A DNA stretch of 64,000 nucleotides from an uncultured Erysipelotrichaceae bacterium (GTDB lineage: Bacteria; Bacillota_I; Bacilli_A; RFN20; CAG-826): contig CADCFC010000001.1 in assembly GCA_902800645.1 (NCBI GenBank), positions 186,907-250,906 of the forward strand, given 5' to 3'. Both the position numbers and the translations under genes were made by a program. The number at the start of each line of letters is the position of its first letter. The stretch's first letter is position 1. Positions 1 to 64,000 of the stretch are shown piece by piece. The notes beneath the pieces are model-generated. The model saw only the letters and a program-made list of their open reading frames with translations, made no database searches and was not told the DNA's origin.

Positions 1-763
1 TCATAACTCTCATCAAAGCGTCAGTGTCATTTTTGAATTCTGGGTGAGAGAATAACTCTTCTCTTCCATATAATGAGAGACGATCACCTGCAAATCTAAG
101 TAAACTTTCTAAGATTGCTTGATAGACAACATCATGAGAGACAATGTAATCGCTTAAGACTGGCTTAATCGCTTCCATCTTCTCCACAAGTCCATCAATT
201 GGTGTTCCCTTTAATCTTTGATTAAGCAGATCAACACATTTGATTACTTCATCAGGTTTGACACTTTCTTCTAGGATAAATGTTTTGTTCTCAACATAAC
301 CCTTATCAGTAACAAAGATTGCGGTAATTGTGTTCTCATTAATAGGCACTAATTGAATACTTGCTAAGTGTTCAGCGCTTTCTTCAGGGCCCATGACCAC
401 GGAGACAAGATTAGTCATGTGTGAGATAATCTCACAACTTCTTTTAATCACTTCTTCAATGGATTGGACCTTTCCGTTTAAAACGGATTGGAGGGAGTGC
501 CTAAGATTTTCATTTAAATTCTTATCTCTTAAGTGCTTGCAGTAATATTCATATCCTTTAGTGGAAGGAACACGTCCTGCAGATGTATGCGGTTTCTCAA
601 TATAACCCATCTTTTCAAGAGCGGACATTTCATTACGGATAGTCGCACTACTATAGGGAAGATTATATTCTTCGATTAATGTTTGACTTCCGACAGGTTC
701 CGCAGTTTTGATGAAATATTCAACAATCATTTTGAGAATCGTTTCACTTCGAGTTAATGACAT
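1..763 (-). CDS. hrcA: Heat-inducible transcription repressor HrcA (partial, C-terminus off window)
   Basis: The reading frame opens with ATG at 763 and stays open to the left edge, giving about 254 residues of a family usually near 340, so the C-terminus is missing. The N-terminus begins MSLTRSETILKMIVEYF and continues with a winged-helix region (SATIRNEMSALEKMGYIEKP, then a TSAGRVPSTKGYEYY stretch) typical of HrcA. HrcA binds CIRCE operators and represses groE/dnaK chaperone genes, with GroEL tuning its activity. A strong AAGGAGGTG ribosome site precedes the start. Two CIRCE sites lie just upstream, so the gene is autoregulated and probably leads a grpE-dnaK-dnaJ operon to the left (inference). 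Confidence 0.95.
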   Translation of the reverse strand, partial: MSLTRSETILKMIVEYFIKTAEPVGSQTLIEEYNLPYSSATIRNEMSALEKMGYIEKPHTSAGRVPSTKGYEYYCKHLRDKNLNENLRHSLQSVLNGKVQSIEEVIKRSCEIISHMTNLVSVVMGPEESAEHLASIQLVPINENTITAIFVTDKGYVENKTFILEESVKPDEVIKCVDLLNQRLKGTPIDGLVEKMEAIKPVLSDYIVSHDVVYQAILESLLRFAGDRLSLYGREELFSHPEFKNDTDALMRVM

Positions 764-779
764 CTTTGACACCTCCTTT

Positions 780-806
780 TTAGCACTACACACTTCCAAG
801 TGCTAA
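780..806. promoter_or_regulatory. CIRCE operator 1 (HrcA site)
   Basis: Inverted repeat TTAGCACTA-N9-AAGTGCTAA, close to the consensus TTAGCACTC-N9-GAGTGCTAA. It lies between the hrcA -10 box and the ribosome site, so bound HrcA would cover the transcription start. Confidence 0.93.
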
Positions 807-810
807 TTCT

Positions 811-838
811 ATTATAGCGAAAGTGTTAGCACTGTCAA
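811..838 (-). promoter_or_regulatory. hrcA promoter
   Basis: On the minus strand a perfect TTGACA (838..833) and a perfect TATAAT (816..811) are separated by 16 nt. The promoter lies between and partly inside the two CIRCE operators, so HrcA binding would occlude both the -35 and the start region. Confidence 0.88.
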
Positions 839-852
839 CAAATAAGTGCTAA
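826..852. promoter_or_regulatory. CIRCE operator 2 (HrcA site)
   Basis: Second inverted repeat TTAGCACTG-N9-AAGTGCTAA, 46 bp from the first and overlapping the -35 box of the hrcA promoter. Tandem CIRCE sites suggest tight heat-shock repression. Confidence 0.92.
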
Positions 853-876
853 AAATAAAAAATTACCTAAAGGTAA
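850..876 (-). terminator. Intrinsic terminator after hemW
   Basis: Short stem TTACCT/AGGTAA (863..876) followed on the minus strand by TTTTTTATTTTT. It ends the hemW transcript just before the CIRCE/hrcA control region. Confidence 0.6.
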
Positions 877-907
877 CTTTCTAATATATTGTTGAAATAG
901 TCTAATT

Positions 908-2011
908 TTATTCGGTTAGATCAAGGGTGATTTTGTCAAGAATCATCATTCCTTCAAAAGTTGCTATTAATCGTTTATCTTTTATAAAAAGATATCCACC
1001 ATTGATGTATGAATCGATGATTTCTTTCTTTTCTTTATATAAATCCTTATTAAAAATAGAATTAAATTTTACTAGGTCTAATCCTTCACTTGTTCTTAAA
1101 TTAAGCATCACTTGGGTAAAAAAAAGGTAATTAGAATCCACTATCTCAACTTCTTTTTTGTTTTTGCCATTAAGGTATTCACTTAAATTAGTCGTATTTT
1201 TATATCTTGTGCTCCCAATATATCCTGAAGCGCCTAGTCCAATTCCATAATATTCTTCGTTTCTCCAGTAAGTAAGGTTATGTTGGCTTTGATAATTAGG
1301 TAAACACCAATTAGACACTTCATAATGTAAGTAACCGCTTTGTTCCAAAAGATTGTTAATCTTTTTATATGCATCATAAGCAAATTCTTCACTCGGTTCT
1401 TCAATTTTATTTATATAAAAGACAGTGTGCTCATGTACGGTTAATGAATAGCAAGAAATGTGATTAGGTTTAAGAGATAAGATATTTTTAATATCTTTGT
1501 CTAACATTGCTCCGCTAACATTAGGTAGGCCTATAATGAGATCCAAATTGATATTATTGATTCCATTATCTTTAAGAAGAGTCACTACCTTTTTAACATC
1601 TTCAAAAGTGTGATGTCGATTGATTGATTTTAGAATTCGATTATCTGTAGATTCCACTCCAATAGAAATACGGTTTACCCCATATTCTTTGAGCATCTTA
1701 ATTTTATTAAGAGTAAGCGATTCTGGGTTACACTCAAACGTATATTCCTTTACTTTTTTGGAATAAGGAGAAATCATCTGAAGCAATTTTAAAAACAAAT
1801 CATCTTCTAAAGATGTTGGAGTTCCTCCACCAACGTAAATAGTTTCTAATTCCTTATTTTGAATAGTGCTATCAAGTTCTTGTTCTAGTTTTTCTAAATA
1901 AAGGAAAGCGAAATTACGAAAATACTGCAACTTCGTAAAGTCACAGTAATCGCATATTGATTCACAAAATGGAATGTGAATATATAAGGCAGAAACCTTA
2001 TTCTTCTTCAT
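908..2011 (-). CDS. hemW: HemW-type radical SAM protein (heme chaperone / coproporphyrinogen oxidase-like)
   Basis: About 367 residues, the usual HemW length. The N-terminus has YIHIPFC followed by the radical-SAM cluster motif C-E-S-I-C-D-Y-C (CxxxCxxC), then the GGGTPTSL and ECNPESLT motifs of the HemN/HemW family. HemW binds heme and helps insert it into target proteins; it was long misannotated as oxygen-independent coproporphyrinogen oxidase. The frame is open upstream to 2116, but those extra residues read out of frame through the preceding small membrane gene, so the ATG at 2011 was chosen. It overlaps that gene's end by 14 nt, suggesting translational coupling. HrcA lies immediately downstream, a common Bacillota neighbourhood. 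Confidence 0.88.
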   Translation of the reverse strand: MKKNKVSALYIHIPFCESICDYCDFTKLQYFRNFAFLYLEKLEQELDSTIQNKELETIYVGGGTPTSLEDDLFLKLLQMISPYSKKVKEYTFECNPESLTLNKIKMLKEYGVNRISIGVESTDNRILKSINRHHTFEDVKKVVTLLKDNGINNINLDLIIGLPNVSGAMLDKDIKNILSLKPNHISCYSLTVHEHTVFYINKIEEPSEEFAYDAYKKINNLLEQSGYLHYEVSNWCLPNYQSQHNLTYWRNEEYYGIGLGASGYIGSTRYKNTTNLSEYLNGKNKKEVEIVDSNYLFFTQVMLNLRTSEGLDLVKFNSIFNKDLYKEKKEIIDSYINGGYLFIKDKRLIATFEGMMILDKITLDLTE

Positions 2012-2231
2012 CCTTATATTCTTCAACCGCTTTAGCGGTTTCATCATCTTCAATTGGTTTAAGTAGACGATCCATCTCTTCGTGAAGGATTTGTTCTTCA
2101 CTTGGCTTATCGTCATGCTTTAAACGTGGTTTTAAATAAAGATAAATTAAGAACGCAACAACAGCGATAACAACTACCACTCCTAATATAATTAGGAATG
2201 TCATTAATTCAGTAGAAATAGCTAATGTCAT
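1998..2231 (-). CDS. Small single-pass membrane protein, unknown function
   Basis: 77 residues: a short N-terminus, one strongly hydrophobic helix (residues about 10-32, FLIILGVVVVIAVVAFLIYL), a basic boundary (KPRLKH) and a highly acidic soluble tail ending EYKDEEE. The topology suggests the N-terminus out and the acidic tail in the cytoplasm. It lies 2 nt after the Fic-like gene and overlaps hemW, so all three are probably one transcript. I do not recognise a family. Confidence 0.75.
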   Translation of the reverse strand: MTLAISTELMTFLIILGVVVVIAVVAFLIYLYLKPRLKHDDKPSEEQILHEEMDRLLKPIEDDETAKAVEEYKDEEE

Positions 2232-2233
2232 AA

Positions 2234-3676
2234 TTATTGCCCTCTTTTTCTATCGACAGGAGTATAAACAAACTTCTTGCCGAATTCTTTTTTAACATAA
2301 TAACCATATTCCACAAGTTTTTCCATAGAAGTTCTTGCGGTTTCATATACGCATTTGGTCGCTTTTTTATATTGATCAATCGTATAATAACAGCCTAATG
2401 TACAGTGCCTAGCGTAGAAATACGCTTGCCCCTTCTTTAGACGGATATCTAATTCTAGTAAATGTTTTTCTAATCTAGAAGCGGTTTTTTCATCGAGTTC
2501 CTCAGGAATATAATTGACCGCAAGTCCAGAAGGTCTATTTTCAATATCTTTTACTTCTTGAATAGGTTTTTCAATTTTTTCTTCCCTATTTTCTTCTACA
2601 ACCGGAGTTTGTTGAATGACTTCCGTTGGAGTCTCTTCTCTTTCTTCTTTAACAGGTTCTACACTAGGAACGGTTTCTTCAACTTTTTCTTCATCCTCTT
2701 TGAAGAAATCATTTTTAATGATTTGAGCAGAATATTCCGCGAGACTGTCTAAGAGTTTTTCAATTAAGTGCTCAAACGCTTCTAAGGCAAACGAAAGGAA
2801 ATAAGTTACATCGGAAGTAAGTTGCACTTCATAGAACAAGCGATTAACTTCGTTGATGTTTTCGTTTAATAATGCTTCAAAAGGAATGAAGAACGCACAT
2901 TCTCCATAATTATCATTCGCCAAGACCGACTTCATGAGTAATGTAGCGATTTCATCATTGTATTCTTTAAATGGTTTGACAAATTCTACATAGTAGAATG
3001 TAATAATCGCTCTATCGATGATATTTAAATCGGTTTTAGCAAGGAAAGCAAATAAAGCATCCATCATCGATTCAATAAGTTGATGAGGAGCACACTTATA
3101 TACACGAGAAATAACCGCGCTAGAATTGATGTCTTCAAAATCAACTTGTCGATAAAAAGAGGTTAATTCGGAGTTACCAGTTACCAAGCTATAAAGTTCA
3201 GCCAAATAATCAACATCGATCGGTCTAGAGTAATGTTTTTGAACAAATCTTAAAGCGTTAAGATAATTAACAAGGTGTCTTTCTGAGTTATCGCCATGAA
3301 TTGTATTGCGAATAAATTCTTCATCACACCTCAGGTTATTTTTTAAAGCGATATTTTGTAAACTCTTTATTAGATTTGATAATTCGAAATATTGAGCGTC
3401 GCCATTTACACTATCAAGTTTATTGTATTCATTTAATAAATGAATTAGTTTGTTTTGAGCGCTGTCAGCCTTCTTTTGTATGGTTGGACATAAACAAACT
3501 CTAAGTTGATTCTTATCTACTCCTTTAATCGAGAGATAATGATAAAAGCCAGAACGGTACGCTAAAATTTTAGCCCAGACTCCATCAATTAAACTTAAGT
3601 TTAGTTCTTTACTGACTTCTTTTTTTGTGGCGTAATTAACTTCTGTAAAACGGATTGCAAGATCATTATTCGACAT
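2234..3676 (-). CDS. Fic-fold protein with a degenerate active site and C-terminal winged helix
   Basis: 480 residues. Residues about 155-255 follow the Fic-domain pattern: a LAELYSLVTGNSE helix, FYRQVDF, a CAPHQLIESMMDALFAFL stretch, then EFVKPFKEYNDEIATLLM where Fic enzymes carry the HPFxxGNGRxxRLL loop. Here the catalytic His is Lys234, and the glycines and Arg of GNGR are replaced, leaving only Pro, Phe and Asn. AMP-transfer activity is therefore unlikely. Residues about 320-395 are a Glu/Pro-rich low-complexity linker, and about 400-480 look like a winged helix-turn-helix (YYTIDQYKKATKCVYETA, then a basic wing). It may act as a regulator or scaffold. The fold call is pattern-based, not structural. 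Confidence 0.6.
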   Translation of the reverse strand: MSNNDLAIRFTEVNYATKKEVSKELNLSLIDGVWAKILAYRSGFYHYLSIKGVDKNQLRVCLCPTIQKKADSAQNKLIHLLNEYNKLDSVNGDAQYFELSNLIKSLQNIALKNNLRCDEEFIRNTIHGDNSERHLVNYLNALRFVQKHYSRPIDVDYLAELYSLVTGNSELTSFYRQVDFEDINSSAVISRVYKCAPHQLIESMMDALFAFLAKTDLNIIDRAIITFYYVEFVKPFKEYNDEIATLLMKSVLANDNYGECAFFIPFEALLNENINEVNRLFYEVQLTSDVTYFLSFALEAFEHLIEKLLDSLAEYSAQIIKNDFFKEDEEKVEETVPSVEPVKEEREETPTEVIQQTPVVEENREEKIEKPIQEVKDIENRPSGLAVNYIPEELDEKTASRLEKHLLELDIRLKKGQAYFYARHCTLGCYYTIDQYKKATKCVYETARTSMEKLVEYGYYVKKEFGKKFVYTPVDRKRGQ

Positions 3677-3762
3677 AAAAAGTTTACCTCTTGTAAGTAT
3701 TATATTTTACATATGCTTGTTTTACAAGAGATAAACTAAAAATCTACTAATTTTCAACCAAT

Positions 3763-5580
3763 TTAATCGTCGTCTTCTTCATCGATTGAAAGAATTGACA
3801 TGAATGCTTCCTGTGGAACTTCAACAGATCCAACCTTTTTCATTCTCTTCTTTCCTTCTTTTTGCTTCTCTAAAAGCTTCTTTTTACGCGAAATATCTCC
3901 ACCATAGCATTTAGCTAAAACATCTTTCCTTACCGCTTTAACATCTACTCTAGCAATTATCTTGCCACCAATAGCGGCTTGAATTGGAATTTCAAATTGT
4001 TGACGAGGAATAACAGTTTTGATTCTTCTAATTATTCCTACACCTCGGTTATAAGCATGTTGTCTAAAGACAATGCTACTTAAAGCATCAACGACTTGGC
4101 CATTAAGGAGAACGTCCATCTTAATCAAATCATTTGGTTTATATGAGGATGGTTCGTAATCAAAAGAAGCATAGCCTTTTGTGCAGCTCTTTAATTTATC
4201 AAAGAAATTGTAAACAATTTCAGATAATGGTAATTCATAAACAAGTATCATTCTAGTGTCGTCAAAATATTGAAGATCTAAATAGATACCTCTTTTCTCT
4301 TGGCAAAGTTCCATAATTGGGCCGACATATTCTTTTGGAGTCATAATGTTAGCTTTAACATAAGGCTCTTCAATAGATTTAATCTTTGAAGAATCTGGAA
4401 GTTTAGATGGGTTATCGATATTAATCATTTCTCCACTAGTGAGATAAACATGATAGATAACTGATGGAGCAGTAAGAATTAAATCGATGTTATATTCTCT
4501 TTCTAATCTCTCTTGGATGACATCCATGTGTAATAAGCCTAAAAAACCACATCTAAAGCCAAATCCTAAGGCTTGAGAAGTCTCTGGAACGAATTGTAAC
4601 GAAGCATCATTTAGAGATAATTTCTCTAAAGCTTCTTTTAAATCTTGATAATCATCGCTATCGACAGGATATAAACCACAATAGACCATTGGATTAATAT
4701 CTCGATATCCAGGGAGCGCTTTTTCCGCTGGACGAACTGCGCTAGTCACAGTGTCGCCAGGTCTAACATCTTTGATGTCTTTTATCTGTGCGCATATATA
4801 TCCGACTTGTCCACACTTTAACTCTGTTAATTTAATTTCTTGAGGAGTTCTAATTCCTAATTCAGTAATAAAGTAATCTTTATTAGACTGCATAAGTTTG
4901 ATATGATCTCCGACTTTAACACCGCCTTCTTTAATTCTCACCATGATAACTACTCCACGATAAGAATCGTAGAAGCTATCGAAGATAAGTGCTTTTAAAG
5001 GAGCGCTTGGATCTCCACTAGGAGCAGGGACGTTTTTAACAATTCCTTCGAGTAATTCATGAATGTGATAACCGGTTTTAGCACTAACTTCCACCGCTTC
5101 ATCACTAGGAATGCCAATACGTTTTTCTATTTCTTCTTTTGCCCATTCAGGCATTGCTGATGGTAAATCAACTTTGTTGATAACAGGTAAAATCTCCAAA
5201 TTATTGTCTATTGCTAAATATACATTGGCAAGGGTTTGAGCCTCAACTCCTTGAGTGGCGTCCACTACTAAAACCGCACCTTCACAAGCCGCCAAAGAAC
5301 GAGACACTTCATAAGTGAAATCGACGTGGCCTGGAGTGTCGATTAAATTGAAAACATAGGTGTTACCATCATCACTTTTGTAGGATAATGTAACCGCGTT
5401 CAACTTAATGGTAATTCCTCTTTCTCTTTCAAGGTCCATTGAGTCAAGGATTTGATCTTTCATTTCTCTTTCAGAAATTGCGCCAGTCATTTCTAAAATA
5501 CGATCTGCAAGTGTACTCTTGCCGTGATCGATGTGGGCAATTATTGAGAAATTTCTAAGATATTTTTGATCAAAATCCAT
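3763..5580 (-). CDS. lepA: Elongation factor 4 (LepA), ribosome back-translocase GTPase
   Basis: 605 residues, the normal LepA length. The start carries the GTPase G1 motif [14 protein letters not shown], then DTPGHVDF (G3) and NKVDLPSA (G4). The C-terminus has the LepA-specific basic segment ([20 protein letters not shown]). LepA is a GTPase that acts on stalled or mistranslocated ribosomes. There is no good Shine-Dalgarno sequence; a TATAAT box ends 11 nt before the ATG. Confidence 0.97.
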
Positions 5581-5591
5581 AATTCTAGAGC

Positions 5592-5597
5592 ATTATA
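5592..5597 (-). promoter_or_regulatory. -10 box of lepA, near-leaderless
   Basis: TATAAT preceded by TGT (extended -10) on the minus strand, 11 nt from the lepA ATG. The predicted transcript would have only a few untranslated bases. Confidence 0.55.
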
Positions 5598-5606
5598 ACA
5601 TTTATG

Positions 5607-7949
5607 TTAATTTTTGAAAAACTTTTGTAAACTATCACGAATATCTTCTTCATTTACCACTACTTCATAGTTATCCCATTCTTTTTTAAAAAGAATTTTA
5701 TAATCATTCCACATATATCTTTCATCTATAAGTAGAGCAGCGCCTCTATCGGTTTCGCTTCTAATTAATCTTCCAACCGCTTGCATTACTTTATTCATGC
5801 CTGGATATGTATATGCGTAATTAAAGCCATTAATTTCGTTTTTCTTGTAATATTCCACTACTTCGTTACTTTCAAAATTAATCTTTGGTAGACCAATTCC
5901 TACTATGACTACTCCAATTAAAGAATCACCGACAAGGTCTATACCTTCTCCGAAAGCACCACCGATGATTGCTAGTCCAACTACCGTTTTTCTATTTTTC
6001 TTTTTGAAGGAAGAAATGAACTCTTCTTTTTCGCTTTCACTCATCTCTTTGTTTTGAATATGTACATCAACGTTTTTTGGAAATTCTATAACCTTTAGAA
6101 GGTTATCTAAATACTCGTATGATGGTAAGTAGATAAAATAATTACCTTTCTTAGCGTTTATAAATGCGAGTATATAATTAGCGACATCTTGATAAGTCTT
6201 GTCTCTATTTTTATATCGCGTAGATATTTTAGGAGCGATAAGTAGTTTCAAATTCTCTTTTGGGAACGGAGAATTTAAAGACAAAGAAGGAGAATTAGTT
6301 TTATCTCCACCAAGTAGATCAATGTAATAATCTATCGGAGATAACGTTGCAGAAAACATTACCGAAGAATTGACCATTCGATTTTTCTCTTTGATGAATC
6401 TTGAAGCATCTAAACAATAAAACTTAAGGATTAAATCAGTTTCGCTTTTATCAATATAAATAAGGTATCTTTCTGAAATTAATTCAGAAATCTTCAAGAA
6501 TTTATTAACTTCAATAAAAAGTTCTGTGAGCTCTTTACTTACATCTTTATTATTTTCTTTGTTCACTTCTTGATAAACAGTTACAAAGCGATTGATGATT
6601 TTATATCCTTCTTCACTTAGATCATCTATCTTTGTTTGACCATATTCTAAAGAGGAATCATATTCATCAAACATCTTTCCAATTTTCGCTAAGATGTTTT
6701 TGATCTTTTTATTAGAGATATGCCTCTGCGCTTTTTTTGCCTTTTCTAAAGTTGATTTTTTAAGTTCGGCGCTAAACATATCTTTGGAGCGTTCTACTAA
6801 GTTATGTGCCTCATCAACTAGAACTATATGATGAGTACTATCTTCATCAAAATATCTTTTAAGATACGCAGTTGGGTCATAAACGTAATTATAATCGCAA
6901 ATAATAATATCGGAATATAAAGACAAATCGAGTTCTAACTCAAATGGACAAATCGAGTGTTTATTAGCGATAGAGACAATAGTCTCATTATCAAAATCCT
7001 CATATCTAATAAGTGATTCTTTAATCACGTCTTTAATCTTGTTGTAATATCCCTTTGCGTAAATGCATTCATCAGGATTACACGCTTTATCTTTGCAGAA
7101 GCAAATCTTTTCTTTGCTCATTAAGATAACGCTAGAAATTGTTAAACCATTTCTTCTTAATATCTCTAAAGCATTATGAGCGTTTTCTTTTCCAGTCGCT
7201 TTAGCGGTCAAGTAAAAGATTTTCGTTTTATCATCTTCAAGTAGATACTTAATCGAAGGGTATATAGTAGACATAGTCTTACCTATACCAGTTGGAGCTT
7301 CAATAAATAAACTATTGCTATTTTTATGCGCTCCATAGACGTATTTAGTAAGTTCATATTGCCCATCTCTAAAATTATCAAAAGGAAACTCCAAGGACTT
7401 AATCGATTCGTCTCTTTCTTCTTGAAGTCTTAATACAACGTTATAAAACTCTAGATATTTTTCAATCAAATCATAAACATAGTTTTCTAACTCTTTTGTT
7501 ATATAAGTATAGTTTTCGATCAGCTTTTCACTTTCTTTACCTTGACGGATATAAGTTAATCTCACTCCGATATGATCTAAACCTAAGGCATAAGCGAACA
7601 TATATGCATAGCATTTGGCTTGGCCGAGATGCCACTCAAGGTTTTCATCTCTAAATTCTTTTAAGCTAATAGCTGTAGTTTTGATTTCATCAATAATGTA
7701 TTCTTTATCACTCTTTTTGATAATTCCATCTGCTCGACCTTGAATAGTGACTTCAATTTCATTAACAACAAATGACTGTTTAAGAGGATATTCAGATATG
7801 TAATTAGTGCCTTGTTTAGCTTGATAAATACCGTGGAGTCTAGTTCCTTCGGTTTGAGAAGAACGATTAAAAACGCGATTATCAATATCGCCTTTTCTTA
7901 AAAGAAAGTCCACTAATTGGTGGACGCTTAATTCTAATTTAACATTCAT
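5607..7949 (-). CDS. PD-(D/E)XK nuclease fused to a DinG/XPD-like Fe-S helicase
   Basis: 780 residues. The N-terminal domain has His39, GRADGI (Asp74) and IIDEIKTT (Glu88-x-Lys90), the layout of Cas4/RecB-type nucleases. The helicase part has a Q-type motif near 190-200, Walker A APTGIGKT (218-225), four cysteines Cys283, Cys285, Cys290 and Cys295 for a 4Fe-4S cluster, DEAH (379-382), and the C-terminal motif QAVGRLIRSETDRG. This is the Rad3/DinG superfamily 2 layout for 5'-3' DNA unwinding, with a linked nuclease. It lies 1 nt after fmt, so both share a transcript. A role in DNA repair is inferred from family. Confidence 0.85.
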   Translation of the reverse strand: MNVKLELSVHQLVDFLLRKGDIDNRVFNRSSQTEGTRLHGIYQAKQGTNYISEYPLKQSFVVNEIEVTIQGRADGIIKKSDKEYIIDEIKTTAISLKEFRDENLEWHLGQAKCYAYMFAYALGLDHIGVRLTYIRQGKESEKLIENYTYITKELENYVYDLIEKYLEFYNVVLRLQEERDESIKSLEFPFDNFRDGQYELTKYVYGAHKNSNSLFIEAPTGIGKTMSTIYPSIKYLLEDDKTKIFYLTAKATGKENAHNALEILRRNGLTISSVILMSKEKICFCKDKACNPDECIYAKGYYNKIKDVIKESLIRYEDFDNETIVSIANKHSICPFELELDLSLYSDIIICDYNYVYDPTAYLKRYFDEDSTHHIVLVDEAHNLVERSKDMFSAELKKSTLEKAKKAQRHISNKKIKNILAKIGKMFDEYDSSLEYGQTKIDDLSEEGYKIINRFVTVYQEVNKENNKDVSKELTELFIEVNKFLKISELISERYLIYIDKSETDLILKFYCLDASRFIKEKNRMVNSSVMFSATLSPIDYYIDLLGGDKTNSPSLSLNSPFPKENLKLLIAPKISTRYKNRDKTYQDVANYILAFINAKKGNYFIYLPSYEYLDNLLKVIEFPKNVDVHIQNKEMSESEKEEFISSFKKKNRKTVVGLAIIGGAFGEGIDLVGDSLIGVVIVGIGLPKINFESNEVVEYYKKNEINGFNYAYTYPGMNKVMQAVGRLIRSETDRGAALLIDERYMWNDYKILFKKEWDNYEVVVNEEDIRDSLQKFFKN

Positions 7950-7950
7950 C

Positions 7951-8889
7951 TTATTTTAGGATTTGCCCAACTAGACCTTGATTGCCGTTTATAAAAGACT
8001 TATAGTCCATTCTTCCCTTTCCTTCTTTTTGAAGTTCGAGAAGAGATAATAATCCATTAGAAAGTTGGAGATATAATCCACCTTTATCCGCTTTAACGAT
8101 TTCACCGATTTGACCAATGATCTCATCAGAGACAATTTTTGATTTATAAATTTTTAATTTAAGATTGTCTAAAAATAAATAAGCACCGGGAACATCGCTT
8201 AACGCTCTGATTTGACCAAACACTTCCTCTTTTGATTTAGACAAATCAATTTTTTCTTCTTCTGGTTTAATACTTGGGGCGAAAGTCACAAGCGATTCAT
8301 CTTGTGGAACGCCTTTTAATTCGCCAGCAAGATATAAAGGAAGGGCGCGTTTAGCTAAAGATAAAGCTGCGTCCCCCATTTTGATAAACAAAGAGGTTGA
8401 ATTATCTTCTTCGCTTATCTCCACTTCTTCATTCATATACATTTCTCCAGCATCCATCTCTTTAACCATTTTCATTAAAGTCATACCGGTTTTCTTTTCA
8501 TTGTTAAGTAAAGCGTATTGAATAGGAGCGGCTCCACGATATTTTGGTAGTAAACTACCATGAAGATTGATACACCCTAAAGTAGGAATATCCAATAATC
8601 CTTGAGGAACAATTTGTCCATAAGCTAAAGTCAAAATTAAATCTGGGCGTAGTTCACTAACGAACTCATATTCTTTTCTAATCTTTAATGGTTGATAAAC
8701 AGGAATATTATATTTTTCCGCAACTACTTTAGTAGGAACAGGAACTAAAACTTTTTTTCTTCCAACCGGACGATCAGGTTGAGCGATAAGAGCGATGATA
8801 TTATATCCATCTAAAATAAGCCCTTCTAAAACTTTGGAAGAGATCTCCGGAGTTCCCATAAATATAATTCTTGCTTGTTTCTTGTCCAT
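7951..8889 (-). CDS. fmt: Methionyl-tRNA formyltransferase
   Basis: 312 residues, standard Fmt length. It has the IIFMGTPEISSKVLEGL start, LTLAYGQIVP, and the folate-binding signature INLHGSLLPKYRGAAPIQYA, with a C-terminal domain rich in Lys and Gly. It formylates initiator Met-tRNA using 10-formyl-tetrahydrofolate. A minus-strand TATAAT (8917..8912) lies 22 nt upstream of the ATG; the ribosome site is weak. It is divergent from the phosphodiesterase gene. Confidence 0.96.
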   Translation of the reverse strand: MDKKQARIIFMGTPEISSKVLEGLILDGYNIIALIAQPDRPVGRKKVLVPVPTKVVAEKYNIPVYQPLKIRKEYEFVSELRPDLILTLAYGQIVPQGLLDIPTLGCINLHGSLLPKYRGAAPIQYALLNNEKKTGMTLMKMVKEMDAGEMYMNEEVEISEEDNSTSLFIKMGDAALSLAKRALPLYLAGELKGVPQDESLVTFAPSIKPEEEKIDLSKSKEEVFGQIRALSDVPGAYLFLDNLKLKIYKSKIVSDEIIGQIGEIVKADKGGLYLQLSNGLLSLLELQKEGKGRMDYKSFINGNQGLVGQILK

Positions 8890-8952
8890 ATATCTTTGAT
8901 ATACCTAAGATATTATACGTGCTTTCATTAACTATCTCAAAGCAAAATAATA

Positions 8953-8958
8953 TATTAT
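8953..8958 (+). promoter_or_regulatory. -10 box, near-leaderless start of the phosphodiesterase gene
   Basis: TATTAT ends 9 nt before the ATG at 8968, leaving no room for a ribosome-binding leader; none is visible. Confidence 0.5.
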
Positions 8959-8967
8959 TGTTTTGTT

Positions 8968-9426
8968 ATGAAATTTCTTCTTGTTAGTGATTCTCACGGA
9001 AATGATCAAATTCTTAGAGATTTAGTCGAACAATATCCAAACATGGATTATTACCTCCACGCTGGAGATAGTCAAAGTTCCTCTATGGCTATATATCCTT
9101 TTGATTCAGTCGAAGGAAATTGTGATTTTTATAACTTTGATCGCTGTAGAAGAATTAATACTCCTAGAGGTTATTTATTCATGAAACATTTTCCAAATAT
9201 GAGTAATAAAGAAAAAGAAGGTGTTTCAATTTTTGTCTACGGTCACACTCATAGATACAAAGTATTTGTTGAGGACAACATCATTAACATCTGTCCTGGT
9301 TCTCTCTCTAGACCGAGAGATGATAGCAACGGAAGTTATGCAATCCTTGAAGTAAATGAGGATAAAATCAAGGTAGTTATCATAGATATCGAAACAAAAA
9401 ACATTCTCGAATGTATGGAATTATAG
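8968..9426 (+). CDS. YfcE/MJ0936-family metallophosphodiesterase
   Basis: 152 residues. It has the calcineurin-like metal-binding motifs in order: VSDSHGND (D-x-H), HAGDSQ (GD), EGNCD (GN), MKHF and YGHTHRYK (GHTH). This small family hydrolyses phosphodiesters with Mn or Ni. The substrate is not evident. It is followed after 40 nt by the acyl-ligase gene on the same strand and probably shares its transcript. Confidence 0.88.
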   Translation: MKFLLVSDSHGNDQILRDLVEQYPNMDYYLHAGDSQSSSMAIYPFDSVEGNCDFYNFDRCRRINTPRGYLFMKHFPNMSNKEKEGVSIFVYGHTHRYKVFVEDNIINICPGSLSRPRDDSNGSYAILEVNEDKIKVVIIDIETKNILECMEL

Positions 9427-9466
9427 TAAAATGATTAAGTTTGAAAGAAAGTTGGTATAAAACACT

Positions 9467-11467
9467 ATGTATCCTGAATATAACAAAGTTAAAGCCAAAT
9501 GTGAGGAAGCAAATCTTCTTTTTGAAACATCAAGAACAATGGAAGACATCTTTTTCCTTTCTACTAAAAGAAACGAAAAAAGAATCGCTGTCACTTACGT
9601 TGACCAAAAAGGAAAGAATAAGAAATATAAATATTCTTTATTCAGAAAACACGCATTTGAAATCGCTTCAATTCTCGCGAATTTCATGATTCAACAACCA
9701 AAAAATGTTCCAATCGTTTTAAAAGCCGCAAATAGTCCACACTGGGGAGAAATATTCTGGGCAATCTTAATGTGTGGTTATAAACCATTATTAGTGGACG
9801 CAAGAACTTCTAAAGAAGGAACAGAAAATTTAATCGCTCAAGGTAAAGCAGTTGCAATCATCACTGATGACAACTACACATATAACGTTCCAAAATTCTC
9901 ATTAAAAGATATTCTCGAAGAGAAACACAGTTATGATTTTGCTCCTAATTGGGAGAATGAAGTCATCTTCTGTTCAAGTGGAACAACTGGTAACGTTAAG
10001 TTAATGGTGTTTAACGGAGAAAACCTCTGTAACCAAATTGCTGCAGCGTTAGACTTCCAAGAAACAAGTAAAACATTGCTCTATCCAAAATCAATGGGTG
10101 AATTAAGAGTCATGGCAATGATTCCTTTCCACCACATCTTTGGATTTATCGCTACCTTCTTATGGTATTTCTATTTCGGTGCCAACTTTGTATTCGTTAG
10201 ATCTTTAGCGCCTACTGAAGTTCAAACCACCGCTCAAAAATTCAAAGTCACCCACGTCTTCTCAGTCCCATTATTCTGGGATTCAGTTGCTCAAGGTTTA
10301 GAAAGAAAAAGAGCGTTAGAAACACCAGCAAAGCAGCAATTAATAGATAAGTTAATCGGATATAACACCGGTAAGATTACAAGAGAAGAAGCCGGACCTT
10401 ATAAAGCGGTTCAAAGCGTTATTCAATCTAACTTACTTGGAAAGCACATCAAATTCTGTATTTCCGGTGGCGGATATCTCGATAGCAAAACTCAAACAGT
10501 TATCAATGGTATTGGTTATCCATTATATAATGGATATGGTATGACCGAAATCGGCATTACTTCTGTTGAACTATCTCCTGAGGTCGAATTAAGACTTAAA
10601 GGTAGCATCGGAGTTCCTTTCCATGGAGTATCCTACAAAATCAAACCAACCAACAAGAAAAACCCAAATACTGGTGAGCTCTTTGTTAAATCAAAAATCA
10701 CCCATATTAGAGAGATTATTGGTGGAGAAGAAAGAGAAACCGTTCTTGATGAAGATGGATATTTCGCAACTGGTGATATCGCTGAAGTTGATCCAACCAA
10801 TAGATATTACTTAAAAGGTAGAATTAAAGACGTCATCATTAACGCTGACGGAGAAAACATATTCCCAGACGAACTTGAAATCTTCTTCAAAGGTCTTAAG
10901 CACGTACAAAACGTATGTGTGCTTGGAATTGATCAAAAGGGTTCTAAAAATCAAAAAGTTGTTTGTGCAGTTGAAATCAATAACTCTGCAAGTGAGCAAG
11001 AATTAGAAGAACTCAAAGAAAAGATGAGAAAGATTGGTCAAGACCTTCCTAAAGGAACAAAGATTACAGACTTCTATTTCTGTAGAAAGAAACTCCCAAT
11101 CGCTAATAATATGAAAGTTAAGAGATTCGTTGTTAAAAACGGTATTGAATCTCAATCAGGTGATTACATTTCCTTCGACTACAAGAAGGAAAAGAAATCC
11201 ACTCGTAACTTCGATCAAAAGACAGTCACAGAAGTATTAGAACCAATGAGAGCAATCTTCTCTAAGATTCTTATTCTTCCATCATTCAAAATCGATGATG
11301 ACGGACATTGGGTTGACGACTTAGGTGGAGACTCAATGAGTTATGTAGAACTCATCACTAATGTACAAGACCATTTCGGAGTTACTATTCCTGAAGAGTT
11401 ATATGGAAAATTAGCAACTCTCAATGATTTCGTTGAAGAAGTCGCTAAACTTAGAGGCAAAAAATAA
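9467..11467 (+). CDS. AMP-dependent acyl ligase fused to an acyl-carrier domain
   Basis: 666 residues. The adenylating domain shows the P-loop FCSSGTTGNVK (about 169-178), NGYGMTEIG, YFATGDIAEVD, and the hinge/catalytic segment LKGRIKDVIINADGENIFP. The final 80 residues form a carrier domain with DDLGGDSMSYVEL, where Ser623 is the likely phosphopantetheine site. The enzyme probably activates a fatty or other carboxylic acid as acyl-AMP and loads it on its own carrier. The acceptor is unknown, as no ketosynthase or condensation domain is nearby. A GAAAGAAAG ribosome site precedes the start. Lipid recycling or lipopeptide-like chemistry are both possible. Confidence 0.85.
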   Translation: MYPEYNKVKAKCEEANLLFETSRTMEDIFFLSTKRNEKRIAVTYVDQKGKNKKYKYSLFRKHAFEIASILANFMIQQPKNVPIVLKAANSPHWGEIFWAILMCGYKPLLVDARTSKEGTENLIAQGKAVAIITDDNYTYNVPKFSLKDILEEKHSYDFAPNWENEVIFCSSGTTGNVKLMVFNGENLCNQIAAALDFQETSKTLLYPKSMGELRVMAMIPFHHIFGFIATFLWYFYFGANFVFVRSLAPTEVQTTAQKFKVTHVFSVPLFWDSVAQGLERKRALETPAKQQLIDKLIGYNTGKITREEAGPYKAVQSVIQSNLLGKHIKFCISGGGYLDSKTQTVINGIGYPLYNGYGMTEIGITSVELSPEVELRLKGSIGVPFHGVSYKIKPTNKKNPNTGELFVKSKITHIREIIGGEERETVLDEDGYFATGDIAEVDPTNRYYLKGRIKDVIINADGENIFPDELEIFFKGLKHVQNVCVLGIDQKGSKNQKVVCAVEINNSASEQELEELKEKMRKIGQDLPKGTKITDFYFCRKKLPIANNMKVKRFVVKNGIESQSGDYISFDYKKEKKSTRNFDQKTVTEVLEPMRAIFSKILILPSFKIDDDGHWVDDLGGDSMSYVELITNVQDHFGVTIPEELYGKLATLNDFVEEVAKLRGKK

Positions 11468-11542
11468 TAACAAATTATATTTGCATTATTTGAACGCATT
11501 TAGTATTATTATCGCTGACGCAAAAAAGAGGTAAATAAATTT

Positions 11543-11806
11543 ATGGCAAACATCAAATCACAAATTAAACGTAACAGAACTAACGAACTCGCTAGAGAAA
11601 GAAACAAAGCTGCTAAGAGTGCAATTCGTACTTCTATGAAGAAAGTTAAAGTTGCAGTTGAAGCAAAAGATTTAGCGAACGCTGAAAAACTCTTATTAGA
11701 AGCTTTCAGATTAATCGACAAATCAGTTTCTGATGGTGTTCAACATCAAAATACAGCTAGCAGACAAAAAGGTTCACTCCAACGTTTAGTCAACAGCTTA
11801 AAATAA
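11543..11806 (+). CDS. rpsT: 30S ribosomal protein S20
   Basis: 87 residues beginning MANIKSQIKRNRTNELARER, the standard S20 start, and very rich in Lys, Arg and Ala. It binds 16S rRNA early in 30S assembly. It is preceded by AAAGAGGT and lies convergent with holA, a common rpsT-holA pairing in Bacillota. No strong terminator stem is visible in the 10-nt gap to holA. Confidence 0.98.
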   Translation: MANIKSQIKRNRTNELARERNKAAKSAIRTSMKKVKVAVEAKDLANAEKLLLEAFRLIDKSVSDGVQHQNTASRQKGSLQRLVNSLK

Positions 11807-11816
11807 TTTATTTTAA

Positions 11817-12794
11817 TTATTGCGTTTTAAATTTTAAGATAAACATCTCAAAAGCATAATGGCGGTCAACTTGACCGCTTTTTATGTCGAGATCTAACTG
11901 ATATAAGTCATCAAGAGTATTGTGTATTGTTTTTTCAGAAATCATTGGTAAGAGTTTAGAAAGGATATAGACTCTTCCTGGTTTTATTTTAAGTTCACTA
12001 GCAATATCTTCTTTGCTCATTCTTTTTCTAGATAAATAAGCAACTTCATTGAGTAATCTAAATTGATTAGCGAGTTGACTAATCAAAGTTACAGGTTCAA
12101 CGTTTTTCACTCTTAAATCTTTAAAGAGTTCCACTGCTTCTGCATTCTTCCCATCTAAAAGCATATTAAATAAAAGGAATGCATTATCTTCAAGTGGCTT
12201 AGCCACCATTAATGTTACGTCTTTATAACGGATATGATCTGTATATAATGTTAAAACATTAATTGCGTTAATAAATAAGCCAACATCTCCATTAGTGCGG
12301 TTAGTTAATTCCATAATCGCATCGCGGTCAATTGTGATTCCTTTTTTACTAACATAGGCTTTAACATATTCGTTCCAGCTCTTTTCATCTGGGTCAGCAA
12401 TCGCGATTGTTTTTCCTTTTTCTTTAATCGCTTTTACAATTGGATTTTTTTCGTCGATTGAAGAAGATGTAACGGAAAGGATAAACAAGGTTTCTTCTAT
12501 TCCACCGCTTGAAACAAAATTAAGTAAGTCATCATAGTTTTGATCACTATCAATTTTATTTTTTGGTTTTGGTTTTAATAAAAAATAGCAATTTTCTAAA
12601 GAGACGACTTTCTTTTCATATCCGAGAGCAACATATTGGCATTCATCCACTGCGTCTTGAACGAGAAAGTTATTACCATCAAGTTTAACAAAGTTAAGGT
12701 CATCCGCTTTTTCTCCATCAAGAAAAGCTTCTCCAATCTTTTTGATTTGAGATTTAACTGTTGGACCTTGATTGCCGTAAACGAAATAAATCAT
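11817..12794 (-). CDS. holA: DNA polymerase III delta subunit (clamp loader)
   Basis: About 325 residues. It begins MIYFVYGNQG, matching the delta-subunit start, and has the family's AAA+ fold without a functional Walker motif, ending in a helical collar domain (LANQFRLLNEVAYL, LKIKPGRVYILSKLL). It opens the beta sliding clamp during loading. The frame extends two codons further to an ATG at 12800; the ATG at 12794 gives the conserved N-terminus. No Shine-Dalgarno sequence is visible and a -10 box lies a few bases upstream. Confidence 0.93.
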   Translation of the reverse strand: MIYFVYGNQGPTVKSQIKKIGEAFLDGEKADDLNFVKLDGNNFLVQDAVDECQYVALGYEKKVVSLENCYFLLKPKPKNKIDSDQNYDDLLNFVSSGGIEETLFILSVTSSSIDEKNPIVKAIKEKGKTIAIADPDEKSWNEYVKAYVSKKGITIDRDAIMELTNRTNGDVGLFINAINVLTLYTDHIRYKDVTLMVAKPLEDNAFLLFNMLLDGKNAEAVELFKDLRVKNVEPVTLISQLANQFRLLNEVAYLSRKRMSKEDIASELKIKPGRVYILSKLLPMISEKTIHNTLDDLYQLDLDIKSGQVDRHYAFEMFILKFKTQ

Positions 12795-12802
12795 GCACAT
12801 AT

Positions 12803-12833
12803 ATTATAGTCTTTTTGGCAGTTATTCTGTCAA
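12803..12833 (-). promoter_or_regulatory. holA promoter within the end of comEC
   Basis: On the minus strand TTGACA (12833..12828) and TATAAT (12808..12803) are 19 nt apart, a slightly long spacer. The -35 overlaps the comEC stop codon. The -10 ends 2 nt before the ATG at 12800 and 8 nt before the ATG at 12794, so an mRNA starting at the second ATG would be leaderless. Confidence 0.55.
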
Positions 12834-14830
12834 AAAGTAATTGTGCCTTCTTCATCCGTCCTTCTTATTGCTACCGAGTATTTTTTTAAAATAGCAATAA
12901 CTTCTTTGTGGGGATGTCCATAAATATTATTTACTCCACAGCTTATAATCCCTACCTTAGGCCTTAAATATTTTATAAATGCTTCACTTGTAGAAGTGTT
13001 AGACCCATGATGTCCAACTTTTAAAATGTCACATGGAATATATTTGTTATCTTTCATGATAGCGTTTTCAATCTTTTTAGGGGCGTCACCCATCACTAAA
13101 TAATTATAATTATTAATGTTAAATCCTATTACCAACGAGGAATCGTTTTCTTCCTTCCATAAGTCAGGATAGACATTGTAATTAGTTAAAGTTAGGCCAT
13201 AAGCGTTAATCGGGAACAAACTATAGTCTTTGATATAGTTAGAAACTGTAAAATTTTCAATTAGAGAATCTACCGCTCCTGAATGATCAAAATCATCATG
13301 AGTGGTAATTAATAAATCGATCTTATATATTATTTCGTTTTTGAAAAATGGAATTAGAACTTCGGTTGCAATATCTTTATATCTACTACCTCCAGTATCG
13401 ATTAATATTGTTTTATTTTTATAACGGATCAGCGTAGAGTCTCCTTGACCTACATTGATAAAACAAACATAATCCTTAAATATTGCCTTAATCGGTATAG
13501 ATAATGATGAAACAAGACCTATTATTATTGCGATAAAAGCATTCTTTAATGGTCTCAATCTAATCGATGCGTAATAAAGTAAAAATAAATATATAACAAT
13601 ATAGATGACGGATATATCACCATCCATTTGATGAATATATATTTTGGGATTAATCTTTTGAAAACCGGTCAATAAATAGAACAGTCTATTCGTTAAAAAA
13701 TTCACTGCGTTTGATATAGGTGAAACAATTATAGAAAGTAAGCCTAAAACAAAAATAAATAGATAAACCGGTGTAAATATTATTTCTAGTGGAAAAGATA
13801 AAATGGATAGCTCTGAATAATATTTAATCGTAAACGGAATAAAGGCTACTTTAATTAGTAATAAAGAAATAAACCATTTAGTAATTCTCTTTTTGAATTT
13901 AAATGAATTCTTAATAAATAATGCGATTATAGGAACGTAGAATGATAAAAAGAATGCATCCTGATATGCATAAAACGGATTAATTAATAGAAAGAATACA
14001 CCAACACCGCTAGAAAGAGCTAAATGCGAAATCTTCTTTTTCAAAAGATCATTTGTAACAAATTTAACCAGATATAAAGTGAAGAATTTTATTACCGTGA
14101 ATTTGGGGAATGTGAAGATAAAATAAGGCGTCATAAGCATCAGAGAAAAAATGTTTAAAAGTTTCTCTTTTTTAATGAATAAAGACAATAACTTCTTATT
14201 AACTTTATATAGAAAATAGAGGAACACTCCACTACTAGAAATAAGCCTTGCTATATGTAGATCTCTGCTTAGTTCAACTAGCTCATCATGACTACTATAA
14301 TTTAAAAGAATTGATCCTATTACGCCTCTAGTATTACCATCAAATTGATTCAGAAAGTTTTTCTTAACTGAATTAATTCTAAATGGAGTTAGAAATTTAA
14401 CCTCTATGCTTGTTACTTCTAACTGATAAAACACCCCTTTATTATTGAGATATTCATTAAAATTAAATTCGCTTTCTAGTGTTACAAAATTAGTGTTAAC
14501 TTTATTTCCTGTAATCGATAAATAGTCCCCTATTTCGTATCCGTGTTCTTTACTTTGAACATAATAGTTCTCAAACGAACTTGAAAAGATGAAATAGTTC
14601 TCTTTTACTTCTATGACAAATCCATAATAAGTTTCTTTAACATGATGAAATCTAATATAAGATAGACCAATTCCAAAAAGCATCACTACTCCACAAACTA
14701 ATAGCAATCGCTTTTTAAACTTTAGAAAAATAAGTAAGGCGAGTAAAACTAATTCAATTATGCTTGTAACTATAGTTACTCTAAAATTAATACCTATATA
14801 TAAAGAAAGGAATAAGAGTAAAATCGTCAC
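12830..14830 (-). CDS. comEC: ComEC/Rec2 DNA-uptake channel
   Basis: 666 residues. The first half has multiple membrane helices and the ComEC competence domain. The last 220 residues are a metallo-beta-lactamase-like domain: NVGQGDSTLIRY, TTHDDFDHSG, VMGDAPKKIE and LKVGHHGSNTSTSE. ComEC carries single-stranded DNA across the membrane, and the C-terminal domain is thought to degrade the other strand. It starts with GTG overlapping the comEA stop by 4 nt (GTGA), so the two are translationally coupled. Confidence 0.95.
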   Translation of the reverse strand: MTILLLFLSLYIGINFRVTIVTSIIELVLLALLIFLKFKKRLLLVCGVVMLFGIGLSYIRFHHVKETYYGFVIEVKENYFIFSSSFENYYVQSKEHGYEIGDYLSITGNKVNTNFVTLESEFNFNEYLNNKGVFYQLEVTSIEVKFLTPFRINSVKKNFLNQFDGNTRGVIGSILLNYSSHDELVELSRDLHIARLISSSGVFLYFLYKVNKKLLSLFIKKEKLLNIFSLMLMTPYFIFTFPKFTVIKFFTLYLVKFVTNDLLKKKISHLALSSGVGVFFLLINPFYAYQDAFFLSFYVPIIALFIKNSFKFKKRITKWFISLLLIKVAFIPFTIKYYSELSILSFPLEIIFTPVYLFIFVLGLLSIIVSPISNAVNFLTNRLFYLLTGFQKINPKIYIHQMDGDISVIYIVIYLFLLYYASIRLRPLKNAFIAIIIGLVSSLSIPIKAIFKDYVCFINVGQGDSTLIRYKNKTILIDTGGSRYKDIATEVLIPFFKNEIIYKIDLLITTHDDFDHSGAVDSLIENFTVSNYIKDYSLFPINAYGLTLTNYNVYPDLWKEENDSSLVIGFNINNYNYLVMGDAPKKIENAIMKDNKYIPCDILKVGHHGSNTSTSEAFIKYLRPKVGIISCGVNNIYGHPHKEVIAILKKYSVAIRRTDEEGTITF

Positions 14831-15357
14831 GCGTGCAAAATCACATAGTTACGTATTTTATGATATGTTGCATTGCCAATCCCGTAGACTTCTAAAAGCT
14901 GCTCAAGCGTTGAAAATAGACCATTTTCAGTTCGATAAGTAACAATTGAATTAGCAATCGTATTTGTAATGCCGTTCACAGTCGCTAAAGTAGTTGCGTC
15001 ATCACTATTAACATTTACTTTGTCCACTTCATTTACATTACATAAATCATTTGAATCGAAACGACTAGCAATATAGTAAGTCATTCCTTTTGCGAGCTCT
15101 GCGGTCTCATAATACGCTCTTTCGTCAGCGTTATTTGTTGTTCCACCACACTTTTCTAAGAGGTCACTCATGAGTGCTCCTTCATTTAATGTGTAAGAGC
15201 CTTCTTTATAAACCTCTCCTTCAACAGTTACAGTAAATGTATTAGCGACTTCAGTAACGTTTCCTACGCTCTGAATACCAATACTTGGATCGAGTACAAG
15301 AAATGTCCCAATTACTGCGATTGCGACAATTACGACCCCGATGAGTATCTTGATCAT
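14827..15357 (-). CDS. comEA: Competence protein ComEA, membrane-anchored DNA receptor
   Basis: 176 residues. One N-terminal membrane helix (IKILIGVVIVAIAVIGTFLV) is followed by an SLBB-like extracellular domain (VTVEGEVYKEGSYTLNEGAL) and a C-terminal helix-hairpin-helix DNA-binding domain (TLATVNGITNTIANSIVTYR, then LLEVYGIGNATYHKIRNYV). ComEA binds incoming double-stranded DNA and feeds ComEC. A GAAGGGGGT ribosome site precedes the ATG. Confidence 0.95.
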   Translation of the reverse strand: MIKILIGVVIVAIAVIGTFLVLDPSIGIQSVGNVTEVANTFTVTVEGEVYKEGSYTLNEGALMSDLLEKCGGTTNNADERAYYETAELAKGMTYYIASRFDSNDLCNVNEVDKVNVNSDDATTLATVNGITNTIANSIVTYRTENGLFSTLEQLLEVYGIGNATYHKIRNYVILHA

Positions 15358-15435
15358 TTTTATATACCCCCTTCATTTACTTAAATAGGGTCGAAATCAG
15401 AAAAAGTTCACAAAATAGTTATATTATTTTTAAAC

Positions 15436-15464
15436 AACAAAAAAAGCCCTTACATGTAAGGGCT
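15436..15464 (-). terminator. Intrinsic terminator after greA
   Basis: Perfect 20-nt palindrome AGCCCTTACATGTAAGGGCT (15445..15464), followed on the minus strand by seven T residues. It separates greA from comEA. Confidence 0.88.
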
Positions 15465-15480
15465 ATATTCTTTCAAAAAA

Positions 15481-15960
15481 TTAGGCGCCAATTTTGACTA
15501 CTTCAACTTTGTAGTTCTTTTTGGCTTTAACATCAACGACTTCACCAACGGCTTTTCCAATAAGTGCTTCTCCTAATGGGCAAGCGTTAGAAATCTTGTT
15601 TGAGAATGGATCGCTTTCAACAGTACCAACAATCATGTATTTTTCTTCTTTTCCAGTTTCTAAGAATCTAATTGTAACGGTAGAGCCAAGAGCAACCTTG
15701 TCTCCTTTTTTCTTAGAAGATTTTTCGTCACTAATTAATTCTGAATTAGAAAGAATATCTTCGATTTCTTTAATACGTCCTTCAACTTCGGCTTGTCTAT
15801 TTCTAGCAGCATCGTAATCAGCGTTTTCACTTAAGTCGCCTTGAGCACGAGCTTCAGCAAGTTGTCTTTTGACTTCTTCACGAGCTTCATCGATTAAATA
15901 TCTCAGTTCTTTTTCAAGTTCTTCTTTACCAGCTTTTGTTAATTTAATTTTATCTGCCAT
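15481..15960 (-). CDS. greA: Transcript cleavage factor GreA
   Basis: 159 residues, the usual length. The N-terminal coiled coil includes YLIDEAREEVKRQLAEARAQ and the acidic tip GDLSENADYDAA that enters the RNA polymerase secondary channel. The C-terminal FKBP-like domain includes the NKISNACPLGEALIGK segment. It rescues backtracked polymerase by stimulating RNA cleavage. An AAGAGGT ribosome site precedes the ATG. Confidence 0.98.
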   Translation of the reverse strand: MADKIKLTKAGKEELEKELRYLIDEAREEVKRQLAEARAQGDLSENADYDAARNRQAEVEGRIKEIEDILSNSELISDEKSSKKKGDKVALGSTVTIRFLETGKEEKYMIVGTVESDPFSNKISNACPLGEALIGKAVGEVVDVKAKKNYKVEVVKIGA

Positions 15961-16073
15961 AAGGATACCTCTTATTTATAGTCAAGCGTTATTATATCAA
16001 TAACGGTATCACAATTCTATATTTTATTTTGAATAATTAGTTTTGGTTTGTTTATAAAAGCATTTCAATCATA

Positions 16074-16079
16074 TATAAT
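16074..16079 (+). promoter_or_regulatory. -10 box of the chromate-transporter operon, near-leaderless
   Basis: Perfect TATAAT ending 9 nt before the ATG at 16089; no Shine-Dalgarno sequence lies between. Confidence 0.6.
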
Positions 16080-16088
16080 TGAAAAGCA

Positions 16089-16676
16089 ATGAAAAAAGAC
16101 AGCTATCTTAAACGACTATTAACTTTGTTCCTCACTTTCCTGAAAGTGGGTGCTTTAACTTTTGGTGGCGGATATGCAATGATTTCAATCATTGAAGATG
16201 AGGTTACTAGAAAAAGAAAATGGATAAGTGAGATAGAAATATTAGACATCTTAGCAATAAGTGAAACCACACCTGGACCAATCGCTGTTAATGCAGCAAC
16301 TTATGTCGGATATAAAGTAGGCGGAGTTTTAGGCAGTATTATCGCTACACTAGGGCTAGCACTTCCATCTTTTATTATCATCTTTGTTATTTCATTCTTT
16401 TATAAAGACTTCATGCAGTGGCAAATCATTCAAGCGGCGTTTAAAGGACTGAAGGTTGGGGTCGTTTTACTTCTTCTTAATGCAGTAATGAAGTTAAGAA
16501 AAGGAGTAAAAGTTAACTTTGTTGGAATAGTCTTATTTGTCATTGCTTTAAGCGTAATGATTATTACTACAATCTTCACAGTTTCGTTTAAATATCTTTC
16601 TCTTTGCCTAATTTTATTAGGCATAATTACTGGGATTGTTTTGACTTTATTAGGTAAGGAGGGTGATAAAGAATGA
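16089..16676 (+). CDS. Chromate transporter (CHR family), first half
   Basis: 195 residues with about six membrane helices. It carries the CHR signatures FLKVGALTFGGGYAM and ISETTPGPIAVNAATYVG. Short-chain CHR proteins occur as adjacent pairs that assemble together, and the next gene is the partner. The pair may export chromate or another anion; the physiological substrate in this organism is unknown. Confidence 0.9.
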   Translation: MKKDSYLKRLLTLFLTFLKVGALTFGGGYAMISIIEDEVTRKRKWISEIEILDILAISETTPGPIAVNAATYVGYKVGGVLGSIIATLGLALPSFIIIFVISFFYKDFMQWQIIQAAFKGLKVGVVLLLLNAVMKLRKGVKVNFVGIVLFVIALSVMIITTIFTVSFKYLSLCLILLGIITGIVLTLLGKEGDKE

Positions 16677-17248
16677 TCTTTTTCGAACTTTTCTATACCT
16701 TCTTCTTAATTGGTTTATTCACCTTTGGTGGCGGATACGCGATGATTCCAATGATTCAAGAACAAGTCGTTGGAAAAGGATGGATTTCTTCTTCCGCGCT
16801 TACTGATTTTATTGCGATAAGTGAAGTTACCCCTGGTCCATTCGCGTTAAATATATCAACATTTGTTGGTAATACGGTTGGCAGTCCTTTTGGAGCAGTA
16901 TGCTCTACTTTAGGAGTAATCCTTCCATCGCTAATCATCATTATCATTGTGGCGATAGTCATGAATAAGTTCATCACTAATCGCTTTGTTAAAGGTGCAT
17001 TAAATGGAGTTAAACCAATCGTTTTGGCGTTAATTTTAAGTACAGCTTTAATTTTGTTAATCAAGATTCTCTTCTTTAATGGACAATCTTTCCAAAGTGA
17101 ATTTAGCTTCGATAAAAAGAGTTTAACTCTTTTGATACTTTTATTCAGCTATACATTTATTAGCAAAAAGATAAACAAAAAGAGCGTCTCCCCAATTTGT
17201 TTACTCGGGATTAGCGCTCTATTAGGAATAATTATTTTTTCAGTTTAA
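16673..17248 (+). CDS. Chromate transporter (CHR family), second half
   Basis: 191 residues, homologous in plan to the preceding gene: FFLIGLFTFGGGYAMIP near the N-terminus and ISEVTPGPFALNISTFVG. It starts in an ATGA overlap with the first half, indicating coupled translation and 1:1 stoichiometry. Its 3' end overlaps the convergent DUF1292 gene by 4 nt. Confidence 0.9.
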   Translation: MIFFELFYTFFLIGLFTFGGGYAMIPMIQEQVVGKGWISSSALTDFIAISEVTPGPFALNISTFVGNTVGSPFGAVCSTLGVILPSLIIIIIVAIVMNKFITNRFVKGALNGVKPIVLALILSTALILLIKILFFNGQSFQSEFSFDKKSLTLLILLFSYTFISKKINKKSVSPICLLGISALLGIIIFSV

Positions 17249-17508
17249 TCTTCAACTTCAAAGTTGTCTTCATTGAATGCGTTAAATACTTCTTCAATTT
17301 CTTCGTATTCTTCTTCGCTTTCAATCTCTAATAACTCGCCGTTATCGTTATATTCCATTGCGATAACTTCGTCTGGGTTATTTTTTTCATATAAGAAGAC
17401 ATATTTTTTATTTCTTTCTGGATGCTCATAAGTAAAGAGGATTTCCATCACTCTTTCATTGCCTTTTTCATCCATGATAGTAATTTGCTTTTCATCCATC
17501 AATTCCAT
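17245..17508 (-). CDS. DUF1292 protein (YrzB family)
   Basis: 87 residues, very acidic. It has the DUF1292 pattern: ITIMDEKGNERVMEILFTYE, then KYVFLYEKNN and an acidic tail (ESEEEYEEIEEVFNAF). The function is unknown. The order alaS-ruvX-DUF1292 matches alaS-yrrL-yrzB-type loci in Bacilli, which supports the call. The ribosome site GGAAG belongs to the ATG at 17508; an in-frame ATG three codons later is possible. Confidence 0.85.
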   Translation of the reverse strand: MELMDEKQITIMDEKGNERVMEILFTYEHPERNKKYVFLYEKNNPDEVIAMEYNDNGELLEIESEEEYEEIEEVFNAFNEDNFEVED

Positions 17509-17512
17509 GTTT

Positions 17513-17935
17513 TTATCTTCCTTTCATTCTTAAATAAAAATCTAATATTTCACACGCCGCTAAACGATCAACGCTTTGCTTATGTTCTTTTCCTTTAACA
17601 TTCATATCATATAGCGTTTTATGAGCGGAAATAGAAGTCATTCTCTCGTCTTGAAGTTCAATTTTTAAAGAGGAATCTTCTTTTAATAAATCCTCCATAA
17701 AACGTTTTGAGGATTCGGCTCTAAAGCCTAAAGAGCCATCCATGTTAATTGGTAAACCAATTACAATGTTTTTAATCCCAGTTTGCATAACAACTTCATG
17801 GACTCTTTTTCTGGCTTGCGAATAAGCTTCTTTAGGAAAGCGAAACGTCTCAAGGCCATGAACAAATCCAAGGATATCACTCGTGGCGATGCCTAATGTA
17901 GTTGTTCCTAAATCAAGGCCGATATATTTATCCAT
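17513..17935 (-). CDS. ruvX: Holliday-junction resolvase-like nuclease YqgF/RuvX
   Basis: 140 residues. It begins MDKYIGLDLGTTTLGIA (RNase H fold, first catalytic Asp), with IVIGLPINMDGSLG and the ELQDERMTSISAHKTL motif carrying further acidic residues. The family acts in pre-16S rRNA 5'-end processing and may resolve recombination junctions. The start codon overlaps the alaS stop by 1 nt. Confidence 0.95.
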   Translation of the reverse strand: MDKYIGLDLGTTTLGIATSDILGFVHGLETFRFPKEAYSQARKRVHEVVMQTGIKNIVIGLPINMDGSLGFRAESSKRFMEDLLKEDSSLKIELQDERMTSISAHKTLYDMNVKGKEHKQSVDRLAACEILDFYLRMKGR

Positions 17936-20529
17936 TATTTCAAAAATTCCTTCGTTTCATTAATGGCGTCATTAATTTTGCTCTTATCTTTGCCAGCACC
18001 ACTAGCGAAATCTGGACGTCCGCCGCCCGATCCTCCTAATAGACCAGCAACTTTTCTAACTAAATCACCAGCTTTAAATGATTTTAATGCTTCGCCGTTT
18101 ACACTACAAAGAACTGATAAATCATCTCCGATAAGAACGATAACTGAATTAGAATGGCTAACTTTAAGTTTATCAATAAGAGTAGATAAGCCAGCACGAT
18201 TATTATCCTTAATGTACTTGACTAATACTTCAATTCCATTAGTAGAAACAAACTCAGAATTAATTGCATTAGCTTCACTATTAGCGAGCTTACTATTTAA
18301 TGATTCTAAATTCTTTTTAAGCTCGTTCTTTTCATTCATCAAAGCATTAAGTCTAATCGAGACTTCACCATAGCTTCCAGCACCAAGAATATTTCTTGCT
18401 TGGTTCAACATATTTTCACGTTTCTTTAAGAGCTCATAAGCGCCGATAGAAGTACGAGCTACAATACGGCGAACACCACTAGCGACGCTCTCTTCGCTTT
18501 CAATAACAAATACACCAATATCTTGGGTATTTTTAACATGTGTTCCTCCACAAAATTCTTTACTAACTTCACCGAAACAAACTACTCTTACAACGTCTCC
18601 ATATTTCTCATCAAAGAGAGCTTTAGCGCCAAGTTTCTTTGCCTCATCAATAGAGAGAACTTTGGTCTCTTCTACGATTGCTTCGCTAATCCAACGATTA
18701 ACCTTTCTTTCAACTTCAGCAATCTCTTCTTCTTTCATTTTTTCAAAATGTGAGAAGTCAAAGTGAATGTATTCACTAGAAACGTAACTACCTTTTTGAG
18801 CAACGTGATTTCCGAGCACTTCTGTTAGCGCACTTTGTAATAAGTGGACTGATGAATGGTTTCTCGCAATAAGTTTACGGGCGAGTTCATCGATTTTTAA
18901 AGTGACTTTGTCACCAACTTTAATCTCTCCATAAAGCACACTGACATGATGCAAATGTTGTTTATTTGGGGCTTTAGAGACATTAGAGACTCTAGCTTCC
19001 ATGTTATCGTTTTTGATAATTCCATTATCTGCAATTTGTCCACCGCTCTCGGCATAGAATGGAGTTTCTTTTACAATTAAGTCACCTTCTCCAGTAAGAG
19101 AGTCAACTTTTTCTCCGTCAACGAAGATTCCAATAACTACACTTTGAATCTCAGTCTTTTCGTAATTGAATTCACTTGGAACAGTAAACTTCATTAAATC
19201 GATAGATTGCTTATTCATGGATTGTAGATCTCCACGAGCGGCTCTCGCTCTTTCTTTTTGTTTATTCATCTCTTCGTTAAATTCTTTAATGTCCACTGTG
19301 ACACCTTTTTCTTCACAAATTTCTAGAGTTAATTCTTTTGGGAATCCAAACGTATCATAAAGCTTAAACATGTCTTTGCCAGATAAAGTCTTACTATCTT
19401 TGAGTAAGTTGTTTAATAAAGCTTCGCCGTTAGATAAAGTTTTAATAAATTTCTCTTCTTCGGCGATGATTAATTTCTTAACATATTCCTTCTTTTCAAT
19501 TAAGTAAGGATAGAAATCCTTCATAATATCCACAACGATATCAACAAGTTGATATAAGAATGGTTTGTTAATACCTAAGACTCTTCCAAATCTTTCTGCT
19601 CTTCTAACTAATCTACGTAAGACATATCCACGTCCTTCGTTAGAAAACACTTCTCCGTCAGCAGTAGCAAAAGTCACCGCACGGATATGATCAGCAATAA
19701 CTCTAAAGGCCATTTTGTTATCTTCATATTTAACACCAGATAACTTCTCAACGCTTTCAATAATTGGCCAGAATAAATCGGTCTCAAAGTTTGATTGAGT
19801 TTCTTGCATGACACAGGCAAGTCTTTCAAGTCCTGCACCTGTATCGATGTTTTTACTTGGAAGTTCTTTATATTCGCTTCTCTTTTTACCGCTAACAGCA
19901 TTAAATTGAGAGAAAACAATATTCCATATTTCAATATAGCGGTCATTTTCCATATCGTTTTTAAGCAGGTCGATGCCAATATGCTTTGGATCATATTTTT
20001 CTCCGCGGTCAAAATATATTTCAGTATCAGGGCCGCAAGGACCATCTCCAATTTCCCAGAAATTGCTCTCAAGAGGAATCATATGATCTTCACTCATGCC
20101 ACAAGATACCCAAAGTTTTTTAGTTTCAAAATCATCTGGGAAATAAGTTATATATAACTTATCTTTATCAAATCCAAAATACTTATCACTCGTTAATAAT
20201 TCAAAGGCCCATGGGATAACTTCGTTTCTAAAATAATCTCCAATAGAGAAATTGCCGAGCATTTCAAAGAATGTATGGTGTCTATCGGTTTTACCGACAT
20301 TTTCAATATCATTAGTTCTAATGCTTTTTTGGGCATTAGTGATTCTTCTACTAGGTGGAACTTCACTGCCATCAAAATATTTCTTTAACGCTGCAACACC
20401 CGCATTGATCCATAAAAGAGTTGGGTCATTTTTTGGAATTAATGAGCTTCCTGGTTCAATGTGATGTCCTTTACTTTCAAAGAACTTGAGCCATGTGCTT
20501 CTAATTTCACTTCCAGACATTTTCTTCAT
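17935..20529 (-). CDS. alaS: Alanyl-tRNA synthetase
   Basis: 864 residues, full length. The catalytic core starts SGSEIRSTWLKFFESKGH and includes RITNAQKSIRTNDIENVGKT and EMLGNFSIGDYF. The editing domain has HSSVHLLQSAL and the zinc/editing motif FCGGTHV, followed by the C-Ala domain with GGSGGGRPDFASGAG. It charges tRNA-Ala. The strong GGAGG ribosome site sits right after the T-box terminator hairpin, so expression responds to uncharged tRNA-Ala. Confidence 0.98.
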   Translation of the reverse strand: MKKMSGSEIRSTWLKFFESKGHHIEPGSSLIPKNDPTLLWINAGVAALKKYFDGSEVPPSRRITNAQKSIRTNDIENVGKTDRHHTFFEMLGNFSIGDYFRNEVIPWAFELLTSDKYFGFDKDKLYITYFPDDFETKKLWVSCGMSEDHMIPLESNFWEIGDGPCGPDTEIYFDRGEKYDPKHIGIDLLKNDMENDRYIEIWNIVFSQFNAVSGKKRSEYKELPSKNIDTGAGLERLACVMQETQSNFETDLFWPIIESVEKLSGVKYEDNKMAFRVIADHIRAVTFATADGEVFSNEGRGYVLRRLVRRAERFGRVLGINKPFLYQLVDIVVDIMKDFYPYLIEKKEYVKKLIIAEEEKFIKTLSNGEALLNNLLKDSKTLSGKDMFKLYDTFGFPKELTLEICEEKGVTVDIKEFNEEMNKQKERARAARGDLQSMNKQSIDLMKFTVPSEFNYEKTEIQSVVIGIFVDGEKVDSLTGEGDLIVKETPFYAESGGQIADNGIIKNDNMEARVSNVSKAPNKQHLHHVSVLYGEIKVGDKVTLKIDELARKLIARNHSSVHLLQSALTEVLGNHVAQKGSYVSSEYIHFDFSHFEKMKEEEIAEVERKVNRWISEAIVEETKVLSIDEAKKLGAKALFDEKYGDVVRVVCFGEVSKEFCGGTHVKNTQDIGVFVIESEESVASGVRRIVARTSIGAYELLKKRENMLNQARNILGAGSYGEVSIRLNALMNEKNELKKNLESLNSKLANSEANAINSEFVSTNGIEVLVKYIKDNNRAGLSTLIDKLKVSHSNSVIVLIGDDLSVLCSVNGEALKSFKAGDLVRKVAGLLGGSGGGRPDFASGAGKDKSKINDAINETKEFLK

Positions 20530-20547
20530 ATTGTCTTTCCTCCAAAT

Positions 20548-20762
20548 ATATAAAAACGTTCCTAATTTAGGAACGAACTTTGCCGCGATACCATCCTATT
20601 TCCTATTCCGTTTCAGAATAGACTCTTACTTATAGTTATATCGTTAACTTTACGGTGGCATTACCCACATGACAGGGAGTGGCCCATTTATTTTCTATTA
20701 CGTTATTCCAGCCTAGTAACGTTTCTCTATTAATAGAAGAAATAAATTTCTTTCCCTCAACT
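20548..20762 (-). ncRNA. T-box leader riboswitch of alaS (tRNA-Ala)
   Basis: On the minus strand the T-box AGGATGGTATCGCGG (20597..20583) matches the family core AGGGTGGNACCGCG. The TGGT bulge would pair with the ACCA end of tRNA-Ala. A terminator stem CGTTCCTAA/TTAGGAACG (20575..20557) with a T5 run follows. Upstream, AGGGA/TCCCT forms the base of stem I, and the triplet GCC followed by A (20683..20681) lies on the 3' side of the likely specifier loop, reading as an alanine codon. The specifier assignment is inference from hand folding. Confidence 0.9.
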
Positions 20763-20768
20763 GTGATA

Positions 20769-20797
20769 ATAATACATTATTAACGATCGATTAACAA
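20769..20797 (-). promoter_or_regulatory. Promoter of the alaS T-box operon
   Basis: TTGTTA (20797..20792) and TATTAT (20774..20769) separated by 17 nt on the minus strand. The predicted start, near 20762, is the 5' end of stem I of the T-box. Confidence 0.6.
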
Positions 20798-20816
20798 TAA
20801 TTTTTACGCGCATAAT

Positions 20817-20842
20817 AAAAGTCAACGTTACCGCTGACTTTT
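20817..20842 (-). terminator. Intrinsic terminator after rubredoxin
   Basis: Hairpin with arms AAAAGTCA-G-CG and CG-T-TGACTTTT, flanked by A and T runs, so it could work in both directions. It lies 6 nt after the rubredoxin stop. Confidence 0.75.
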
Positions 20843-20847
20843 AAGTA

Positions 20848-21006
20848 TTATTCTTGTTTTTCGAATGAATCTTTTGGTAAACCACACCATGGACACAAAT
20901 AAGATTCAGGTAAATCTTCAAACTTTGTTCCTGGAGCAATACCATTTGCTTCATCCCCTACTTCTTCATCATAGACAAAGCCGCAGGCTGGACAAACGTA
21001 TTTCAT
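20848..21006 (-). CDS. Rubredoxin
   Basis: 52 residues starting [15 protein letters not shown] and containing a second pair in [13 protein letters not shown], i.e. the two CxxCG knuckles that bind one iron. It is a small electron carrier. An AAGGAG ribosome site overlaps the end of the flavodiiron gene 11 nt upstream, so it is co-transcribed with it and is probably its electron donor (inference). Confidence 0.95.
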
Positions 21007-21017
21007 GCTTTTCTCCT

Positions 21018-22817
21018 TTATTCAATTGGCTCAAAATCACTCGCGCCGTGCTTACAAAGTGGACAGACAATATCTTCAGGTAATGTATCACCTTCATAAA
21101 CATATCCACACACCTTACAAACAAAGCCCTTTTTCTTTTGAGTGTCAGGTTTAGGTTTGACGTTAGCTTGATAATAATTATATGTCATTGTTTCGACATT
21201 ATTAATGACTTTACTTTCAGTAACTGAACATATAAACATTCCGTGAGTGCCTAAATCAACGTATTGATCGACTTTTAAAGAAATCACTGAATTAACATAG
21301 TTAGTTAGTACCGCTAAGCCGTTCGCGCTTCTAACAATTTCTTTTCCTTCGAATTTGTTTTTATCTCTACCAGAGACAAAGCCATATTCTTTAAAGACTG
21401 AGAAAGGGGCTTCAATATTTAAGCAATTAACATTAAGAACACCAGTCTTTTTGATGATGTCGTGAGAATAGTTTGCTTTATTAATATTGACTGCCACTCT
21501 TAAAGGAGTATCAGTTAATTGAGTAACTGTATTAACGATTAATCCGTTATCTTTGTCACCATCTCTACTAGTAACAACATATAAACCATATCCAATTTTA
21601 AATAGAGCCTTAGAATCTACTTCTGGTTTTTTCTCCTCTTTAATTTCCTTAGTCGCTTTATATTCCTCACTTAATGCATCAGCAAGTTTAGAAATTTGTT
21701 CTTCGTTTTCTTCATTCATCGATGACAAAATGCGAACAGTTGGAGAAAGGATAGTAACGTTTTTACTATTAGCGAGTTTATCGCTCATAACCTTAGCCGC
21801 CATTGGAGCCCAAGTGCCGTTTTCAATAAGTCCAATTTTCTTATTCTGGAAGTTTCTTTCAACTAAATGAGCGATGAACGTTTCCATGAATGGAAATATT
21901 CCTGCGTTATATGTGGTAGTAGCTAAAACTATTTTTCCATATCTAAAGGCATCTTCAACACATTCCGCCATATCTTCTCTAGCTAAATCATTAACGACAA
22001 CTTTAGGAGTTCCGTTAGCTTTTAATTTTTCAGCGAGTAATTCAACGGCTTTTTTAGTGTGACCATATACGGAAGTATAGAAAATGGCGACACCTTCTGT
22101 TTCTGTTTTATATGAACTCCAAGTGTCATATAAGCCTAAATAATAGCCAAGGTTTTCACTAAGAATAGGTCCGTGTAATGGACAGATGATTTGAATGTCT
22201 AAAGTACTAGCCTTTTTAAGAAGGGCTTGAACTTGTGCGCCATATTTTCCAACGATACCAATATAGTATCTTCTTGCTTCGCACGCCCAATCTTCTTCAA
22301 CATCAAGGGCACCGAATTTGCCAAATCCATCAGCGGAAAATAATACTTTGTCTTTGTCGTCATAAGTGACCATTACTTCTGGCCAATGCACCATAGGTGC
22401 AAAGACGAAATGTAAAGTATGATTTCCAAGCGATAAAGTATCGCCTTCATTAACGACGAGTTTGTGTTTAATTTCTTCATGAAAGAATTGTTCCATCATC
22501 TTAAAGGTCTTAGCGTTACCAACCACGAACATATCAGGATATTCTTTGACAAGATTCATGATATTTGCAGAGTGGTCTGGTTCCATATGTTGAACCACTA
22601 AATATGTTGGTTTGTCTTTTCCAAGAACTTCTTTAATATTGGCGAGCCATTCTTTTGTGAAGTGTTGATCAACTGTATCCATGATGGCGATTAGTTCATC
22701 TTTGATGACGTATGAGTTATACGCCATACCATTAGGAACGACATATTGTCCTTCAAAAAGATCAACTTGATGGTCGTTTACACCGACGTAAAAAATATCA
22801 TTTGTAACTTTCTTCAT
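21018..22817 (-). CDS. Multidomain flavodiiron protein (O2/NO reductase) with flavin-reductase and rubredoxin domains
   Basis: 599 residues in four parts. The N-terminal metallo-beta-lactamase-like diiron domain has QHMEPDHS (His77, Glu79, Asp81, His82), and PLHGPIL near its end. A flavodoxin domain (about 250-390) starts [19 protein letters not shown] flavin-reductase-like domain (about 405-560) follows, and the last 35 residues are a rubredoxin knuckle pair ([10 protein letters not shown] and [11 protein letters not shown]). Such proteins reduce oxygen to water, or NO to N2O, in anaerobes. Carrying its own flavin reductase suggests direct use of NAD(P)H. It is followed by rubredoxin and preceded by flavodoxin in one operon. 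Confidence 0.93.
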
Positions 22818-22820
22818 AAA

Positions 22821-23327
22821 TTATTTTCCAATCCAAGCATCAAGCTTATCATCAACGGAATTTACTTGGCTTCCTTTACACGCAAATCCTTTTTTAACAA
22901 TCGCACCTTTTAATGAACCTTTGAGTTCCATTTCTGCTAGTCCTAAAGCGCCTTCTTCATTCGTGGCGAAAGGATAGACGACTTTGCCAACCCAATTATG
23001 ATCTCTAATAAAGGTAGCGACAATGCGTGGATAAGTTCTCCACCAGCAAGGGAATCCGAGATAAATAACATCGTATTCATCTAAAGATGAAAGAGGGTGT
23101 AAATATGGGATTCTTTCATTATATTGATCCTCAATCTTACTTCTTTTTACACATTCCTCATAAGAAGATGGGTAAGGATTTTCTGGCTCAAGTTTAAACA
23201 TTTCTCCGCCGGTTCTTGCTTGAATCTTTTCTGCAATTATTTCAGTAAAGCCTTTATGGATAATTTCTGTTTCACCATTAACCATGTTTTCTCCGACTCG
23301 AGAAAAATAGACAATTAAAGTTTTCAT
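22821..23327 (-). CDS. Flavodoxin-like protein
   Basis: 168 residues beginning MKTLIVYFSRVGENM, the FMN phosphate-binding loop, with YDVIYLGFPCWWRTYPR as the second flavin loop. It belongs to the long-chain, flavodoxin_4-type group. It lies 3 nt upstream of the flavodiiron gene and so probably delivers electrons in the same oxidative-stress module. A GAGG ribosome site is present. Confidence 0.88.
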   Translation of the reverse strand: MKTLIVYFSRVGENMVNGETEIIHKGFTEIIAEKIQARTGGEMFKLEPENPYPSSYEECVKRSKIEDQYNERIPYLHPLSSLDEYDVIYLGFPCWWRTYPRIVATFIRDHNWVGKVVYPFATNEEGALGLAEMELKGSLKGAIVKKGFACKGSQVNSVDDKLDAWIGK

Positions 23328-23418
23328 AACGATAATACCTCAAGAATCATTATTACATAATAAATGAACTTTACGAAAGAATTTTTATTTAAAATAAAAG
23401 ATTATAAAATAGATGTTA

Positions 23419-23955
23419 ATGGAACAACGTGAATATAGAAATGATAGAAAAATAAAAAGCGATGTTAAGAAACTGTATGTTTCTGCTTTTCCTAAAAATG
23501 AAAGGCCTCCAGTTCATTATTTCTTTAAAAGCGCGTTAAAAGGAAATAATAAACTAATCGCTTATTATGAGGAAAACGAATTCATTGGTTTTACCTACTT
23601 ATCGTATTATAAAGACATTTGTTATATCTTCTTTTTGGCGGTAAGTGAATCTAAAAGAAACATGGGTTATGGATCTAAAATTATTAACCAAATAAAAAGG
23701 GATAATTCAGATTATGTTTTACTTCTTTGTTATGAAGAAGTCGATGAAAAATATGTTGACTATGAAAACCGTAAAAATAGAGAGAAGTTCTATCTTAAAA
23801 ACGGTTTTAAAAACAATGAATTAAAAACAAACGAATTTGGAGTTATATTCCAAACTGCATATATAGGTAAACACAAAGTTAAAATAGAAGATTATATTGA
23901 AATATTTGTTTTAGGTTTTGGAGAATTAGCTAGAAAGTATATCAAAGAAGCATAA
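23419..23955 (+). CDS. GNAT-family N-acetyltransferase
   Basis: About 178 residues. The central part YIFFLAVSESKRNMGYGSKII fits the acetyl-CoA-binding R/Q-x-x-G-x-G/A motif of GNAT enzymes, and YLKNGFKNN is the usual strand-turn near the end. The substrate is unknown. The frame allows an ATG at 23413, but a TATAAA box ends at 23408, so the ATG at 23419 was chosen; no Shine-Dalgarno sequence is seen. Confidence 0.8.
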   Translation: MEQREYRNDRKIKSDVKKLYVSAFPKNERPPVHYFFKSALKGNNKLIAYYEENEFIGFTYLSYYKDICYIFFLAVSESKRNMGYGSKIINQIKRDNSDYVLLLCYEEVDEKYVDYENRKNREKFYLKNGFKNNELKTNEFGVIFQTAYIGKHKVKIEDYIEIFVLGFGELARKYIKEA

Positions 23956-23986
23956 AAAAACTGACTTTATAAATCAGTTCTTTTGC
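23954..23986. terminator. Bidirectional terminator between the GNAT gene and mnmA
   Basis: Stem AACTGA/TCAGTT (23959..23979) with a run of A on the left and TTCTTTT on the right. It serves the plus-strand GNAT gene and, overlapping the mnmA stop codon, the minus-strand mnmA operon. Confidence 0.8.
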
Positions 23987-25097
23987 CTTTATAGTAAGTG
24001 GAATGAATTAATCCTCCACCTAGACATATATCATTTAAATAGAAGACTGCGGCTTGACCAGGAGTCACGGCTTTATAAGGTTCATCGAACTTAAGTTCGA
24101 CAGTATCACTATCAACATAATGTATTGTCACCCCATTATCGCATTGACGATAACGGAATTTGACATTGATATGTTCTCCTTCTTTAGGTTTGAAACTTAT
24201 GAAATTCAAATCAGTAACTAAACAAGAATCACTATTAAGGAGTTCATTCTCGCTTCCACTAGCGACATAAAGAATATTGTTTTTCACATCTTTTTTAACA
24301 ACAAACCAGCCTTTAGCGACTTCGTTAGCAATTCCACCAATACCAAGTCCTCTTCTTTGTCCGATTGTATAGTACATTACTCCTTCATGAGTTCCAATCA
24401 CTCGATTAGTGGCGTAATCAACAATATTACCTTTTTTAGCAGGAATATAATTTTTAAGGAATTCTTTAAAGTTTCTCTCTCCGATAAAACACACTCCTGT
24501 GCTATCTTTTTTATCAGCGATTTCAAGATCTAAATCATGAGCGATTTTTCTAACCTCTTTTTTATCAATATCACCAAGAGGAAATAAGGCGTATTTAAGC
24601 TGCTCTTGAGAAATTTGAGAAAGGAAATATGTCTGATCTTTGTTTTGGTCAAATGACTTACATAAATAAGCAACACCATTCTCATCTTTTCTTTTCGCAT
24701 AGTGTCCCATCGCAATCATATCAAAGCCCTTTTCTTTAGCGAATTTTAAAAAGGCGTCGAATTTTATATATTTGTTGCAAAAAATATCAGGGTTAGGAGT
24801 TCTTCCGACTTCATATTCTCTTATTAAATAAGAGAAAACATCATCCCAATACTCCTTAACAAAGTCTATTCTAAGTAGAGGAATATCGAGTTTAGCAGCG
24901 ACTTTAACCGCATCATCATAGTCTGCTTCTTGAGGGCATTGACTGTTATTGATGTTTGGATTACCTAAATAGTCCCCATTAGCAAGGCTATCCCAGTTAC
25001 GCATAAAACAAGCAGTAACATCATATCCTTCTTTTTTAAGAAGATACGCCGCAACCGCACTATCAACGCCACCAGAAAGGCCAACTAAAACTTTCAT
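23967..25097 (-). CDS. mnmA: tRNA-specific 2-thiouridylase MnmA
   Basis: 376 residues. PP-loop GLSGGVDSAVAAYLL, the catalytic cysteines in the NPDIFCNKYIKF and DSTGVCFIGERNFKEFL motifs, and YTIGQRRGLGIGG. It thiolates the wobble uridine of Lys, Glu and Gln tRNAs. The start follows the dtd stop directly (TAGATG), so the gene pair is coupled. Confidence 0.97.
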   Translation of the reverse strand: MKVLVGLSGGVDSAVAAYLLKKEGYDVTACFMRNWDSLANGDYLGNPNINNSQCPQEADYDDAVKVAAKLDIPLLRIDFVKEYWDDVFSYLIREYEVGRTPNPDIFCNKYIKFDAFLKFAKEKGFDMIAMGHYAKRKDENGVAYLCKSFDQNKDQTYFLSQISQEQLKYALFPLGDIDKKEVRKIAHDLDLEIADKKDSTGVCFIGERNFKEFLKNYIPAKKGNIVDYATNRVIGTHEGVMYYTIGQRRGLGIGGIANEVAKGWFVVKKDVKNNILYVASGSENELLNSDSCLVTDLNFISFKPKEGEHINVKFRYRQCDNGVTIHYVDSDTVELKFDEPYKAVTPGQAAVFYLNDICLGGGLIHSTYYKGKRTDL

Positions 25098-25550
25098 CTA
25101 AAACAAATCCTTACTATCAAGTACCAAAGTAAATGGGCCATCATTAATCGAATGGACTTTCATATCAGCACCAAAAACGCCGGTAGAAATCTCTAGTCTA
25201 GATAAATGTCTTAATTCCTCATTAAAATAATCGTAAAGAATTTCGGCTTCATGTGGTCTCATTGCTTCAACAAAAGAAGGACGTCTTCCACCTTTGGTGT
25301 TCGCATATAAAGTGAATTGAGAAATGGAGAGGATATTTCCTTTAACATCAAACAAGGACAAATTTATTTGTCCATGTTCGTCTGGAAACACTCTTAATTT
25401 CAAAATCTTGTCTGCCATTTTTGAGACGATTTCTTTATCATCTCCATCAGTAAAACCGACAAGTAAAAGGTAACCGTTAGAAATGCTTCCAACGGTCTTC
25501 CCTAATATATCTACGTGTGCTTCTTTAACTGTTTGTAAAATAACTTTCAT
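25098..25550 (-). CDS. dtd: D-aminoacyl-tRNA deacylase
   Basis: 150 residues, standard length. It has the conserved active-site motifs GNILSISQFTLYA (SQxT) and the C-terminal GPFTLVLDS variant of the NxGP motif (DGPFT). The enzyme hydrolyses D-amino acids mistakenly attached to tRNA. Its start codon overlaps the pdp stop region by 1 nt. Confidence 0.95.
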   Translation of the reverse strand: MKVILQTVKEAHVDILGKTVGSISNGYLLLVGFTDGDDKEIVSKMADKILKLRVFPDEHGQINLSLFDVKGNILSISQFTLYANTKGGRRPSFVEAMRPHEAEILYDYFNEELRHLSRLEISTGVFGADMKVHSINDGPFTLVLDSKDLF

Positions 25551-26857
25551 TATCTAATAATTTCACGGATGACTGGTAAAACAGGTACTTCTTCGTTTGA
25601 AAAATCATACGCTGCTCTAATTTCATCTAAGACAGGGAGATATTCTTCTTCACTCTTATTTGTATAAACCGTGCATAGTAAATCACCTTTATTAACTTTA
25701 GCACCAACTTTACACGCTAAAACAATACCTGCGCTCATATCAATAACATCATCAAGGGTTTCTCTACCAGCGCCGAGTTTCATGGCACTGACACCGATTT
25801 CAAGAGCGTCAATCTCTTTAATGTATCCATCGTGTTGGCTTCTAATTTCAATAATTTTCTTAGCTACTTCAAACTTCTCAGGGTGTTCGATATAAGAAAC
25901 GTCTCCGCCTTGTGCTTCAACCATTAAGCAAAGTTTCTCGAAAGCTTTTCCATTAGCGACAACTTCATGAAGTTTTTCTCTAGCTTCTTCAATAGTGTCA
26001 CAAACCTTAGCTTGAGTAAGCATAATGCTACCAGAGGTATAACATAATTCCATTAAATCTTCTGGACCTTCTCCATGTAAAGAAGCAATAGCTTCTTTCA
26101 CTTCAAGACTATTACCAACCGCCATACCTAATGGTTCACTCATATCAGATAAAACAGCGACGGTATTTCTATTTAAAGAATTACCAATATTAACCATAGT
26201 TCTAGCGAGTTCTCTAGCCATATCCATGTTCTTCATAAATGCGCCTTCACCAACGGTGACATCTAGAAGAATTGCATCAGTTCCACTAGCAAGTTTTTTA
26301 CTCATAACGCTAGCGGCAATTAATGGAATGGATTCAACAGTACCAGTAACGTCTCTTAAGGCGTACATTTTTTTATCAGCAGGAACAAGCGAGCTTGTTT
26401 GGCCAATAATTGCTAAACCAATACGGTTGACTTGTTCGATCATTTGTTCCTTAGTCTTAGCAATAATCATATTTGGAATGGATTCAAGTTTATCAAGTGT
26501 TCCACCTGTGTGGCCTAATCCACGTCCACTCATCTTGGCCATTTTGCCACCGACAGCGGCAACCATTGGTCCTAAGACCAAAGATGTCTTGTCTCCAACT
26601 CCACCTGTACTATGTTTGTCGACCTTAATACCTTCAATTGCGGATAAATCAATGACTTCTCCGCTATGTTCCATACAATCGGTTAATGTTGCGATTTCTC
26701 TTTTAGACATTCCTCTAAAATAAATAGCCATACACATCGCACTAGATTGATAATCAGTTACTTCACCTTTAACATATCCATCAATCCAGAATTTAATTTC
26801 TTCATCGCTAAGTTCTTGGCCATCGCGTTTTTTGATTATCAAATCAACCATTCTCAT
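25550..26857 (-). CDS. pdp: Pyrimidine-nucleoside phosphorylase
   Basis: 435 residues from the chosen ATG. It begins MRMVDLIIKKRDGQ, matching Bacillus Pdp, and has the phosphate/nucleoside motif VDKHSTGGVGDKTSLVLGP and KMSGRGLGHTGGTLDKLESI. It splits uridine, thymidine or deoxyuridine to base and (deoxy)ribose-1-phosphate. The frame can be read from a TTG at 26863, but the ATG at 26857, ten bases after GAGG, gives the conserved N-terminus. It heads the pdp-dtd-mnmA transcript. Confidence 0.96.
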   Translation of the reverse strand: MRMVDLIIKKRDGQELSDEEIKFWIDGYVKGEVTDYQSSAMCMAIYFRGMSKREIATLTDCMEHSGEVIDLSAIEGIKVDKHSTGGVGDKTSLVLGPMVAAVGGKMAKMSGRGLGHTGGTLDKLESIPNMIIAKTKEQMIEQVNRIGLAIIGQTSSLVPADKKMYALRDVTGTVESIPLIAASVMSKKLASGTDAILLDVTVGEGAFMKNMDMARELARTMVNIGNSLNRNTVAVLSDMSEPLGMAVGNSLEVKEAIASLHGEGPEDLMELCYTSGSIMLTQAKVCDTIEEAREKLHEVVANGKAFEKLCLMVEAQGGDVSYIEHPEKFEVAKKIIEIRSQHDGYIKEIDALEIGVSAMKLGAGRETLDDVIDMSAGIVLACKVGAKVNKGDLLCTVYTNKSEEEYLPVLDEIRAAYDFSNEEVPVLPVIREIIR

Positions 26858-26916
26858 ATGCAAATTACCTCATTTATTACTTTATCACAATTAATGTATT
26901 TTATACATTTTTAATT

Positions 26917-26922
26917 TATAAT
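26917..26922 (+). promoter_or_regulatory. -10 box of the rRNA methyltransferase gene, leaderless
   Basis: Perfect TATAAT ending 6 nt before the ATG at 26929. Normal spacing would place the transcript start at the initiation codon itself. Confidence 0.65.
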
Positions 26923-26928
26923 TAGGTC

Positions 26929-28212
26929 ATGGATTTTTTAGAGCATTTAAAATCATCTCTTCCAGAAAAAGAAGCATATCAGTTATATGAGTCTTTTGAT
27001 TATGATGACTCGCATGCTGTGCTTTTAAACACAAACAAAATTAGTGATGAAAAATTCATATCTTTATTCCCTAACGTCAAACCTCACCCATATGTGCCAC
27101 ATGCATATATATACGATAAAAACGAATATCCATTAGGAAAAAGTGTTTATCATGAGCTTGGTTATTTCTATTTACAAGAACCGAGCGCAATGATTGTTAG
27201 TGGTCTAATCAACTTCAAAAATAATGATCTAGTCCTTGATATGTGTGCCGCTCCTGGAGGAAAAAGTGTTCAAGCTTCTTTAAAAATGAAAGGGAATGGT
27301 CTCATCATTTCTAACGACTTATCAACTTCTAGAGCAAAATTAATTTCTAATAACTCTGAAAGATTAGGACTAAGAAATTTGTTAATAACGAATAATGACT
27401 TTTCAAAAATCTATGATTTTTATTTAAATACTTTTGACGTCATCATTTTAGACGCTCCATGTTCTGGAAGTGGAATGTTTAGAAAGAATGAATTAATGAA
27501 AGAAGACTGGTCAATAAACAAAGTTTACAAATTCAGTGAAATACAAAAAGAATTAATATCTATTGCATATAAAATGCTTAAACCAGGTGGACTATTGTCA
27601 TATTCAACTTGCTCCTATTCCAAGGAAGAAAATGAGGATGTAATATCCTATCTATTAGAAAATAGTGATGCACAAGTAAGAGATATTAATCTTAAAGATG
27701 GCTACGTCAATGAATTATCTCCTATTGGAATTAGATTAATGCCTTCACATTTTTTTGGAGAAGGCCAATATATTTGTCATATAAGTAAGCCAGGAAATAG
27801 CGAAGAAACCAAATTTAAAAATTCAAATAGAAGTGAAAGGCTCGTTTCTAGTTATGCTACTTACGATGTTAAAAGATTTGGAGAAAGCCTTTTTGCTATT
27901 TCTAATATCATAGATATTAAGAAGCTAAATGTCATTAGATATGGCGTGAAAATTGGAGAAGAACATAAGGGAATTTTTAAATACGATTTGCATTACGCAA
28001 GATCGTTAACGATAAAAGATGAATTTCCAAGAGTTGAGTTAAACGAAGAAGAACTCAGATTATATTTAGAAGGAAATCAGTTAACTAAAGAGAGTAAAAA
28101 TAAAGGGTATGTTTTACTGACATACCACAATAACTCTATTGATATCGCTAAAACCGATGGACGAGTAATAAAGAATTATTATCCGAAAGGTTTAAGAAGA
28201 AAATTTATTTAA
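26929..28212 (+). CDS. RsmF/NOL1-NOP2-sun family rRNA cytosine-C5 methyltransferase
   Basis: 427 residues. The SAM-binding motif is LVLDMCAAPGGKSVQASL; the two catalytic cysteines sit in LDAPCSGSGMFRK and YSTCSYSKEENED. The C-terminal part (from about 290) resembles the RsmF C-terminal and RNA-binding region. The target is probably 16S rRNA, by family. Its last 8 nt overlap the convergent plsC gene. Confidence 0.9.
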   Translation: MDFLEHLKSSLPEKEAYQLYESFDYDDSHAVLLNTNKISDEKFISLFPNVKPHPYVPHAYIYDKNEYPLGKSVYHELGYFYLQEPSAMIVSGLINFKNNDLVLDMCAAPGGKSVQASLKMKGNGLIISNDLSTSRAKLISNNSERLGLRNLLITNNDFSKIYDFYLNTFDVIILDAPCSGSGMFRKNELMKEDWSINKVYKFSEIQKELISIAYKMLKPGGLLSYSTCSYSKEENEDVISYLLENSDAQVRDINLKDGYVNELSPIGIRLMPSHFFGEGQYICHISKPGNSEETKFKNSNRSERLVSSYATYDVKRFGESLFAISNIIDIKKLNVIRYGVKIGEEHKGIFKYDLHYARSLTIKDEFPRVELNEEELRLYLEGNQLTKESKNKGYVLLTYHNNSIDIAKTDGRVIKNYYPKGLRRKFI

Positions 28213-28990
28213 CGCGATTAAAGCGATAATATTTATCACCTAACGCAGTCATGTTTTTATGATCGAGAGGTTTAGCGAAGAAGCTGACCTCTTTTTGAAT
28301 TCCGCTTTGGATAATTTTAGCAACTTCTTCAGTGGTTTTTCCTTCGTATTCACTAGGATAAATAGGTTTCAAATATTTAATGAATGTAGGATATCTTTTA
28401 TAGGAGTGCTTTAAATCTAATAATCTAAATGTACCATAACTAACTACAGGCACTAAAGGGACATTAGCTTTCATTGCCGCTCTAAAGGTTCCGTGATGAA
28501 AAGGAAGGAGCTTATTCATCGGATCTTTATTTCTTGTTCCTTCTGGATAAATCACCCAGTTAATCGATTGATTTTTAAGTGAATCTTGAACTTTCATCAT
28601 CACTTTTAATTGCTGTTTTAAATCTGTTCTATTCAAAAATAATCCATCAATTGAAGAAAAAATTCTTCCAACTAGCGGCATCTTTTTTATTTCTTCTTTA
28701 GCGACAAAAGTAACTGGTTTATCCATCGTTTCAATAAATAAAAGTGGATCGACAGCAGCTAAGTGGTTGCAGTAAAAACAAGACACTTCGTCTGGAATAT
28801 TTTCCTTACCAAAAACTTCAACATCAAGCCTTAGGGCTTTGTTAACTTTCAAAATAAGTTTTCTAACAGTGTTATATCTTTTATTTATCGGCGTTTTTTC
28901 TGGATGATTTGAATAACGGAAAATCCAGGTAATCATCGACCATATTAATCTTGGAAAAAGTAATAAAACTGCTCTAATTAAGTGCCACAT
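28205..28990 (-). CDS. plsC: 1-acyl-sn-glycerol-3-phosphate acyltransferase (PlsC-like)
   Basis: 261 residues with an N-terminal hydrophobic helix, the catalytic HX4D motif NHLAAVD (His76, Asp81) and the substrate motif YPEGTRNKD. It adds the second acyl chain to make phosphatidic acid at the membrane. It lies 2 nt after the pullulanase gene, so the two share a transcript. Confidence 0.93.
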   Translation of the reverse strand: MWHLIRAVLLLFPRLIWSMITWIFRYSNHPEKTPINKRYNTVRKLILKVNKALRLDVEVFGKENIPDEVSCFYCNHLAAVDPLLFIETMDKPVTFVAKEEIKKMPLVGRIFSSIDGLFLNRTDLKQQLKVMMKVQDSLKNQSINWVIYPEGTRNKDPMNKLLPFHHGTFRAAMKANVPLVPVVSYGTFRLLDLKHSYKRYPTFIKYLKPIYPSEYEGKTTEEVAKIIQSGIQKEVSFFAKPLDHKNMTALGDKYYRFNRVK

Positions 28991-28992
28991 AA

Positions 28993-31053
28993 TTATTTAG
29001 TTACGATTTCAAGAGCTAAACCTGGAATAAGGAAAGATTTCACAAAATTTGATTCACCCTTAACTATTCCGTGCCTTGAAAAATAATGCTTGTAGTAATC
29101 TTCGAGTTCAATGACCAAATTTTCTTCAGTTGGATTAATCAAAATTAAGGCTTCTTGAGAATCAATTAATAAATCCTTACCTTTAATTTTTACCGTTAAT
29201 AAGCCGTTTGGAAGATGGTTCACTTCTATGTTGTCTCTAAAATTATGTAGGTTATTGTACGAAGCGTAGTTAAGCGATTTCCTAACCTTAATAAGATCGC
29301 TTAAGTAATTAACCATGTCTTTCCTCTCTTCGACAAGTTCCCAATTCATATTATTAATTTTTGGAATGTTATATGTGTTATCTAGTAATTCTTTTGATAA
29401 ACCAATTTCTTGGCCCATATGAATAAATGGCACACCATAAGATAAAATAGTAATCGCATTAGCGAGTTTTACTCTTTTTAAGCAAGTATCAAGGTTATCA
29501 TCGAAATAACTAACCTTATCAAACAAAGTTTGATTATCGTGACATTCAACATAGTTTATCGATTGATTTGAACTAGCGTATCTATTTGAGAGCAGCCCGC
29601 CAAATAAAGAATCATCAATATCAAAATAATTATTCGTATTACCCAATATATATCCAGGCGAATATTTTTCAAAAGTCGATCCTTTGATTACTTCGCGGAA
29701 TTTATCATTAAAGAAGCCCATTTCTGGAATGAGATGAGAATTATCACTGCTAGTTTTTTGTTCAGCTTTAAGTTCAACCCCCATGTTCCAGCCTTCACCA
29801 TAAAGAATCGCATCTTTTTTAACTTCGTCACGAATTCTAACGATTTCCTTACTAGTATCAATATCAATTAAACCAAGAAGATCAAATCTAAAGCCATCAA
29901 CATCAAATACTTCTAAGAAATATCTAATAGAGTCACAAATTATTCTTCTCACCATGCTTCTTTCGCTAGCAACATCATTACCACACCCAGAAGCGTTGGC
30001 CATTTTTTTACCGTTCTTTCTAAAATAATAATAAGGAACATTCTTTTGAAAATCAGTGGTTATATAATCATATAAATGATTATAAACAACATCCATTACC
30101 ACTCTTATATCGTTTTTATGTAACTCATTAACTAAGGTTTTAAATTCTAATAGTCTAGCGAGTCCACTTTCTGGATAAGCACTATAGCTTCCTTCTAAAG
30201 CAAAAAAGCTAATTGGGTTATATCCCCAGTTATAACGGTCTTTCTCAATATCATCAACGTCATCGAAATCGATAACTGGCAAAATCTGAATGTGAGTAAT
30301 TCCTAACTGTTTCAAATAATCAACTTTCTTTAAGATAGATAAATATGTTCCACTATCAGTAATCTTTTTATCACCCTCGGTAAAATCTCTAATATGAAGT
30401 TCATAAATGATCGCGTCACTATATGAATTCATTTTTGTTTTTGGTTTAATCGTTCCTAAAGATAAAACATCATTAATATCAATAACAACAGATGTTTCAC
30501 TGTTTAATCCAACAGCCTTACCGTAAGGATCATTAATTTCTTTTTGTAAATTGTTTTGATAGATAACATACTTATATTTTTTAAGTAACAAGTCCCCTTT
30601 TACACGAATCGAAAACACCCCGTTTTCTTTTCTTTTCATTGGTAATACTAAGAAGGAGTTTTCACCATTTTCAATCTTAAGATTGATCTTTTCACTTAAT
30701 GGTGACCAAAGTCTAAAAATAGATTCTTCTTTACTATATTCAAGGCCAAGCTTTCCGTTATAAGTATATAAAGAAGCAAATTCATTTGTTGTTACATAGT
30801 AGTCATATCTTAAAAATAAGTCATCGTCTTCGTTAGTTTTGATTTTATAAACATGTCCGAGTTCAATTGGCTCTTCACTCACTAAATCAATAGAGAAGAT
30901 TTGGTTATGGTTTTTGACACTTTCCTTTTTTAAAGGAAAAGAAACGTTATCTTTCACTAAAGAGAAAGTAACACCACTAACATCATCACTAATAAAAGAG
31001 ACTGAGATATGGTTATTTTCTTTTAAAACTGCACTTATAAATTGATTGTCCAT
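28993..31053 (-). CDS. pulA: Type I pullulanase (GH13)
   Basis: About 686 residues. An N-terminal beta domain (CBM48-like) is followed by the GH13 barrel with the pullulanase signature YNWGYNPISFF, nucleophile region DGFRFDLLGL, acid/base ILYGEGWNMG and VECHDNQTLFDK. No signal peptide, so it is cytoplasmic and debranches imported or stored alpha-glucans at alpha-1,6 links. Two starts are possible: this ATG, or a TTG at 31062 that lies 6 nt after GGAG and would overlap ftsK by 8 nt. Confidence 0.93.
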   Translation of the reverse strand: MDNQFISAVLKENNHISVSFISDDVSGVTFSLVKDNVSFPLKKESVKNHNQIFSIDLVSEEPIELGHVYKIKTNEDDDLFLRYDYYVTTNEFASLYTYNGKLGLEYSKEESIFRLWSPLSEKINLKIENGENSFLVLPMKRKENGVFSIRVKGDLLLKKYKYVIYQNNLQKEINDPYGKAVGLNSETSVVIDINDVLSLGTIKPKTKMNSYSDAIIYELHIRDFTEGDKKITDSGTYLSILKKVDYLKQLGITHIQILPVIDFDDVDDIEKDRYNWGYNPISFFALEGSYSAYPESGLARLLEFKTLVNELHKNDIRVVMDVVYNHLYDYITTDFQKNVPYYYFRKNGKKMANASGCGNDVASERSMVRRIICDSIRYFLEVFDVDGFRFDLLGLIDIDTSKEIVRIRDEVKKDAILYGEGWNMGVELKAEQKTSSDNSHLIPEMGFFNDKFREVIKGSTFEKYSPGYILGNTNNYFDIDDSLFGGLLSNRYASSNQSINYVECHDNQTLFDKVSYFDDNLDTCLKRVKLANAITILSYGVPFIHMGQEIGLSKELLDNTYNIPKINNMNWELVEERKDMVNYLSDLIKVRKSLNYASYNNLHNFRDNIEVNHLPNGLLTVKIKGKDLLIDSQEALILINPTEENLVIELEDYYKHYFSRHGIVKGESNFVKSFLIPGLALEIVTK

Positions 31054-31054
31054 A

Positions 31055-33658
31055 TTAATCAATTAACTCTCCACTACTTACAGAATCATAGCCACGATTA
31101 GCTAAATCGATTTCGTCATGGACTAAAACTCTACAACCTTTTGAGCTGCCATCTTGCTCAGTAGAAACAATTCCTTCTTTTTGTAGTCTAATAAAGAAGC
31201 GGCCAGCTCTATTAAAGCCAACAGAACATTCTCTTTGAATTCTACTCATGGAAACGAATTGTTGAGTCATCGCCCATTCCTTGATTGATTGATATTTATT
31301 CTCTTCTTCAGCGTTTGTTTCTTTTTCAACTTCACCAGGAGCTAAAACGTTAACAGTTGGTTCTTTAGAATGATCGACAAGATCTAAATAATTAGGATCA
31401 TAATGTGTTTCGTAATGTTCTTTTAAATAGTTCACTATGTGAACAATTTCTTTATTTTGAATAAAGCATCCTTGTAAACGAGTAACTCCAACACGGCTAA
31501 CTAGAGGGGACTGAACAAGCATATCACCTTTACCAAGTAATTTTTCAGCGCCACCTTCTCCAATAATTGTCATAGAATCGGTGTAACTACTCGTCATAAG
31601 CGCGACGTGAGTTGGTAAGTTGCCTTTAATAACACCGGTAATAACATTAGTCGATGGTCTTTGAGTGGAGATAAGTAAGTGAATGCCAGCGCTTCTTGCC
31701 TTTTGAGCTATAGAAACAACTGGTTGAGAAATCTCCTTACAGTTATCAACTAAATCCGCATATTCATCTAATACCGCAATAATATATGGAATTGTAGGCT
31801 CGTTATTTTCTTTTGCCCAAGCATTATATTGCTTAATATCACTAATCTCTGGATTAGTCATAAAGAGCTCATAACGTCTTTCCATTTCTTCCACTAATTT
31901 TTGTAAACAAACTTTGGCTTTCTCGGCCTCAGTAATAATTGGACATAATAGATGAGGCATATTCGCGTATTTAGTCATTTCAACTTTCTTAGGATCAACT
32001 AAAACAATCTTTAAATCATCAGGGCTATTCTTCATGATTAAAGTCGCGATAATTGAGTGGACATAAATGGATTTACCACTTCCAGTGGTACCAGCGACAA
32101 GAAGGTGTGGGAAATCATTAAAATCTGCGTAAACAACTTTACCAGAAATATCTTTACCAAAGCCAACCGCTAAAGGATGCTTTTTAGTATCAGTTGGTAA
32201 AGCGGTAAATACATCTTTAAAGCTAACTGTAGTAGTCATTGAGTTAGGAACTTCAAATCCAGAATAAGATTCTCCAGGAATGATAGGAACAAATCTAGAA
32301 ACAACTCCTCCTAACCAAACAGAGATTTCTTGTTCAAGTTTTTCGACAGATTTAATCGTGACATTAGGATCATATTCAATAGAGAATCTAGTTACACTAG
32401 AACCAATTGTGTAGCCAACACATCTCGCTCCTACTTTAAAGTTCGCTAAAGTACGATTGATGATTTCTTTTCGCTTTTCCGCAACTTGTTCATTAACTTC
32501 TTGAGCTTCTGCGGTGTCATAAGTCATCAAGATATCTGGTGAAGGTGGAACCCACACCACTCTTTCTATCTTTTTAGGAGTAGGAATAGTTTCTTCCTTC
32601 TTTTCTTCAACTTGATTATTCATCTCATCAAATAAAGAAATCGTATCTTGCATGTCTTTACTAACTTCAAGATTCATAATTGGCTCAGGATTGCTTTCAG
32701 GAAGAGGAACATTTTCTTCGCTATCAAAAGCGTTTTCAACTTCATTAATTTCTTCATTTGCCATTTCTTCGTTTGCTACTGGAGTAGAAGAGGGCATATC
32801 GATTTCAGGTTGCACAATATTTAAAGGACTAACTTCATCATTAGTCAATACTAATGGTGAAAATTCAGAAACTGTATTGTTTACGTTATTATTAACTATT
32901 TGTCCATTAGAGAAGTTTTCTTCATTAGATGGGCCTAATCTATCAAAACCACTATTCTCGTTGATAAATGGTTTAGGATCGCTTTCATATCCATATTTAA
33001 TTTCTGGTTTTGGCAATTCTTTTTCTTCGTAGAATGATTCGTTAGTAGCTTCTTCTACATTTTCATCATTCTTTTCTTTTCCACCAAAATGTTTTCTAAG
33101 TAGTTTACTAATAAGAGGAAGAGCAAATAAGAAGGAGGCAATCAATATAAATATAATTGCAATAAAGACAACGATGACGTCGTCGGCAAGTGTTCCAAGA
33201 GTCAACACTCCAACAAGCCCGTATCCTAAATAAGTTGTATTTGCGAATAAGTTAATAGTCTTATTGGTGTTCGCGTACCATCCAGAAAGCTGATAATTAA
33301 ATTCAGCGTTCATGTTCACTAAGTCACCATTTTTAAGTGTTGCCCCAGTGCTTTTAAAGATAATAAATGAGACTAAAGTGGATAGACCAACTAAAGTGAA
33401 GAATAATGCAACAGTAAAAGAGAAACGAGGGAATTTGAATTTCTTCTGTTTAACTATTCGATAAATTCCACTAAAGATTAATAAAGCAGTGATTATATAA
33501 TATGCGGTTCCAAAAAGATAAATAGGAAGGAACGATAAAGTTCTTCCAATTTTACCGACATTAAGAATAAGCATGATACCAAAAAGAACAGAAAATAATC
33601 CTTTGATGATATTTTCTAGTTTAGGTGAAATCTTTTTAATTTCTTTTTCTTCGCCCAT
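31055..33658 (-). CDS. ftsK: FtsK/SpoIIIE DNA translocase
   Basis: 867 residues. Four or so membrane helices occupy the first 190 residues, then an acidic low-complexity linker (about 200-370). The motor has Walker A VAGTTGSGKS and Walker B IIAVLDEYADL, and the C-terminal gamma winged helix (SRIQRECSVGFNRAGRF) reads KOPS-like sequences. It pumps chromosomal DNA through the division septum. No Shine-Dalgarno sequence is present. Confidence 0.96.
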   Translation of the reverse strand: MGEEKEIKKISPKLENIIKGLFSVLFGIMLILNVGKIGRTLSFLPIYLFGTAYYIITALLIFSGIYRIVKQKKFKFPRFSFTVALFFTLVGLSTLVSFIIFKSTGATLKNGDLVNMNAEFNYQLSGWYANTNKTINLFANTTYLGYGLVGVLTLGTLADDVIVVFIAIIFILIASFLFALPLISKLLRKHFGGKEKNDENVEEATNESFYEEKELPKPEIKYGYESDPKPFINENSGFDRLGPSNEENFSNGQIVNNNVNNTVSEFSPLVLTNDEVSPLNIVQPEIDMPSSTPVANEEMANEEINEVENAFDSEENVPLPESNPEPIMNLEVSKDMQDTISLFDEMNNQVEEKKEETIPTPKKIERVVWVPPSPDILMTYDTAEAQEVNEQVAEKRKEIINRTLANFKVGARCVGYTIGSSVTRFSIEYDPNVTIKSVEKLEQEISVWLGGVVSRFVPIIPGESYSGFEVPNSMTTTVSFKDVFTALPTDTKKHPLAVGFGKDISGKVVYADFNDFPHLLVAGTTGSGKSIYVHSIIATLIMKNSPDDLKIVLVDPKKVEMTKYANMPHLLCPIITEAEKAKVCLQKLVEEMERRYELFMTNPEISDIKQYNAWAKENNEPTIPYIIAVLDEYADLVDNCKEISQPVVSIAQKARSAGIHLLISTQRPSTNVITGVIKGNLPTHVALMTSSYTDSMTIIGEGGAEKLLGKGDMLVQSPLVSRVGVTRLQGCFIQNKEIVHIVNYLKEHYETHYDPNYLDLVDHSKEPTVNVLAPGEVEKETNAEEENKYQSIKEWAMTQQFVSMSRIQRECSVGFNRAGRFFIRLQKEGIVSTEQDGSSKGCRVLVHDEIDLANRGYDSVSSGELID

Positions 33659-33666
33659 ATAAAATA

Positions 33667-33672
33667 ATTATA
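33667..33672 (-). promoter_or_regulatory. -10 box of ftsK, leaderless
   Basis: Perfect TATAAT on the minus strand ending 8 nt before the ftsK ATG; the intervening TATTTTAT holds no ribosome site. Confidence 0.6.
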
Positions 33673-33689
33673 CGCACATGCACACGAAA

Positions 33690-33723
33690 AATGAATAAAA
33701 AAAGCACAAATTAATGTGCTTTT
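33690..33723 (-). terminator. Intrinsic terminator after the RNase J-like gene
   Basis: Stem AAAGCACA/TGTGCTTT (33701..33723), overlapping the stop codon and followed on the minus strand by TTTTTTTATT. Confidence 0.82.
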
Positions 33724-35410
33724 AATCAACAACTATTACAATTGGTTCAATTAATGGCTCTCGACCATTTTCCCTTTTAATAAACCAACGAATTCGATCT
33801 TTGATTGTATTTTTAGTAGCCTCAATATCTCCACCTTTTTTAAGACATCCATTAATCTCTTCGGTATATATTTGCGTAATCGATTTAAGTAGAGGTTCGG
33901 CTTCTTTAACGTAAACAAATCCACGCATTTGGCAATCAGGGCCTGCAATAATTCTCTTTTCTTTATTTGAGATTGTTGAAGCGATGACAACCGCCCCATC
34001 AACACCCATCTTTAATCTAGACTCGATGATTTCTTCATCATATCTAGTTACACCTTTACCATCGACTAGAGTAGGAGAAACATCGATTCCAGTGACTTCA
34101 TTAGGCAAAACAACTGGTCTCTTATTTTCTTCAAAAATAAGTTGCATACCATTATCAAGCACAAAGACATTCATATGGTTAAGACCAACGCCTAAAGATA
34201 CAGCGAGTTTGGCATTATCCATAATCTTTGTGTAATTACCTCTAACAGGGAGATAATATTTTGGTTTAAATAAATTAATAATGAAGCGAATATCATCTTC
34301 GTTTGCGTGCATTGCACTGACATCTTTATTCTTGAGCCAGACGACTTCACAATTAGTGCGATAAACCATATCCATCGCTCTAGTGGCAATCGTTTCAAAA
34401 CTTGGGCGAGGAACTGCAGTATTAATAAAGATATCATCAGGTTCAATCTTGATGCGTTTATCAGCGTTAGTGTTATTAACTAAAGAAAATATTTCTTTAA
34501 AGATATCATCATTTTGACCAACAAGAAGAATAACTAAATCATTTTTCTTAATGCGCAAGAAATCTTCTTTTTTTATGAAATCGCTCGTAGTTAATGAACC
34601 GGTTCCAGTCGCTGCAACGATTTGATTCATAATCGTATAGGTATAACTATCGTAGCAGAAAATCTTTTTACCATATTTTTTAAGTAGACGAATAATCTCT
34701 CTAATACGGTACATATTTTGCCAATAGCAAGTAACGAATAATCTTTTACCAGCTTTAAAGCTGCTATCTAATAAATCTGCACTTCTATGTTTAGGGGAGC
34801 AATAGCCTTTTTTATCAGCATTTTTACTTTCCGCCATAAGTAGAAGAGTTTCTTCTTTTGCAATTTCGTTAGCCATAGAAAGATCAAATTTATAATTGCT
34901 TTCTTCAGCAGCAAAATTGATGATAAAGTCACCAGTAAAAACAATATTTCCTAAAGAAGTAGAAATAGCTACTCCACAACTATTAGCGGCGTTATGACAA
35001 GTTTGGAAAAATCTCACTCGACGATTAGCAATAATAATATCATCGCTTGGATTTATGATTTTAAAATCATAATGAAGCTTTTGTTGATCATAAATTGCGA
35101 GCTGTCCTTCCATAATTGTCATCGTAGTTCTCGTACAATAAACTGGAGCAGGAGCGTATTTATAAATATGTCGCAAAGCACCCATCGATTCATCGTGACC
35201 ATGGGTAATAATATAGGCTTTTATTCGCGCAGAATTTTTAATTAAATAATCAAAATTAGGGAGTAAGGCATCTACACCAGGAATTGTTTTGTCAGGTAAA
35301 GTTTGTCCGCAGTCGATAACAAAAATATCATTGTTAATCTCAATGACATAACAATCGCGACCATCCTCATCTAAACCAGCTAAAGCAAAGACCTTAATTT
35401 TGTCAGCCAT
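33722..35410 (-). CDS. Ribonuclease J-like protein with degenerate catalytic motifs (RNase J2 type)
   Basis: 562 residues, RNase J length and order: metallo-beta-lactamase, beta-CASP, and C-terminal domain ending in a basic helix. Several metal ligands are missing. The HxHxDH loop reads H70-G-H72-D-E-S75, losing the Asp and last His; the later PVHGE loop reads PVRGN with Arg390; the TGSQGE loop reads LVGQNDD. The TGD of strand 8 (Asp161) is kept. It is probably a non-catalytic or weakly active partner, as reported for RNase J2 of some cocci, with an active J1 elsewhere (inference). An AAAGGAG ribosome site is present. Confidence 0.8.
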   Translation of the reverse strand: MADKIKVFALAGLDEDGRDCYVIEINNDIFVIDCGQTLPDKTIPGVDALLPNFDYLIKNSARIKAYIITHGHDESMGALRHIYKYAPAPVYCTRTTMTIMEGQLAIYDQQKLHYDFKIINPSDDIIIANRRVRFFQTCHNAANSCGVAISTSLGNIVFTGDFIINFAAEESNYKFDLSMANEIAKEETLLLMAESKNADKKGYCSPKHRSADLLDSSFKAGKRLFVTCYWQNMYRIREIIRLLKKYGKKIFCYDSYTYTIMNQIVAATGTGSLTTSDFIKKEDFLRIKKNDLVILLVGQNDDIFKEIFSLVNNTNADKRIKIEPDDIFINTAVPRPSFETIATRAMDMVYRTNCEVVWLKNKDVSAMHANEDDIRFIINLFKPKYYLPVRGNYTKIMDNAKLAVSLGVGLNHMNVFVLDNGMQLIFEENKRPVVLPNEVTGIDVSPTLVDGKGVTRYDEEIIESRLKMGVDGAVVIASTISNKEKRIIAGPDCQMRGFVYVKEAEPLLKSITQIYTEEINGCLKKGGDIEATKNTIKDRIRWFIKRENGREPLIEPIVIVVD

Positions 35411-35490
35411 AAAACTCCTTTAATTCAAAAACATTGACTATATTTGTTTTCTTAGCCTTATTTTAGCAAATTAACTATTTAATTCAATAG

Positions 35491-35832
35491 TTATTTAATG
35501 TTTTTAGTAATAACAATATCTGCGCCTAAACCAAGAACATTGCTAATAGCAATATCCCCGATATGAGTTGGAGCATCCACTCCAACCTTATTAATTTCTT
35601 CCATGACATCAAAGATTTTTCCTTTTGGGATTGATGTACTAGTTTTGACAGAGACGACACAGTTCTCTCTGTTTTTAACCCTCATAAACGAAGTAATCAT
35701 TCTTTTAGGATTCGTTAATTCGTCTTTAGCATATTGCGCTCCACGAGGACAAGAATTGCCAGTAACATTTAATTCGTCATCAATGGTTAATCGACATCCT
35801 CTAGGACAGACGATACATGTTAATTCTTTCAT
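35491..35832 (-). CDS. DUF1667 iron-sulfur protein, glycerol-3-phosphate oxidation accessory
   Basis: 113 residues. The N-terminus CIVCPRGCRLTID and VTGNSCPRGAQYA give two cysteine pairs (CxxCxxxC and a later Cys) typical of DUF1667, thought to carry a metal cluster. It is the third gene of the GlpA-like/FAD reductase/DUF1667 trio seen in many anaerobes. The start abuts the preceding reductase (1-nt overlap). Confidence 0.85.
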   Translation of the reverse strand: MKELTCIVCPRGCRLTIDDELNVTGNSCPRGAQYAKDELTNPKRMITSFMRVKNRENCVVSVKTSTSIPKGKIFDVMEEINKVGVDAPTHIGDIAISNVLGLGADIVITKNIK

Positions 35833-37088
35833 TATTTTCTTTCCTCCAAAGAGACTTCAATTTCATCTACTGGGAGATTTTCAAGTTTGCTCTTATTAAT
35901 CTTAATCATCACCATTTCACTTGGAATAAGAACCATCTTCACAACCTTTTGAATAAGAGTGTCGCCACTTTTAAAATTCACAAAGACATCTTTAATTGGT
36001 TTACGAACTCTAAACTTAAAGGTGATGTCATTATTTAAGTCAGTCTCAATATATTGAGGAATGACATATCCAACACCATTTCCAGGTTTAACAGTGATAT
36101 GACGCTTCTTCTCGCTTAACCCCTTGATATAGTTAGCGGCGCCTCTACCAGCTTCTCTTCCTTCGTCAGTAACAAAGTCGACAACATCATGGACGTGTAA
36201 ACAGTTACCACAAGCAAATACACCAGGAATAGAAGTCATGAGTTGATCATTAACTTTAGCACCTTTAGTAGAAGACATTTCAGCGTGTAATTTGTCTAAA
36301 AGGCTCACATAAGGAATTAATCCAACAGATAAAAGCAATGTATCACATTCAAATTCCATCTCAGTTCCTGGGATGAATTTCATCTTATCATCAACAGCAG
36401 CAAGAACTACTTTTTCTACCCTACCACTCTTACCTTCAACTCTTAAAACTGAGCGAGATAAATAAAGAGGAATATTGTAGTCGTTTAAACATTGAGCAAT
36501 GTTACGATTTAAGCCGTTAGAATAAGGCATGAGTTCAGAAACACAAAGGACTTTTGCGCCTTCTAAAGTCATACGTCTAGCCATGATTAAGCCGATATCA
36601 CCACTACCAAGAATGACAATACGTTTACCAGCTAAATATCCATGGATATTTAAATATTTTTGAGCTGTTCCAGCAGTAATAATACCACTGCAACGATCTC
36701 CACTTAATTGAATCGCACCAGCGCTTCTTTCATAACATCCAGTAGCGAAAACAATTGCTTTTGCTTCAATATTTACTATTCCATCATTAGCGTTGGAATA
36801 TGTAACAACTTTGTTTTCGGTGACATCAAGAACAAGAGAATCAAGTTTGTATTCAATTCCCATCTCTTTTACAACATCAGCGAATCTTGATAAATATTCA
36901 GGGCCTGTTAATTCTTCTTTGAATTCAGTTAAACCAAATCCATTATGAATGCATTGGTTTAAAATACCACCCAAAACATTATCCTTTTCAAGGATAAGAA
37001 TATCGTCGATTCCGTTTTTCTTCGCTTCAATAGCGGCCGCCATACCAGCGGAACCACCACCAATAATAACTAAATCACGTTTAATCAT
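35832..37088 (-). CDS. FAD/NAD(P)-dependent oxidoreductase, second subunit of the glycerol-3-phosphate oxidation cluster
   Basis: 418 residues. It starts LVIIGGGSAGMAAAIEAKKNGIDD (FAD Rossmann loop GxGxxG), contains ATGCYERSAGA, a second NAD loop VILGSGDIGLIMARR, and GVFACGNCLHVHDVVDFV. The fold is that of the disulfide-oxidoreductase group. It probably passes electrons from the GlpA-like protein to NAD or a carrier; the acceptor is not evident. Overlaps its neighbours by 1 and 4 nt. Confidence 0.85.
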   Translation of the reverse strand: MIKRDLVIIGGGSAGMAAAIEAKKNGIDDILILEKDNVLGGILNQCIHNGFGLTEFKEELTGPEYLSRFADVVKEMGIEYKLDSLVLDVTENKVVTYSNANDGIVNIEAKAIVFATGCYERSAGAIQLSGDRCSGIITAGTAQKYLNIHGYLAGKRIVILGSGDIGLIMARRMTLEGAKVLCVSELMPYSNGLNRNIAQCLNDYNIPLYLSRSVLRVEGKSGRVEKVVLAAVDDKMKFIPGTEMEFECDTLLLSVGLIPYVSLLDKLHAEMSSTKGAKVNDQLMTSIPGVFACGNCLHVHDVVDFVTDEGREAGRGAANYIKGLSEKKRHITVKPGNGVGYVIPQYIETDLNNDITFKFRVRKPIKDVFVNFKSGDTLIQKVVKMVLIPSEMVMIKINKSKLENLPVDEIEVSLEERK

Positions 37089-38518
37089 AATTTCTTCACC
37101 TCTTCCACGAGGATATTAGATGACTCTTTATCCCATTTGATATCTAAAGGAGAAACTCCATAATGTTTAGCAAGAATTAAAGTGACCATTGGAGAACAGA
37201 ATCCACCTTGGCATTTACCAAAGCCTGCTCTACATCTTCTTTTAACTCCTTTTACTGTGGTAGGAGGAACGGAACGGGTTAATAGTTCTTTAATTTCACC
37301 TAAAGATACTTTTTCACAGCTACAAATAATCTTTCCAAAATCTGGATCTTCTTTGATTATTCTATTTCTTTCCTCTTCGTTCATATCGCATAAACGACGA
37401 TATTTCTTAACACGAGGATTGAAGTTTTTCTTTTCAACTAAATTAAATAATTTAGAAACGTAATTCTCAAATACATATTCCGCAATCGCAGGAGAAGATA
37501 CAAGTCCTGGAGATTCAATACCAGCAACGTTAATAAATCTCTTGTTGCTCTTTGCAGGTTCAATAATGAAATCGTGTCTAGTTGAGGTTGGTCTAATGCC
37601 AGAGAACACTCTAATAACTTGGTTAAACGGAATATCAGGAACGAGCTCAGTTGCTTGTCTTCTAATTTCACCAAGAGTGTAGCTATCAGTAGCAAAATCT
37701 TCAACATCATCAATTGGTTCGCTACTAGGTCCAACAATGTAGTTATTACTACTAGTCATAGAAACAAGAACGCCTTTTCCTTTTGCGCTAGGAAGAGGGA
37801 ATATTGTGTGATTGACTAATCCGACATCGTAATGGTCTAAAACAAAATATTCGCCTTTACGAGGAATGAGTTTCCAATCGATATCTTCAATCATGCTAGC
37901 GATTTTATCGCTATATAAACCAGCCGCGTTAATCACCACTTTAGTTTCATATTCACCTTTAGAGGTTTTAACTAAAAAGTGATCACCTAAATCTTTAATA
38001 TCAACAACTGGTTCACTTAAGTGGAGTTCAACGCCATTATCAACCGCGTTTTCAACACAGTGAACAACTAAATTAAATGGATCGATAACTCCAGCTGTTG
38101 GAGCGAGTAGTGCCCCTTTTACTTCTTTAGAAATATGAGGTTCCATCGCCATCACTTCTTCTTTAGAAAGAAGTTTAACAGGAACACCATTTTCTTTACT
38201 TCTAATCACTAAATCATCAAGCATCTTTAGTTGCTCATCAGTGACAGCAACTGTTAAAGAGCCACAACGAGAAAAGTGAACATCAAGTTCATCACTAATC
38301 TCATCAAACATCGCATTACCGCGAACATTCAAAAGTGCTTTTAAGGTATGAGGCACTGGGTCATAACCGCTATGAACGATTGCACTATTAGCGTTACTCG
38401 TAACATTTCCAACGTCACTCTCCCTTTCAAAAAGAGCGACATCCAATTGGTAACGGGACAACTTCCTAGCGATAAAAGCACCGGAGACACCTGCGCCTAT
38501 GATAATTACATCTCTCAT
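37085..38518 (-). CDS. GlpA-like FAD-dependent glycerol-3-phosphate dehydrogenase with BFD-type iron-sulfur domain
   Basis: 477 residues. N-terminal FAD loop VIIGAGVSGAFIARKLS, and the DAO-type substrate domain (NAAGLYSDKIA, PRKGEYFVLD). The last 95 residues form a bacterioferritin-associated-ferredoxin-like domain with ICSCEKVSLGEI and RCRAGFGKCQGGFC, binding a [2Fe-2S] cluster. It oxidises glycerol-3-phosphate to dihydroxyacetone phosphate in anaerobes. No glpK or glpF is present here. Confidence 0.85.
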   Translation of the reverse strand: MRDVIIIGAGVSGAFIARKLSRYQLDVALFERESDVGNVTSNANSAIVHSGYDPVPHTLKALLNVRGNAMFDEISDELDVHFSRCGSLTVAVTDEQLKMLDDLVIRSKENGVPVKLLSKEEVMAMEPHISKEVKGALLAPTAGVIDPFNLVVHCVENAVDNGVELHLSEPVVDIKDLGDHFLVKTSKGEYETKVVINAAGLYSDKIASMIEDIDWKLIPRKGEYFVLDHYDVGLVNHTIFPLPSAKGKGVLVSMTSSNNYIVGPSSEPIDDVEDFATDSYTLGEIRRQATELVPDIPFNQVIRVFSGIRPTSTRHDFIIEPAKSNKRFINVAGIESPGLVSSPAIAEYVFENYVSKLFNLVEKKNFNPRVKKYRRLCDMNEEERNRIIKEDPDFGKIICSCEKVSLGEIKELLTRSVPPTTVKGVKRRCRAGFGKCQGGFCSPMVTLILAKHYGVSPLDIKWDKESSNILVEEVKKL

Positions 38519-38532
38519 ATACTTTTATTATA

Positions 38533-38558
38533 TAAAAAACTCTCGAAAATTCGAGAGT
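38533..38558 (-). terminator. Intrinsic terminator after pnp
   Basis: Perfect stem ACTCTCGAA/TTCGAGAGT (38539..38558) followed on the minus strand by TTTTTTAT. Ends the long rimP-pnp region. Confidence 0.85.
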
Positions 38559-38573
38559 ATTTTAATTTATTTT

Positions 38574-40793
38574 TTATTTTCTGAATTTACGTGGTCCTTT
38601 AACCGACTTATCAGGACGAGCATTGTGCTCTAATTTTCTTCCTTCAAAGCGATCAAGTTTTCTGCCTTCTTCTTCAGCTGGCTTTTCCATAAATTCTTTA
38701 GCGGAGACCTTAACTTTTCCGTGGTCATCGATTTCGATTACACGAACTTTTAATGTATCTCCAACTTTGACGACATCGCTGGCTTTATTAATGTATCCCC
38801 AACCTAAGCGGGAAACATGGCACAAGCCTTCAACGTTACCGAAGAGTTTAACGAACGCACCATAATCTTCAACTCTAGTGACTTCGCCTTCAAATTCTTC
38901 ACCAACTTTTGCTTCTCTAACAATATCAAGGATGATTTGTTTTGCTTTGTTGATGACTTCTCTATCCATGTGGTAGAGAGTGACTTGTCCATTATCTTCG
39001 ATATCAATCTTAACGTTATCGCATTGAGCGATGATTTCGTTAATGACTTTACCACCAGTACCGATAACGTCTCTAATCTTATCTTCATCAATGAAGAAGG
39101 TATCCATCTTAGGAGCGTATTTACCGACGTCTGGACGTGGTTCACTAATCGCTTTCTTCATCACTTCACGGATTTTAGCTCTCGCTTCATGAGCTTGGGC
39201 TAAAGCTTCGCGTAGAACTTCTTTAGTGACACCTTTAATCTTGATATCCATTTGTAAGGCGGTAATACCTTTTTCAGTACCAGCAACCTTGAAGTCCATA
39301 TCACCGAAGTGATCTTCTAATCCTTGAATATCAGTAAGGATGGTATATGGGTGTTTGCCATCGAGTGGTCCAGAGCTAATTAATCCCATAGCGATACCAC
39401 TAACGATACCTTTAATTGGGACACCAGCGGCCATAAGTGACATACATGAAGCACAAATACTTGCTTGAGAAGAGGAACCATTAGATTCAACAACTTCAGC
39501 AACAGTTCTAATTGTGTATGGGAATTCTTCGGCACTAGGAATAACGTAAGATAACGCTCTTTCACCTAATGCACCGTGACCGATTTCTCTTCTTCCTGGA
39601 GAGCCCATTCTTCCAACTTCACCAACAGAATATGGTGGGAAGTTATAATGATGCATCCAGTGACGAGTTTCTTCATCGGTTAAGTTATCGATGATTTGTT
39701 CATCGCTCTTAGCACCTAAGGTAGTAACAGAGATGACTTGAGTTTGTCCACGGGTGAACATCGCAGAACCATGAGTTCTTGGGAGTAAATCGACTTGAGC
39801 GTCCAAAGGACGAATCTCATCAACTTTACGTCCATCAGGTCTAATTTTCTCATCAGTGATTAATCTTCTCACTTCTTTAGCGACTAACTTTTCAAGGGTT
39901 TCTTTAACCATTGATAAAGTCTTTTGGTGAGTCTTTTCATCTTCATATTTACGAGTGTCGTAATCTTCAATGATTTCGTTTTCAATCGCATCAATCGCGT
40001 CTTGTCTTTCGAGCTTGTCGAAGATAGAGATGGCTTTAACTAAACGAGCTTCCGCTCTTTCAGTGACATCTTTTTCGATGACTGGATCACAGACATATAA
40101 ATCGATGTGACGTTTTTCTTTGCCGATTTCCTTAATGATTTTTTCTTGCCAGACACAGAGCTTTTTAATAGCCTCGTGACCAAACATTAAGGCGTCAAGC
40201 ATATCTTCTTCACTAACTTGATCAGCACCGGCTTCAACCATGTTAATGGCTTCTTTAGTACCAGCAACTGCTAAGTTAATATCGGAATGAGCTTTTTCTT
40301 CCACTGTTGGGTTAATGACGAATTTGCCGTTAACTCTTCCGACGTATACACCAGCGATAGGACCATCAAATGGAATATCAGAGATTCCAAGAGCTAAGCT
40401 TGATCCGAGCATCGCGGTCATTTCTGGTGTGCAGTCTTGGTCGACTGACATAACAGTGTTAACAATTTGGACTTCGTTACGGAATCCTTCGGAGAACATT
40501 GGTCTAATTGGACGATCAATTAATCTTGCGGTTAAGGTAGCGTGTTCTCCCGCTCTACCTTCTCTTCTTAAAAACGATCCTGGAATTTTACCAACGGCGT
40601 ATTGTTTTTCTTCATAACCAACTGTTAATGGGAAGAAATCGCCTTCTTTTGGTAAATCAGAAGCACATGCGGTGGAAAGAACAACAGTCTCATTTAATCT
40701 TACAAGAACTGCGCCGTCGGCTTGTTTAGCAATTTCGCCTGCCTCGACGACAAACTTCTTTCCTTCGAATTCTAATTCGAATACTTTTTTCAT
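38574..40793 (-). CDS. pnp: Polynucleotide phosphorylase
   Basis: 739 residues from the chosen ATG, close to the usual length. Two RNase PH-like domains (GRRE in [17 protein letters not shown]), then KH ([21 protein letters not shown]) and S1 ([21 protein letters not shown]) RNA-binding domains. It degrades RNA from the 3' end with phosphate. The frame is open to 40838, but the conserved N-terminus [14 protein letters not shown] starts at 40793, after AAGAAGAAAAAAG. Confidence 0.97.
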
Positions 40794-40851
40794 TTCTTTT
40801 TTCTTCTTTCTAAATAACATACGGGAGTATATTAACATTAGTTAATCATCT

Positions 40852-40882
40852 AATCAACAAAAAAGAAGCACAAGTGCTTCTT
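40852..40882 (-). terminator. Intrinsic terminator after rpsO
   Basis: Perfect stem AAGAAGCACA/AGTGCTTCTT (40863..40882, minus strand run TTTTTTGTTG). Separates rpsO from pnp, so pnp may have its own promoter or be reached by read-through. Confidence 0.85.
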
Positions 40883-40899
40883 ATCTGTTTTTCTTTCGC

Positions 40900-41169
40900 T
40901 TATTTTCTTAAGCCGAGAGCAACGATGAGTCTTAAATAAGATTCACGGTCTGTTCTAGCTAAATAATCAAGTAAGCTTCTACGTTGACCAACGAGAATCA
41001 TTAAGCCTCTTTTACTAGCGGCGTCTTTGTGATTCTTCTTTAGGTGTTCAGTTAACGCTTTGATTTGTTCGGTGAGTAAGGCAACTTGAACTTCAACAGA
41101 ACCAGTGTCTTTTTCATTCTTACCGAATGTCTTGACGATTTCAGCTTTTCTTTCTTTGGAAAGTGCCAT
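40900..41169 (-). CDS. rpsO: 30S ribosomal protein S15
   Basis: 89 residues with the S15 core: ALLTEQIKALTEHLKKNHKD and LMILVGQRRSLLDYLARTD. Binds the 16S rRNA three-way junction. The order ribF-rpsO-pnp is standard in Bacillota. A strong AAGGAGG ribosome site precedes the ATG. Confidence 0.98.
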   Translation of the reverse strand: MALSKERKAEIVKTFGKNEKDTGSVEVQVALLTEQIKALTEHLKKNHKDAASKRGLMILVGQRRSLLDYLARTDRESYLRLIVALGLRK

Positions 41170-41172
41170 CGC

Positions 41173-41258
41173 TAAGTTCCTCCTTATTTTTTCTTAACTT
41201 AAGCCCGGGATGTTCGTTGAGGATTCGAAACTCCTAGAAATAAGTCGCTGGTAGTATC
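41173..41258 (-). promoter_or_regulatory. rpsO leader, possible S15 autoregulatory structure
   Basis: The leader contains CTTATTT (41244..41238) complementary to AAATAAG (41189..41183) directly before the GGAGG ribosome site, enclosing a hairpin GGAGTTTCGAATCCTC. This could form a junction that S15 binds to block its own translation, as known for other S15 leaders. No family match could be tested. Confidence 0.35.
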
Positions 41259-41314
41259 TTATATTAATTATTTACTAAAAGTAAAGATAAATATTATGAA
41301 AATATATATCTCAA

Positions 41315-42214
41315 TTAGTTTAATTCATTTTTTGCGCATTCTTTGTCTTTTTCAAGTTGCGCTTTCAAATCTTCTAAGCTCGCAAATTTTTGAATGTCAC
41401 GAATATATTTTATGAATTGAACCTCGATCTCTTTGCCGTATAGATTATCGTGGTAATTTAGTAAATGGACCTCAATGATTGGATCTTTAAGTTCCATGAT
41501 GGTTGGATGGGTACTCATAGAGATAATTGATTTATATCTTTTTCCAAGTAGCTTAACATAACCGATATAAACACCGATTTTTGGAAGCACATATGGGTAA
41601 GTTAAATCTAAATTAGCGGTTGGAAAGCCAATCTTCATTCCATTATGACTTCCTTCCACTATCATACCGCTAACTGAATATGGGCGATTAAGGAGTTTAT
41701 GAACGCTTTCCATTTCTCCATTATTAATAAGTTCTCTAATCACTCTACTACTAACTTTTTTATCTTCGATAGTTAATAAAGGATAAACGTAGACATCAAA
41801 ATATTTTTTAAGATCTTCTTTATCCCCACTTGCGGCTTTTCCAAAATGATAATCCTCACCAATATAAATCCTTTGAGGATTTATTTTAAGTAGAATCTTA
41901 TTGATAAAATCTTCTTTAGAGACATCCAATAATTCTTTACAAACTCTTAAAACATAGAGGTATTTAACACCCAACTCTTTAAGAATATTTGCCTTATCAA
42001 ATAGGGAAGTAATGTGAGAATATTTGATACTTTTCCCAAGTATAAAAGAAGGAGAAATATCAAAAGTCATCACTCCGGTGTCTCTTTCTTTAACCGCCTC
42101 TTTAATCATCTTTTGATGACCGATATGAACACCATCAAAATAACCGAGAACGAGGTTAATGTCACTATTTTCACTCAGTTCAATTTTGTTGATGTCGATT
42201 TCAATAATTTGCAC
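41315..42214 (-). CDS. ribF: Bifunctional riboflavin kinase / FAD synthetase
   Basis: 299 residues. The N-terminal nucleotidyltransferase has LGYFDGVHIGHQKM, and the C-terminal flavokinase has GMKIGFPTANLDLT with the following ISMSTHP metal/ATP segment (family motif normally has GTNPT). It makes FMN and FAD from riboflavin. Directly adjoins truB (no gap). Confidence 0.95.
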   Translation of the reverse strand: MQIIEIDINKIELSENSDINLVLGYFDGVHIGHQKMIKEAVKERDTGVMTFDISPSFILGKSIKYSHITSLFDKANILKELGVKYLYVLRVCKELLDVSKEDFINKILLKINPQRIYIGEDYHFGKAASGDKEDLKKYFDVYVYPLLTIEDKKVSSRVIRELINNGEMESVHKLLNRPYSVSGMIVEGSHNGMKIGFPTANLDLTYPYVLPKIGVYIGYVKLLGKRYKSIISMSTHPTIMELKDPIIEVHLLNYHDNLYGKEIEVQFIKYIRDIQKFASLEDLKAQLEKDKECAKNELN

Positions 42215-43078
42215 TTAAAATAATCCTCTAACAAATCTAAATTTGTTATTCTCTTTTTGATATATAGCGATAGCGGTTTTATTACTATCACTAACTAATA
42301 TTGTATTCTTATTTGTACTAAAATCTAAATATGTTCTTTTTCCGTTTTTAATATCTTCAATATCGCTATCTTTTAAAGTCACTACTTCAATAAAACGAGA
42401 AAGAATCTCATAAGTGGAATATATCTTATAGTTATTATTAGCTAAATCAGTTAAGGAATAAGCTTCATCAACTTTAAAGCAATCAACAGAAATTCTTCTT
42501 AATTGGATCAAGTGACCTACAGTATCAAGTTTATTAGCAATGTCACTACCGAGACTTCTAATATATGTCCCTTTAGATACTTTACAGTAGAATCTAATAG
42601 TAGAATCATTCTTATTATAATCGAGTAATTTAATGTCAAAGACATTAATTTTACGCGTAGGTCTATCGACTTCTATTCCTTTATGCGCATACTCATATAA
42701 TCTTTTCCCGTTCACGTGAATTGCACTAGTTAAAGGAGGAATTTGTTCGCTTTCCCCTAAAAAAGAAAGGAGGACTTTACTAATTTGTTCTTCGTTTAAT
42801 TCTTTGACACTTTTAGTTTCAATGACTTCACTTTCATTATCTAAAGTTGAAGTTGCTTCTCCAAGTTTTAAGGTTGCTTCATATTCTTTAATAGAATCTT
42901 TAAAGAAAGTAACCGCTTTTGTTGATTTACCAAAGGCCATAATAAGTAAGCCACTAGCAAAAGGATCGAGAGTACCGACATATCCAACTTTTTTCTCGTT
43001 AAATAGTCTCGCTAACTTATTAGCGCTACTACGACTAGTTTCTCCAATAGGTTTATCGAATAATAAAATTCCGTCCAT
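42215..43078 (-). CDS. truB: tRNA pseudouridine(55) synthase
   Basis: 287 residues. LLFDKPIGETSRSSANKLAR is the usual N-terminal motif and GYVGTLDPFASGLL carries the catalytic Asp. It makes pseudouridine 55 in tRNA. Short C-terminal PUA-like extension. In the conserved infB-rbfA-truB-ribF order. Confidence 0.96.
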   Translation of the reverse strand: MDGILLFDKPIGETSRSSANKLARLFNEKKVGYVGTLDPFASGLLIMAFGKSTKAVTFFKDSIKEYEATLKLGEATSTLDNESEVIETKSVKELNEEQISKVLLSFLGESEQIPPLTSAIHVNGKRLYEYAHKGIEVDRPTRKINVFDIKLLDYNKNDSTIRFYCKVSKGTYIRSLGSDIANKLDTVGHLIQLRRISVDCFKVDEAYSLTDLANNNYKIYSTYEILSRFIEVVTLKDSDIEDIKNGKRTYLDFSTNKNTILVSDSNKTAIAIYQKENNKFRFVRGLF

Positions 43079-43104
43079 AATATAAAAAGAGATATAAATA
43101 TCTC

Positions 43105-43431
43105 TTATTTCTTTAATAATTCTTCAATTCTCTCTTCTTTTTTATATCCTTCATCAAGGACAAAGCGAATTTCAGGGACTCGACGAGTGTCAAGTTTCTT
43201 AGCGAGTTCGCTTCTAATATAGCCTTTCGCTTTATTTAAAACTTCTAAAGAAGGAGCGATATCTTTTTCAATGATGAAAGAGACGTAAACTGTCGCATAA
43301 GAGAAATCCTTAGACACTCTTACTTCAGGGATAGAAACAAATCCTAAGTGAGGATCTTTTACCTGAAATTGAATGATTTCGGCAATGTTCTTTCTAATAA
43401 TAGAAGCAATACGTTCTTGTTTATTCGCCAT
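43105..43431 (-). CDS. rbfA: 30S ribosome-binding factor RbfA
   Basis: 108 residues beginning NKQERIASIIRKNIAEIIQ and containing PEVRVSKDFSYATVYVSF and the C-terminal VPEIRFVLDEG motif. It assists 30S maturation and cold adaptation. The start follows a GGAGAG site and overlaps the infB stop by 1 nt. Confidence 0.95.
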   Translation of the reverse strand: MANKQERIASIIRKNIAEIIQFQVKDPHLGFVSIPEVRVSKDFSYATVYVSFIIEKDIAPSLEVLNKAKGYIRSELAKKLDTRRVPEIRFVLDEGYKKEERIEELLKK

Positions 43432-45260
43432 TAGTCGCTCTCCACCATTTCATATCCTTCAATGATGTCATTTTCTTTAACATCGTTAAAGTTTTCAATT
43501 AACATACCACATTCAAAGCCAGCCTTAACTTCCTTGACTTGGTCTTTTTCTCTTTGTAAAGAAGCAAGTTTACCAGTAAAGACAACAACACCATCACGAA
43601 TAACGCGTACTAAGGAATTTGCTTTAATTACTCCGTCAGTCACCATACATCCGGCAATTGTTCCGATTTTAGAAACTTTGAACAATCTTCTAATCTCTGC
43701 TTGACCAGTAACTTTTTCAACGAGTTCTTTTTTAAGCATGCCTTTCATCGCTGCTTGAATTTCTTCAATTAAAGCGTAGATGATGTTATGTAATCTAATT
43801 TCAACTTTTTCTTCTTCCGCTTTTGCTCTTGTTTTAGCGTCAGGTCTAACGTTAAAGCCATAAACAATAGCCTTAGAAGCGCTGGCCAAAAGGATATCAC
43901 CTTCAGTAATCGCACCACTGGTAGCACGAATAACATTAATCTTAATGTTATCAGTGTTAAGTTTTTCTAAAGATGACTTAACTGCTTCAGCACTACCTGT
44001 GCTATCAGCTTTAATAATGACATTAATTGTTTGAACTTCACCAGCTTTAGACATATTGAATAAGTCTTCTAAGCTAGCCGCACTACTCTTATTCTTTTCT
44101 CTAGCTTCTTTAAGTTGTTTACGTTTTAAAGCGATGGAACGAGCTTCGCTCTCTTCAGAGAAGGCCATAAAATGATCTCCTGCTTCAGGAACTTCAGCTA
44201 ATCCAATAACACTTACTGGAGTTGAAGGAGTAGCAACAGAAAGAACTTTCTTAAATTCATTAGTCATTCTTCTCGCTTTACCATAAGAAGAACCTACGAC
44301 TAAGTAGTCACCTTCTTTTAAGGTACCGTTTTGAATGAGCAAGGTTGCCTTTGGGCCTTCGTTTTTATCGAGTTTAGCTTCAAGAACTGTGCCTAAAGCG
44401 TATCGATCTGGGTTAGCTTTGAGTTCGCTCATTTCACTAACTAAAAGAATTGCTTCGAGTAAGCCATCAATGTTTTGTTTCTGCTTTGCAGAAATTTCCA
44501 CCATGATGTTTTCTCCACCATATTCTTCGGCAACGATTTCGTGCGCCATAAGTTCATTTTTAACTCTAGAAGGATCGGCCCCTGGTTTATCGATTTTATT
44601 AATTGCGACAATGATAGGAACTCCAGCGCTCTTAGCGTGATCGATAGCTTCGATTGTTTGAGGCATAACCCCATCATCAGCGGCGACCACTAAAACAACG
44701 ATATCAGTAACAGAAGCACCACGACTTCTCATCGCAGTAAAAGCTTCGTGACCTGGAGTGTCAATAAAGGTAATTTTTTGACCTTTGATTTCTTTTTGAT
44801 AAGCACCGATTTCTTGAGAAATACCACCGACTTCTCCGGCGACGAGGTTAGAATTTCTAATCGCATCGATTAAGGTAGTCTTACCGTGATCAACGTGACC
44901 CATAATTGTAACAACTGGAGGACGTGGTTTAAGTTTAGAAGGATCGTCATTAATGACGACATCTTCAAAGTTTTCGGCAGCAACAATCACTTTTTTCTCA
45001 AAGTCATAACCGAATTGTAAACAAACTAATCCGATTAATTCATCATCGAGAATACTATTGATAGTTATCATTTTTCCTTGCATAAAAAGGAATTTGATAA
45101 TGTCTGCAACTGGAACATTAAGTGCTTTAGAAAGCTCGGCAGTAGAAATCGCACCGGTATAAACAAATTTACCACCATTAACTTTGGTCTTTGTTTTATC
45201 AGCGCTTACTTTAGTGGAAACATTAGTTTCTCTTTCAAATGTTTGCTTGTTCTTTCCCAT
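43431..45260 (-). CDS. infB: Translation initiation factor IF-2 (short form)
   Basis: 609 residues from the ATG at 45260 (an ATG two codons upstream also exists but is too close to GAGG). GTPase motifs: TIMGHVDHGKTTLIDAIR, DTPGHEAF and NKIDKPGADP. The N-terminal domain is short, lacking the long repeat region of Bacillus IF-2, as in Mollicutes. It brings fMet-tRNA to the 30S subunit. No ylxQ gene lies between rnpM and infB. Confidence 0.96.
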   Translation of the reverse strand: MGKNKQTFERETNVSTKVSADKTKTKVNGGKFVYTGAISTAELSKALNVPVADIIKFLFMQGKMITINSILDDELIGLVCLQFGYDFEKKVIVAAENFEDVVINDDPSKLKPRPPVVTIMGHVDHGKTTLIDAIRNSNLVAGEVGGISQEIGAYQKEIKGQKITFIDTPGHEAFTAMRSRGASVTDIVVLVVAADDGVMPQTIEAIDHAKSAGVPIIVAINKIDKPGADPSRVKNELMAHEIVAEEYGGENIMVEISAKQKQNIDGLLEAILLVSEMSELKANPDRYALGTVLEAKLDKNEGPKATLLIQNGTLKEGDYLVVGSSYGKARRMTNEFKKVLSVATPSTPVSVIGLAEVPEAGDHFMAFSEESEARSIALKRKQLKEAREKNKSSAASLEDLFNMSKAGEVQTINVIIKADSTGSAEAVKSSLEKLNTDNIKINVIRATSGAITEGDILLASASKAIVYGFNVRPDAKTRAKAEEEKVEIRLHNIIYALIEEIQAAMKGMLKKELVEKVTGQAEIRRLFKVSKIGTIAGCMVTDGVIKANSLVRVIRDGVVVFTGKLASLQREKDQVKEVKAGFECGMLIENFNDVKENDIIEGYEMVESD

Positions 45261-45265
45261 TGTCA

Positions 45266-45535
45266 TTACCTCTTTTCTTCACTTAATATCTGGATTAATT
45301 CGTCGTAAATAGAATCTTTAACGTCACTTTCAAGTGCTTTAGAAAAAGCGTGACGTTTTTTTGCTTCTAAAATTACTGAAATTTCCTTTTTGATGTAACA
45401 TCCTCTTCCCATCATATTTTGATTTAAATCAACCTTTACTTCTTTATTAGAGATAACAACACGAAATAGATTTTTCTTTTCATGCTTTTCTCTACTAATA
45501 ATACAAGTGCGAATTATAGGAAGGGTTTTATTCAT
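45266..45535 (-). CDS. rnpM: YlxR/RnpM family protein (RNase P modulator)
   Basis: 89 residues with the YlxR core RTCIISREKHEKKNLFRVV and RGCYIKKE, normally RTCxxxRxxxxKxxLxR and GRGxYxC. The family is reported to bind RNA and modulate RNase P in Bacillus. Standard position between nusA and infB supports the call. Confidence 0.88.
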   Translation of the reverse strand: MNKTLPIIRTCIISREKHEKKNLFRVVISNKEVKVDLNQNMMGRGCYIKKEISVILEAKKRHAFSKALESDVKDSIYDELIQILSEEKR

Positions 45536-45554
45536 AATAATTTAATTAATTAAA

Positions 45555-47216
45555 TTAGTCTTCGTCGTAATATTGATCATATTCATCGTAATCAATATCT
45601 TCATCATCTCTTTCGACACTCTCTTCGTTCTCTTCTTCCTCGAGTTCTTTGAGTTCTTCTTCAGTATAGATAGACATACGTGGTCCATCAGCGTGAGTAA
45701 TAACTGGAGCGTCGTTTTCTTTCTCTTCGGTTTTCTTTTTACGTTTTGAATAAGATGATTTCTTTTCTTTCTTAGAAGAATCTTCTTCAAGAGCTTTTTC
45801 TAAAGATTCAAGAGTTGTTGTGGTCTTAACAGAAGTAGATGGAGCAGCTTTTTCTTCTTTAACTGGTTCTTCCGCTTTTACTTCTTCACTAACTTCCTCC
45901 TTCTTCTCTTCAACTGGTTTAGAAATTTCTTCGCTTTCAGCGACTTCTTCTAAGGCTGTATCAAAGTCATTGGATTCGTCTTCATAATTACGTTCTTGAG
46001 GAGCAACATATCCTTCTGGTAATCCTGGGAGGACTGTTTCTTCTTTATTTTGATATACAAGAGCTTCTCTTTGAGCTTCCATGACTCTTCTTGCTCTTTC
46101 TTCCATATCAAGAGAAGAGAGTTCTTCAAATGTTTGAAATTCAAGACCTTCGTTAAGGGCGTCACTTTCGATCTTGATATCGATGTTATAGCCAGTAAGC
46201 TTAACCGCTAAACGGGCGTTAACACCTTTTCTACCGATTGCTAAAGATAAGGAGTCGTCTTTAACAACAACAACGGCAGACTTATTTTCTTCATCAACTT
46301 TAACACCAACTACACGAGCAGGTTTTAAAGCTTCCATGATGTATAGGCCAGCGTTATCTTTATAGCTGATAATATCAATCTTTTCTTTAGAAGAACCATT
46401 TCCAAGTTGAGAAACAACTTTTTGGATTCTACTACCATTAGGACCAATACAGGCGCCTGCTGGATCAACATTAACATCATTAGAATAAACGGCAACTTTA
46501 CTTCTTTCGCCAGCTTCTCTAGCTAAAGCTTTAATAATAATCGTGCCATCATATATATCGTGAATTTCATCGGTCATTAATGCCTTTAAGAAACCTTCAG
46601 AAGCACGGGAAACGACAATATGCGCTCCTTTTGTGCCGGTTGCGACATCATTAACGAATAATTTGATATTTTCACCAATCGCGAATTTTTCATCTTTAAT
46701 CATTTCTTTTCTTGGTAGATAAACAGAAGTTCTTCCAATATTAATAGAAGCACCACGGTCATCATATTGTTCCACTCTACCAGTGATTAAAGTATTGATT
46801 TTATCTTTGAATTGTTCGTGAAGGATTTCTTTTTCTGCTTCGGCGAATTTTTGTTTCATTAAGTTTTTAACTGTTAAAACAATCGCTTTACGAAGTTCAT
46901 CAATATTCGCATAGATTCTAAACTCATCACCAACTTTATATTTCTTACTTGGATCGAGTTCGTGCGCATCTTCTGCTGAGATTTCTAATAAATCATCTTC
47001 AACGTCAGCGACGACGTTTTTGATTTGATACATTTCAATAACACCTTTTTCGAGGTCGATATTGACATTCACTAAAGCATCATCACCACCAACGCTCTTC
47101 TTAAACGCCTTGGTCATAGATTCTTTAAGTGATTCTAATACGCGCTCTCTTGAGATGCCCTTATTAATCTCAATTTGCTCAAGCGCTGCATTAATTTCGT
47201 TTACATTAATAGCCAT
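45555..47216 (-). CDS. nusA: Transcription factor NusA with a long acidic tail
   Basis: 553 residues. N-terminal domain, S1 domain (ALITGRVEQYDDRGASINIG), KH domains (DPAGACIGPNGSRIQKVVSQ; LSLAIGRKGVNARLAVKLTG). The tail from about residue 410 is a Glu/Lys-rich low-complexity region ending in DEDIDYDEYDQYYDED, longer and more acidic than the roughly 370-residue Bacillus form, which has no such tail. It controls pausing, termination and antitermination. Confidence 0.95.
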   Translation of the reverse strand: MAINVNEINAALEQIEINKGISRERVLESLKESMTKAFKKSVGGDDALVNVNIDLEKGVIEMYQIKNVVADVEDDLLEISAEDAHELDPSKKYKVGDEFRIYANIDELRKAIVLTVKNLMKQKFAEAEKEILHEQFKDKINTLITGRVEQYDDRGASINIGRTSVYLPRKEMIKDEKFAIGENIKLFVNDVATGTKGAHIVVSRASEGFLKALMTDEIHDIYDGTIIIKALAREAGERSKVAVYSNDVNVDPAGACIGPNGSRIQKVVSQLGNGSSKEKIDIISYKDNAGLYIMEALKPARVVGVKVDEENKSAVVVVKDDSLSLAIGRKGVNARLAVKLTGYNIDIKIESDALNEGLEFQTFEELSSLDMEERARRVMEAQREALVYQNKEETVLPGLPEGYVAPQERNYEDESNDFDTALEEVAESEEISKPVEEKKEEVSEEVKAEEPVKEEKAAPSTSVKTTTTLESLEKALEEDSSKKEKKSSYSKRKKKTEEKENDAPVITHADGPRMSIYTEEELKELEEEENEESVERDDEDIDYDEYDQYYDED

Positions 47217-47227
47217 AAATACACTCC

Positions 47228-47686
47228 TTAAAATTTAATTGCTAAACGAATTTTATATATATTATTAAATAATATAACTATTTCTTTTACTCTGGTTTTA
47301 ACTCGGTATTCAAGAATAAAACTATCATCTTTAACTTCTTTAATTGTTCCTTCAAAGATGTTTTCTCCGTTAATCGCGTTATTAACGTGAACATTCACAT
47401 AACGATTAACGTAATCTTTTAAGGATTCAATTTTTAATGGTTTCTCCGCTCCTAAAGAAGAGATATCAAGCATATAAGCCTCATTACTATCATCAATATT
47501 ATCGAGATATGCGCTTAATTCATTAGTGACTTCAACAATCATATTCATATCGATTGGTTCAACCTTATCAATAACGATAGAAAGAATGTTTTCGCCTTTC
47601 TCGTTTCTTTTAGTAATTGAAACTGGTTCATATCCTAAAGAAACAATTTTCTCTTCAAGTAAGCTTTTGATTTTAGTTAAATCCAT
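47228..47686 (-). CDS. rimP: Ribosome maturation factor RimP
   Basis: 152 residues from ATG at 47686, five bases after GGAAGG. The family pattern is VSITKRNEKGENILSIVIDK, then LDISSLGAEKPLK (LEVSSPGxxRPL-like), with Ala and Glu replacing the usual Pro and Arg region. It helps 30S assembly and heads the nusA operon. A terminator-like hairpin lies just upstream. Confidence 0.9.
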   Translation of the reverse strand: MDLTKIKSLLEEKIVSLGYEPVSITKRNEKGENILSIVIDKVEPIDMNMIVEVTNELSAYLDNIDDSNEAYMLDISSLGAEKPLKIESLKDYVNRYVNVHVNNAINGENIFEGTIKEVKDDSFILEYRVKTRVKEIVILFNNIYKIRLAIKF

Positions 47687-47699
47687 GAGCACCTTCCTT

Positions 47700-47729
47700 A
47701 AAAATAAAGAGCGGCACTAGGCCACTCTT
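47700..47729 (-). promoter_or_regulatory. Terminator-like hairpin in the rimP-nusA operon leader
   Basis: Stem AAGAGTGGC/GCCGCTCTT with one mismatch, followed on the minus strand by TTATTTTT and then the ribosome site of rimP. It could end the acyltransferase transcript upstream or act as an attenuator for the nusA operon. Its position 14 nt before the start favours a regulatory leader (inference). Confidence 0.5.
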
Positions 47730-47817
47730 ATTCAGAGTAATTTTACGTTTATTGCTAAACGCATAATTATATTATTTGAATATAAATCTTAAATCAACCA
47801 CTTTTTTAAAAATATTA

Positions 47818-48798
47818 TTAACCTATCTGCTTTCTATTTCTGAAGAAGTTATAAATAAGGGCAATTATTAACGGGCAAATAATCGAAATAGGAATAACAA
47901 TATAATTCACATAGGTAACGTTTAAATAAGAATAAATCAATTGCATGAATAATCGATGAGATAGATATAGAAATAATGGCCCACTTTTTCCGAATAGAGA
48001 ATATAATCTTTCTCCTAAAATGAACTTTGGATTTTTGATCGAATAAATGAAACAAATTGAGGCGAGTAAAATAGAAGACAAATAGAATTCATTCACTTTG
48101 GAATGTAAATGTAAATGCATATAGGCTTCTAAAGAGCCGCTTATAAAAAGAAGAACAACTAAAATAATAAATAATAAAGTGGGAATATTTTTAATATTCT
48201 TTTCATGGTCATAAAAATAAGTGCCAAGTAAAAAACAAGGTAAACCGGTGAAAATAAAATTCCTTGTCACATGGGGGTCACTAAACACTCCAAAATCATA
48301 TATTCCCGCGATTAATCTAAAGACATAAATGTTAATTAAAATAACACTAGGAATAATAATCATGTATTTAGATTCATGAATCCACTTAATCTTATAAATG
48401 AATGGAAAGATTAAATAGCAAAGGATCAAAGCGATAGTAAACCACAAAAAACTAGTTTTCGGTTTATAAACATTAAAAAAATTAATAAAGCTAGTTGGAT
48501 AACTACCAAATTTAGAAATATTAATCGGAATAAAAATCGCACAATAAATAGCGAAAGTAACTATCGAAATAATCAATAATCTTAAGCATCGAAATAAAGT
48601 GTCTTTCTTATAGGAATAATCACTTTTAGCGAGCGTTTTATTATAAAAATAACTAGACAAAATAAAGAAAAAGATGACCGTTCCTCTTCCTAATGAGTCA
48701 AAATAAAAATCACCACTTTTAAATGAAGCGTGAACAAAGACCACTAATACCGCAAAAAATAGTTCAAAGAAATAAAGTCGATAATTAATCTTTCTCAT
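47818..48798 (-). CDS. Acyltransferase 3 family membrane protein
   Basis: 326 residues with about ten hydrophobic segments. The N-terminal pattern ELFFAVLVVFVHASF, then FDSLGRGTVIFFFILSSYFY, matches the acyltransferase 3 (NolL/OafB) family, where the His of VHAS is conserved. Such enzymes O-acetylate surface polysaccharides. It overlaps licD by 4 nt, so both may modify the same glycan. Substrate unknown. Confidence 0.85.
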   Translation of the reverse strand: MRKINYRLYFFELFFAVLVVFVHASFKSGDFYFDSLGRGTVIFFFILSSYFYNKTLAKSDYSYKKDTLFRCLRLLIISIVTFAIYCAIFIPINISKFGSYPTSFINFFNVYKPKTSFLWFTIALILCYLIFPFIYKIKWIHESKYMIIIPSVILINIYVFRLIAGIYDFGVFSDPHVTRNFIFTGLPCFLLGTYFYDHEKNIKNIPTLLFIILVVLLFISGSLEAYMHLHLHSKVNEFYLSSILLASICFIYSIKNPKFILGERLYSLFGKSGPLFLYLSHRLFMQLIYSYLNVTYVNYIVIPISIICPLIIALIYNFFRNRKQIG

Positions 48799-49661
48799 TT
48801 GTAGATGTTAATAACTTTACTATGGCCATTTTTTGAATATTTATCACTAACCCCTTCTTTAAGGAGATTTTCTTTTATGTGTAGCGAACTATCCCCATAA
48901 CGGAGTAAGCAGAATTCTTTAATGTTATTAAAAGAGTATATTTTCTTTCCATAAAAGTCATATTCCTTAAACGGATAAATAACTTCTTTTGGGAACGCTA
49001 AAGAGTGGACCATATATTTTGGGTGTTCTTGGAAAGGGATAATAACTGTTTGACTAACATAATCACTATCTCTATATTTTTCGGCGACCATCCTTTCGTG
49101 TTTCCTTAAAGAAGATCGAATTCTTTTCGGATTAAGATGTAAGAAAGCATCTAAAAAGATGTATAAAGGCATTAATAATTTGGATTTTTTTATGAGTTTA
49201 CGGTGCTCTTTTATATTAGAAGGAACGCCCATAAAGAAACATATATCAACAAATATTCCCCTATCTTTAGTGTGATCAGGAAGAGTAAAGCGGTTCTTCT
49301 CTTTGATAGAAGAGTGTTTATATCTAATCTTGATCGCTGGGATAAGGGGATTATATCTTTTATTGACCATTTCACAGTCAAGCGTATAGTCATCGCTTAA
49401 ATCTTTTTGGCACGCATTTACAAAACGCTCATAATCAAAATATGAGATAACAATATCTCCATCATCATCCCATGGGATGATTCCGTTAAAATTATATAGT
49501 CCAAGAGCACTACCAAACGCTAAAGCATAGGGAATGTCATTTTTTCGACAAATACGGTCAATTTCAAAAATAATTTTCTTTACCACCTCGTGGACTTGAA
49601 AATTATCTATCTCTTCTTTTTTATCGTTATGACCAAGAATAAATCTTTGATTATTATTCAT
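48795..49661 (-). CDS. LicD-family phosphotransferase
   Basis: 288 residues. The core IPYALAFGSALGLYNFNGII, then PWDDDGDIVISYFDYERF is the LicD nucleotidyl/phosphotransferase signature (PWDDDxD). LicD enzymes attach phosphocholine or other phosphoalcohols to cell-surface glycans. It overlaps the upstream membrane LRR gene by 1 nt and the acyltransferase by 4 nt, forming a three-gene surface-modification operon. Confidence 0.88.
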   Translation of the reverse strand: MNNNQRFILGHNDKKEEIDNFQVHEVVKKIIFEIDRICRKNDIPYALAFGSALGLYNFNGIIPWDDDGDIVISYFDYERFVNACQKDLSDDYTLDCEMVNKRYNPLIPAIKIRYKHSSIKEKNRFTLPDHTKDRGIFVDICFFMGVPSNIKEHRKLIKKSKLLMPLYIFLDAFLHLNPKRIRSSLRKHERMVAEKYRDSDYVSQTVIIPFQEHPKYMVHSLAFPKEVIYPFKEYDFYGKKIYSFNNIKEFCLLRYGDSSLHIKENLLKEGVSDKYSKNGHSKVINIYK

Positions 49662-50746
49662 TAGTGAAATGGATTGACAATTATTTTGCCGTCAAGGCAC
49701 ATAACTTCTGTAGTCTTAGCTTTCGCTAACCAGTTGCTGCCTCTTCTCACTTTTTTCCATTCATCTTTAGATCCACTATAATTGATTCTTTCTAACTCTA
49801 CACAGTTAAAGAAACAATTAGCGCCGATATCAGTGACAGTTTTTGGAATAGAAACAACTTTAAGTTTTAAACAATTAGCGAACGCTCCATTACCAAGTTT
49901 GGTGATATTTAATGGAATATTAGCAACGATTAAATTTTGGTTCTCACTAAAAGCGTGGCCACCAATGGATTCGATATTACTAGGAATTGTTGAACTTCCT
50001 TCATATTTCACTTTTGTAATTTCATGAACTTTTGAAACGTGTTCAATAGTAGGATTTTCATCATGATATTCAAGTTCATCTTCTGGAATTGAATCCTTAA
50101 AATTAGCTTGATAGAGAATAGAGATAATAATTAATAAAACGAGATAACCAGCAGAGATATAGAAGAATGTCCATATATTTAAGCGGTTTCCTGCGAGGAA
50201 CGCTTGACTATTAGCGAAGCCGAAATACACAACGAGATAGCTTAATGCTATAAGTAAAGAAATAACAAATGATAAAGAAGCAAACACTCTCACCATTCTA
50301 TTGCTCTTCAAATAACCTCTAATGATGTGAACGATAAATGTGATCATCAAAACAAAAGAGAAGACAAATAAAATTCCGATTAATAAAGCAGCAATCAAGT
50401 TAAAGTAAGGAACCGCTACATAAATTACATTTCCACTATAATCAGGAGTAATTAATGCGGTTAAAAGTAGATTGATACTAACCGCTGGTTGACCAAAAAT
50501 CTTCTTCATGAATTCGATGCCGTCTTTAGCGAGATCAAGTCCACTAAATTTCATATATGGGTTAGGGATTAACGCTCCTGCTTCAGTTAAGGTCTCTAAT
50601 TGACCAAGAGTAAGAAATAAATAAACTAAAGGAGCGCCAACTAAGGCCAAAGTAAAAATCGCATAAAAAATATTAGCGACGCTATGAGGATGGTTAACTT
50701 TCCAGCCGTTAACTTCTTTAACCTTTCTAAGATTTTCTTTTCCCAT
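49661..50746 (-). CDS. Membrane protein with C-terminal leucine-rich (BspA-type) repeats
   Basis: 361 residues. Four membrane helices (about 25-210) with an extracellular loop (about 45-100), then a cytoplasmic region with LRR_5-like repeats: SIGGHAFSENQNLIVANIP, KLGNGAFANCLKLKVVSIP and DIGANCFFNCVELERINYS. The repeats are usually extracellular in BspA proteins; here they follow the last helix, facing either side. The role is unknown. A weak AGGAAAC ribosome site precedes the ATG. Confidence 0.75.
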   Translation of the reverse strand: MGKENLRKVKEVNGWKVNHPHSVANIFYAIFTLALVGAPLVYLFLTLGQLETLTEAGALIPNPYMKFSGLDLAKDGIEFMKKIFGQPAVSINLLLTALITPDYSGNVIYVAVPYFNLIAALLIGILFVFSFVLMITFIVHIIRGYLKSNRMVRVFASLSFVISLLIALSYLVVYFGFANSQAFLAGNRLNIWTFFYISAGYLVLLIIISILYQANFKDSIPEDELEYHDENPTIEHVSKVHEITKVKYEGSSTIPSNIESIGGHAFSENQNLIVANIPLNITKLGNGAFANCLKLKVVSIPKTVTDIGANCFFNCVELERINYSGSKDEWKKVRRGSNWLAKAKTTEVMCLDGKIIVNPFH

Positions 50747-50795
50747 TAATGTTTCCTATCTTTACAATTATCACATACAAGCAATAATTATTAAA

Positions 50796-51575
50796 TTATT
50801 TTTTAAAGCCGCGCTCAATAGCTTGAGCTTCTAGCTTATTAGCTAGTTCAACGTTTTTGCTAATGGTAGTACCATTACGATAATATAGTGAGAGATTATA
50901 TAAACATCTCGGTTCAAATAAGTTAGCACCAATCTCATAATATTTTCTGGCGAGATTAAAATCTTGTTTTACTCCTAGCCCTTTTGCATAACATAGTCCT
51001 AAGTGATAAATAGAATCCAGGTTTTTAAGATCGGCACCAATACTAAAATATTTAAACGCCTTTTCATAATCAGCTTTTGCGTAATATAGTTTAGCAAGAG
51101 ATTCAGCGCTACTTTTATCGCCGAGTTCTATTGCTTTTTTAAGTAAGTCAATCACTTTATCATCATCTTTTTCCACTATTTCTCCTTTTGAGTACAGAGA
51201 AGCTAATAATTTAATTGAGGGGATGTGATCTTTATTAATTCCGCTATCAATATAATGTTTAGCTAAAAGCAAATCATTTTCGTTAATAGCAATTAAAGCA
51301 AGATTATATCCGCTATCAATATCGCCTAAAGCAAGACTTTTAGAATATAGAGATTTTGCTTTCTTTAAATTAATATCTGTTCCGATTCCCTTCATATAAA
51401 AAGAAGCGATATATTTGTACCCTTTTTTAGAAGATATGAATTCTAATTTTTGGGCAGTTAAATACGCCATATCTTCTCTTCTATTTTGAAGATAGTAATT
51501 GCTCAATGAAATAATTGCTTCTTCATTGCCGATAGAAGCCTTTTCTTTAAGGGAATCAAGTTCATACTTTTCCAT
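50796..51575 (-). CDS. Sel1-like (SLR/TPR) repeat protein
   Basis: 259 residues of tandem Sel1 repeats, e.g. YIASFYMKGIGTDINLKKAK, YHLGLCYAKGLGVKQDFNLA and YNLSLYYRNGTTISKNVELA. Such repeats bind peptides and serve as scaffolds. No signal peptide is visible, so it is cytoplasmic. No Shine-Dalgarno; a TATAAA box ends 9 nt before the ATG. Confidence 0.85.
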   Translation of the reverse strand: MEKYELDSLKEKASIGNEEAIISLSNYYLQNRREDMAYLTAQKLEFISSKKGYKYIASFYMKGIGTDINLKKAKSLYSKSLALGDIDSGYNLALIAINENDLLLAKHYIDSGINKDHIPSIKLLASLYSKGEIVEKDDDKVIDLLKKAIELGDKSSAESLAKLYYAKADYEKAFKYFSIGADLKNLDSIYHLGLCYAKGLGVKQDFNLARKYYEIGANLFEPRCLYNLSLYYRNGTTISKNVELANKLEAQAIERGFKK

Positions 51576-51584
51576 ATTATTAAT

Positions 51585-51590
51585 TTTATA
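51585..51590 (-). promoter_or_regulatory. -10 box of the Sel1 gene, near-leaderless
   Basis: TATAAA on the minus strand, 9 nt before the ATG; the gap ATTAATAAT holds no ribosome site. Confidence 0.5.
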
Positions 51591-51609
51591 TTTTATAAAA
51601 TTAAATGTA

Positions 51610-51637
51610 AATAAAAAATAAGAATCTTTTTTGATTC
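51610..51637 (-). terminator. Intrinsic terminator after the HAD phosphatase gene
   Basis: Short stem GAATC/GATTC (51622..51637) with an A6 loop and, on the minus strand, ATTTTTTATTT. A weak stem but positioned at the stop codon. Confidence 0.5.
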
Positions 51638-52267
51638 CTATCTAATTAATTCGTCGAGAGAATAGATTGTTATTTCACAAAGATTTCCATGTTCATGATT
51701 ACGATCTATTAAGACTGGAGTAACCTCTGCGTTAACCGCGCTTTTCATATCATCAGGTGCGTCGCCAACATAGCAGCACCCTTCTATATTTTTGCCGAGT
51801 AATTCTAGCCCTTTTAAAATTGGGTCTGGATATGGTTTATGTCTTTTAGTGGCTTCATTACCAATAACTACACTAAATAAAGATGAATCAAGTCCGATAA
51901 AATTCAAAACCTCTAGAACGTGTTTCTTACTGTTAGAAGTTACAATACCTAGTGTTTTACCATTTTTACGTAATGTTTCTAACACTTCTTTGACTTCTTC
52001 ATAAGTTTTGGTGGCTTTTAAAACATCTGGATCATCGAGTAATCTCACAATCTCATCGCCAAAGATTTTTTTACTCTCTTCATCAACTGGTCCGTTTAAT
52101 TCTTGATAGCCAACATAAAGTGGGCATCTCATTAGTCTTAATGTATATCCTTCAGGAACCTTCACTCCAACTTTAGAATAAGCACCAGAAAAAACTTTCA
52201 CTAATGATTCGTATGAATCAACAAGTGTCCCATCAAAATCAAATAAATAAGTATCAAAACTTTTCAT
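51638..52267 (-). CDS. HAD-superfamily hydrolase (phosphoglycolate phosphatase/PpaX-like)
   Basis: 209 residues. HAD motif I FDFDGTLVDSYESL, motif II VTSNSKKHV, motif III lysine with KPYPDPILKG, and motif IV CYVGDAPDDMKSA. It belongs to the Gph/PpaX group of small-phosphate phosphatases; the exact substrate is not evident. It is divergent from the following plus-strand membrane gene. Confidence 0.85.
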   Translation of the reverse strand: MKSFDTYLFDFDGTLVDSYESLVKVFSGAYSKVGVKVPEGYTLRLMRCPLYVGYQELNGPVDEESKKIFGDEIVRLLDDPDVLKATKTYEEVKEVLETLRKNGKTLGIVTSNSKKHVLEVLNFIGLDSSLFSVVIGNEATKRHKPYPDPILKGLELLGKNIEGCCYVGDAPDDMKSAVNAEVTPVLIDRNHEHGNLCEITIYSLDELIR

Positions 52268-52360
52268 CCTGGATAATCTTACCGAAAAGAAGAGAAAAGA
52301 TAAACAAAAATATAATTACTATTGAAATTATATGTATGGGTAAGTAGAATTATGGGCGTT

Positions 52361-52867
52361 ATGAAAATGAAACTTGCGATTTTTGTCTATTGTGTAATAT
52401 GTAACATACCTGTATGTTTCTTCCTTTGTTTAACCTCTTCAATCATCGGTAATTCAACATTTGAAGCAGGCGTATTAACAATCGCACTAAACCAAATCAA
52501 TTGGCTCAACATGCTCTATAATTTCTTAATCGGCTTTACAATTGCGATGGTTGTTGGAACCTGTGTTCCATTAACAAAAATTGGAAGATGGTTCACTAAT
52601 CTCTTCCACGTTAAAAACGATACATATACCGGCAATATGCCATATCGTTTACTTGCAACGTTAATTATTACTCTTATCTATTACGTCGCTATTACTCCTG
52701 CCTTAACCGTATTCAATTATTTGATAGGCGTATACACCACTCCAGGACAAGCTGGATTATCAATGCTATTCAATCTTCCAATCATGTTACTCGTCGGATT
52801 CGTCTCTTCACTCATTAATGACGTAGCCGCTTATCGAGTAGCGCATATGATTGATGCAGAATTCTAA
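52361..52867 (+). CDS. Four-helix membrane protein, unknown function
   Basis: About 168 residues with four predicted membrane helices (about 3-25, 50-70, 95-120, 130-150) and the last residues RVAHMIDAEF. I do not recognise a family; it resembles DUF2798-like proteins only loosely. The frame is open upstream to a TTG at 52322 and an ATG at 52352. A TAGAAT box ends 10 nt before the ATG at 52361, so that start was chosen. No ribosome site is visible. Confidence 0.65.
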   Translation: MKMKLAIFVYCVICNIPVCFFLCLTSSIIGNSTFEAGVLTIALNQINWLNMLYNFLIGFTIAMVVGTCVPLTKIGRWFTNLFHVKNDTYTGNMPYRLLATLIITLIYYVAITPALTVFNYLIGVYTTPGQAGLSMLFNLPIMLLVGFVSSLINDVAAYRVAHMIDAEF

Positions 52868-52879
52868 AGAATAACAAAA

Positions 52880-52904
52880 AACTGGGAAGCCCCAGTTTTT
52901 TTGT
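52880..52904. terminator. Bidirectional terminator between two convergent membrane genes
   Basis: Perfect stem AACTGGG/CCCAGTT (52880..52897) with A5 to the left and T7 to the right. It serves both the plus-strand gene ending at 52867 and the minus-strand gene ending at 52923. Confidence 0.88.
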
Positions 52905-52922
52905 AACTAAATTATTAGTAAT

Positions 52923-53588
52923 TTATTTGACTAAAAATGTCACGACCACCATCGCTGAAGCAACTACGCTCGCGGTAATTGGTGAATAGATAATCTTTTT
53001 AACGTTATCAAAATTCCAATTATATTTTTGAGCGAGTTTAACTCCACCATATAAAAGTGAGCCAAATGCAAATGTATAAAGAATTGCAATTGCATTAATC
53101 ATGAAGACGTATTTCTCAATGTTGGCGGTAATGGTTGCCATAGAAGCAGTAGTAACATTAACTCTAATAAATGTTGAAAGAGTTAAATACATCGTATTAG
53201 CAAAGATAAATAATCCTAGTCCTTTAAAGGATAAGAGTTCTTTTGGTCTAAAGACGAATAGAGCAACTCCCATGCAAAGAGCTTCCATCAAGATGTAATA
53301 AGCAGGATTAAATGACATGTGGAATACCGCGCAACTAATCGCTTTAATACCAGCAGCTAACACTCCCATATATAATACAGATCTAAATGTACCGCTTCTT
53401 TTATAGCACGCTCCCATAAGCATGAAAGCGATTGGCACTAAGATAACTGAATTAGATACGTACATCCCTGCCATTTTCACCATTGGCAAGTGTAAAAATG
53501 TGCCGAGAGTCGCTTCAATAATTCCCCATAGTCCACCAAAAAGAAGGACAGTAAATAAAAGTTTGAGTGGTTGATATTTCTTTTCCAT
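52923..53588 (-). CDS. Six-helix membrane protein, possible ECF-type substrate-binding subunit
   Basis: 221 residues with about six membrane helices. The start LLFGGLWGIIEATLGTFLHLP resembles the GxxxGxxE-type N-terminus of ECF S-components, which capture vitamins or metals for a shared energising module. No EcfA/T genes are in the window. It is divergent from xdhC with a palindrome between, hinting at shared regulation. The S-component call is a resemblance only. Confidence 0.5.
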   Translation of the reverse strand: MEKKYQPLKLLFTVLLFGGLWGIIEATLGTFLHLPMVKMAGMYVSNSVILVPIAFMLMGACYKRSGTFRSVLYMGVLAAGIKAISCAVFHMSFNPAYYILMEALCMGVALFVFRPKELLSFKGLGLFIFANTMYLTLSTFIRVNVTTASMATITANIEKYVFMINAIAILYTFAFGSLLYGGVKLAQKYNWNFDNVKKIIYSPITASVVASAMVVVTFLVK

Positions 53589-53660
53589 ACAAATTCTCCA
53601 ATTCTAATCGTTATTTTAGTATAAAAATCTCACTCGGTTAACAGTAAATTTAACTCTCGC

Positions 53661-53692
53661 ACGCGCGGTCATTAACCTTGAATGACGCGCGT
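53661..53692. promoter_or_regulatory. GC-rich inverted repeat, possible operator
   Basis: Arms ACGCGCGGTCATT and AATGACGCGCGT pair apart from one extra G, with a short central gap. Its GC content is strikingly higher than the surroundings. It lies between the divergent ECF-like and xdhC promoters, fitting a dimeric repressor site; a hairpin in RNA is also possible. Confidence 0.4.
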
Positions 53693-53721
53693 ATAAAAAA
53701 TATTTTTTCTAATCCTCTATA

Positions 53722-53730
53722 TGCTACAAT
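53722..53730 (+). promoter_or_regulatory. Extended -10 box of xdhC, near-leaderless
   Basis: TGCTACAAT (extended -10 form) ends 9 nt before the ATG at 53740, with no ribosome site between. Confidence 0.55.
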
Positions 53731-53739
53731 ATTGAGCGT

Positions 53740-54543
53740 ATGGCAGACATATATTCAAAGATTAATGAACTTAGAAACGCTGGCAAAGATTTAGTGATTG
53801 TTACCGTCACTGAAAAAGATGACGTCGCTTTTGGAACAGTAGGCGGAGGAGCAATTGAATTCTATGCGAGAAATAAGTGCAAAGAAGTCATCAAAAGTCG
53901 CACCTCATTCACTGAAAAATACTGTTTATTCGATCGCGAAGTTAAAGTAGAGACCGATGAGATTAAACTCAATATGGCTTGCGGTGGTCACGTTACTCTT
54001 TTCTATGAATTTGTCGGACCTAAACAATATGTTTATATTTTCGGTGCTGGTCACTGTGGGGCGGCGTTAGCGAGAGTCCTTAGACCATTAGATTTCTACG
54101 CCACTATTATTGATGAAAGAGATTATGTAATAAACGCCTTAGATGATTCCGCTAATGTGAAGGTCAATCAAGGGTTTGTTAGTTATCTTAGTGAACATAA
54201 GATTCCTGATGGAAGATATATTGTTGTCTGCACTCCAAGCCATCAAAATGACTACAATGTTTTAGATAAAATTTTAGAGCTCAAAATGAAACCTAAATAT
54301 TTTGGAATGCTCTGTTCTAAAAAGAAAGTTAATGATTACCTTGCTAGAGCGATAGAAAAATATGGAGATAACCTAGATTTCTCTAACTTCTATTCTCCTA
54401 TTGGTCTACAAACTGGAGGAGATTCGCCAGAAGAAGTTGCTATATCTATAGCAAGTGAGATACTTTCTGTTCATTACGGTAAAGAAAAACTCTCAGGCCA
54501 CATGAGAGATACAGTTAAAGAAAATCAAAAATATTTTAAATAA
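53740..54543 (+). CDS. XdhC/CoxI-family protein (molybdenum hydroxylase accessory)
   Basis: 267 residues. N-terminal XdhC-CoxI domain with AFGTVGGGAIEFYA, then a Rossmann domain YVYIFGAGHCGAALARVL. XdhC binds molybdenum cofactor and helps sulfurate or insert it in xanthine dehydrogenase-type enzymes. No such enzyme is in the window, so its partner is elsewhere or it works on selenium-dependent hydroxylases. Confidence 0.88.
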   Translation: MADIYSKINELRNAGKDLVIVTVTEKDDVAFGTVGGGAIEFYARNKCKEVIKSRTSFTEKYCLFDREVKVETDEIKLNMACGGHVTLFYEFVGPKQYVYIFGAGHCGAALARVLRPLDFYATIIDERDYVINALDDSANVKVNQGFVSYLSEHKIPDGRYIVVCTPSHQNDYNVLDKILELKMKPKYFGMLCSKKKVNDYLARAIEKYGDNLDFSNFYSPIGLQTGGDSPEEVAISIASEILSVHYGKEKLSGHMRDTVKENQKYFK

Positions 54544-55917
54544 TCAAATATGGCGAAATTCAAAAATTGAATAGCCATATTTTTTTCTTTTAAAAAACAT
54601 TATAAGTAAAGTCATCGCCATCGATAAGAATTCAGCGACGATAATTGAAACCCAAATTCCATCCACTCCCATAATTAAAGGGAGAATAAAAACAAAAGTT
54701 AATTGGAAGACTAAAGTTCGACAAAAAGAAATAAGAGCGGATATTAATCCATTATTTAACGCAGTAAAGAAGGATGATCCAAAAATAGAAAATCCAGCGA
54801 GAAGATAGCAAACAGAATAAATTCGCATCGCTCTAACTGTAAGAAATAATAAAGATGGATAATCGTTAGCGAAGATATAAGTTAATGGTTCCGCTAAAGC
54901 GAGAGATAAAGAAGACATCACTAATCCAGCAATACCAATAATCACCAAACTCTTTTTTAAAACGTTAGATAATTCTTTCGTATTCTTTGCCCCAAAGTTA
55001 AAGCCGATAACAGGAGCAATTCCTACGGAATAACCAATAAATATTGCGAAGAAAACAAAGCAAACATAAGCAATAATTCCATAAGCGGAAACACCATCTT
55101 CTCCAATATATTTGAGTAGTTGAATATTGAAGACGATATTAATTACGCTTCCCGATATATTAGCGACGAATTCACTACTTCCGTTTGTGATACTTTTAAA
55201 TATATCTTTAAAATCGATTTCAGTCTTTCCTAATCTAATTAGATTATCTTTTTTAAATCGGAAATATAAATATGGACCAAGCGCGGAGATAAACATTCCA
55301 CTTAAAGAAGCGAATGCCGCTCCGATTACCCCTTTATGAAAAACTCCGATTAATAGAAAATCTAAAAGCATATTGATAAATCCACTAACTAAAGAGAAGA
55401 AAAATCCTAGTTCGCTCTTTTCATTTACTGAGAAGAATGGATGGAAATAGCCTTGCATGATATATAGGAAAACTCCACCAATCATGATCCTTCCATACAT
55501 TTCCGCGTTATTAATCATATCTTCCGTCGCATTAATAGAATTAATTGAGGCGAACCCTTGAGCGATTGGTCTTACTAAAAAGAAAAAAATGATGGATAAG
55601 ATTACACCAACAATAAAAGTTACATATGTAATTAATGAGAATGTTTTATTGGCTTTCTCATTTTTTCCTTCTCCTAAATATTTACTGACTAACGCTGCGC
55701 CTCCGCTCCCAAACATAAAGCCGACACAAGCGACAATCATCACCACTGGGAAAATAAGATTAACTCCCGCAAAAGCACTACTAGAAGCGTGATTAGAAAT
55801 AAAGTAGCCATCAACAATCCAATATATTGAAGTAAAAAGCATCATCAAAATTGGAGAGATAGTAAATCTTAAAATCTTCTTATAAGTAAAGTGATCAGAA
55901 AGATGTATTTTTTCCAT
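54544..55917 (-). CDS. MATE-family multidrug/toxin exporter
   Basis: 457 residues from ATG 55917 with twelve membrane helices. The MATE pattern is visible in the first half (LMMLFTSIYWIVDGYFISNH, FGSGGAALVSKYLGEG) and the second half (APVIGFNFGAKNTKEL). It exports cationic drugs or metabolites in exchange for Na+ or H+. A TTG at 55935 extends the frame, but a TACATT -10 box ends 8 nt before the ATG, favouring the shorter start. Confidence 0.92.
   Translation of the reverse strand: MEKIHLSDHFTYKKILRFTISPILMMLFTSIYWIVDGYFISNHASSSAFAGVNLIFPVVMIVACVGFMFGSGGAALVSKYLGEGKNEKANKTFSLITYVTFIVGVILSIIFFFLVRPIAQGFASINSINATEDMINNAEMYGRIMIGGVFLYIMQGYFHPFFSVNEKSELGFFFSLVSGFINMLLDFLLIGVFHKGVIGAAFASLSGMFISALGPYLYFRFKKDNLIRLGKTEIDFKDIFKSITNGSSEFVANISGSVINIVFNIQLLKYIGEDGVSAYGIIAYVCFVFFAIFIGYSVGIAPVIGFNFGAKNTKELSNVLKKSLVIIGIAGLVMSSLSLALAEPLTYIFANDYPSLLFLTVRAMRIYSVCYLLAGFSIFGSSFFTALNNGLISALISFCRTLVFQLTFVFILPLIMGVDGIWVSIIVAEFLSMAMTLLIMFFKRKKYGYSIFEFRHI
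54546..54590 (+). terminator. Terminator after xdhC
   Basis: Stem AAATATGGC/GCCATATTT (54546..54582) followed by TTTTCTTTT. It overlaps the last codons of the convergent MATE gene. Confidence 0.72.
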
Positions 55918-55949
55918 CGAAAAATAATGTATCAAACTTATGTTTATAT

Positions 55950-55978
55950 ATAAAGAAAAACAATCGAATTCGATTGTT
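55950..55978 (-). terminator. Terminator after the repeat protein
   Basis: Perfect palindrome AACAATCGAA/TTCGATTGTT (55959..55978), followed on the minus strand by TTTTTCTTTA. Confidence 0.8.
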
Positions 55979-55980
55979 CT

Positions 55981-56322
55981 TTATGCATATAATAATGCGA
56001 TTAGCATCATCAGTTCCCGATGAGCGATAAATCCAGTTATTTCGTAACGGATTGGTCCGCAATAATCTTTGATATAGCTTCCACTAATCTCGGCGATGAT
56101 TGGACCACAGTATTCTTTAATATAATTGCCTCTCACTTCAAGGAGATATCTACCACAGTATTCTTTAATGTAGTTTCCGCTTATTTCATATAAGTTCCTA
56201 CCACAGTATTCCTTGATATAGTTTCCGTTAAGCTCATATTTAAAAGGACCACAGTATTCTTTGACTCTGCCACCAGTGATTTCTAATATATTAGGACCAC
56301 AATACTTTTTAAGATACGCCAT
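55981..56322 (-). CDS. Tandem 16-residue YCG-repeat protein, unknown function
   Basis: 113 residues: six copies of a 16-residue unit, consensus KEYCGxxxYEIxGNYI, spaced by 48 bp in the DNA. Each unit holds one Tyr-Cys-Gly, an alternating hydrophobic strand and a Gly turn, suggesting a short-strand beta structure with six aligned cysteines. The last 16 residues (HRELMMLIALLYA) are hydrophobic. There is no signal peptide. I cannot name the family; similar KxYxGxxxY repeats occur in uncharacterised proteins. A TATAAT box lies 13 nt before the ATG. Confidence 0.7.
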   Translation of the reverse strand: MAYLKKYCGPNILEITGGRVKEYCGPFKYELNGNYIKEYCGRNLYEISGNYIKEYCGRYLLEVRGNYIKEYCGPIIAEISGSYIKDYCGPIRYEITGFIAHRELMMLIALLYA

Positions 56323-56421
56323 AAGCTACTTTTACATTATATATCACATTAACTTTTTTCTTGTAAAAATCGTCAAATTTGTTTTAATAGATACTAGAAA
56401 GGGTCACTAATTTTACTTGGT

Positions 56422-56427
56422 GATAAT
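56422..56427 (+). promoter_or_regulatory. -10 box of the H1-like gene, near-leaderless
   Basis: GATAAT ends 10 nt before ATG 56438; no Shine-Dalgarno sequence. Confidence 0.4.
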
Positions 56428-56437
56428 TAAAAATAAT

Positions 56438-56608
56438 ATGTCAACAGTTGAACAACTCAAAGCCGCATTTGAAACTTTTGTCGCGGAAAATGAAAAATTT
56501 GTCGAAAAGGGAAATAAAGCCGCTGCTGGCCGTGCTCGTAAAGCCTTAATGGAACTCGCTAAATTAGCAAAAGTCCGCCGTGCAGAAATCCTCGAAGAAA
56601 AGAAATAA
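56438..56608 (+). CDS. Histone H1-like (Hc1-type) small DNA-binding protein
   Basis: 56 residues. The core AENEKFVEKGNKAAAGRARK followed by ALMELAKLAKVRRAE matches the N-terminal helical domain of chlamydial/Bacteroidetes Hc1-like proteins (KGNKAAGxRARKAxxEL pattern), but lacks the Lys/Ala-rich tail of Hc1. It probably binds DNA or another protein in the nucleoid. The frame can be read from a TTG at 56417; the ATG at 56438 gives the family start. This family is unusual in Bacillota, so lateral transfer is possible. Confidence 0.7.
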   Translation: MSTVEQLKAAFETFVAENEKFVEKGNKAAAGRARKALMELAKLAKVRRAEILEEKK

Positions 56609-56633
56609 GGATTTAGCTTAAACTATATAAAAT

Positions 56634-56661
56634 GCCAATCAATCGATTGGCTTTTATTTTT
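56634..56661 (+). terminator. Terminator after the H1-like gene
   Basis: Perfect stem GCCAATC/GATTGGC (56634..56651) followed by TTTTATTTTT. Confidence 0.85.
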
Positions 56662-57223
56662 AATAATTTAATAGTCTCCCATAATCATTCCACTCACCAT
56701 ACATTTTTCCTTTTTTGGTTTCATTAATAAGATGGGTGAGTGATTTTTTATACATAACAGGGTCTTTCTTTTTATAAAAAGCAACATTATATGATCTCAC
56801 TCTTTGATATAAAGGTGGAAAAGATTTAAACGCTTTTAATAAATGATGGCTGCTCAGCGCTTTTTTAATATCTTCATCAAGTTTATAACTTCTACTTCCT
56901 AAAGGAGGGAGGACTTTTCTTCCTTCTTTTTCCATTAAACCTAGTTTAATTAATCTTCTCACTCTTTCTTTATTAAGTTCAGTCCAAGGAGATCTTTTGT
57001 TTCGAGGAGAGAAGCGTTGATAAATCACTCCATCAACACTTTTTTGAACACTATCAATCCAGCCAAAGCAAAGGGCTTCTTCAACCGCATCAAGATAATA
57101 GAAACCGTGTTTAGTTGGTTTCCCTCTTTTAACGATCAAATAACATTCTCTAGATTTTTGAGAATGCTCTTTAAGCCAAAGGCGGAACTCTTCACGAGTG
57201 GAAATAGCTAATATGTTATTCAT
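56660..57223 (-). CDS. YdeI/OmdA-family protein
   Basis: 187 residues. The pattern FRLWLKEHSQKSRECYL..., DAVEEALCFGWIDS, and YQRFSPRNKRSPWTELNKER is that of the YdeI/OmpD-associated family. The biochemical role is not established. It overlaps the end of the broken aldehyde dehydrogenase gene by 1 nt. Confidence 0.85.
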   Translation of the reverse strand: MNNILAISTREEFRLWLKEHSQKSRECYLIVKRGKPTKHGFYYLDAVEEALCFGWIDSVQKSVDGVIYQRFSPRNKRSPWTELNKERVRRLIKLGLMEKEGRKVLPPLGSRSYKLDEDIKKALSSHHLLKAFKSFPPLYQRVRSYNVAFYKKKDPVMYKKSLTHLINETKKGKMYGEWNDYGRLLNY

Positions 57224-58448
57224 TATTTTAAGAATTTGGAGAGAATTTTCTTTTTCTTTTGGCTATATGGATGCTCTCTTAAAGAAAGATTAAAATGCGT
57301 CTTTCCAAATAAAACCGTAGAAGGATGAGTGAATTCTTTAAATCCCCATTCTCCGTGATAGGCTCCCATACCAGAGTGGCCAGTTCCATTAAATGGAACT
57401 CCTTTCACCATTAAGTGGAGACATACTTCATTAACACAACCTCCACCATATTGAGATGTGGACATTACTTTCTTTGCCCACTTTTTATTTTTGGTAAAGA
57501 GATATAATGCTAAACCGTGTTCTCTATTTTCAATAACTTTCAACAAGGAATTAATCTCATCATCTTCATATCTAACAATTGGTAAAAGAGGTCCAAAGAT
57601 TTCGTGATTAACAATGCCTTCATCAATATTTATAGGATATATAATCGTTGGAGCGTATTTTTGTTTTTCTTTATCACCAACTCCACCATAAACGATTCTA
57701 TCTCTATATTCATTTGCTTCTTTTTCAATATTCTCAAACGCTCGAACAGTAATTAATTTTGGATATTCTTCGTTATTAACTGGATCAGGGCCAATTTGTT
57801 TAGTGAATGCATCTTTTAGTTCTTTAACAAATTCATCTGCGACTTCACTAGCGACAGCAACTTGATTGATATTGATACAAATCTGTCCAGCGTTAGCGAG
57901 TCTAAGCAGTAATCAGCGACATCATGTCCTCCATCAATCACCACTACATATTCTTTTGGAAATGTAGATGAAATGATCTCTTTTAAGACTTCGGTAGACG
58001 CTTTTGATTTACTACTTGCTTTAATTAAAGCAGTGTTACCACCACTAATAGAGGCAGCAAGAACGCCTAAAGATAACAAAAATGGGAAATTAAATGGAGA
58101 AATAATTAAGGACACTCCATAAGGAAGTTTATATACCTTAGTAAAAATAGAAGGGAAACAGGCAAAACCTGAGAAATGTGTTTCTGGTCGATTCCACTTC
58201 CTAAGTCCTTTAATGTATTCGTTTATTTCTAAAATGATTGTGCCGATATCGCAGAAATACGCTTCGACATCACTTCTTCCTAAATCAATATAAAGAGCTT
58301 CTTCAATCTTCTTTTGGTTTAAAAGAAGGGCTTTCTTTAGCTTTTTAAGAGCTTCAATACGGAATTTAATGTCAAGTGTTTTTCCGGTTTGGAAAAATTC
58401 TCTTTGCGCTAAAAAGAGATTATGAATATCTTCTTTACTATATGGCAT
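57223..58448 (-). pseudogene. Aldehyde dehydrogenase, disrupted by an internal deletion
   Basis: The N-terminal part (start 58448) reads well as ALDH up to DGGHDVADYCLDS near 57900. It then continues out of frame as LANAGQICININQVAVASE, matching the family's NxGQxC region, and stays open to 57223 through HEIFGPLLPI. Between the two, about 55-60 residues normally holding the GSxxxG NAD motif and the ELGGK catalytic Glu are missing. The deletion is not a multiple of three. The catalytic Cys remains, but the product cannot be functional. Decay of this locus appears recent, since the remaining codons are intact. Confidence 0.85.
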
Positions 58449-58498
58449 ATTTATATCCTCTAAAGAAATTCTAACAAATTTCTAATAAGGAGTAATAA

Positions 58499-58807
58499 TT
58501 AAAATTGGACACAGTCGAGAATAAGCATGACGACAAAGCCGAAGATAAATGACCAAACTCCGAAGTGGTCATGACCTTCACTAGTCATCTCTGGAATCAT
58601 TTCTTCAGCAACTACATAAATCATACAACCAGCGGCAAACGCTAACGCCCAAGGCATAATACCTTGAATTTGCATCGCTAAAAATAATCCAACAATAGCG
58701 GCGATTGGTTCTACTACTCCAGATAGCATTCCAAACAGGAACGCTTTGGAAGAAGAAACGGTTTCTCCTTTAACAATGATTTTGTTACCTTGGTTAGTGA
58801 TAACTAA
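58499..58807 (-). pseudogene. ZIP-family metal transporter, C-terminal remnant
   Basis: An open frame without a proper N-terminus encodes KAFLFGMLSGVVEPIAAIVG and AAGCMIYVVAEEMIPE, the helix pair that carries the metal-binding HxxxE/GVVEP motifs of GufA/ZupT-type ZIP proteins, ending ILDCVQF. The upstream helices are missing (a stop is in frame at 58808..58810), and only about one third of a normal protein is present. It neighbours the broken aldehyde dehydrogenase. Confidence 0.75.
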
Positions 58808-58854
58808 CTATTATACATATTTTATATGTCTAATCAACTATTACGCTTAAAAAA

Positions 58855-58899
58855 GATAAATAAAAAATGCATCGCTATAAGTTCTCTAGTAATGCATTT
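58855..58899 (-). terminator. Terminator after the 242-aa secreted protein
   Basis: Stem AAATGCAT/ATGCATTT (58865..58899) with a 19-nt loop and, on the minus strand, TTTTTATTT. Confidence 0.65.
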
Positions 58900-58918
58900 T
58901 AATCAAGATTAATAGGTA

Positions 58919-59647
58919 TTAATAAGAGCACCCGTAAGAAAGAATAATGGTGCCAATTTCTATTCCTGTATGATTATATTGTCCATCTTTTAGTCCAATA
59001 TTGGTATATGTTGAGGTAAATGCAGTGTTATATTCCGCGTCACCTCTATGCCACACACCACTTTGTTCATCTTGTGGGGCAGAATAAGTTAAAGTTGCTA
59101 AAACGGTTAATGATTGTAGCTCGAAGTTTGGGAAACTAAGCTCGGTTAACACTCCCATGTTTTCATCATCAGGGTCTCGTTCAAAAGTGAAATCACCAAC
59201 AAGAATCTTTATTCTGTGTATGTCTAAATAACCTATAGGCCAAACCGGATGATTGTCTTCATTAGGGACAAAATTAGAATTCGCATTTGTCTGTAACGAT
59301 GGTCTATTATTTGAAACTGTGTATCTTGGTACTTCCGTAACATCAACACGATCTTCTGAATCAACAGCTAATATAGCAAGTTTTACATCTCTAACTACTG
59401 TCCCAGGTTCAGTACCCTCACTAGTAGAATGAAACATAAACGCTCTAGCGATAAAACCATCCTCAACGACATATGTGTTTTTACACCATCCATCATATGC
59501 CCAAGTTACGATAGGATATTGGGCGTTGGTTTTTGGCTCACTAGCAAATGCACCAAATTGTTTCATTCTTAAACCGGCTGCAGCAATCACTGTAATAGCG
59601 CTAACAGCCACTAACGAACTAGCAATAAACAAATTTCCTTTTTTCAT
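58919..59647 (-). CDS. Secreted or surface protein, unknown function
   Basis: 242 residues. An N-terminal signal or anchor helix (GNLFIASSLVAVSAITVIAA) is followed by a largely beta-rich, Thr/Asn-rich domain with two widely separated cysteines and a terminal IGTIILSYGCSY. That end resembles TITSLTISYSC of the other secreted protein at 62.3 kb, hinting at a shared C-terminal strand. No motif of known function is recognised. Confidence 0.7.
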   Translation of the reverse strand: MKKGNLFIASSLVAVSAITVIAAAGLRMKQFGAFASEPKTNAQYPIVTWAYDGWCKNTYVVEDGFIARAFMFHSTSEGTEPGTVVRDVKLAILAVDSEDRVDVTEVPRYTVSNNRPSLQTNANSNFVPNEDNHPVWPIGYLDIHRIKILVGDFTFERDPDDENMGVLTELSFPNFELQSLTVLATLTYSAPQDEQSGVWHRGDAEYNTAFTSTYTNIGLKDGQYNHTGIEIGTIILSYGCSY

Positions 59648-59760
59648 AAATGGTTATTTTTTTCAATTATATTATACAAAGAACTATATCACAAAAGTAT
59701 TACAACAAAATAAAAAACATTTCCCAATTAAAATATTGTCTATAAATTAATTTATAAATA

Positions 59761-60727
59761 TTATTTTCTACCTGCAAGAATTCGATAAAGCGGATTAACA
59801 AATCTTTTAAGAACGTATCCAATAGAGACGCTTATGATTGAAGTAATAATCCAAGTTAGAAAGAAAAATAAAACACAATTATAGTTAGTGAGATTCACTC
59901 TCGCTCTAAAGATAAGCCCGAATAATTGAGCAATCGAGAAATGGAAGAAAAATATAAACGCTGAAATCTTAAAGACTTCATGTACACTTTCTTTTTGATA
60001 TAAAGAGAAGAGAACATCAAATGATATCCATAATAATGCAACTTCCAGCAATTAAAGAGGCTATTACTAAAAGCAAAATTAGTGAAAAAGCCCCAATTAA
60101 TCTCGGTTTAAAGTGATTCATGATAGGAATCTTAAAATATGACAAATAGCAGCCAACAAAAAATAGCGGAATCCAAAGGAGTATTCCATAATAATTTGGT
60201 GTGAAGAAAATATAAATAACAAAAACAATAATCGGAATAAATATTGACCACTTCTTTAAATATTTAAAGACGAAATATAAAAGAGGCGAGCATATACAAA
60301 ACACCACTAACGGACGAATAAACCATATATGTAGGCATCCGTTAGAAAGAAAAATATCTAAAGCAACACTTTGAAACGTCAATTCAATCGTTTCTTTTTT
60401 TATCGCAGGAACAATAATTCTTACTGCTAAGAATCCTAAAATACTCCACAAGAAATATGGAATTACTAAAGAAAATAATTTCTTAAGTAACATCTTAGGA
60501 TAATCTTTTAAAACATAGTTATTAAATAACAAGTAACCAGATATTACAAAAAACGTCGGTACTGCTGCATCTCCTAAAGTGAGAAATATCCTTTGGATGG
60601 TTAATGAAAATTGATATCCATTTGCCAAAGGATCAAGAAAACCAGTAAAGGAAGAATGGATCGCAACGACTAAAATCGCCATTATGAAAGTCGCATAATA
60701 AATCTTGTTTGATATTTCCTTGCTCAT
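59761..60727 (-). pseudogene. Acyltransferase 3 family protein, frameshifted
   Basis: The N-terminal frame (start ATG 60727, possibly earlier) has the acyltransferase 3 pattern VVAIHSSFTGF and PTFFVISGYLLF and runs to a stop near 60017. The following helices, including ISFDVLFSLYQ and VLKRFVNPLYRIL, are in the next frame and stay open to 59761. The shift is at about 60020-60050. No homopolymer is present there, so it is either a real mutation or a sequencing error. It is a homologue of the intact protein at 47.8 kb. Confidence 0.75.
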
Positions 60728-60797
60728 AGTTTTGTTAGTCTTAAAATAATCTAACACATTATACAAAATCGTCTAACAAAAAATTAGAGCCATATTA

Positions 60798-60836
60798 TAA
60801 AAAAACATGTAAATTGATTAAAATCTCTTTACATGT
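60798..60836 (-). terminator. Terminator after Nif11-type peptide 1
   Basis: Stem ACATGTAAA/TTTACATGT (60805..60836) with a 14-nt loop and a TTTTTTTAT run on the minus strand. Between it and the gene (60837-60987) I see no gene. Confidence 0.75.
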
Positions 60837-60987
60837 AGTAATTATAATAGGTCACTATTTATCCTAAAGATATACATGCTGCAAGAAACGATTTAGATTA
60901 AGAATAATTGCAAACATAATCATCATCAGGAGTGATCATTATATTTTTGGTATTTATAAAATGGTTATTAACAAAATAAATTTTGAA

Positions 60988-61269
60988 TTATAAGCGGTTC
61001 CACTTCTTTCCGCATCCTTTGCAGCGAGCCCAACCATCTTTTACTACAACGTCGTTGCAACCGCAGAATGGGCAATCAGACTGATTAATTGCATCTCCAA
61101 TATCTGAAACAACGCTACAAGCTCCACCACCACTAATAGCAGAAAGTTGTTCATCAGTGAGCTCAATGCCTTCTTCTTTTGCTAACGCTAATAGTTCATC
61201 GTGGTTTTTACATTGTTTTACTTTTTTGATTTGTTCTTCGGTTAATCCTTTTAATAATTCTTTTTTCAT
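60988..61269 (-). CDS. Nif11-type leader peptide with zinc-ribbon core, copy 1
   Basis: 93 residues from ATG 61269, preceded by GGAGGAG. The leader (residues 1-49) contains ELLALAKEEGIELTDEQL and ends in a Gly-Gly-Gly (SAISGGG), typical of Nif11-like RiPP leaders cleaved after the double glycine. The C-terminal core has CPFCGCNDVV and CKGCGKKW, two CxxC knuckles of a zinc ribbon. The leader is identical to copy 2 at 44 of 49 positions. No maturation enzyme or peptidase-exporter is in the window. Shares a two-repeat promoter motif with copy 2. Confidence 0.8.
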   Translation of the reverse strand: MKKELLKGLTEEQIKKVKQCKNHDELLALAKEEGIELTDEQLSAISGGGACSVVSDIGDAINQSDCPFCGCNDVVVKDGWARCKGCGKKWNRL

Positions 61270-61311
61270 ATTAATACTCTCCTCCACAATTAATAAGTTA
61301 TCACATTGATT

Positions 61312-61328
61312 GTCACAGATGTGTCACA
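61312..61328 (-). promoter_or_regulatory. Tandem TGTGAC operator before Nif11-type peptide 1
   Basis: On the minus strand TGTGAC-ACATC-TGTGAC, two direct repeats 11 bp apart, placed at the likely -35 position upstream of the gene. The same arrangement precedes copy 2. Direct repeats at one helical turn suit a LytTR-type or similar activator (inference). Confidence 0.6.
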
Positions 61329-61349
61329 AATAGATTTTTATCTTTGCAA

Positions 61350-61538
61350 CTATTTATTACCAATAGGATCACCGTTTTCATCAACTTCCACATTATCTAA
61401 TGATGGGACAACATATTTTTTGAAATTATTCATAAATTCTGTTGATTGAGAGGAGGAATATGGAGTAAATGAATCACAATCTAATCTCATTTGATTAGCG
61501 GTAGTACCCACTAAATTGGTATATATAGAATATTTCAT
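61350..61538 (-). CDS. Possible short gene, 62 aa, unknown
   Basis: A 62-residue open frame between the two Nif11-type genes, with the start at 61538 and a possible AGGAAAG ribosome site inside the preceding hairpin. The sequence is polar (CDSFTPYSSSQSTEF) with no recognised motif. It may be a chance frame or a decayed peptide gene. Confidence 0.25.
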   Translation of the reverse strand: MKYSIYTNLVGTTANQMRLDCDSFTPYSSSQSTEFMNNFKKYVVPSLDNVEVDENGDPIGNK

Positions 61539-61540
61539 AG

Positions 61541-61578
61541 AAAAGCGCCACTTTCCTAATGTCTAGGATTTGTGGCAC
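61541..61578 (-). terminator. Hairpin after Nif11-type peptide 2
   Basis: Stem GCCAC/GTGGC and TCCTA/TAGGA with a GACAT loop (61545..61578), followed by CTTTTC on the minus strand. Weak T run; probably a terminator. Confidence 0.5.
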
Positions 61579-61624
61579 CTTTCAATGTGAGTGTGCTATT
61601 ACTATTAAAGGATTTTGAAAATAA

Positions 61625-61903
61625 TTATTTTTTGCTCCATTCATGACCGCATTTTGTGCAAGTGAGATCATAACCAACAAATGGGAACCAAACCCATTCA
61701 GTTTTAGTTGATCCACATTTTGGACATTTTACGTCACTAGGAGGTTCAGATGTACATCCACCGCCGCTAACAGCCTCTAATTGTTCATCAGTGAGTTCAA
61801 TACCTTCTTCTTTTGCTAACGCTAAAAGTTCATCACTATTTTTACAGGCTTTAACCTTAACGATTTGTTCCTCGGTTAAGCCTTTTAATAATTCTTTTTT
61901 CAT
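61625..61903 (-). CDS. Nif11-type leader peptide with zinc-ribbon core, copy 2
   Basis: 92 residues beginning MKKELLKGLTEEQIVKVKA, with ELLALAKEEGIELTDEQL and the cleavage site AVSGGG. The core has CPKCGSTKTEWVW and CTKCGHEW, a zinc-ribbon pair with CxxC knuckles. It uses the strong ribosome site AAGGAGAG. The leader is nearly the same as copy 1, while the core differs, as in multi-precursor RiPP loci that diversify cores behind a fixed leader. Function and modification are unknown. Confidence 0.8.
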   Translation of the reverse strand: MKKELLKGLTEEQIVKVKACKNSDELLALAKEEGIELTDEQLEAVSGGGCTSEPPSDVKCPKCGSTKTEWVWFPFVGYDLTCTKCGHEWSKK

Positions 61904-61945
61904 ATACTAAGCTCTCCTTCAACAATATCATTTTAGCAAATCAAC

Positions 61946-61962
61946 GTCACAAAAGTGTCACA
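61946..61962 (-). promoter_or_regulatory. Tandem TGTGAC operator before Nif11-type peptide 2
   Basis: On the minus strand TGTGAC-ACTTT-TGTGAC, the same two repeats and 11-bp spacing as copy 1. An extended -10 (TGCTAAAAT) lies a short distance downstream, so the repeats cover the -35 position. Confidence 0.6.
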
Positions 61963-61964
61963 TA

Positions 61965-61997
61965 AAAATAAAAGGACATACAAGTTTGTATATCCTT
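61965..61997 (-). terminator. Terminator-like hairpin upstream of Nif11-type peptide 2
   Basis: Stem AAGGACATACA/TGTATATCCTT (61972..61997) with one mismatch, followed on the minus strand by TTTTATTTTTATG. It lies directly before the tandem operator and may stop read-through. Confidence 0.55.
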
Positions 61998-62030
61998 AAC
62001 CTACAAATTGGCTCTCTTGTTTGATTTGGA

Positions 62031-62107
62031 CACAATCGTATATGAGATTGTGAAGTTTGTACATGAGATGCTCGTTTTTCGTACATCAATCAAAAATTTT
62101 CGTACAT
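62031..62107. repeat. GTACAT repeats and inverted repeat, possible insertion-sequence end
   Basis: Three GTACAT copies at 62059, 62081 and 62102 (21-22 bp apart, extended to TTCGTACAT in two), preceded by the perfect inverted repeat CACAATC/GATTGTG (62031..62052). Multiple internal repeats with this spacing resemble the ends of IS21-type elements, but no such transposase is visible, so it may be a solo end or an operator array. The rest of 61998-62242 shows no gene. Confidence 0.4.
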
Positions 62108-62242
62108 TGAAATTATAGCAGTTTTATCGTGTAACGATAGGACATTGTTTTCAGTGGGCGAGATTTTATCCTTTTTGGACTTCTCACAGATTACTAAAAC
62201 CGATAATGCACCAAACGATGGCTAGCAAAGATACTGAAGGAT

Positions 62243-62276
62243 GAAAAAAGGCCGAAGCACACATGGGCATCGGCCT
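62243..62276 (-). terminator. Terminator after the 193-aa secreted protein
   Basis: Strong stem AGGCCGA/TCGGCCT (62249..62276) followed on the minus strand by TTTTTTCATCC. Confidence 0.85.
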
Positions 62277-62299
62277 AAATTCGTAGTTAATCGTGACCT

Positions 62300-62881
62300 C
62301 TAGCAGGAATATGAGATCGTGAGTGAGGTGATGGTAACGCTGCCCTCCATAACACTAAACGACGGACATTTGGAAGGGGTAATTGATGGAACTTCGTATG
62401 GTTTCCCGCTTTCGACCATATGGATATGCTTATCCATGCTTTCAAAGTTCACGTCCACGGGTAATTCGGGTCCTTCGGGTCCTTCGGGTTGTTCTCCTTT
62501 GCTCGAGTAAGAAATCTCGAAGCCAGTGATGGTGGAGAACTCATAGGCGCGCCCCACCAATACGTCCTCGATGTCAAAGAGGCAGAGTTCCATGAAGGAA
62601 GCGCCTTTGAAGGTGAAGGACGCCTCGTCGTTGTAGCACCCCACCATGCCGACCTTGTTGCCATTATCGGTTGCCGTGGTAAAGACGATGAATTCTTGTC
62701 CATATACATCCACCACCTCAGATGAGGTGTTGCTTTCGTTGAAGGTGACGCTGTATTCTTTTGGATCAGATTTTACTTGTAAATAGCTTAGATGATTTTT
62801 TATTCCACTTAATGTAACAACGGAAATACCAACTAAAAAAAGCGTTCCCATTAAAGCTGATAATACTGCCATTTTCTTCAT
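62300..62881 (-). CDS. Secreted beta-rich protein, unknown function; mosaic base composition
   Basis: 193 residues. An N-terminal signal/anchor helix (MAVLSALMGTLFLVGISVVT) is followed by beta-rich sequence, a short EGPEGPE repeat, and a C-terminal TITSLTISYSC. The first 40 codons are AT-rich like the rest of the window, while the remainder is visibly GC-richer. This suggests that the mature part was replaced from another source. A 9-bp repeat (GGGTCCTTC) sits in the repeat segment. No known function. Confidence 0.65.
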   Translation of the reverse strand: MKKMAVLSALMGTLFLVGISVVTLSGIKNHLSYLQVKSDPKEYSVTFNESNTSSEVVDVYGQEFIVFTTATDNGNKVGMVGCYNDEASFTFKGASFMELCLFDIEDVLVGRAYEFSTITGFEISYSSKGEQPEGPEGPELPVDVNFESMDKHIHMVESGKPYEVPSITPSKCPSFSVMEGSVTITSLTISYSC

Positions 62882-63026
62882 ATTTTCTTTAAACTCCTTT
62901 AAATAAAATAATCAACTAATTTCTTTTATTTTATAGGAGGAAGAAATGATGAGCAAGCACTATGTGCTAGAGTGCCATTTTTTTAATAATTTGATATTCT
63001 TACCACATTGCTGGAGGTAATGTAAA

Positions 63027-64000
63027 ATGATTAAGAAAGCTCGGTTATTAGAAGAGAATACGAAGCTAATAAGAAAGATTTTTATCTTTGAACATATTGG
63101 AATTGGTTACAATGCTTCAATTCAAGAAAAAGAAGAGGCTACCAAAAGATTTCTTGAATTAAATCCAACTTTTACCGCATATGAAGTATGTACCACTATC
63201 GGTTTATCAAGAGGAACTTTTTATAATTATCTTCATCACAAAGTTGAAGAAACCGTATATGCGAAGAATGAGAAGCTACTCACCAAAGAAATAATTAGAA
63301 TTTTTAACGAATCCAAAGGACTATATGGGCAAAACAGAATTCGAATAGTGTTAAGGCAAAAAGGAATTAACACTACTACAGTTACAATTTCCAAAATAAT
63401 GAAAGAGAATAATTTAAAAGTTAAAAGAGTTATTCAAAGACCATCAGCAAAAGAAAACAACAAAAAGAAGAAAGCTAACTATAAAATAAATCTTTTAAAA
63501 CAACAGTTTAATCAAACATCTCCAAATAAAGTTTGGGTATCGGATTTTTTAGAATTAAAAGTTAATTCTGTAAAGTTTTATATATGTGCAATACTAGACC
63601 TATATTCACGAAAAGTTATCGCCTGGAGATTATCACATAAAAGAAACGAAAAACTTGCGATAAATACATTTAAAGATGCATTTGAAAATAGAAACGAACC
63701 AGAAGGATTGGTTTTTCACACGGACCAAGGTGGAGAATTCACCTCTAAGGCATTTATGACTACTTTAAAGATGTTAGGCGTTTCTCAATCCTTTTCTTTT
63801 CCTGGTAATCCATACGACAACGCAGTTATGGAAAGCTTTTATTCAACTTTAAGGAAAGAAGAAATCAATATTAATATTGATAAATATGAAAATTCACTCA
63901 TAATCAAACAATATCTAGAAAAATATATCCACTATTACAACGAACAGAGAATTCATACTGCAATTGGAATGTCGCCAGACCAGAAAGAGGGTCAAAAAAA
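63027..64000 (+). CDS. IS3-family transposase (runs off right edge)
   Basis: 324 codons visible, nearly complete. HTH_21-like region (RGTFYNYLHHKVEE, then GLYGQNRIRIVLRQKGI) and the rve integrase core VWVSDFLELK (Asp173), HTDQGGEF (Asp233) and NAVMESFYSTLRKEE (Glu269), a DD(35)E triad. A GGAGGT ribosome site lies 8 nt before the ATG. It is a single open frame, without a visible frameshifted upstream OrfA; a 24-codon frame (62946-63020) sits before it. The right end of the element is outside the window. Confidence 0.93.
   Translation, partial: MIKKARLLEENTKLIRKIFIFEHIGIGYNASIQEKEEATKRFLELNPTFTAYEVCTTIGLSRGTFYNYLHHKVEETVYAKNEKLLTKEIIRIFNESKGLYGQNRIRIVLRQKGINTTTVTISKIMKENNLKVKRVIQRPSAKENNKKKKANYKINLLKQQFNQTSPNKVWVSDFLELKVNSVKFYICAILDLYSRKVIAWRLSHKRNEKLAINTFKDAFENRNEPEGLVFHTDQGGEFTSKAFMTTLKMLGVSQSFSFPGNPYDNAVMESFYSTLRKEEININIDKYENSLIIKQYLEKYIHYYNEQRIHTAIGMSPDQKEGQK

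Follow-up and report, generated by a model that had tools for sequence, protein, structure and literature searches.

A putative co-regulated system of secreted four-cysteine ribbon peptides with a double-glycine leader in an uncultured Erysipelotrichaceae bacterium

Two minus-strand genes, A and B, in a 64,000-nucleotide stretch of DNA from an uncultured Erysipelotrichaceae bacterium (the window) were found to encode precursor peptides that probably belong to a genome-wide, co-regulated secreted-peptide system. In the scheme we propose, they would be two of about 13 precursors sharing a nearly constant, Nif11-like, three-helix leader that ends in a double glycine. One C39 exporter would recognize this leader, cut after the GG and export the core, and the leader is probably also recognized by one radical-SAM/SPASM enzyme through its RRE-like domain. 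The majority of the cores are four-Cys ribbons of 40-50 residues, probably folding around zinc, and a minority of short charged tails, often encoded just before the radical-SAM gene, would be the likeliest substrate of that enzyme. A response regulator most likely binds a tandem 11-bp operator and activates the precursor genes jointly with the operon for maturation and export. The cores would travel between genomes through recombination inside the leader, so that an imported core would at once be regulated, processed and secreted. The role that we favor is that of diversified secreted effectors in rumen competition or signalling; we rate the chances of an antagonistic or signalling function as about even.

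Both precursor ORFs were present as described in the initial annotation (Table 1), gene A coding for 92 aa and gene B for 93 aa from ATG; gene B has an alternative GTG start at 61287, six codons upstream of its ATG. Alignment of the two ORFs confirmed that their leaders are identical at 44 of 49 residues (90%), with 83% identity over 149 nt at the DNA level. Both precursors carry SGGG at the border between leader and core, and the two cores differ as had been noted, each containing four Cys in two CxxC knuckles (...CPKCGS...CTKCGHEW and ...CPFCGC...CKGCGKKW). The 62-aa ORF between the two genes had no match in a Pfam or NCBIfam profile search, and 43 of its residues recur at 86% identity downstream of a gene A-type core in a relative, G192 (tblastn, DNA alignment). 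It is possibly an accessory or a passenger.

Table 1. Positions of the peptide genes and associated features in the window, and gene order of the maturation/export region on contig C10 of the same genome
Feature	Position	Strand	Description
Precursor gene A	61625..61903	(-)	48-aa leader (61760-61903) ending in GG; 44-aa ribbon core GCTSEPPSDVKCPKCGSTKTEWVWFPFVGYDLTCTKCGHEWSKK
Precursor gene B	60988..61269	(-)	gene A-type leader; 45-aa ribbon core GACSVVSDIGDAINQSDCPFCGCNDVVVKDGWARCKGCGKKWNRL
62-aa ORF	61350..61538	(-)	between precursors A and B
Operator of gene A	61946..61962	(-)	TGTGACACTTTTGTGAC; two half-sites 11 bp apart
Operator of gene B	61312..61328	(-)	TGTGACACATCTGTGAC; TGTGACA-N4-TGTGAC
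Near-identical block	61600..61790	(-)	leader end, gene A core, stop codon and some 25 nt behind it
C10 region, up to the maturase			in order: histidine kinase, response regulator, HipA_C-like protein, operator (C10:3326), radical-SAM/SPASM enzyme
C10 region, after the maturase			in order: short HlyD-like protein, C39-ABC exporter, second ABC transporter, STAS, STAS-APH

The source genome (1.3 Mb in 60 contigs, 90% complete) contains 13 copies of the leader on contigs C1, C5, C11 and C17, six of the precursors lying consecutively on C17 with nothing between them, and the richest relative has up to about 35 copies in one genome. The earlier idea of a fixed leader with variable cores was thereby borne out. 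G47 and G48 are invariant in all 13 leaders, followed often by G, A, V or C, and the third glycine is variable. The predicted processing site is therefore GG, not the Gly-Gly-Gly first proposed, although the triplet itself is present in both window genes. Furthermore, the leaders show the L-12, L-7 and V-4 typical of double-glycine leaders. Membership in the Nif11 family was not upheld by the HMM search: the two window peptides scored 22.1 and 19.2 bits against PF07862 (cut-off 23.8) and 20.6 and 22.9 bits against TIGR03798 (cut-off 32.3), and three of 21 relatives reached E<=1e-4 with PF07862 (best 1.8e-5, one of the three at 23.7 bits). Judged by these profiles, the resemblance is real and sub-threshold, and since the curated cut-offs were missed we call the leader Nif11-like rather than file it as Nif11. 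Carriage on a phage or plasmid was considered and set aside. The peptide genes had no plasmid match; on one viral contig, a leader with distant similarity stands before a different core.

To describe the cores, we surveyed 191 different precursors, all complete and with GG at the border. Ribbon cores with the pattern CxxC-x(6-40)-Cx(1-2)C make up 167 of them, and the remaining 24 carry short charged tails, none longer than 23 residues, with a single Cys and in many cases an end resembling KRKIES or KKRKIED; a third kind of core was not found in this set. With 167/191 being patterned four-Cys ribbons, the cores are not of the low-complexity, Cys/Gly/Ser-rich kind. The first Cys lies within three residues after GG in 178/191 cores, most often with Ser or Thr next to it, and the four Cys are invariant in the ribbon-core alignment (A3). 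At 60% identity the ribbon cores fall into 61 groups, some nearly invariant between genomes, the largest of which (45/167) includes the core of gene B. The AlphaFold2 model of gene A, built with 21 sequences, has three helices in the leader and three strands in the core (core pLDDT about 80; overall mean pLDDT 68.8, pTM 0.38). Matches of the whole model to the PDB were weak (best E 0.1, range 0.1-1) and mostly to zinc ribbons, with TFIIS, eIF2-beta, RPB9 and ZifS among them. The four-Cys pattern together with the predicted ribbon fold suggests that the ribbon cores bind metal, and we consider coordinated zinc the probable state of these Cys rather than cross-linking.

The initial annotation had stated that no maturase or exporter is visible, which applies to the window alone, since a radical-SAM enzyme and a C39 exporter are encoded on C10 of the same genome (Table 1). 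Thus, the further leader copies, the PCAT-type exporter and the radical-SAM enzyme for which a search had been suggested were all found elsewhere in the genome. The C39-ABC exporter matches TIGR03796 over its full length (826.3 bits, cut-off 853.3), its Peptidase_C39 domain scores above the cut-off (107 bits), and among solved structures its closest full-length relatives are PCAT1 (4ry2) and ComA. The second, NHLM-type ABC transporter (ABC2) matches TIGR03797 near full length (662.5 bits, cut-off 709.4). The HlyD-like protein of 132 aa covers only positions 2-60 of 421 in TIGR03794, at 24.5 bits against a cut-off of 156.2. Another C39 match, at C1:182470, was rejected as an exporter; it is a 398-aa membrane protein with housekeeping neighbours and no visible ATPase domain.

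The radical-SAM enzyme scores above the cut-offs for PF04055 (74.7 bits) and SPASM PF13186 (31.9 bits) and contains the motifs CNLNCLHC and, C-terminally, CxxCxxYxxCxGGCP. Its N-terminal 105 aa had no Pfam match. In the structural model (pTM 0.80), this N-terminal domain is confidently predicted as three strands and two helices. The best structural match of the model was SuiB bound to SuiA (3e-11, full-length), followed by matches to SkfB, PqqE, ChlB with leader and CteB; SkfB and SuiB are also among the top sequence matches. The predicted fold of the N-domain and the SuiB-SuiA match support, without proving, an RRE-type maturase. Other maturases were also considered: neither LanC-like proteins (PF05147), the mark of the LanM-like enzymes initially proposed for a search, nor YcaO were matched in the 90% complete source genome. 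Of 35 scored radical-SAM loci, 16 have a short-tail precursor immediately 5' of the enzyme gene, and none has a ribbon precursor there. Outside these 35, a ribbon precursor (549-833) precedes the radical-SAM gene (951) at locus L178, and in the source genome the short-tail precursor is on C5, away from the radical-SAM gene. Modification of the short peptides by the radical-SAM enzyme is likely in our judgment; for the ribbon cores it is doubtful.

We then compared 196 genomes of the order, almost all of them MAGs, for the presence of the radical-SAM enzyme (20 genomes), the leader (25) and the exporter (23). All 20 genomes with the radical-SAM enzyme carry leaders, five have the leader without this enzyme and 171 have neither (20/0/5/171, Fisher p=5e-23), and the exporter is distributed likewise relative to the leader (22/1/3/170, p=7e-25), both tests treating as independent 196 genomes that are in fact related. 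In two of the five genomes with a leader and no radical-SAM gene (G034 and G143), the contig ends at the start of the exporter gene. In G127 (94% complete), 17 leaders were found and neither exporter nor radical-SAM gene, and two less complete genomes (G179 and G062) are further exceptions not explained by contig ends. Of 392 genomes sampled across the phylum, only five had the leader, and all five belong to the family of the source genome. Secretion with cleavage of the precursors is strongly implied, and we regard export with cut behind the GG as highly likely.

A contig scan with the radical-SAM protein returned 30 loci, several from MAGs of goat, yak or deer rumen, omasum or abomasum, assigned to Erysipelotrichaceae, Bacillales or 'Bacilli' and also to Lachnospiraceae. 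Among the last, Pseudobutyrivibrio UBA3626 carries a ribbon precursor (L180:8476-8793). Near the radical-SAM orthologue in Lachnospiraceae there are also peptides of the form '...SDDELDMVSAAG-LYEEKYKNKN' with a Cys-less core, a second precursor type, found at L191:9667-9924, L185, L180:8812-9042 and L184. In G185, small 'TKKQLKKMN...' peptides without the common leader (L158:4644-5154 and 9935-10511) flank a diverged exporter (49%); this locus is perhaps a different peptide export system.

The common upstream motif reported for the two window genes was found before both, as TGTGACA-N4-TGTGAC, 42-43 nt upstream of each ATG. With at most one mismatch, it occurs 11 times in the 1.3 Mb genome compared to once for the reversed control pattern, and is thus not due to chance. 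These operators precede precursors, two lipoprotein genes and the radical-SAM gene; the operator-preceded lipoprotein genes are on C11 (C11:3078 and C11:12261; L029:3078-4061 and 12261-15068). In 94 of 114 operator-bearing precursors the operator lies 42-44 nt before the start codon. The consensus of 113 upstream regions is TGTGgCAC[AT]TTTGTGACAA-N4-T-N-TGaTAanaTa, in which an extended -10 (TGaTAanaT) stands about 10 bp downstream of the operator. Two half-sites 11 bp apart with an extended -10 are presumably what one would expect for an activator of the OmpR or SARP type. The C-terminal domain of the response regulator had no Pfam match. Orthologues of this regulator (E<1e-60) were found in 35 genomes, all 35 of which have the operator, compared to 12 of the 161 genomes without an orthologue (p=8e-29). 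Co-regulation of the precursors with the maturation and export genes is well supported, and control of both by the response regulator whose gene lies 5' of the maturase gene is very probable.

Genomes without the peptides keep the kinase/regulator pair, and there the operator precedes lipoprotein and other genes. Because regulator and operator also occur in peptide-free genomes, the regulator is not dedicated to the peptides, and the peptide system was apparently added to a regulon older than itself. A pheromone loop via the neighbouring histidine kinase is not claimed, as the kinase matches PF06580 and such pairs persist without peptides. In one peptide-free genome (L195:1114-6649), the kinase and regulator genes adjoin those for STAS, for a protein of 612 aa similar to the SpoIIE/HATPase protein of L113 and for a STAS-APH-like protein, suggesting an older signalling module.

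Evidence for movement of the cores came from DNA comparison. In G135, G170 and G192 there are cores 98-99% identical to that of gene A, with all compared synonymous codons the same, whereas the leaders share only 80-82% nucleotide identity (dS about 0.8-1.1); two of these genomes, G135 and G192, are of a different genus from the source genome. The near-identical block extends further in G192, into part of the 62-aa ORF. More generally, codon identity was higher in the core than in the leader in 214 of 293 same-core pairs from different genomes. The cores are therefore exchanged as cassettes, and the simplest reading of these sequences is that recombination within the leader, in its conserved 3' end, puts a new core under the resident leader and promoter. 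Mis-assembly of MAGs is unlikely as a general cause since the chimeras recur in several cores and genomes.

Four other explanations were weighed against a co-regulated system of secreted zinc ribbons. The precursors could be those of a modified RiPP, in which the radical-SAM enzyme links the core Cys in sacti- or ranthipeptide-like thioethers and the CxxC pairs are cross-linked and metal-free. A SPASM radical-SAM enzyme with an RRE-like N-domain and the neighbours SuiB, SkfB, ChlB and CteB would fit, as would the position of the Cys close behind GG, in the short cores too. However, the Cys spacing and CG-x-x-W ends match zinc ribbons, the core is modelled as a three-strand ribbon, the usual operon partner of the radical-SAM gene is the short one-Cys class, and the Lachnospiraceae orthologues lie near Cys-less peptides, so we consider this unlikely. 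Intracellular zinc-ribbon proteins, either regulators or RNA-polymerase-binding, with a permanent, uncut helical N-domain would account for the weak fold matches to the TFIIS, RPB9 and eIF2-beta ribbons. The invariant GG at the domain border of 13 leaders, accompanied by L-12, L-7 and V-4, and the tight co-occurrence and common operator with a C39 exporter make this very improbable.

As to function, classical class II-like bacteriocins killing related bacteria would share the double-glycine leader, C39 exporter and two-component control, and the many fast-moving paralogues with cores exchanged across genera are in line with them. Adjacent immunity genes, however, are not evident, the six C17 precursors stand in a row with no intervening genes, the cores are soluble ribbons instead of amphipathic membrane peptides, and none matched a known bacteriocin core family above cut-off. 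The missing neighbouring immunity genes in particular argue against simple bacteriocins, which we regard as a rather unlikely answer. Extracellular zinc capture in nutritional competition agrees with the four-Cys ribbon in 167/191 cores, but scavenging would not need some 60 distinct core groups, and this number argues against it; moreover, no uptake partner was found near the peptide genes, and the operator is tied to a two-component regulator for which a zinc response is not shown. The odds of zinc capture are low.

Among described systems, the NHLP/Nif11 precursors of Haft, Basu and Mitchell 2010 (PMC2887384), with GG, paralogous expansion, TIGR03794/96/97 transporters and low-complexity cores, are similar in their long GG leader, large paralogous families, TIGR03796/TIGR03797-type transporters and mix-and-match maturases. 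Different from them, the leader here scores below the curated Nif11 cut-offs, the HlyD-like protein has only about 130 aa, and the cores are patterned ribbons in place of low-complexity Cys/Ser/Gly tails. In the prochlorosins and SyncA, one promiscuous LanM serves many precursors (PMC10783134, PMC9872173), likewise with a constant leader, scattered precursors and one enzyme per genome; here, a radical-SAM enzyme stands in a genome in which no LanC-like or YcaO protein was found, and core families are conserved across genera. The accessible part of the report on LahT from Lachnospiraceae C6A11 (PMC6363468) describes one substrate-tolerant C39 protease serving several precursors (LahA1-9) with conserved double-glycine Nif11-type leaders, as proposed here, but these belong to a lanthipeptide operon in one place, and that part does not report ribbon cores. 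SuiB, SkfB, CteB and ChlB, the top structural matches, share the radical-SAM and SPASM domains with a putative RRE-like N-domain and differ in having 12-17% identity over the aligned model and in the ribbon cores found here. Our literature search, with subscription journals mostly outside its coverage, returned nothing relevant on zinc-ribbon cores in a leader/exporter setting.

Leader-guided export systems have been described with short low-complexity cores, and the cargo here resembles small folded proteins with a metal site, with dozens of core types per lineage under one switch and natural cassette exchange. There is perhaps an even chance that this is a new class, in which zinc-ribbon mini-proteins with a RiPP-type leader share one exporter and perhaps one radical-SAM enzyme, and about 60 exchangeable core types spread in rumen Erysipelotrichaceae-like Bacilli, reaching Lachnospiraceae, via recombination at the leader/core junction. 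If so, it would represent a natural library of secreted mini-proteins and a new trait by which members of the rumen community compete or signal, and the role of one radical-SAM enzyme beside ribbon cargo would be a directly testable question.

Several other ORFs were observed around the peptide genes. Immediately downstream of gene B, an acyltransferase_3 match (PF01757, 83 bits) is split over two overlapping ORFs (59761-60766, minus strand) and is probably a frameshifted pseudogene. Upstream of the peptide genes, an IS3-type integrase-like ORF at the contig end (63027-63998, plus strand) was recognized by eye, as was a truncated aldehyde-dehydrogenase-like ORF (57816-58448, minus strand), an apparent gene remnant. 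A 113-aa ORF (55981-56322, minus strand) is made up of a 20-residue repeat, present about six times, whose motif is K(E/D)YCG(P/R)...I.G.YI.
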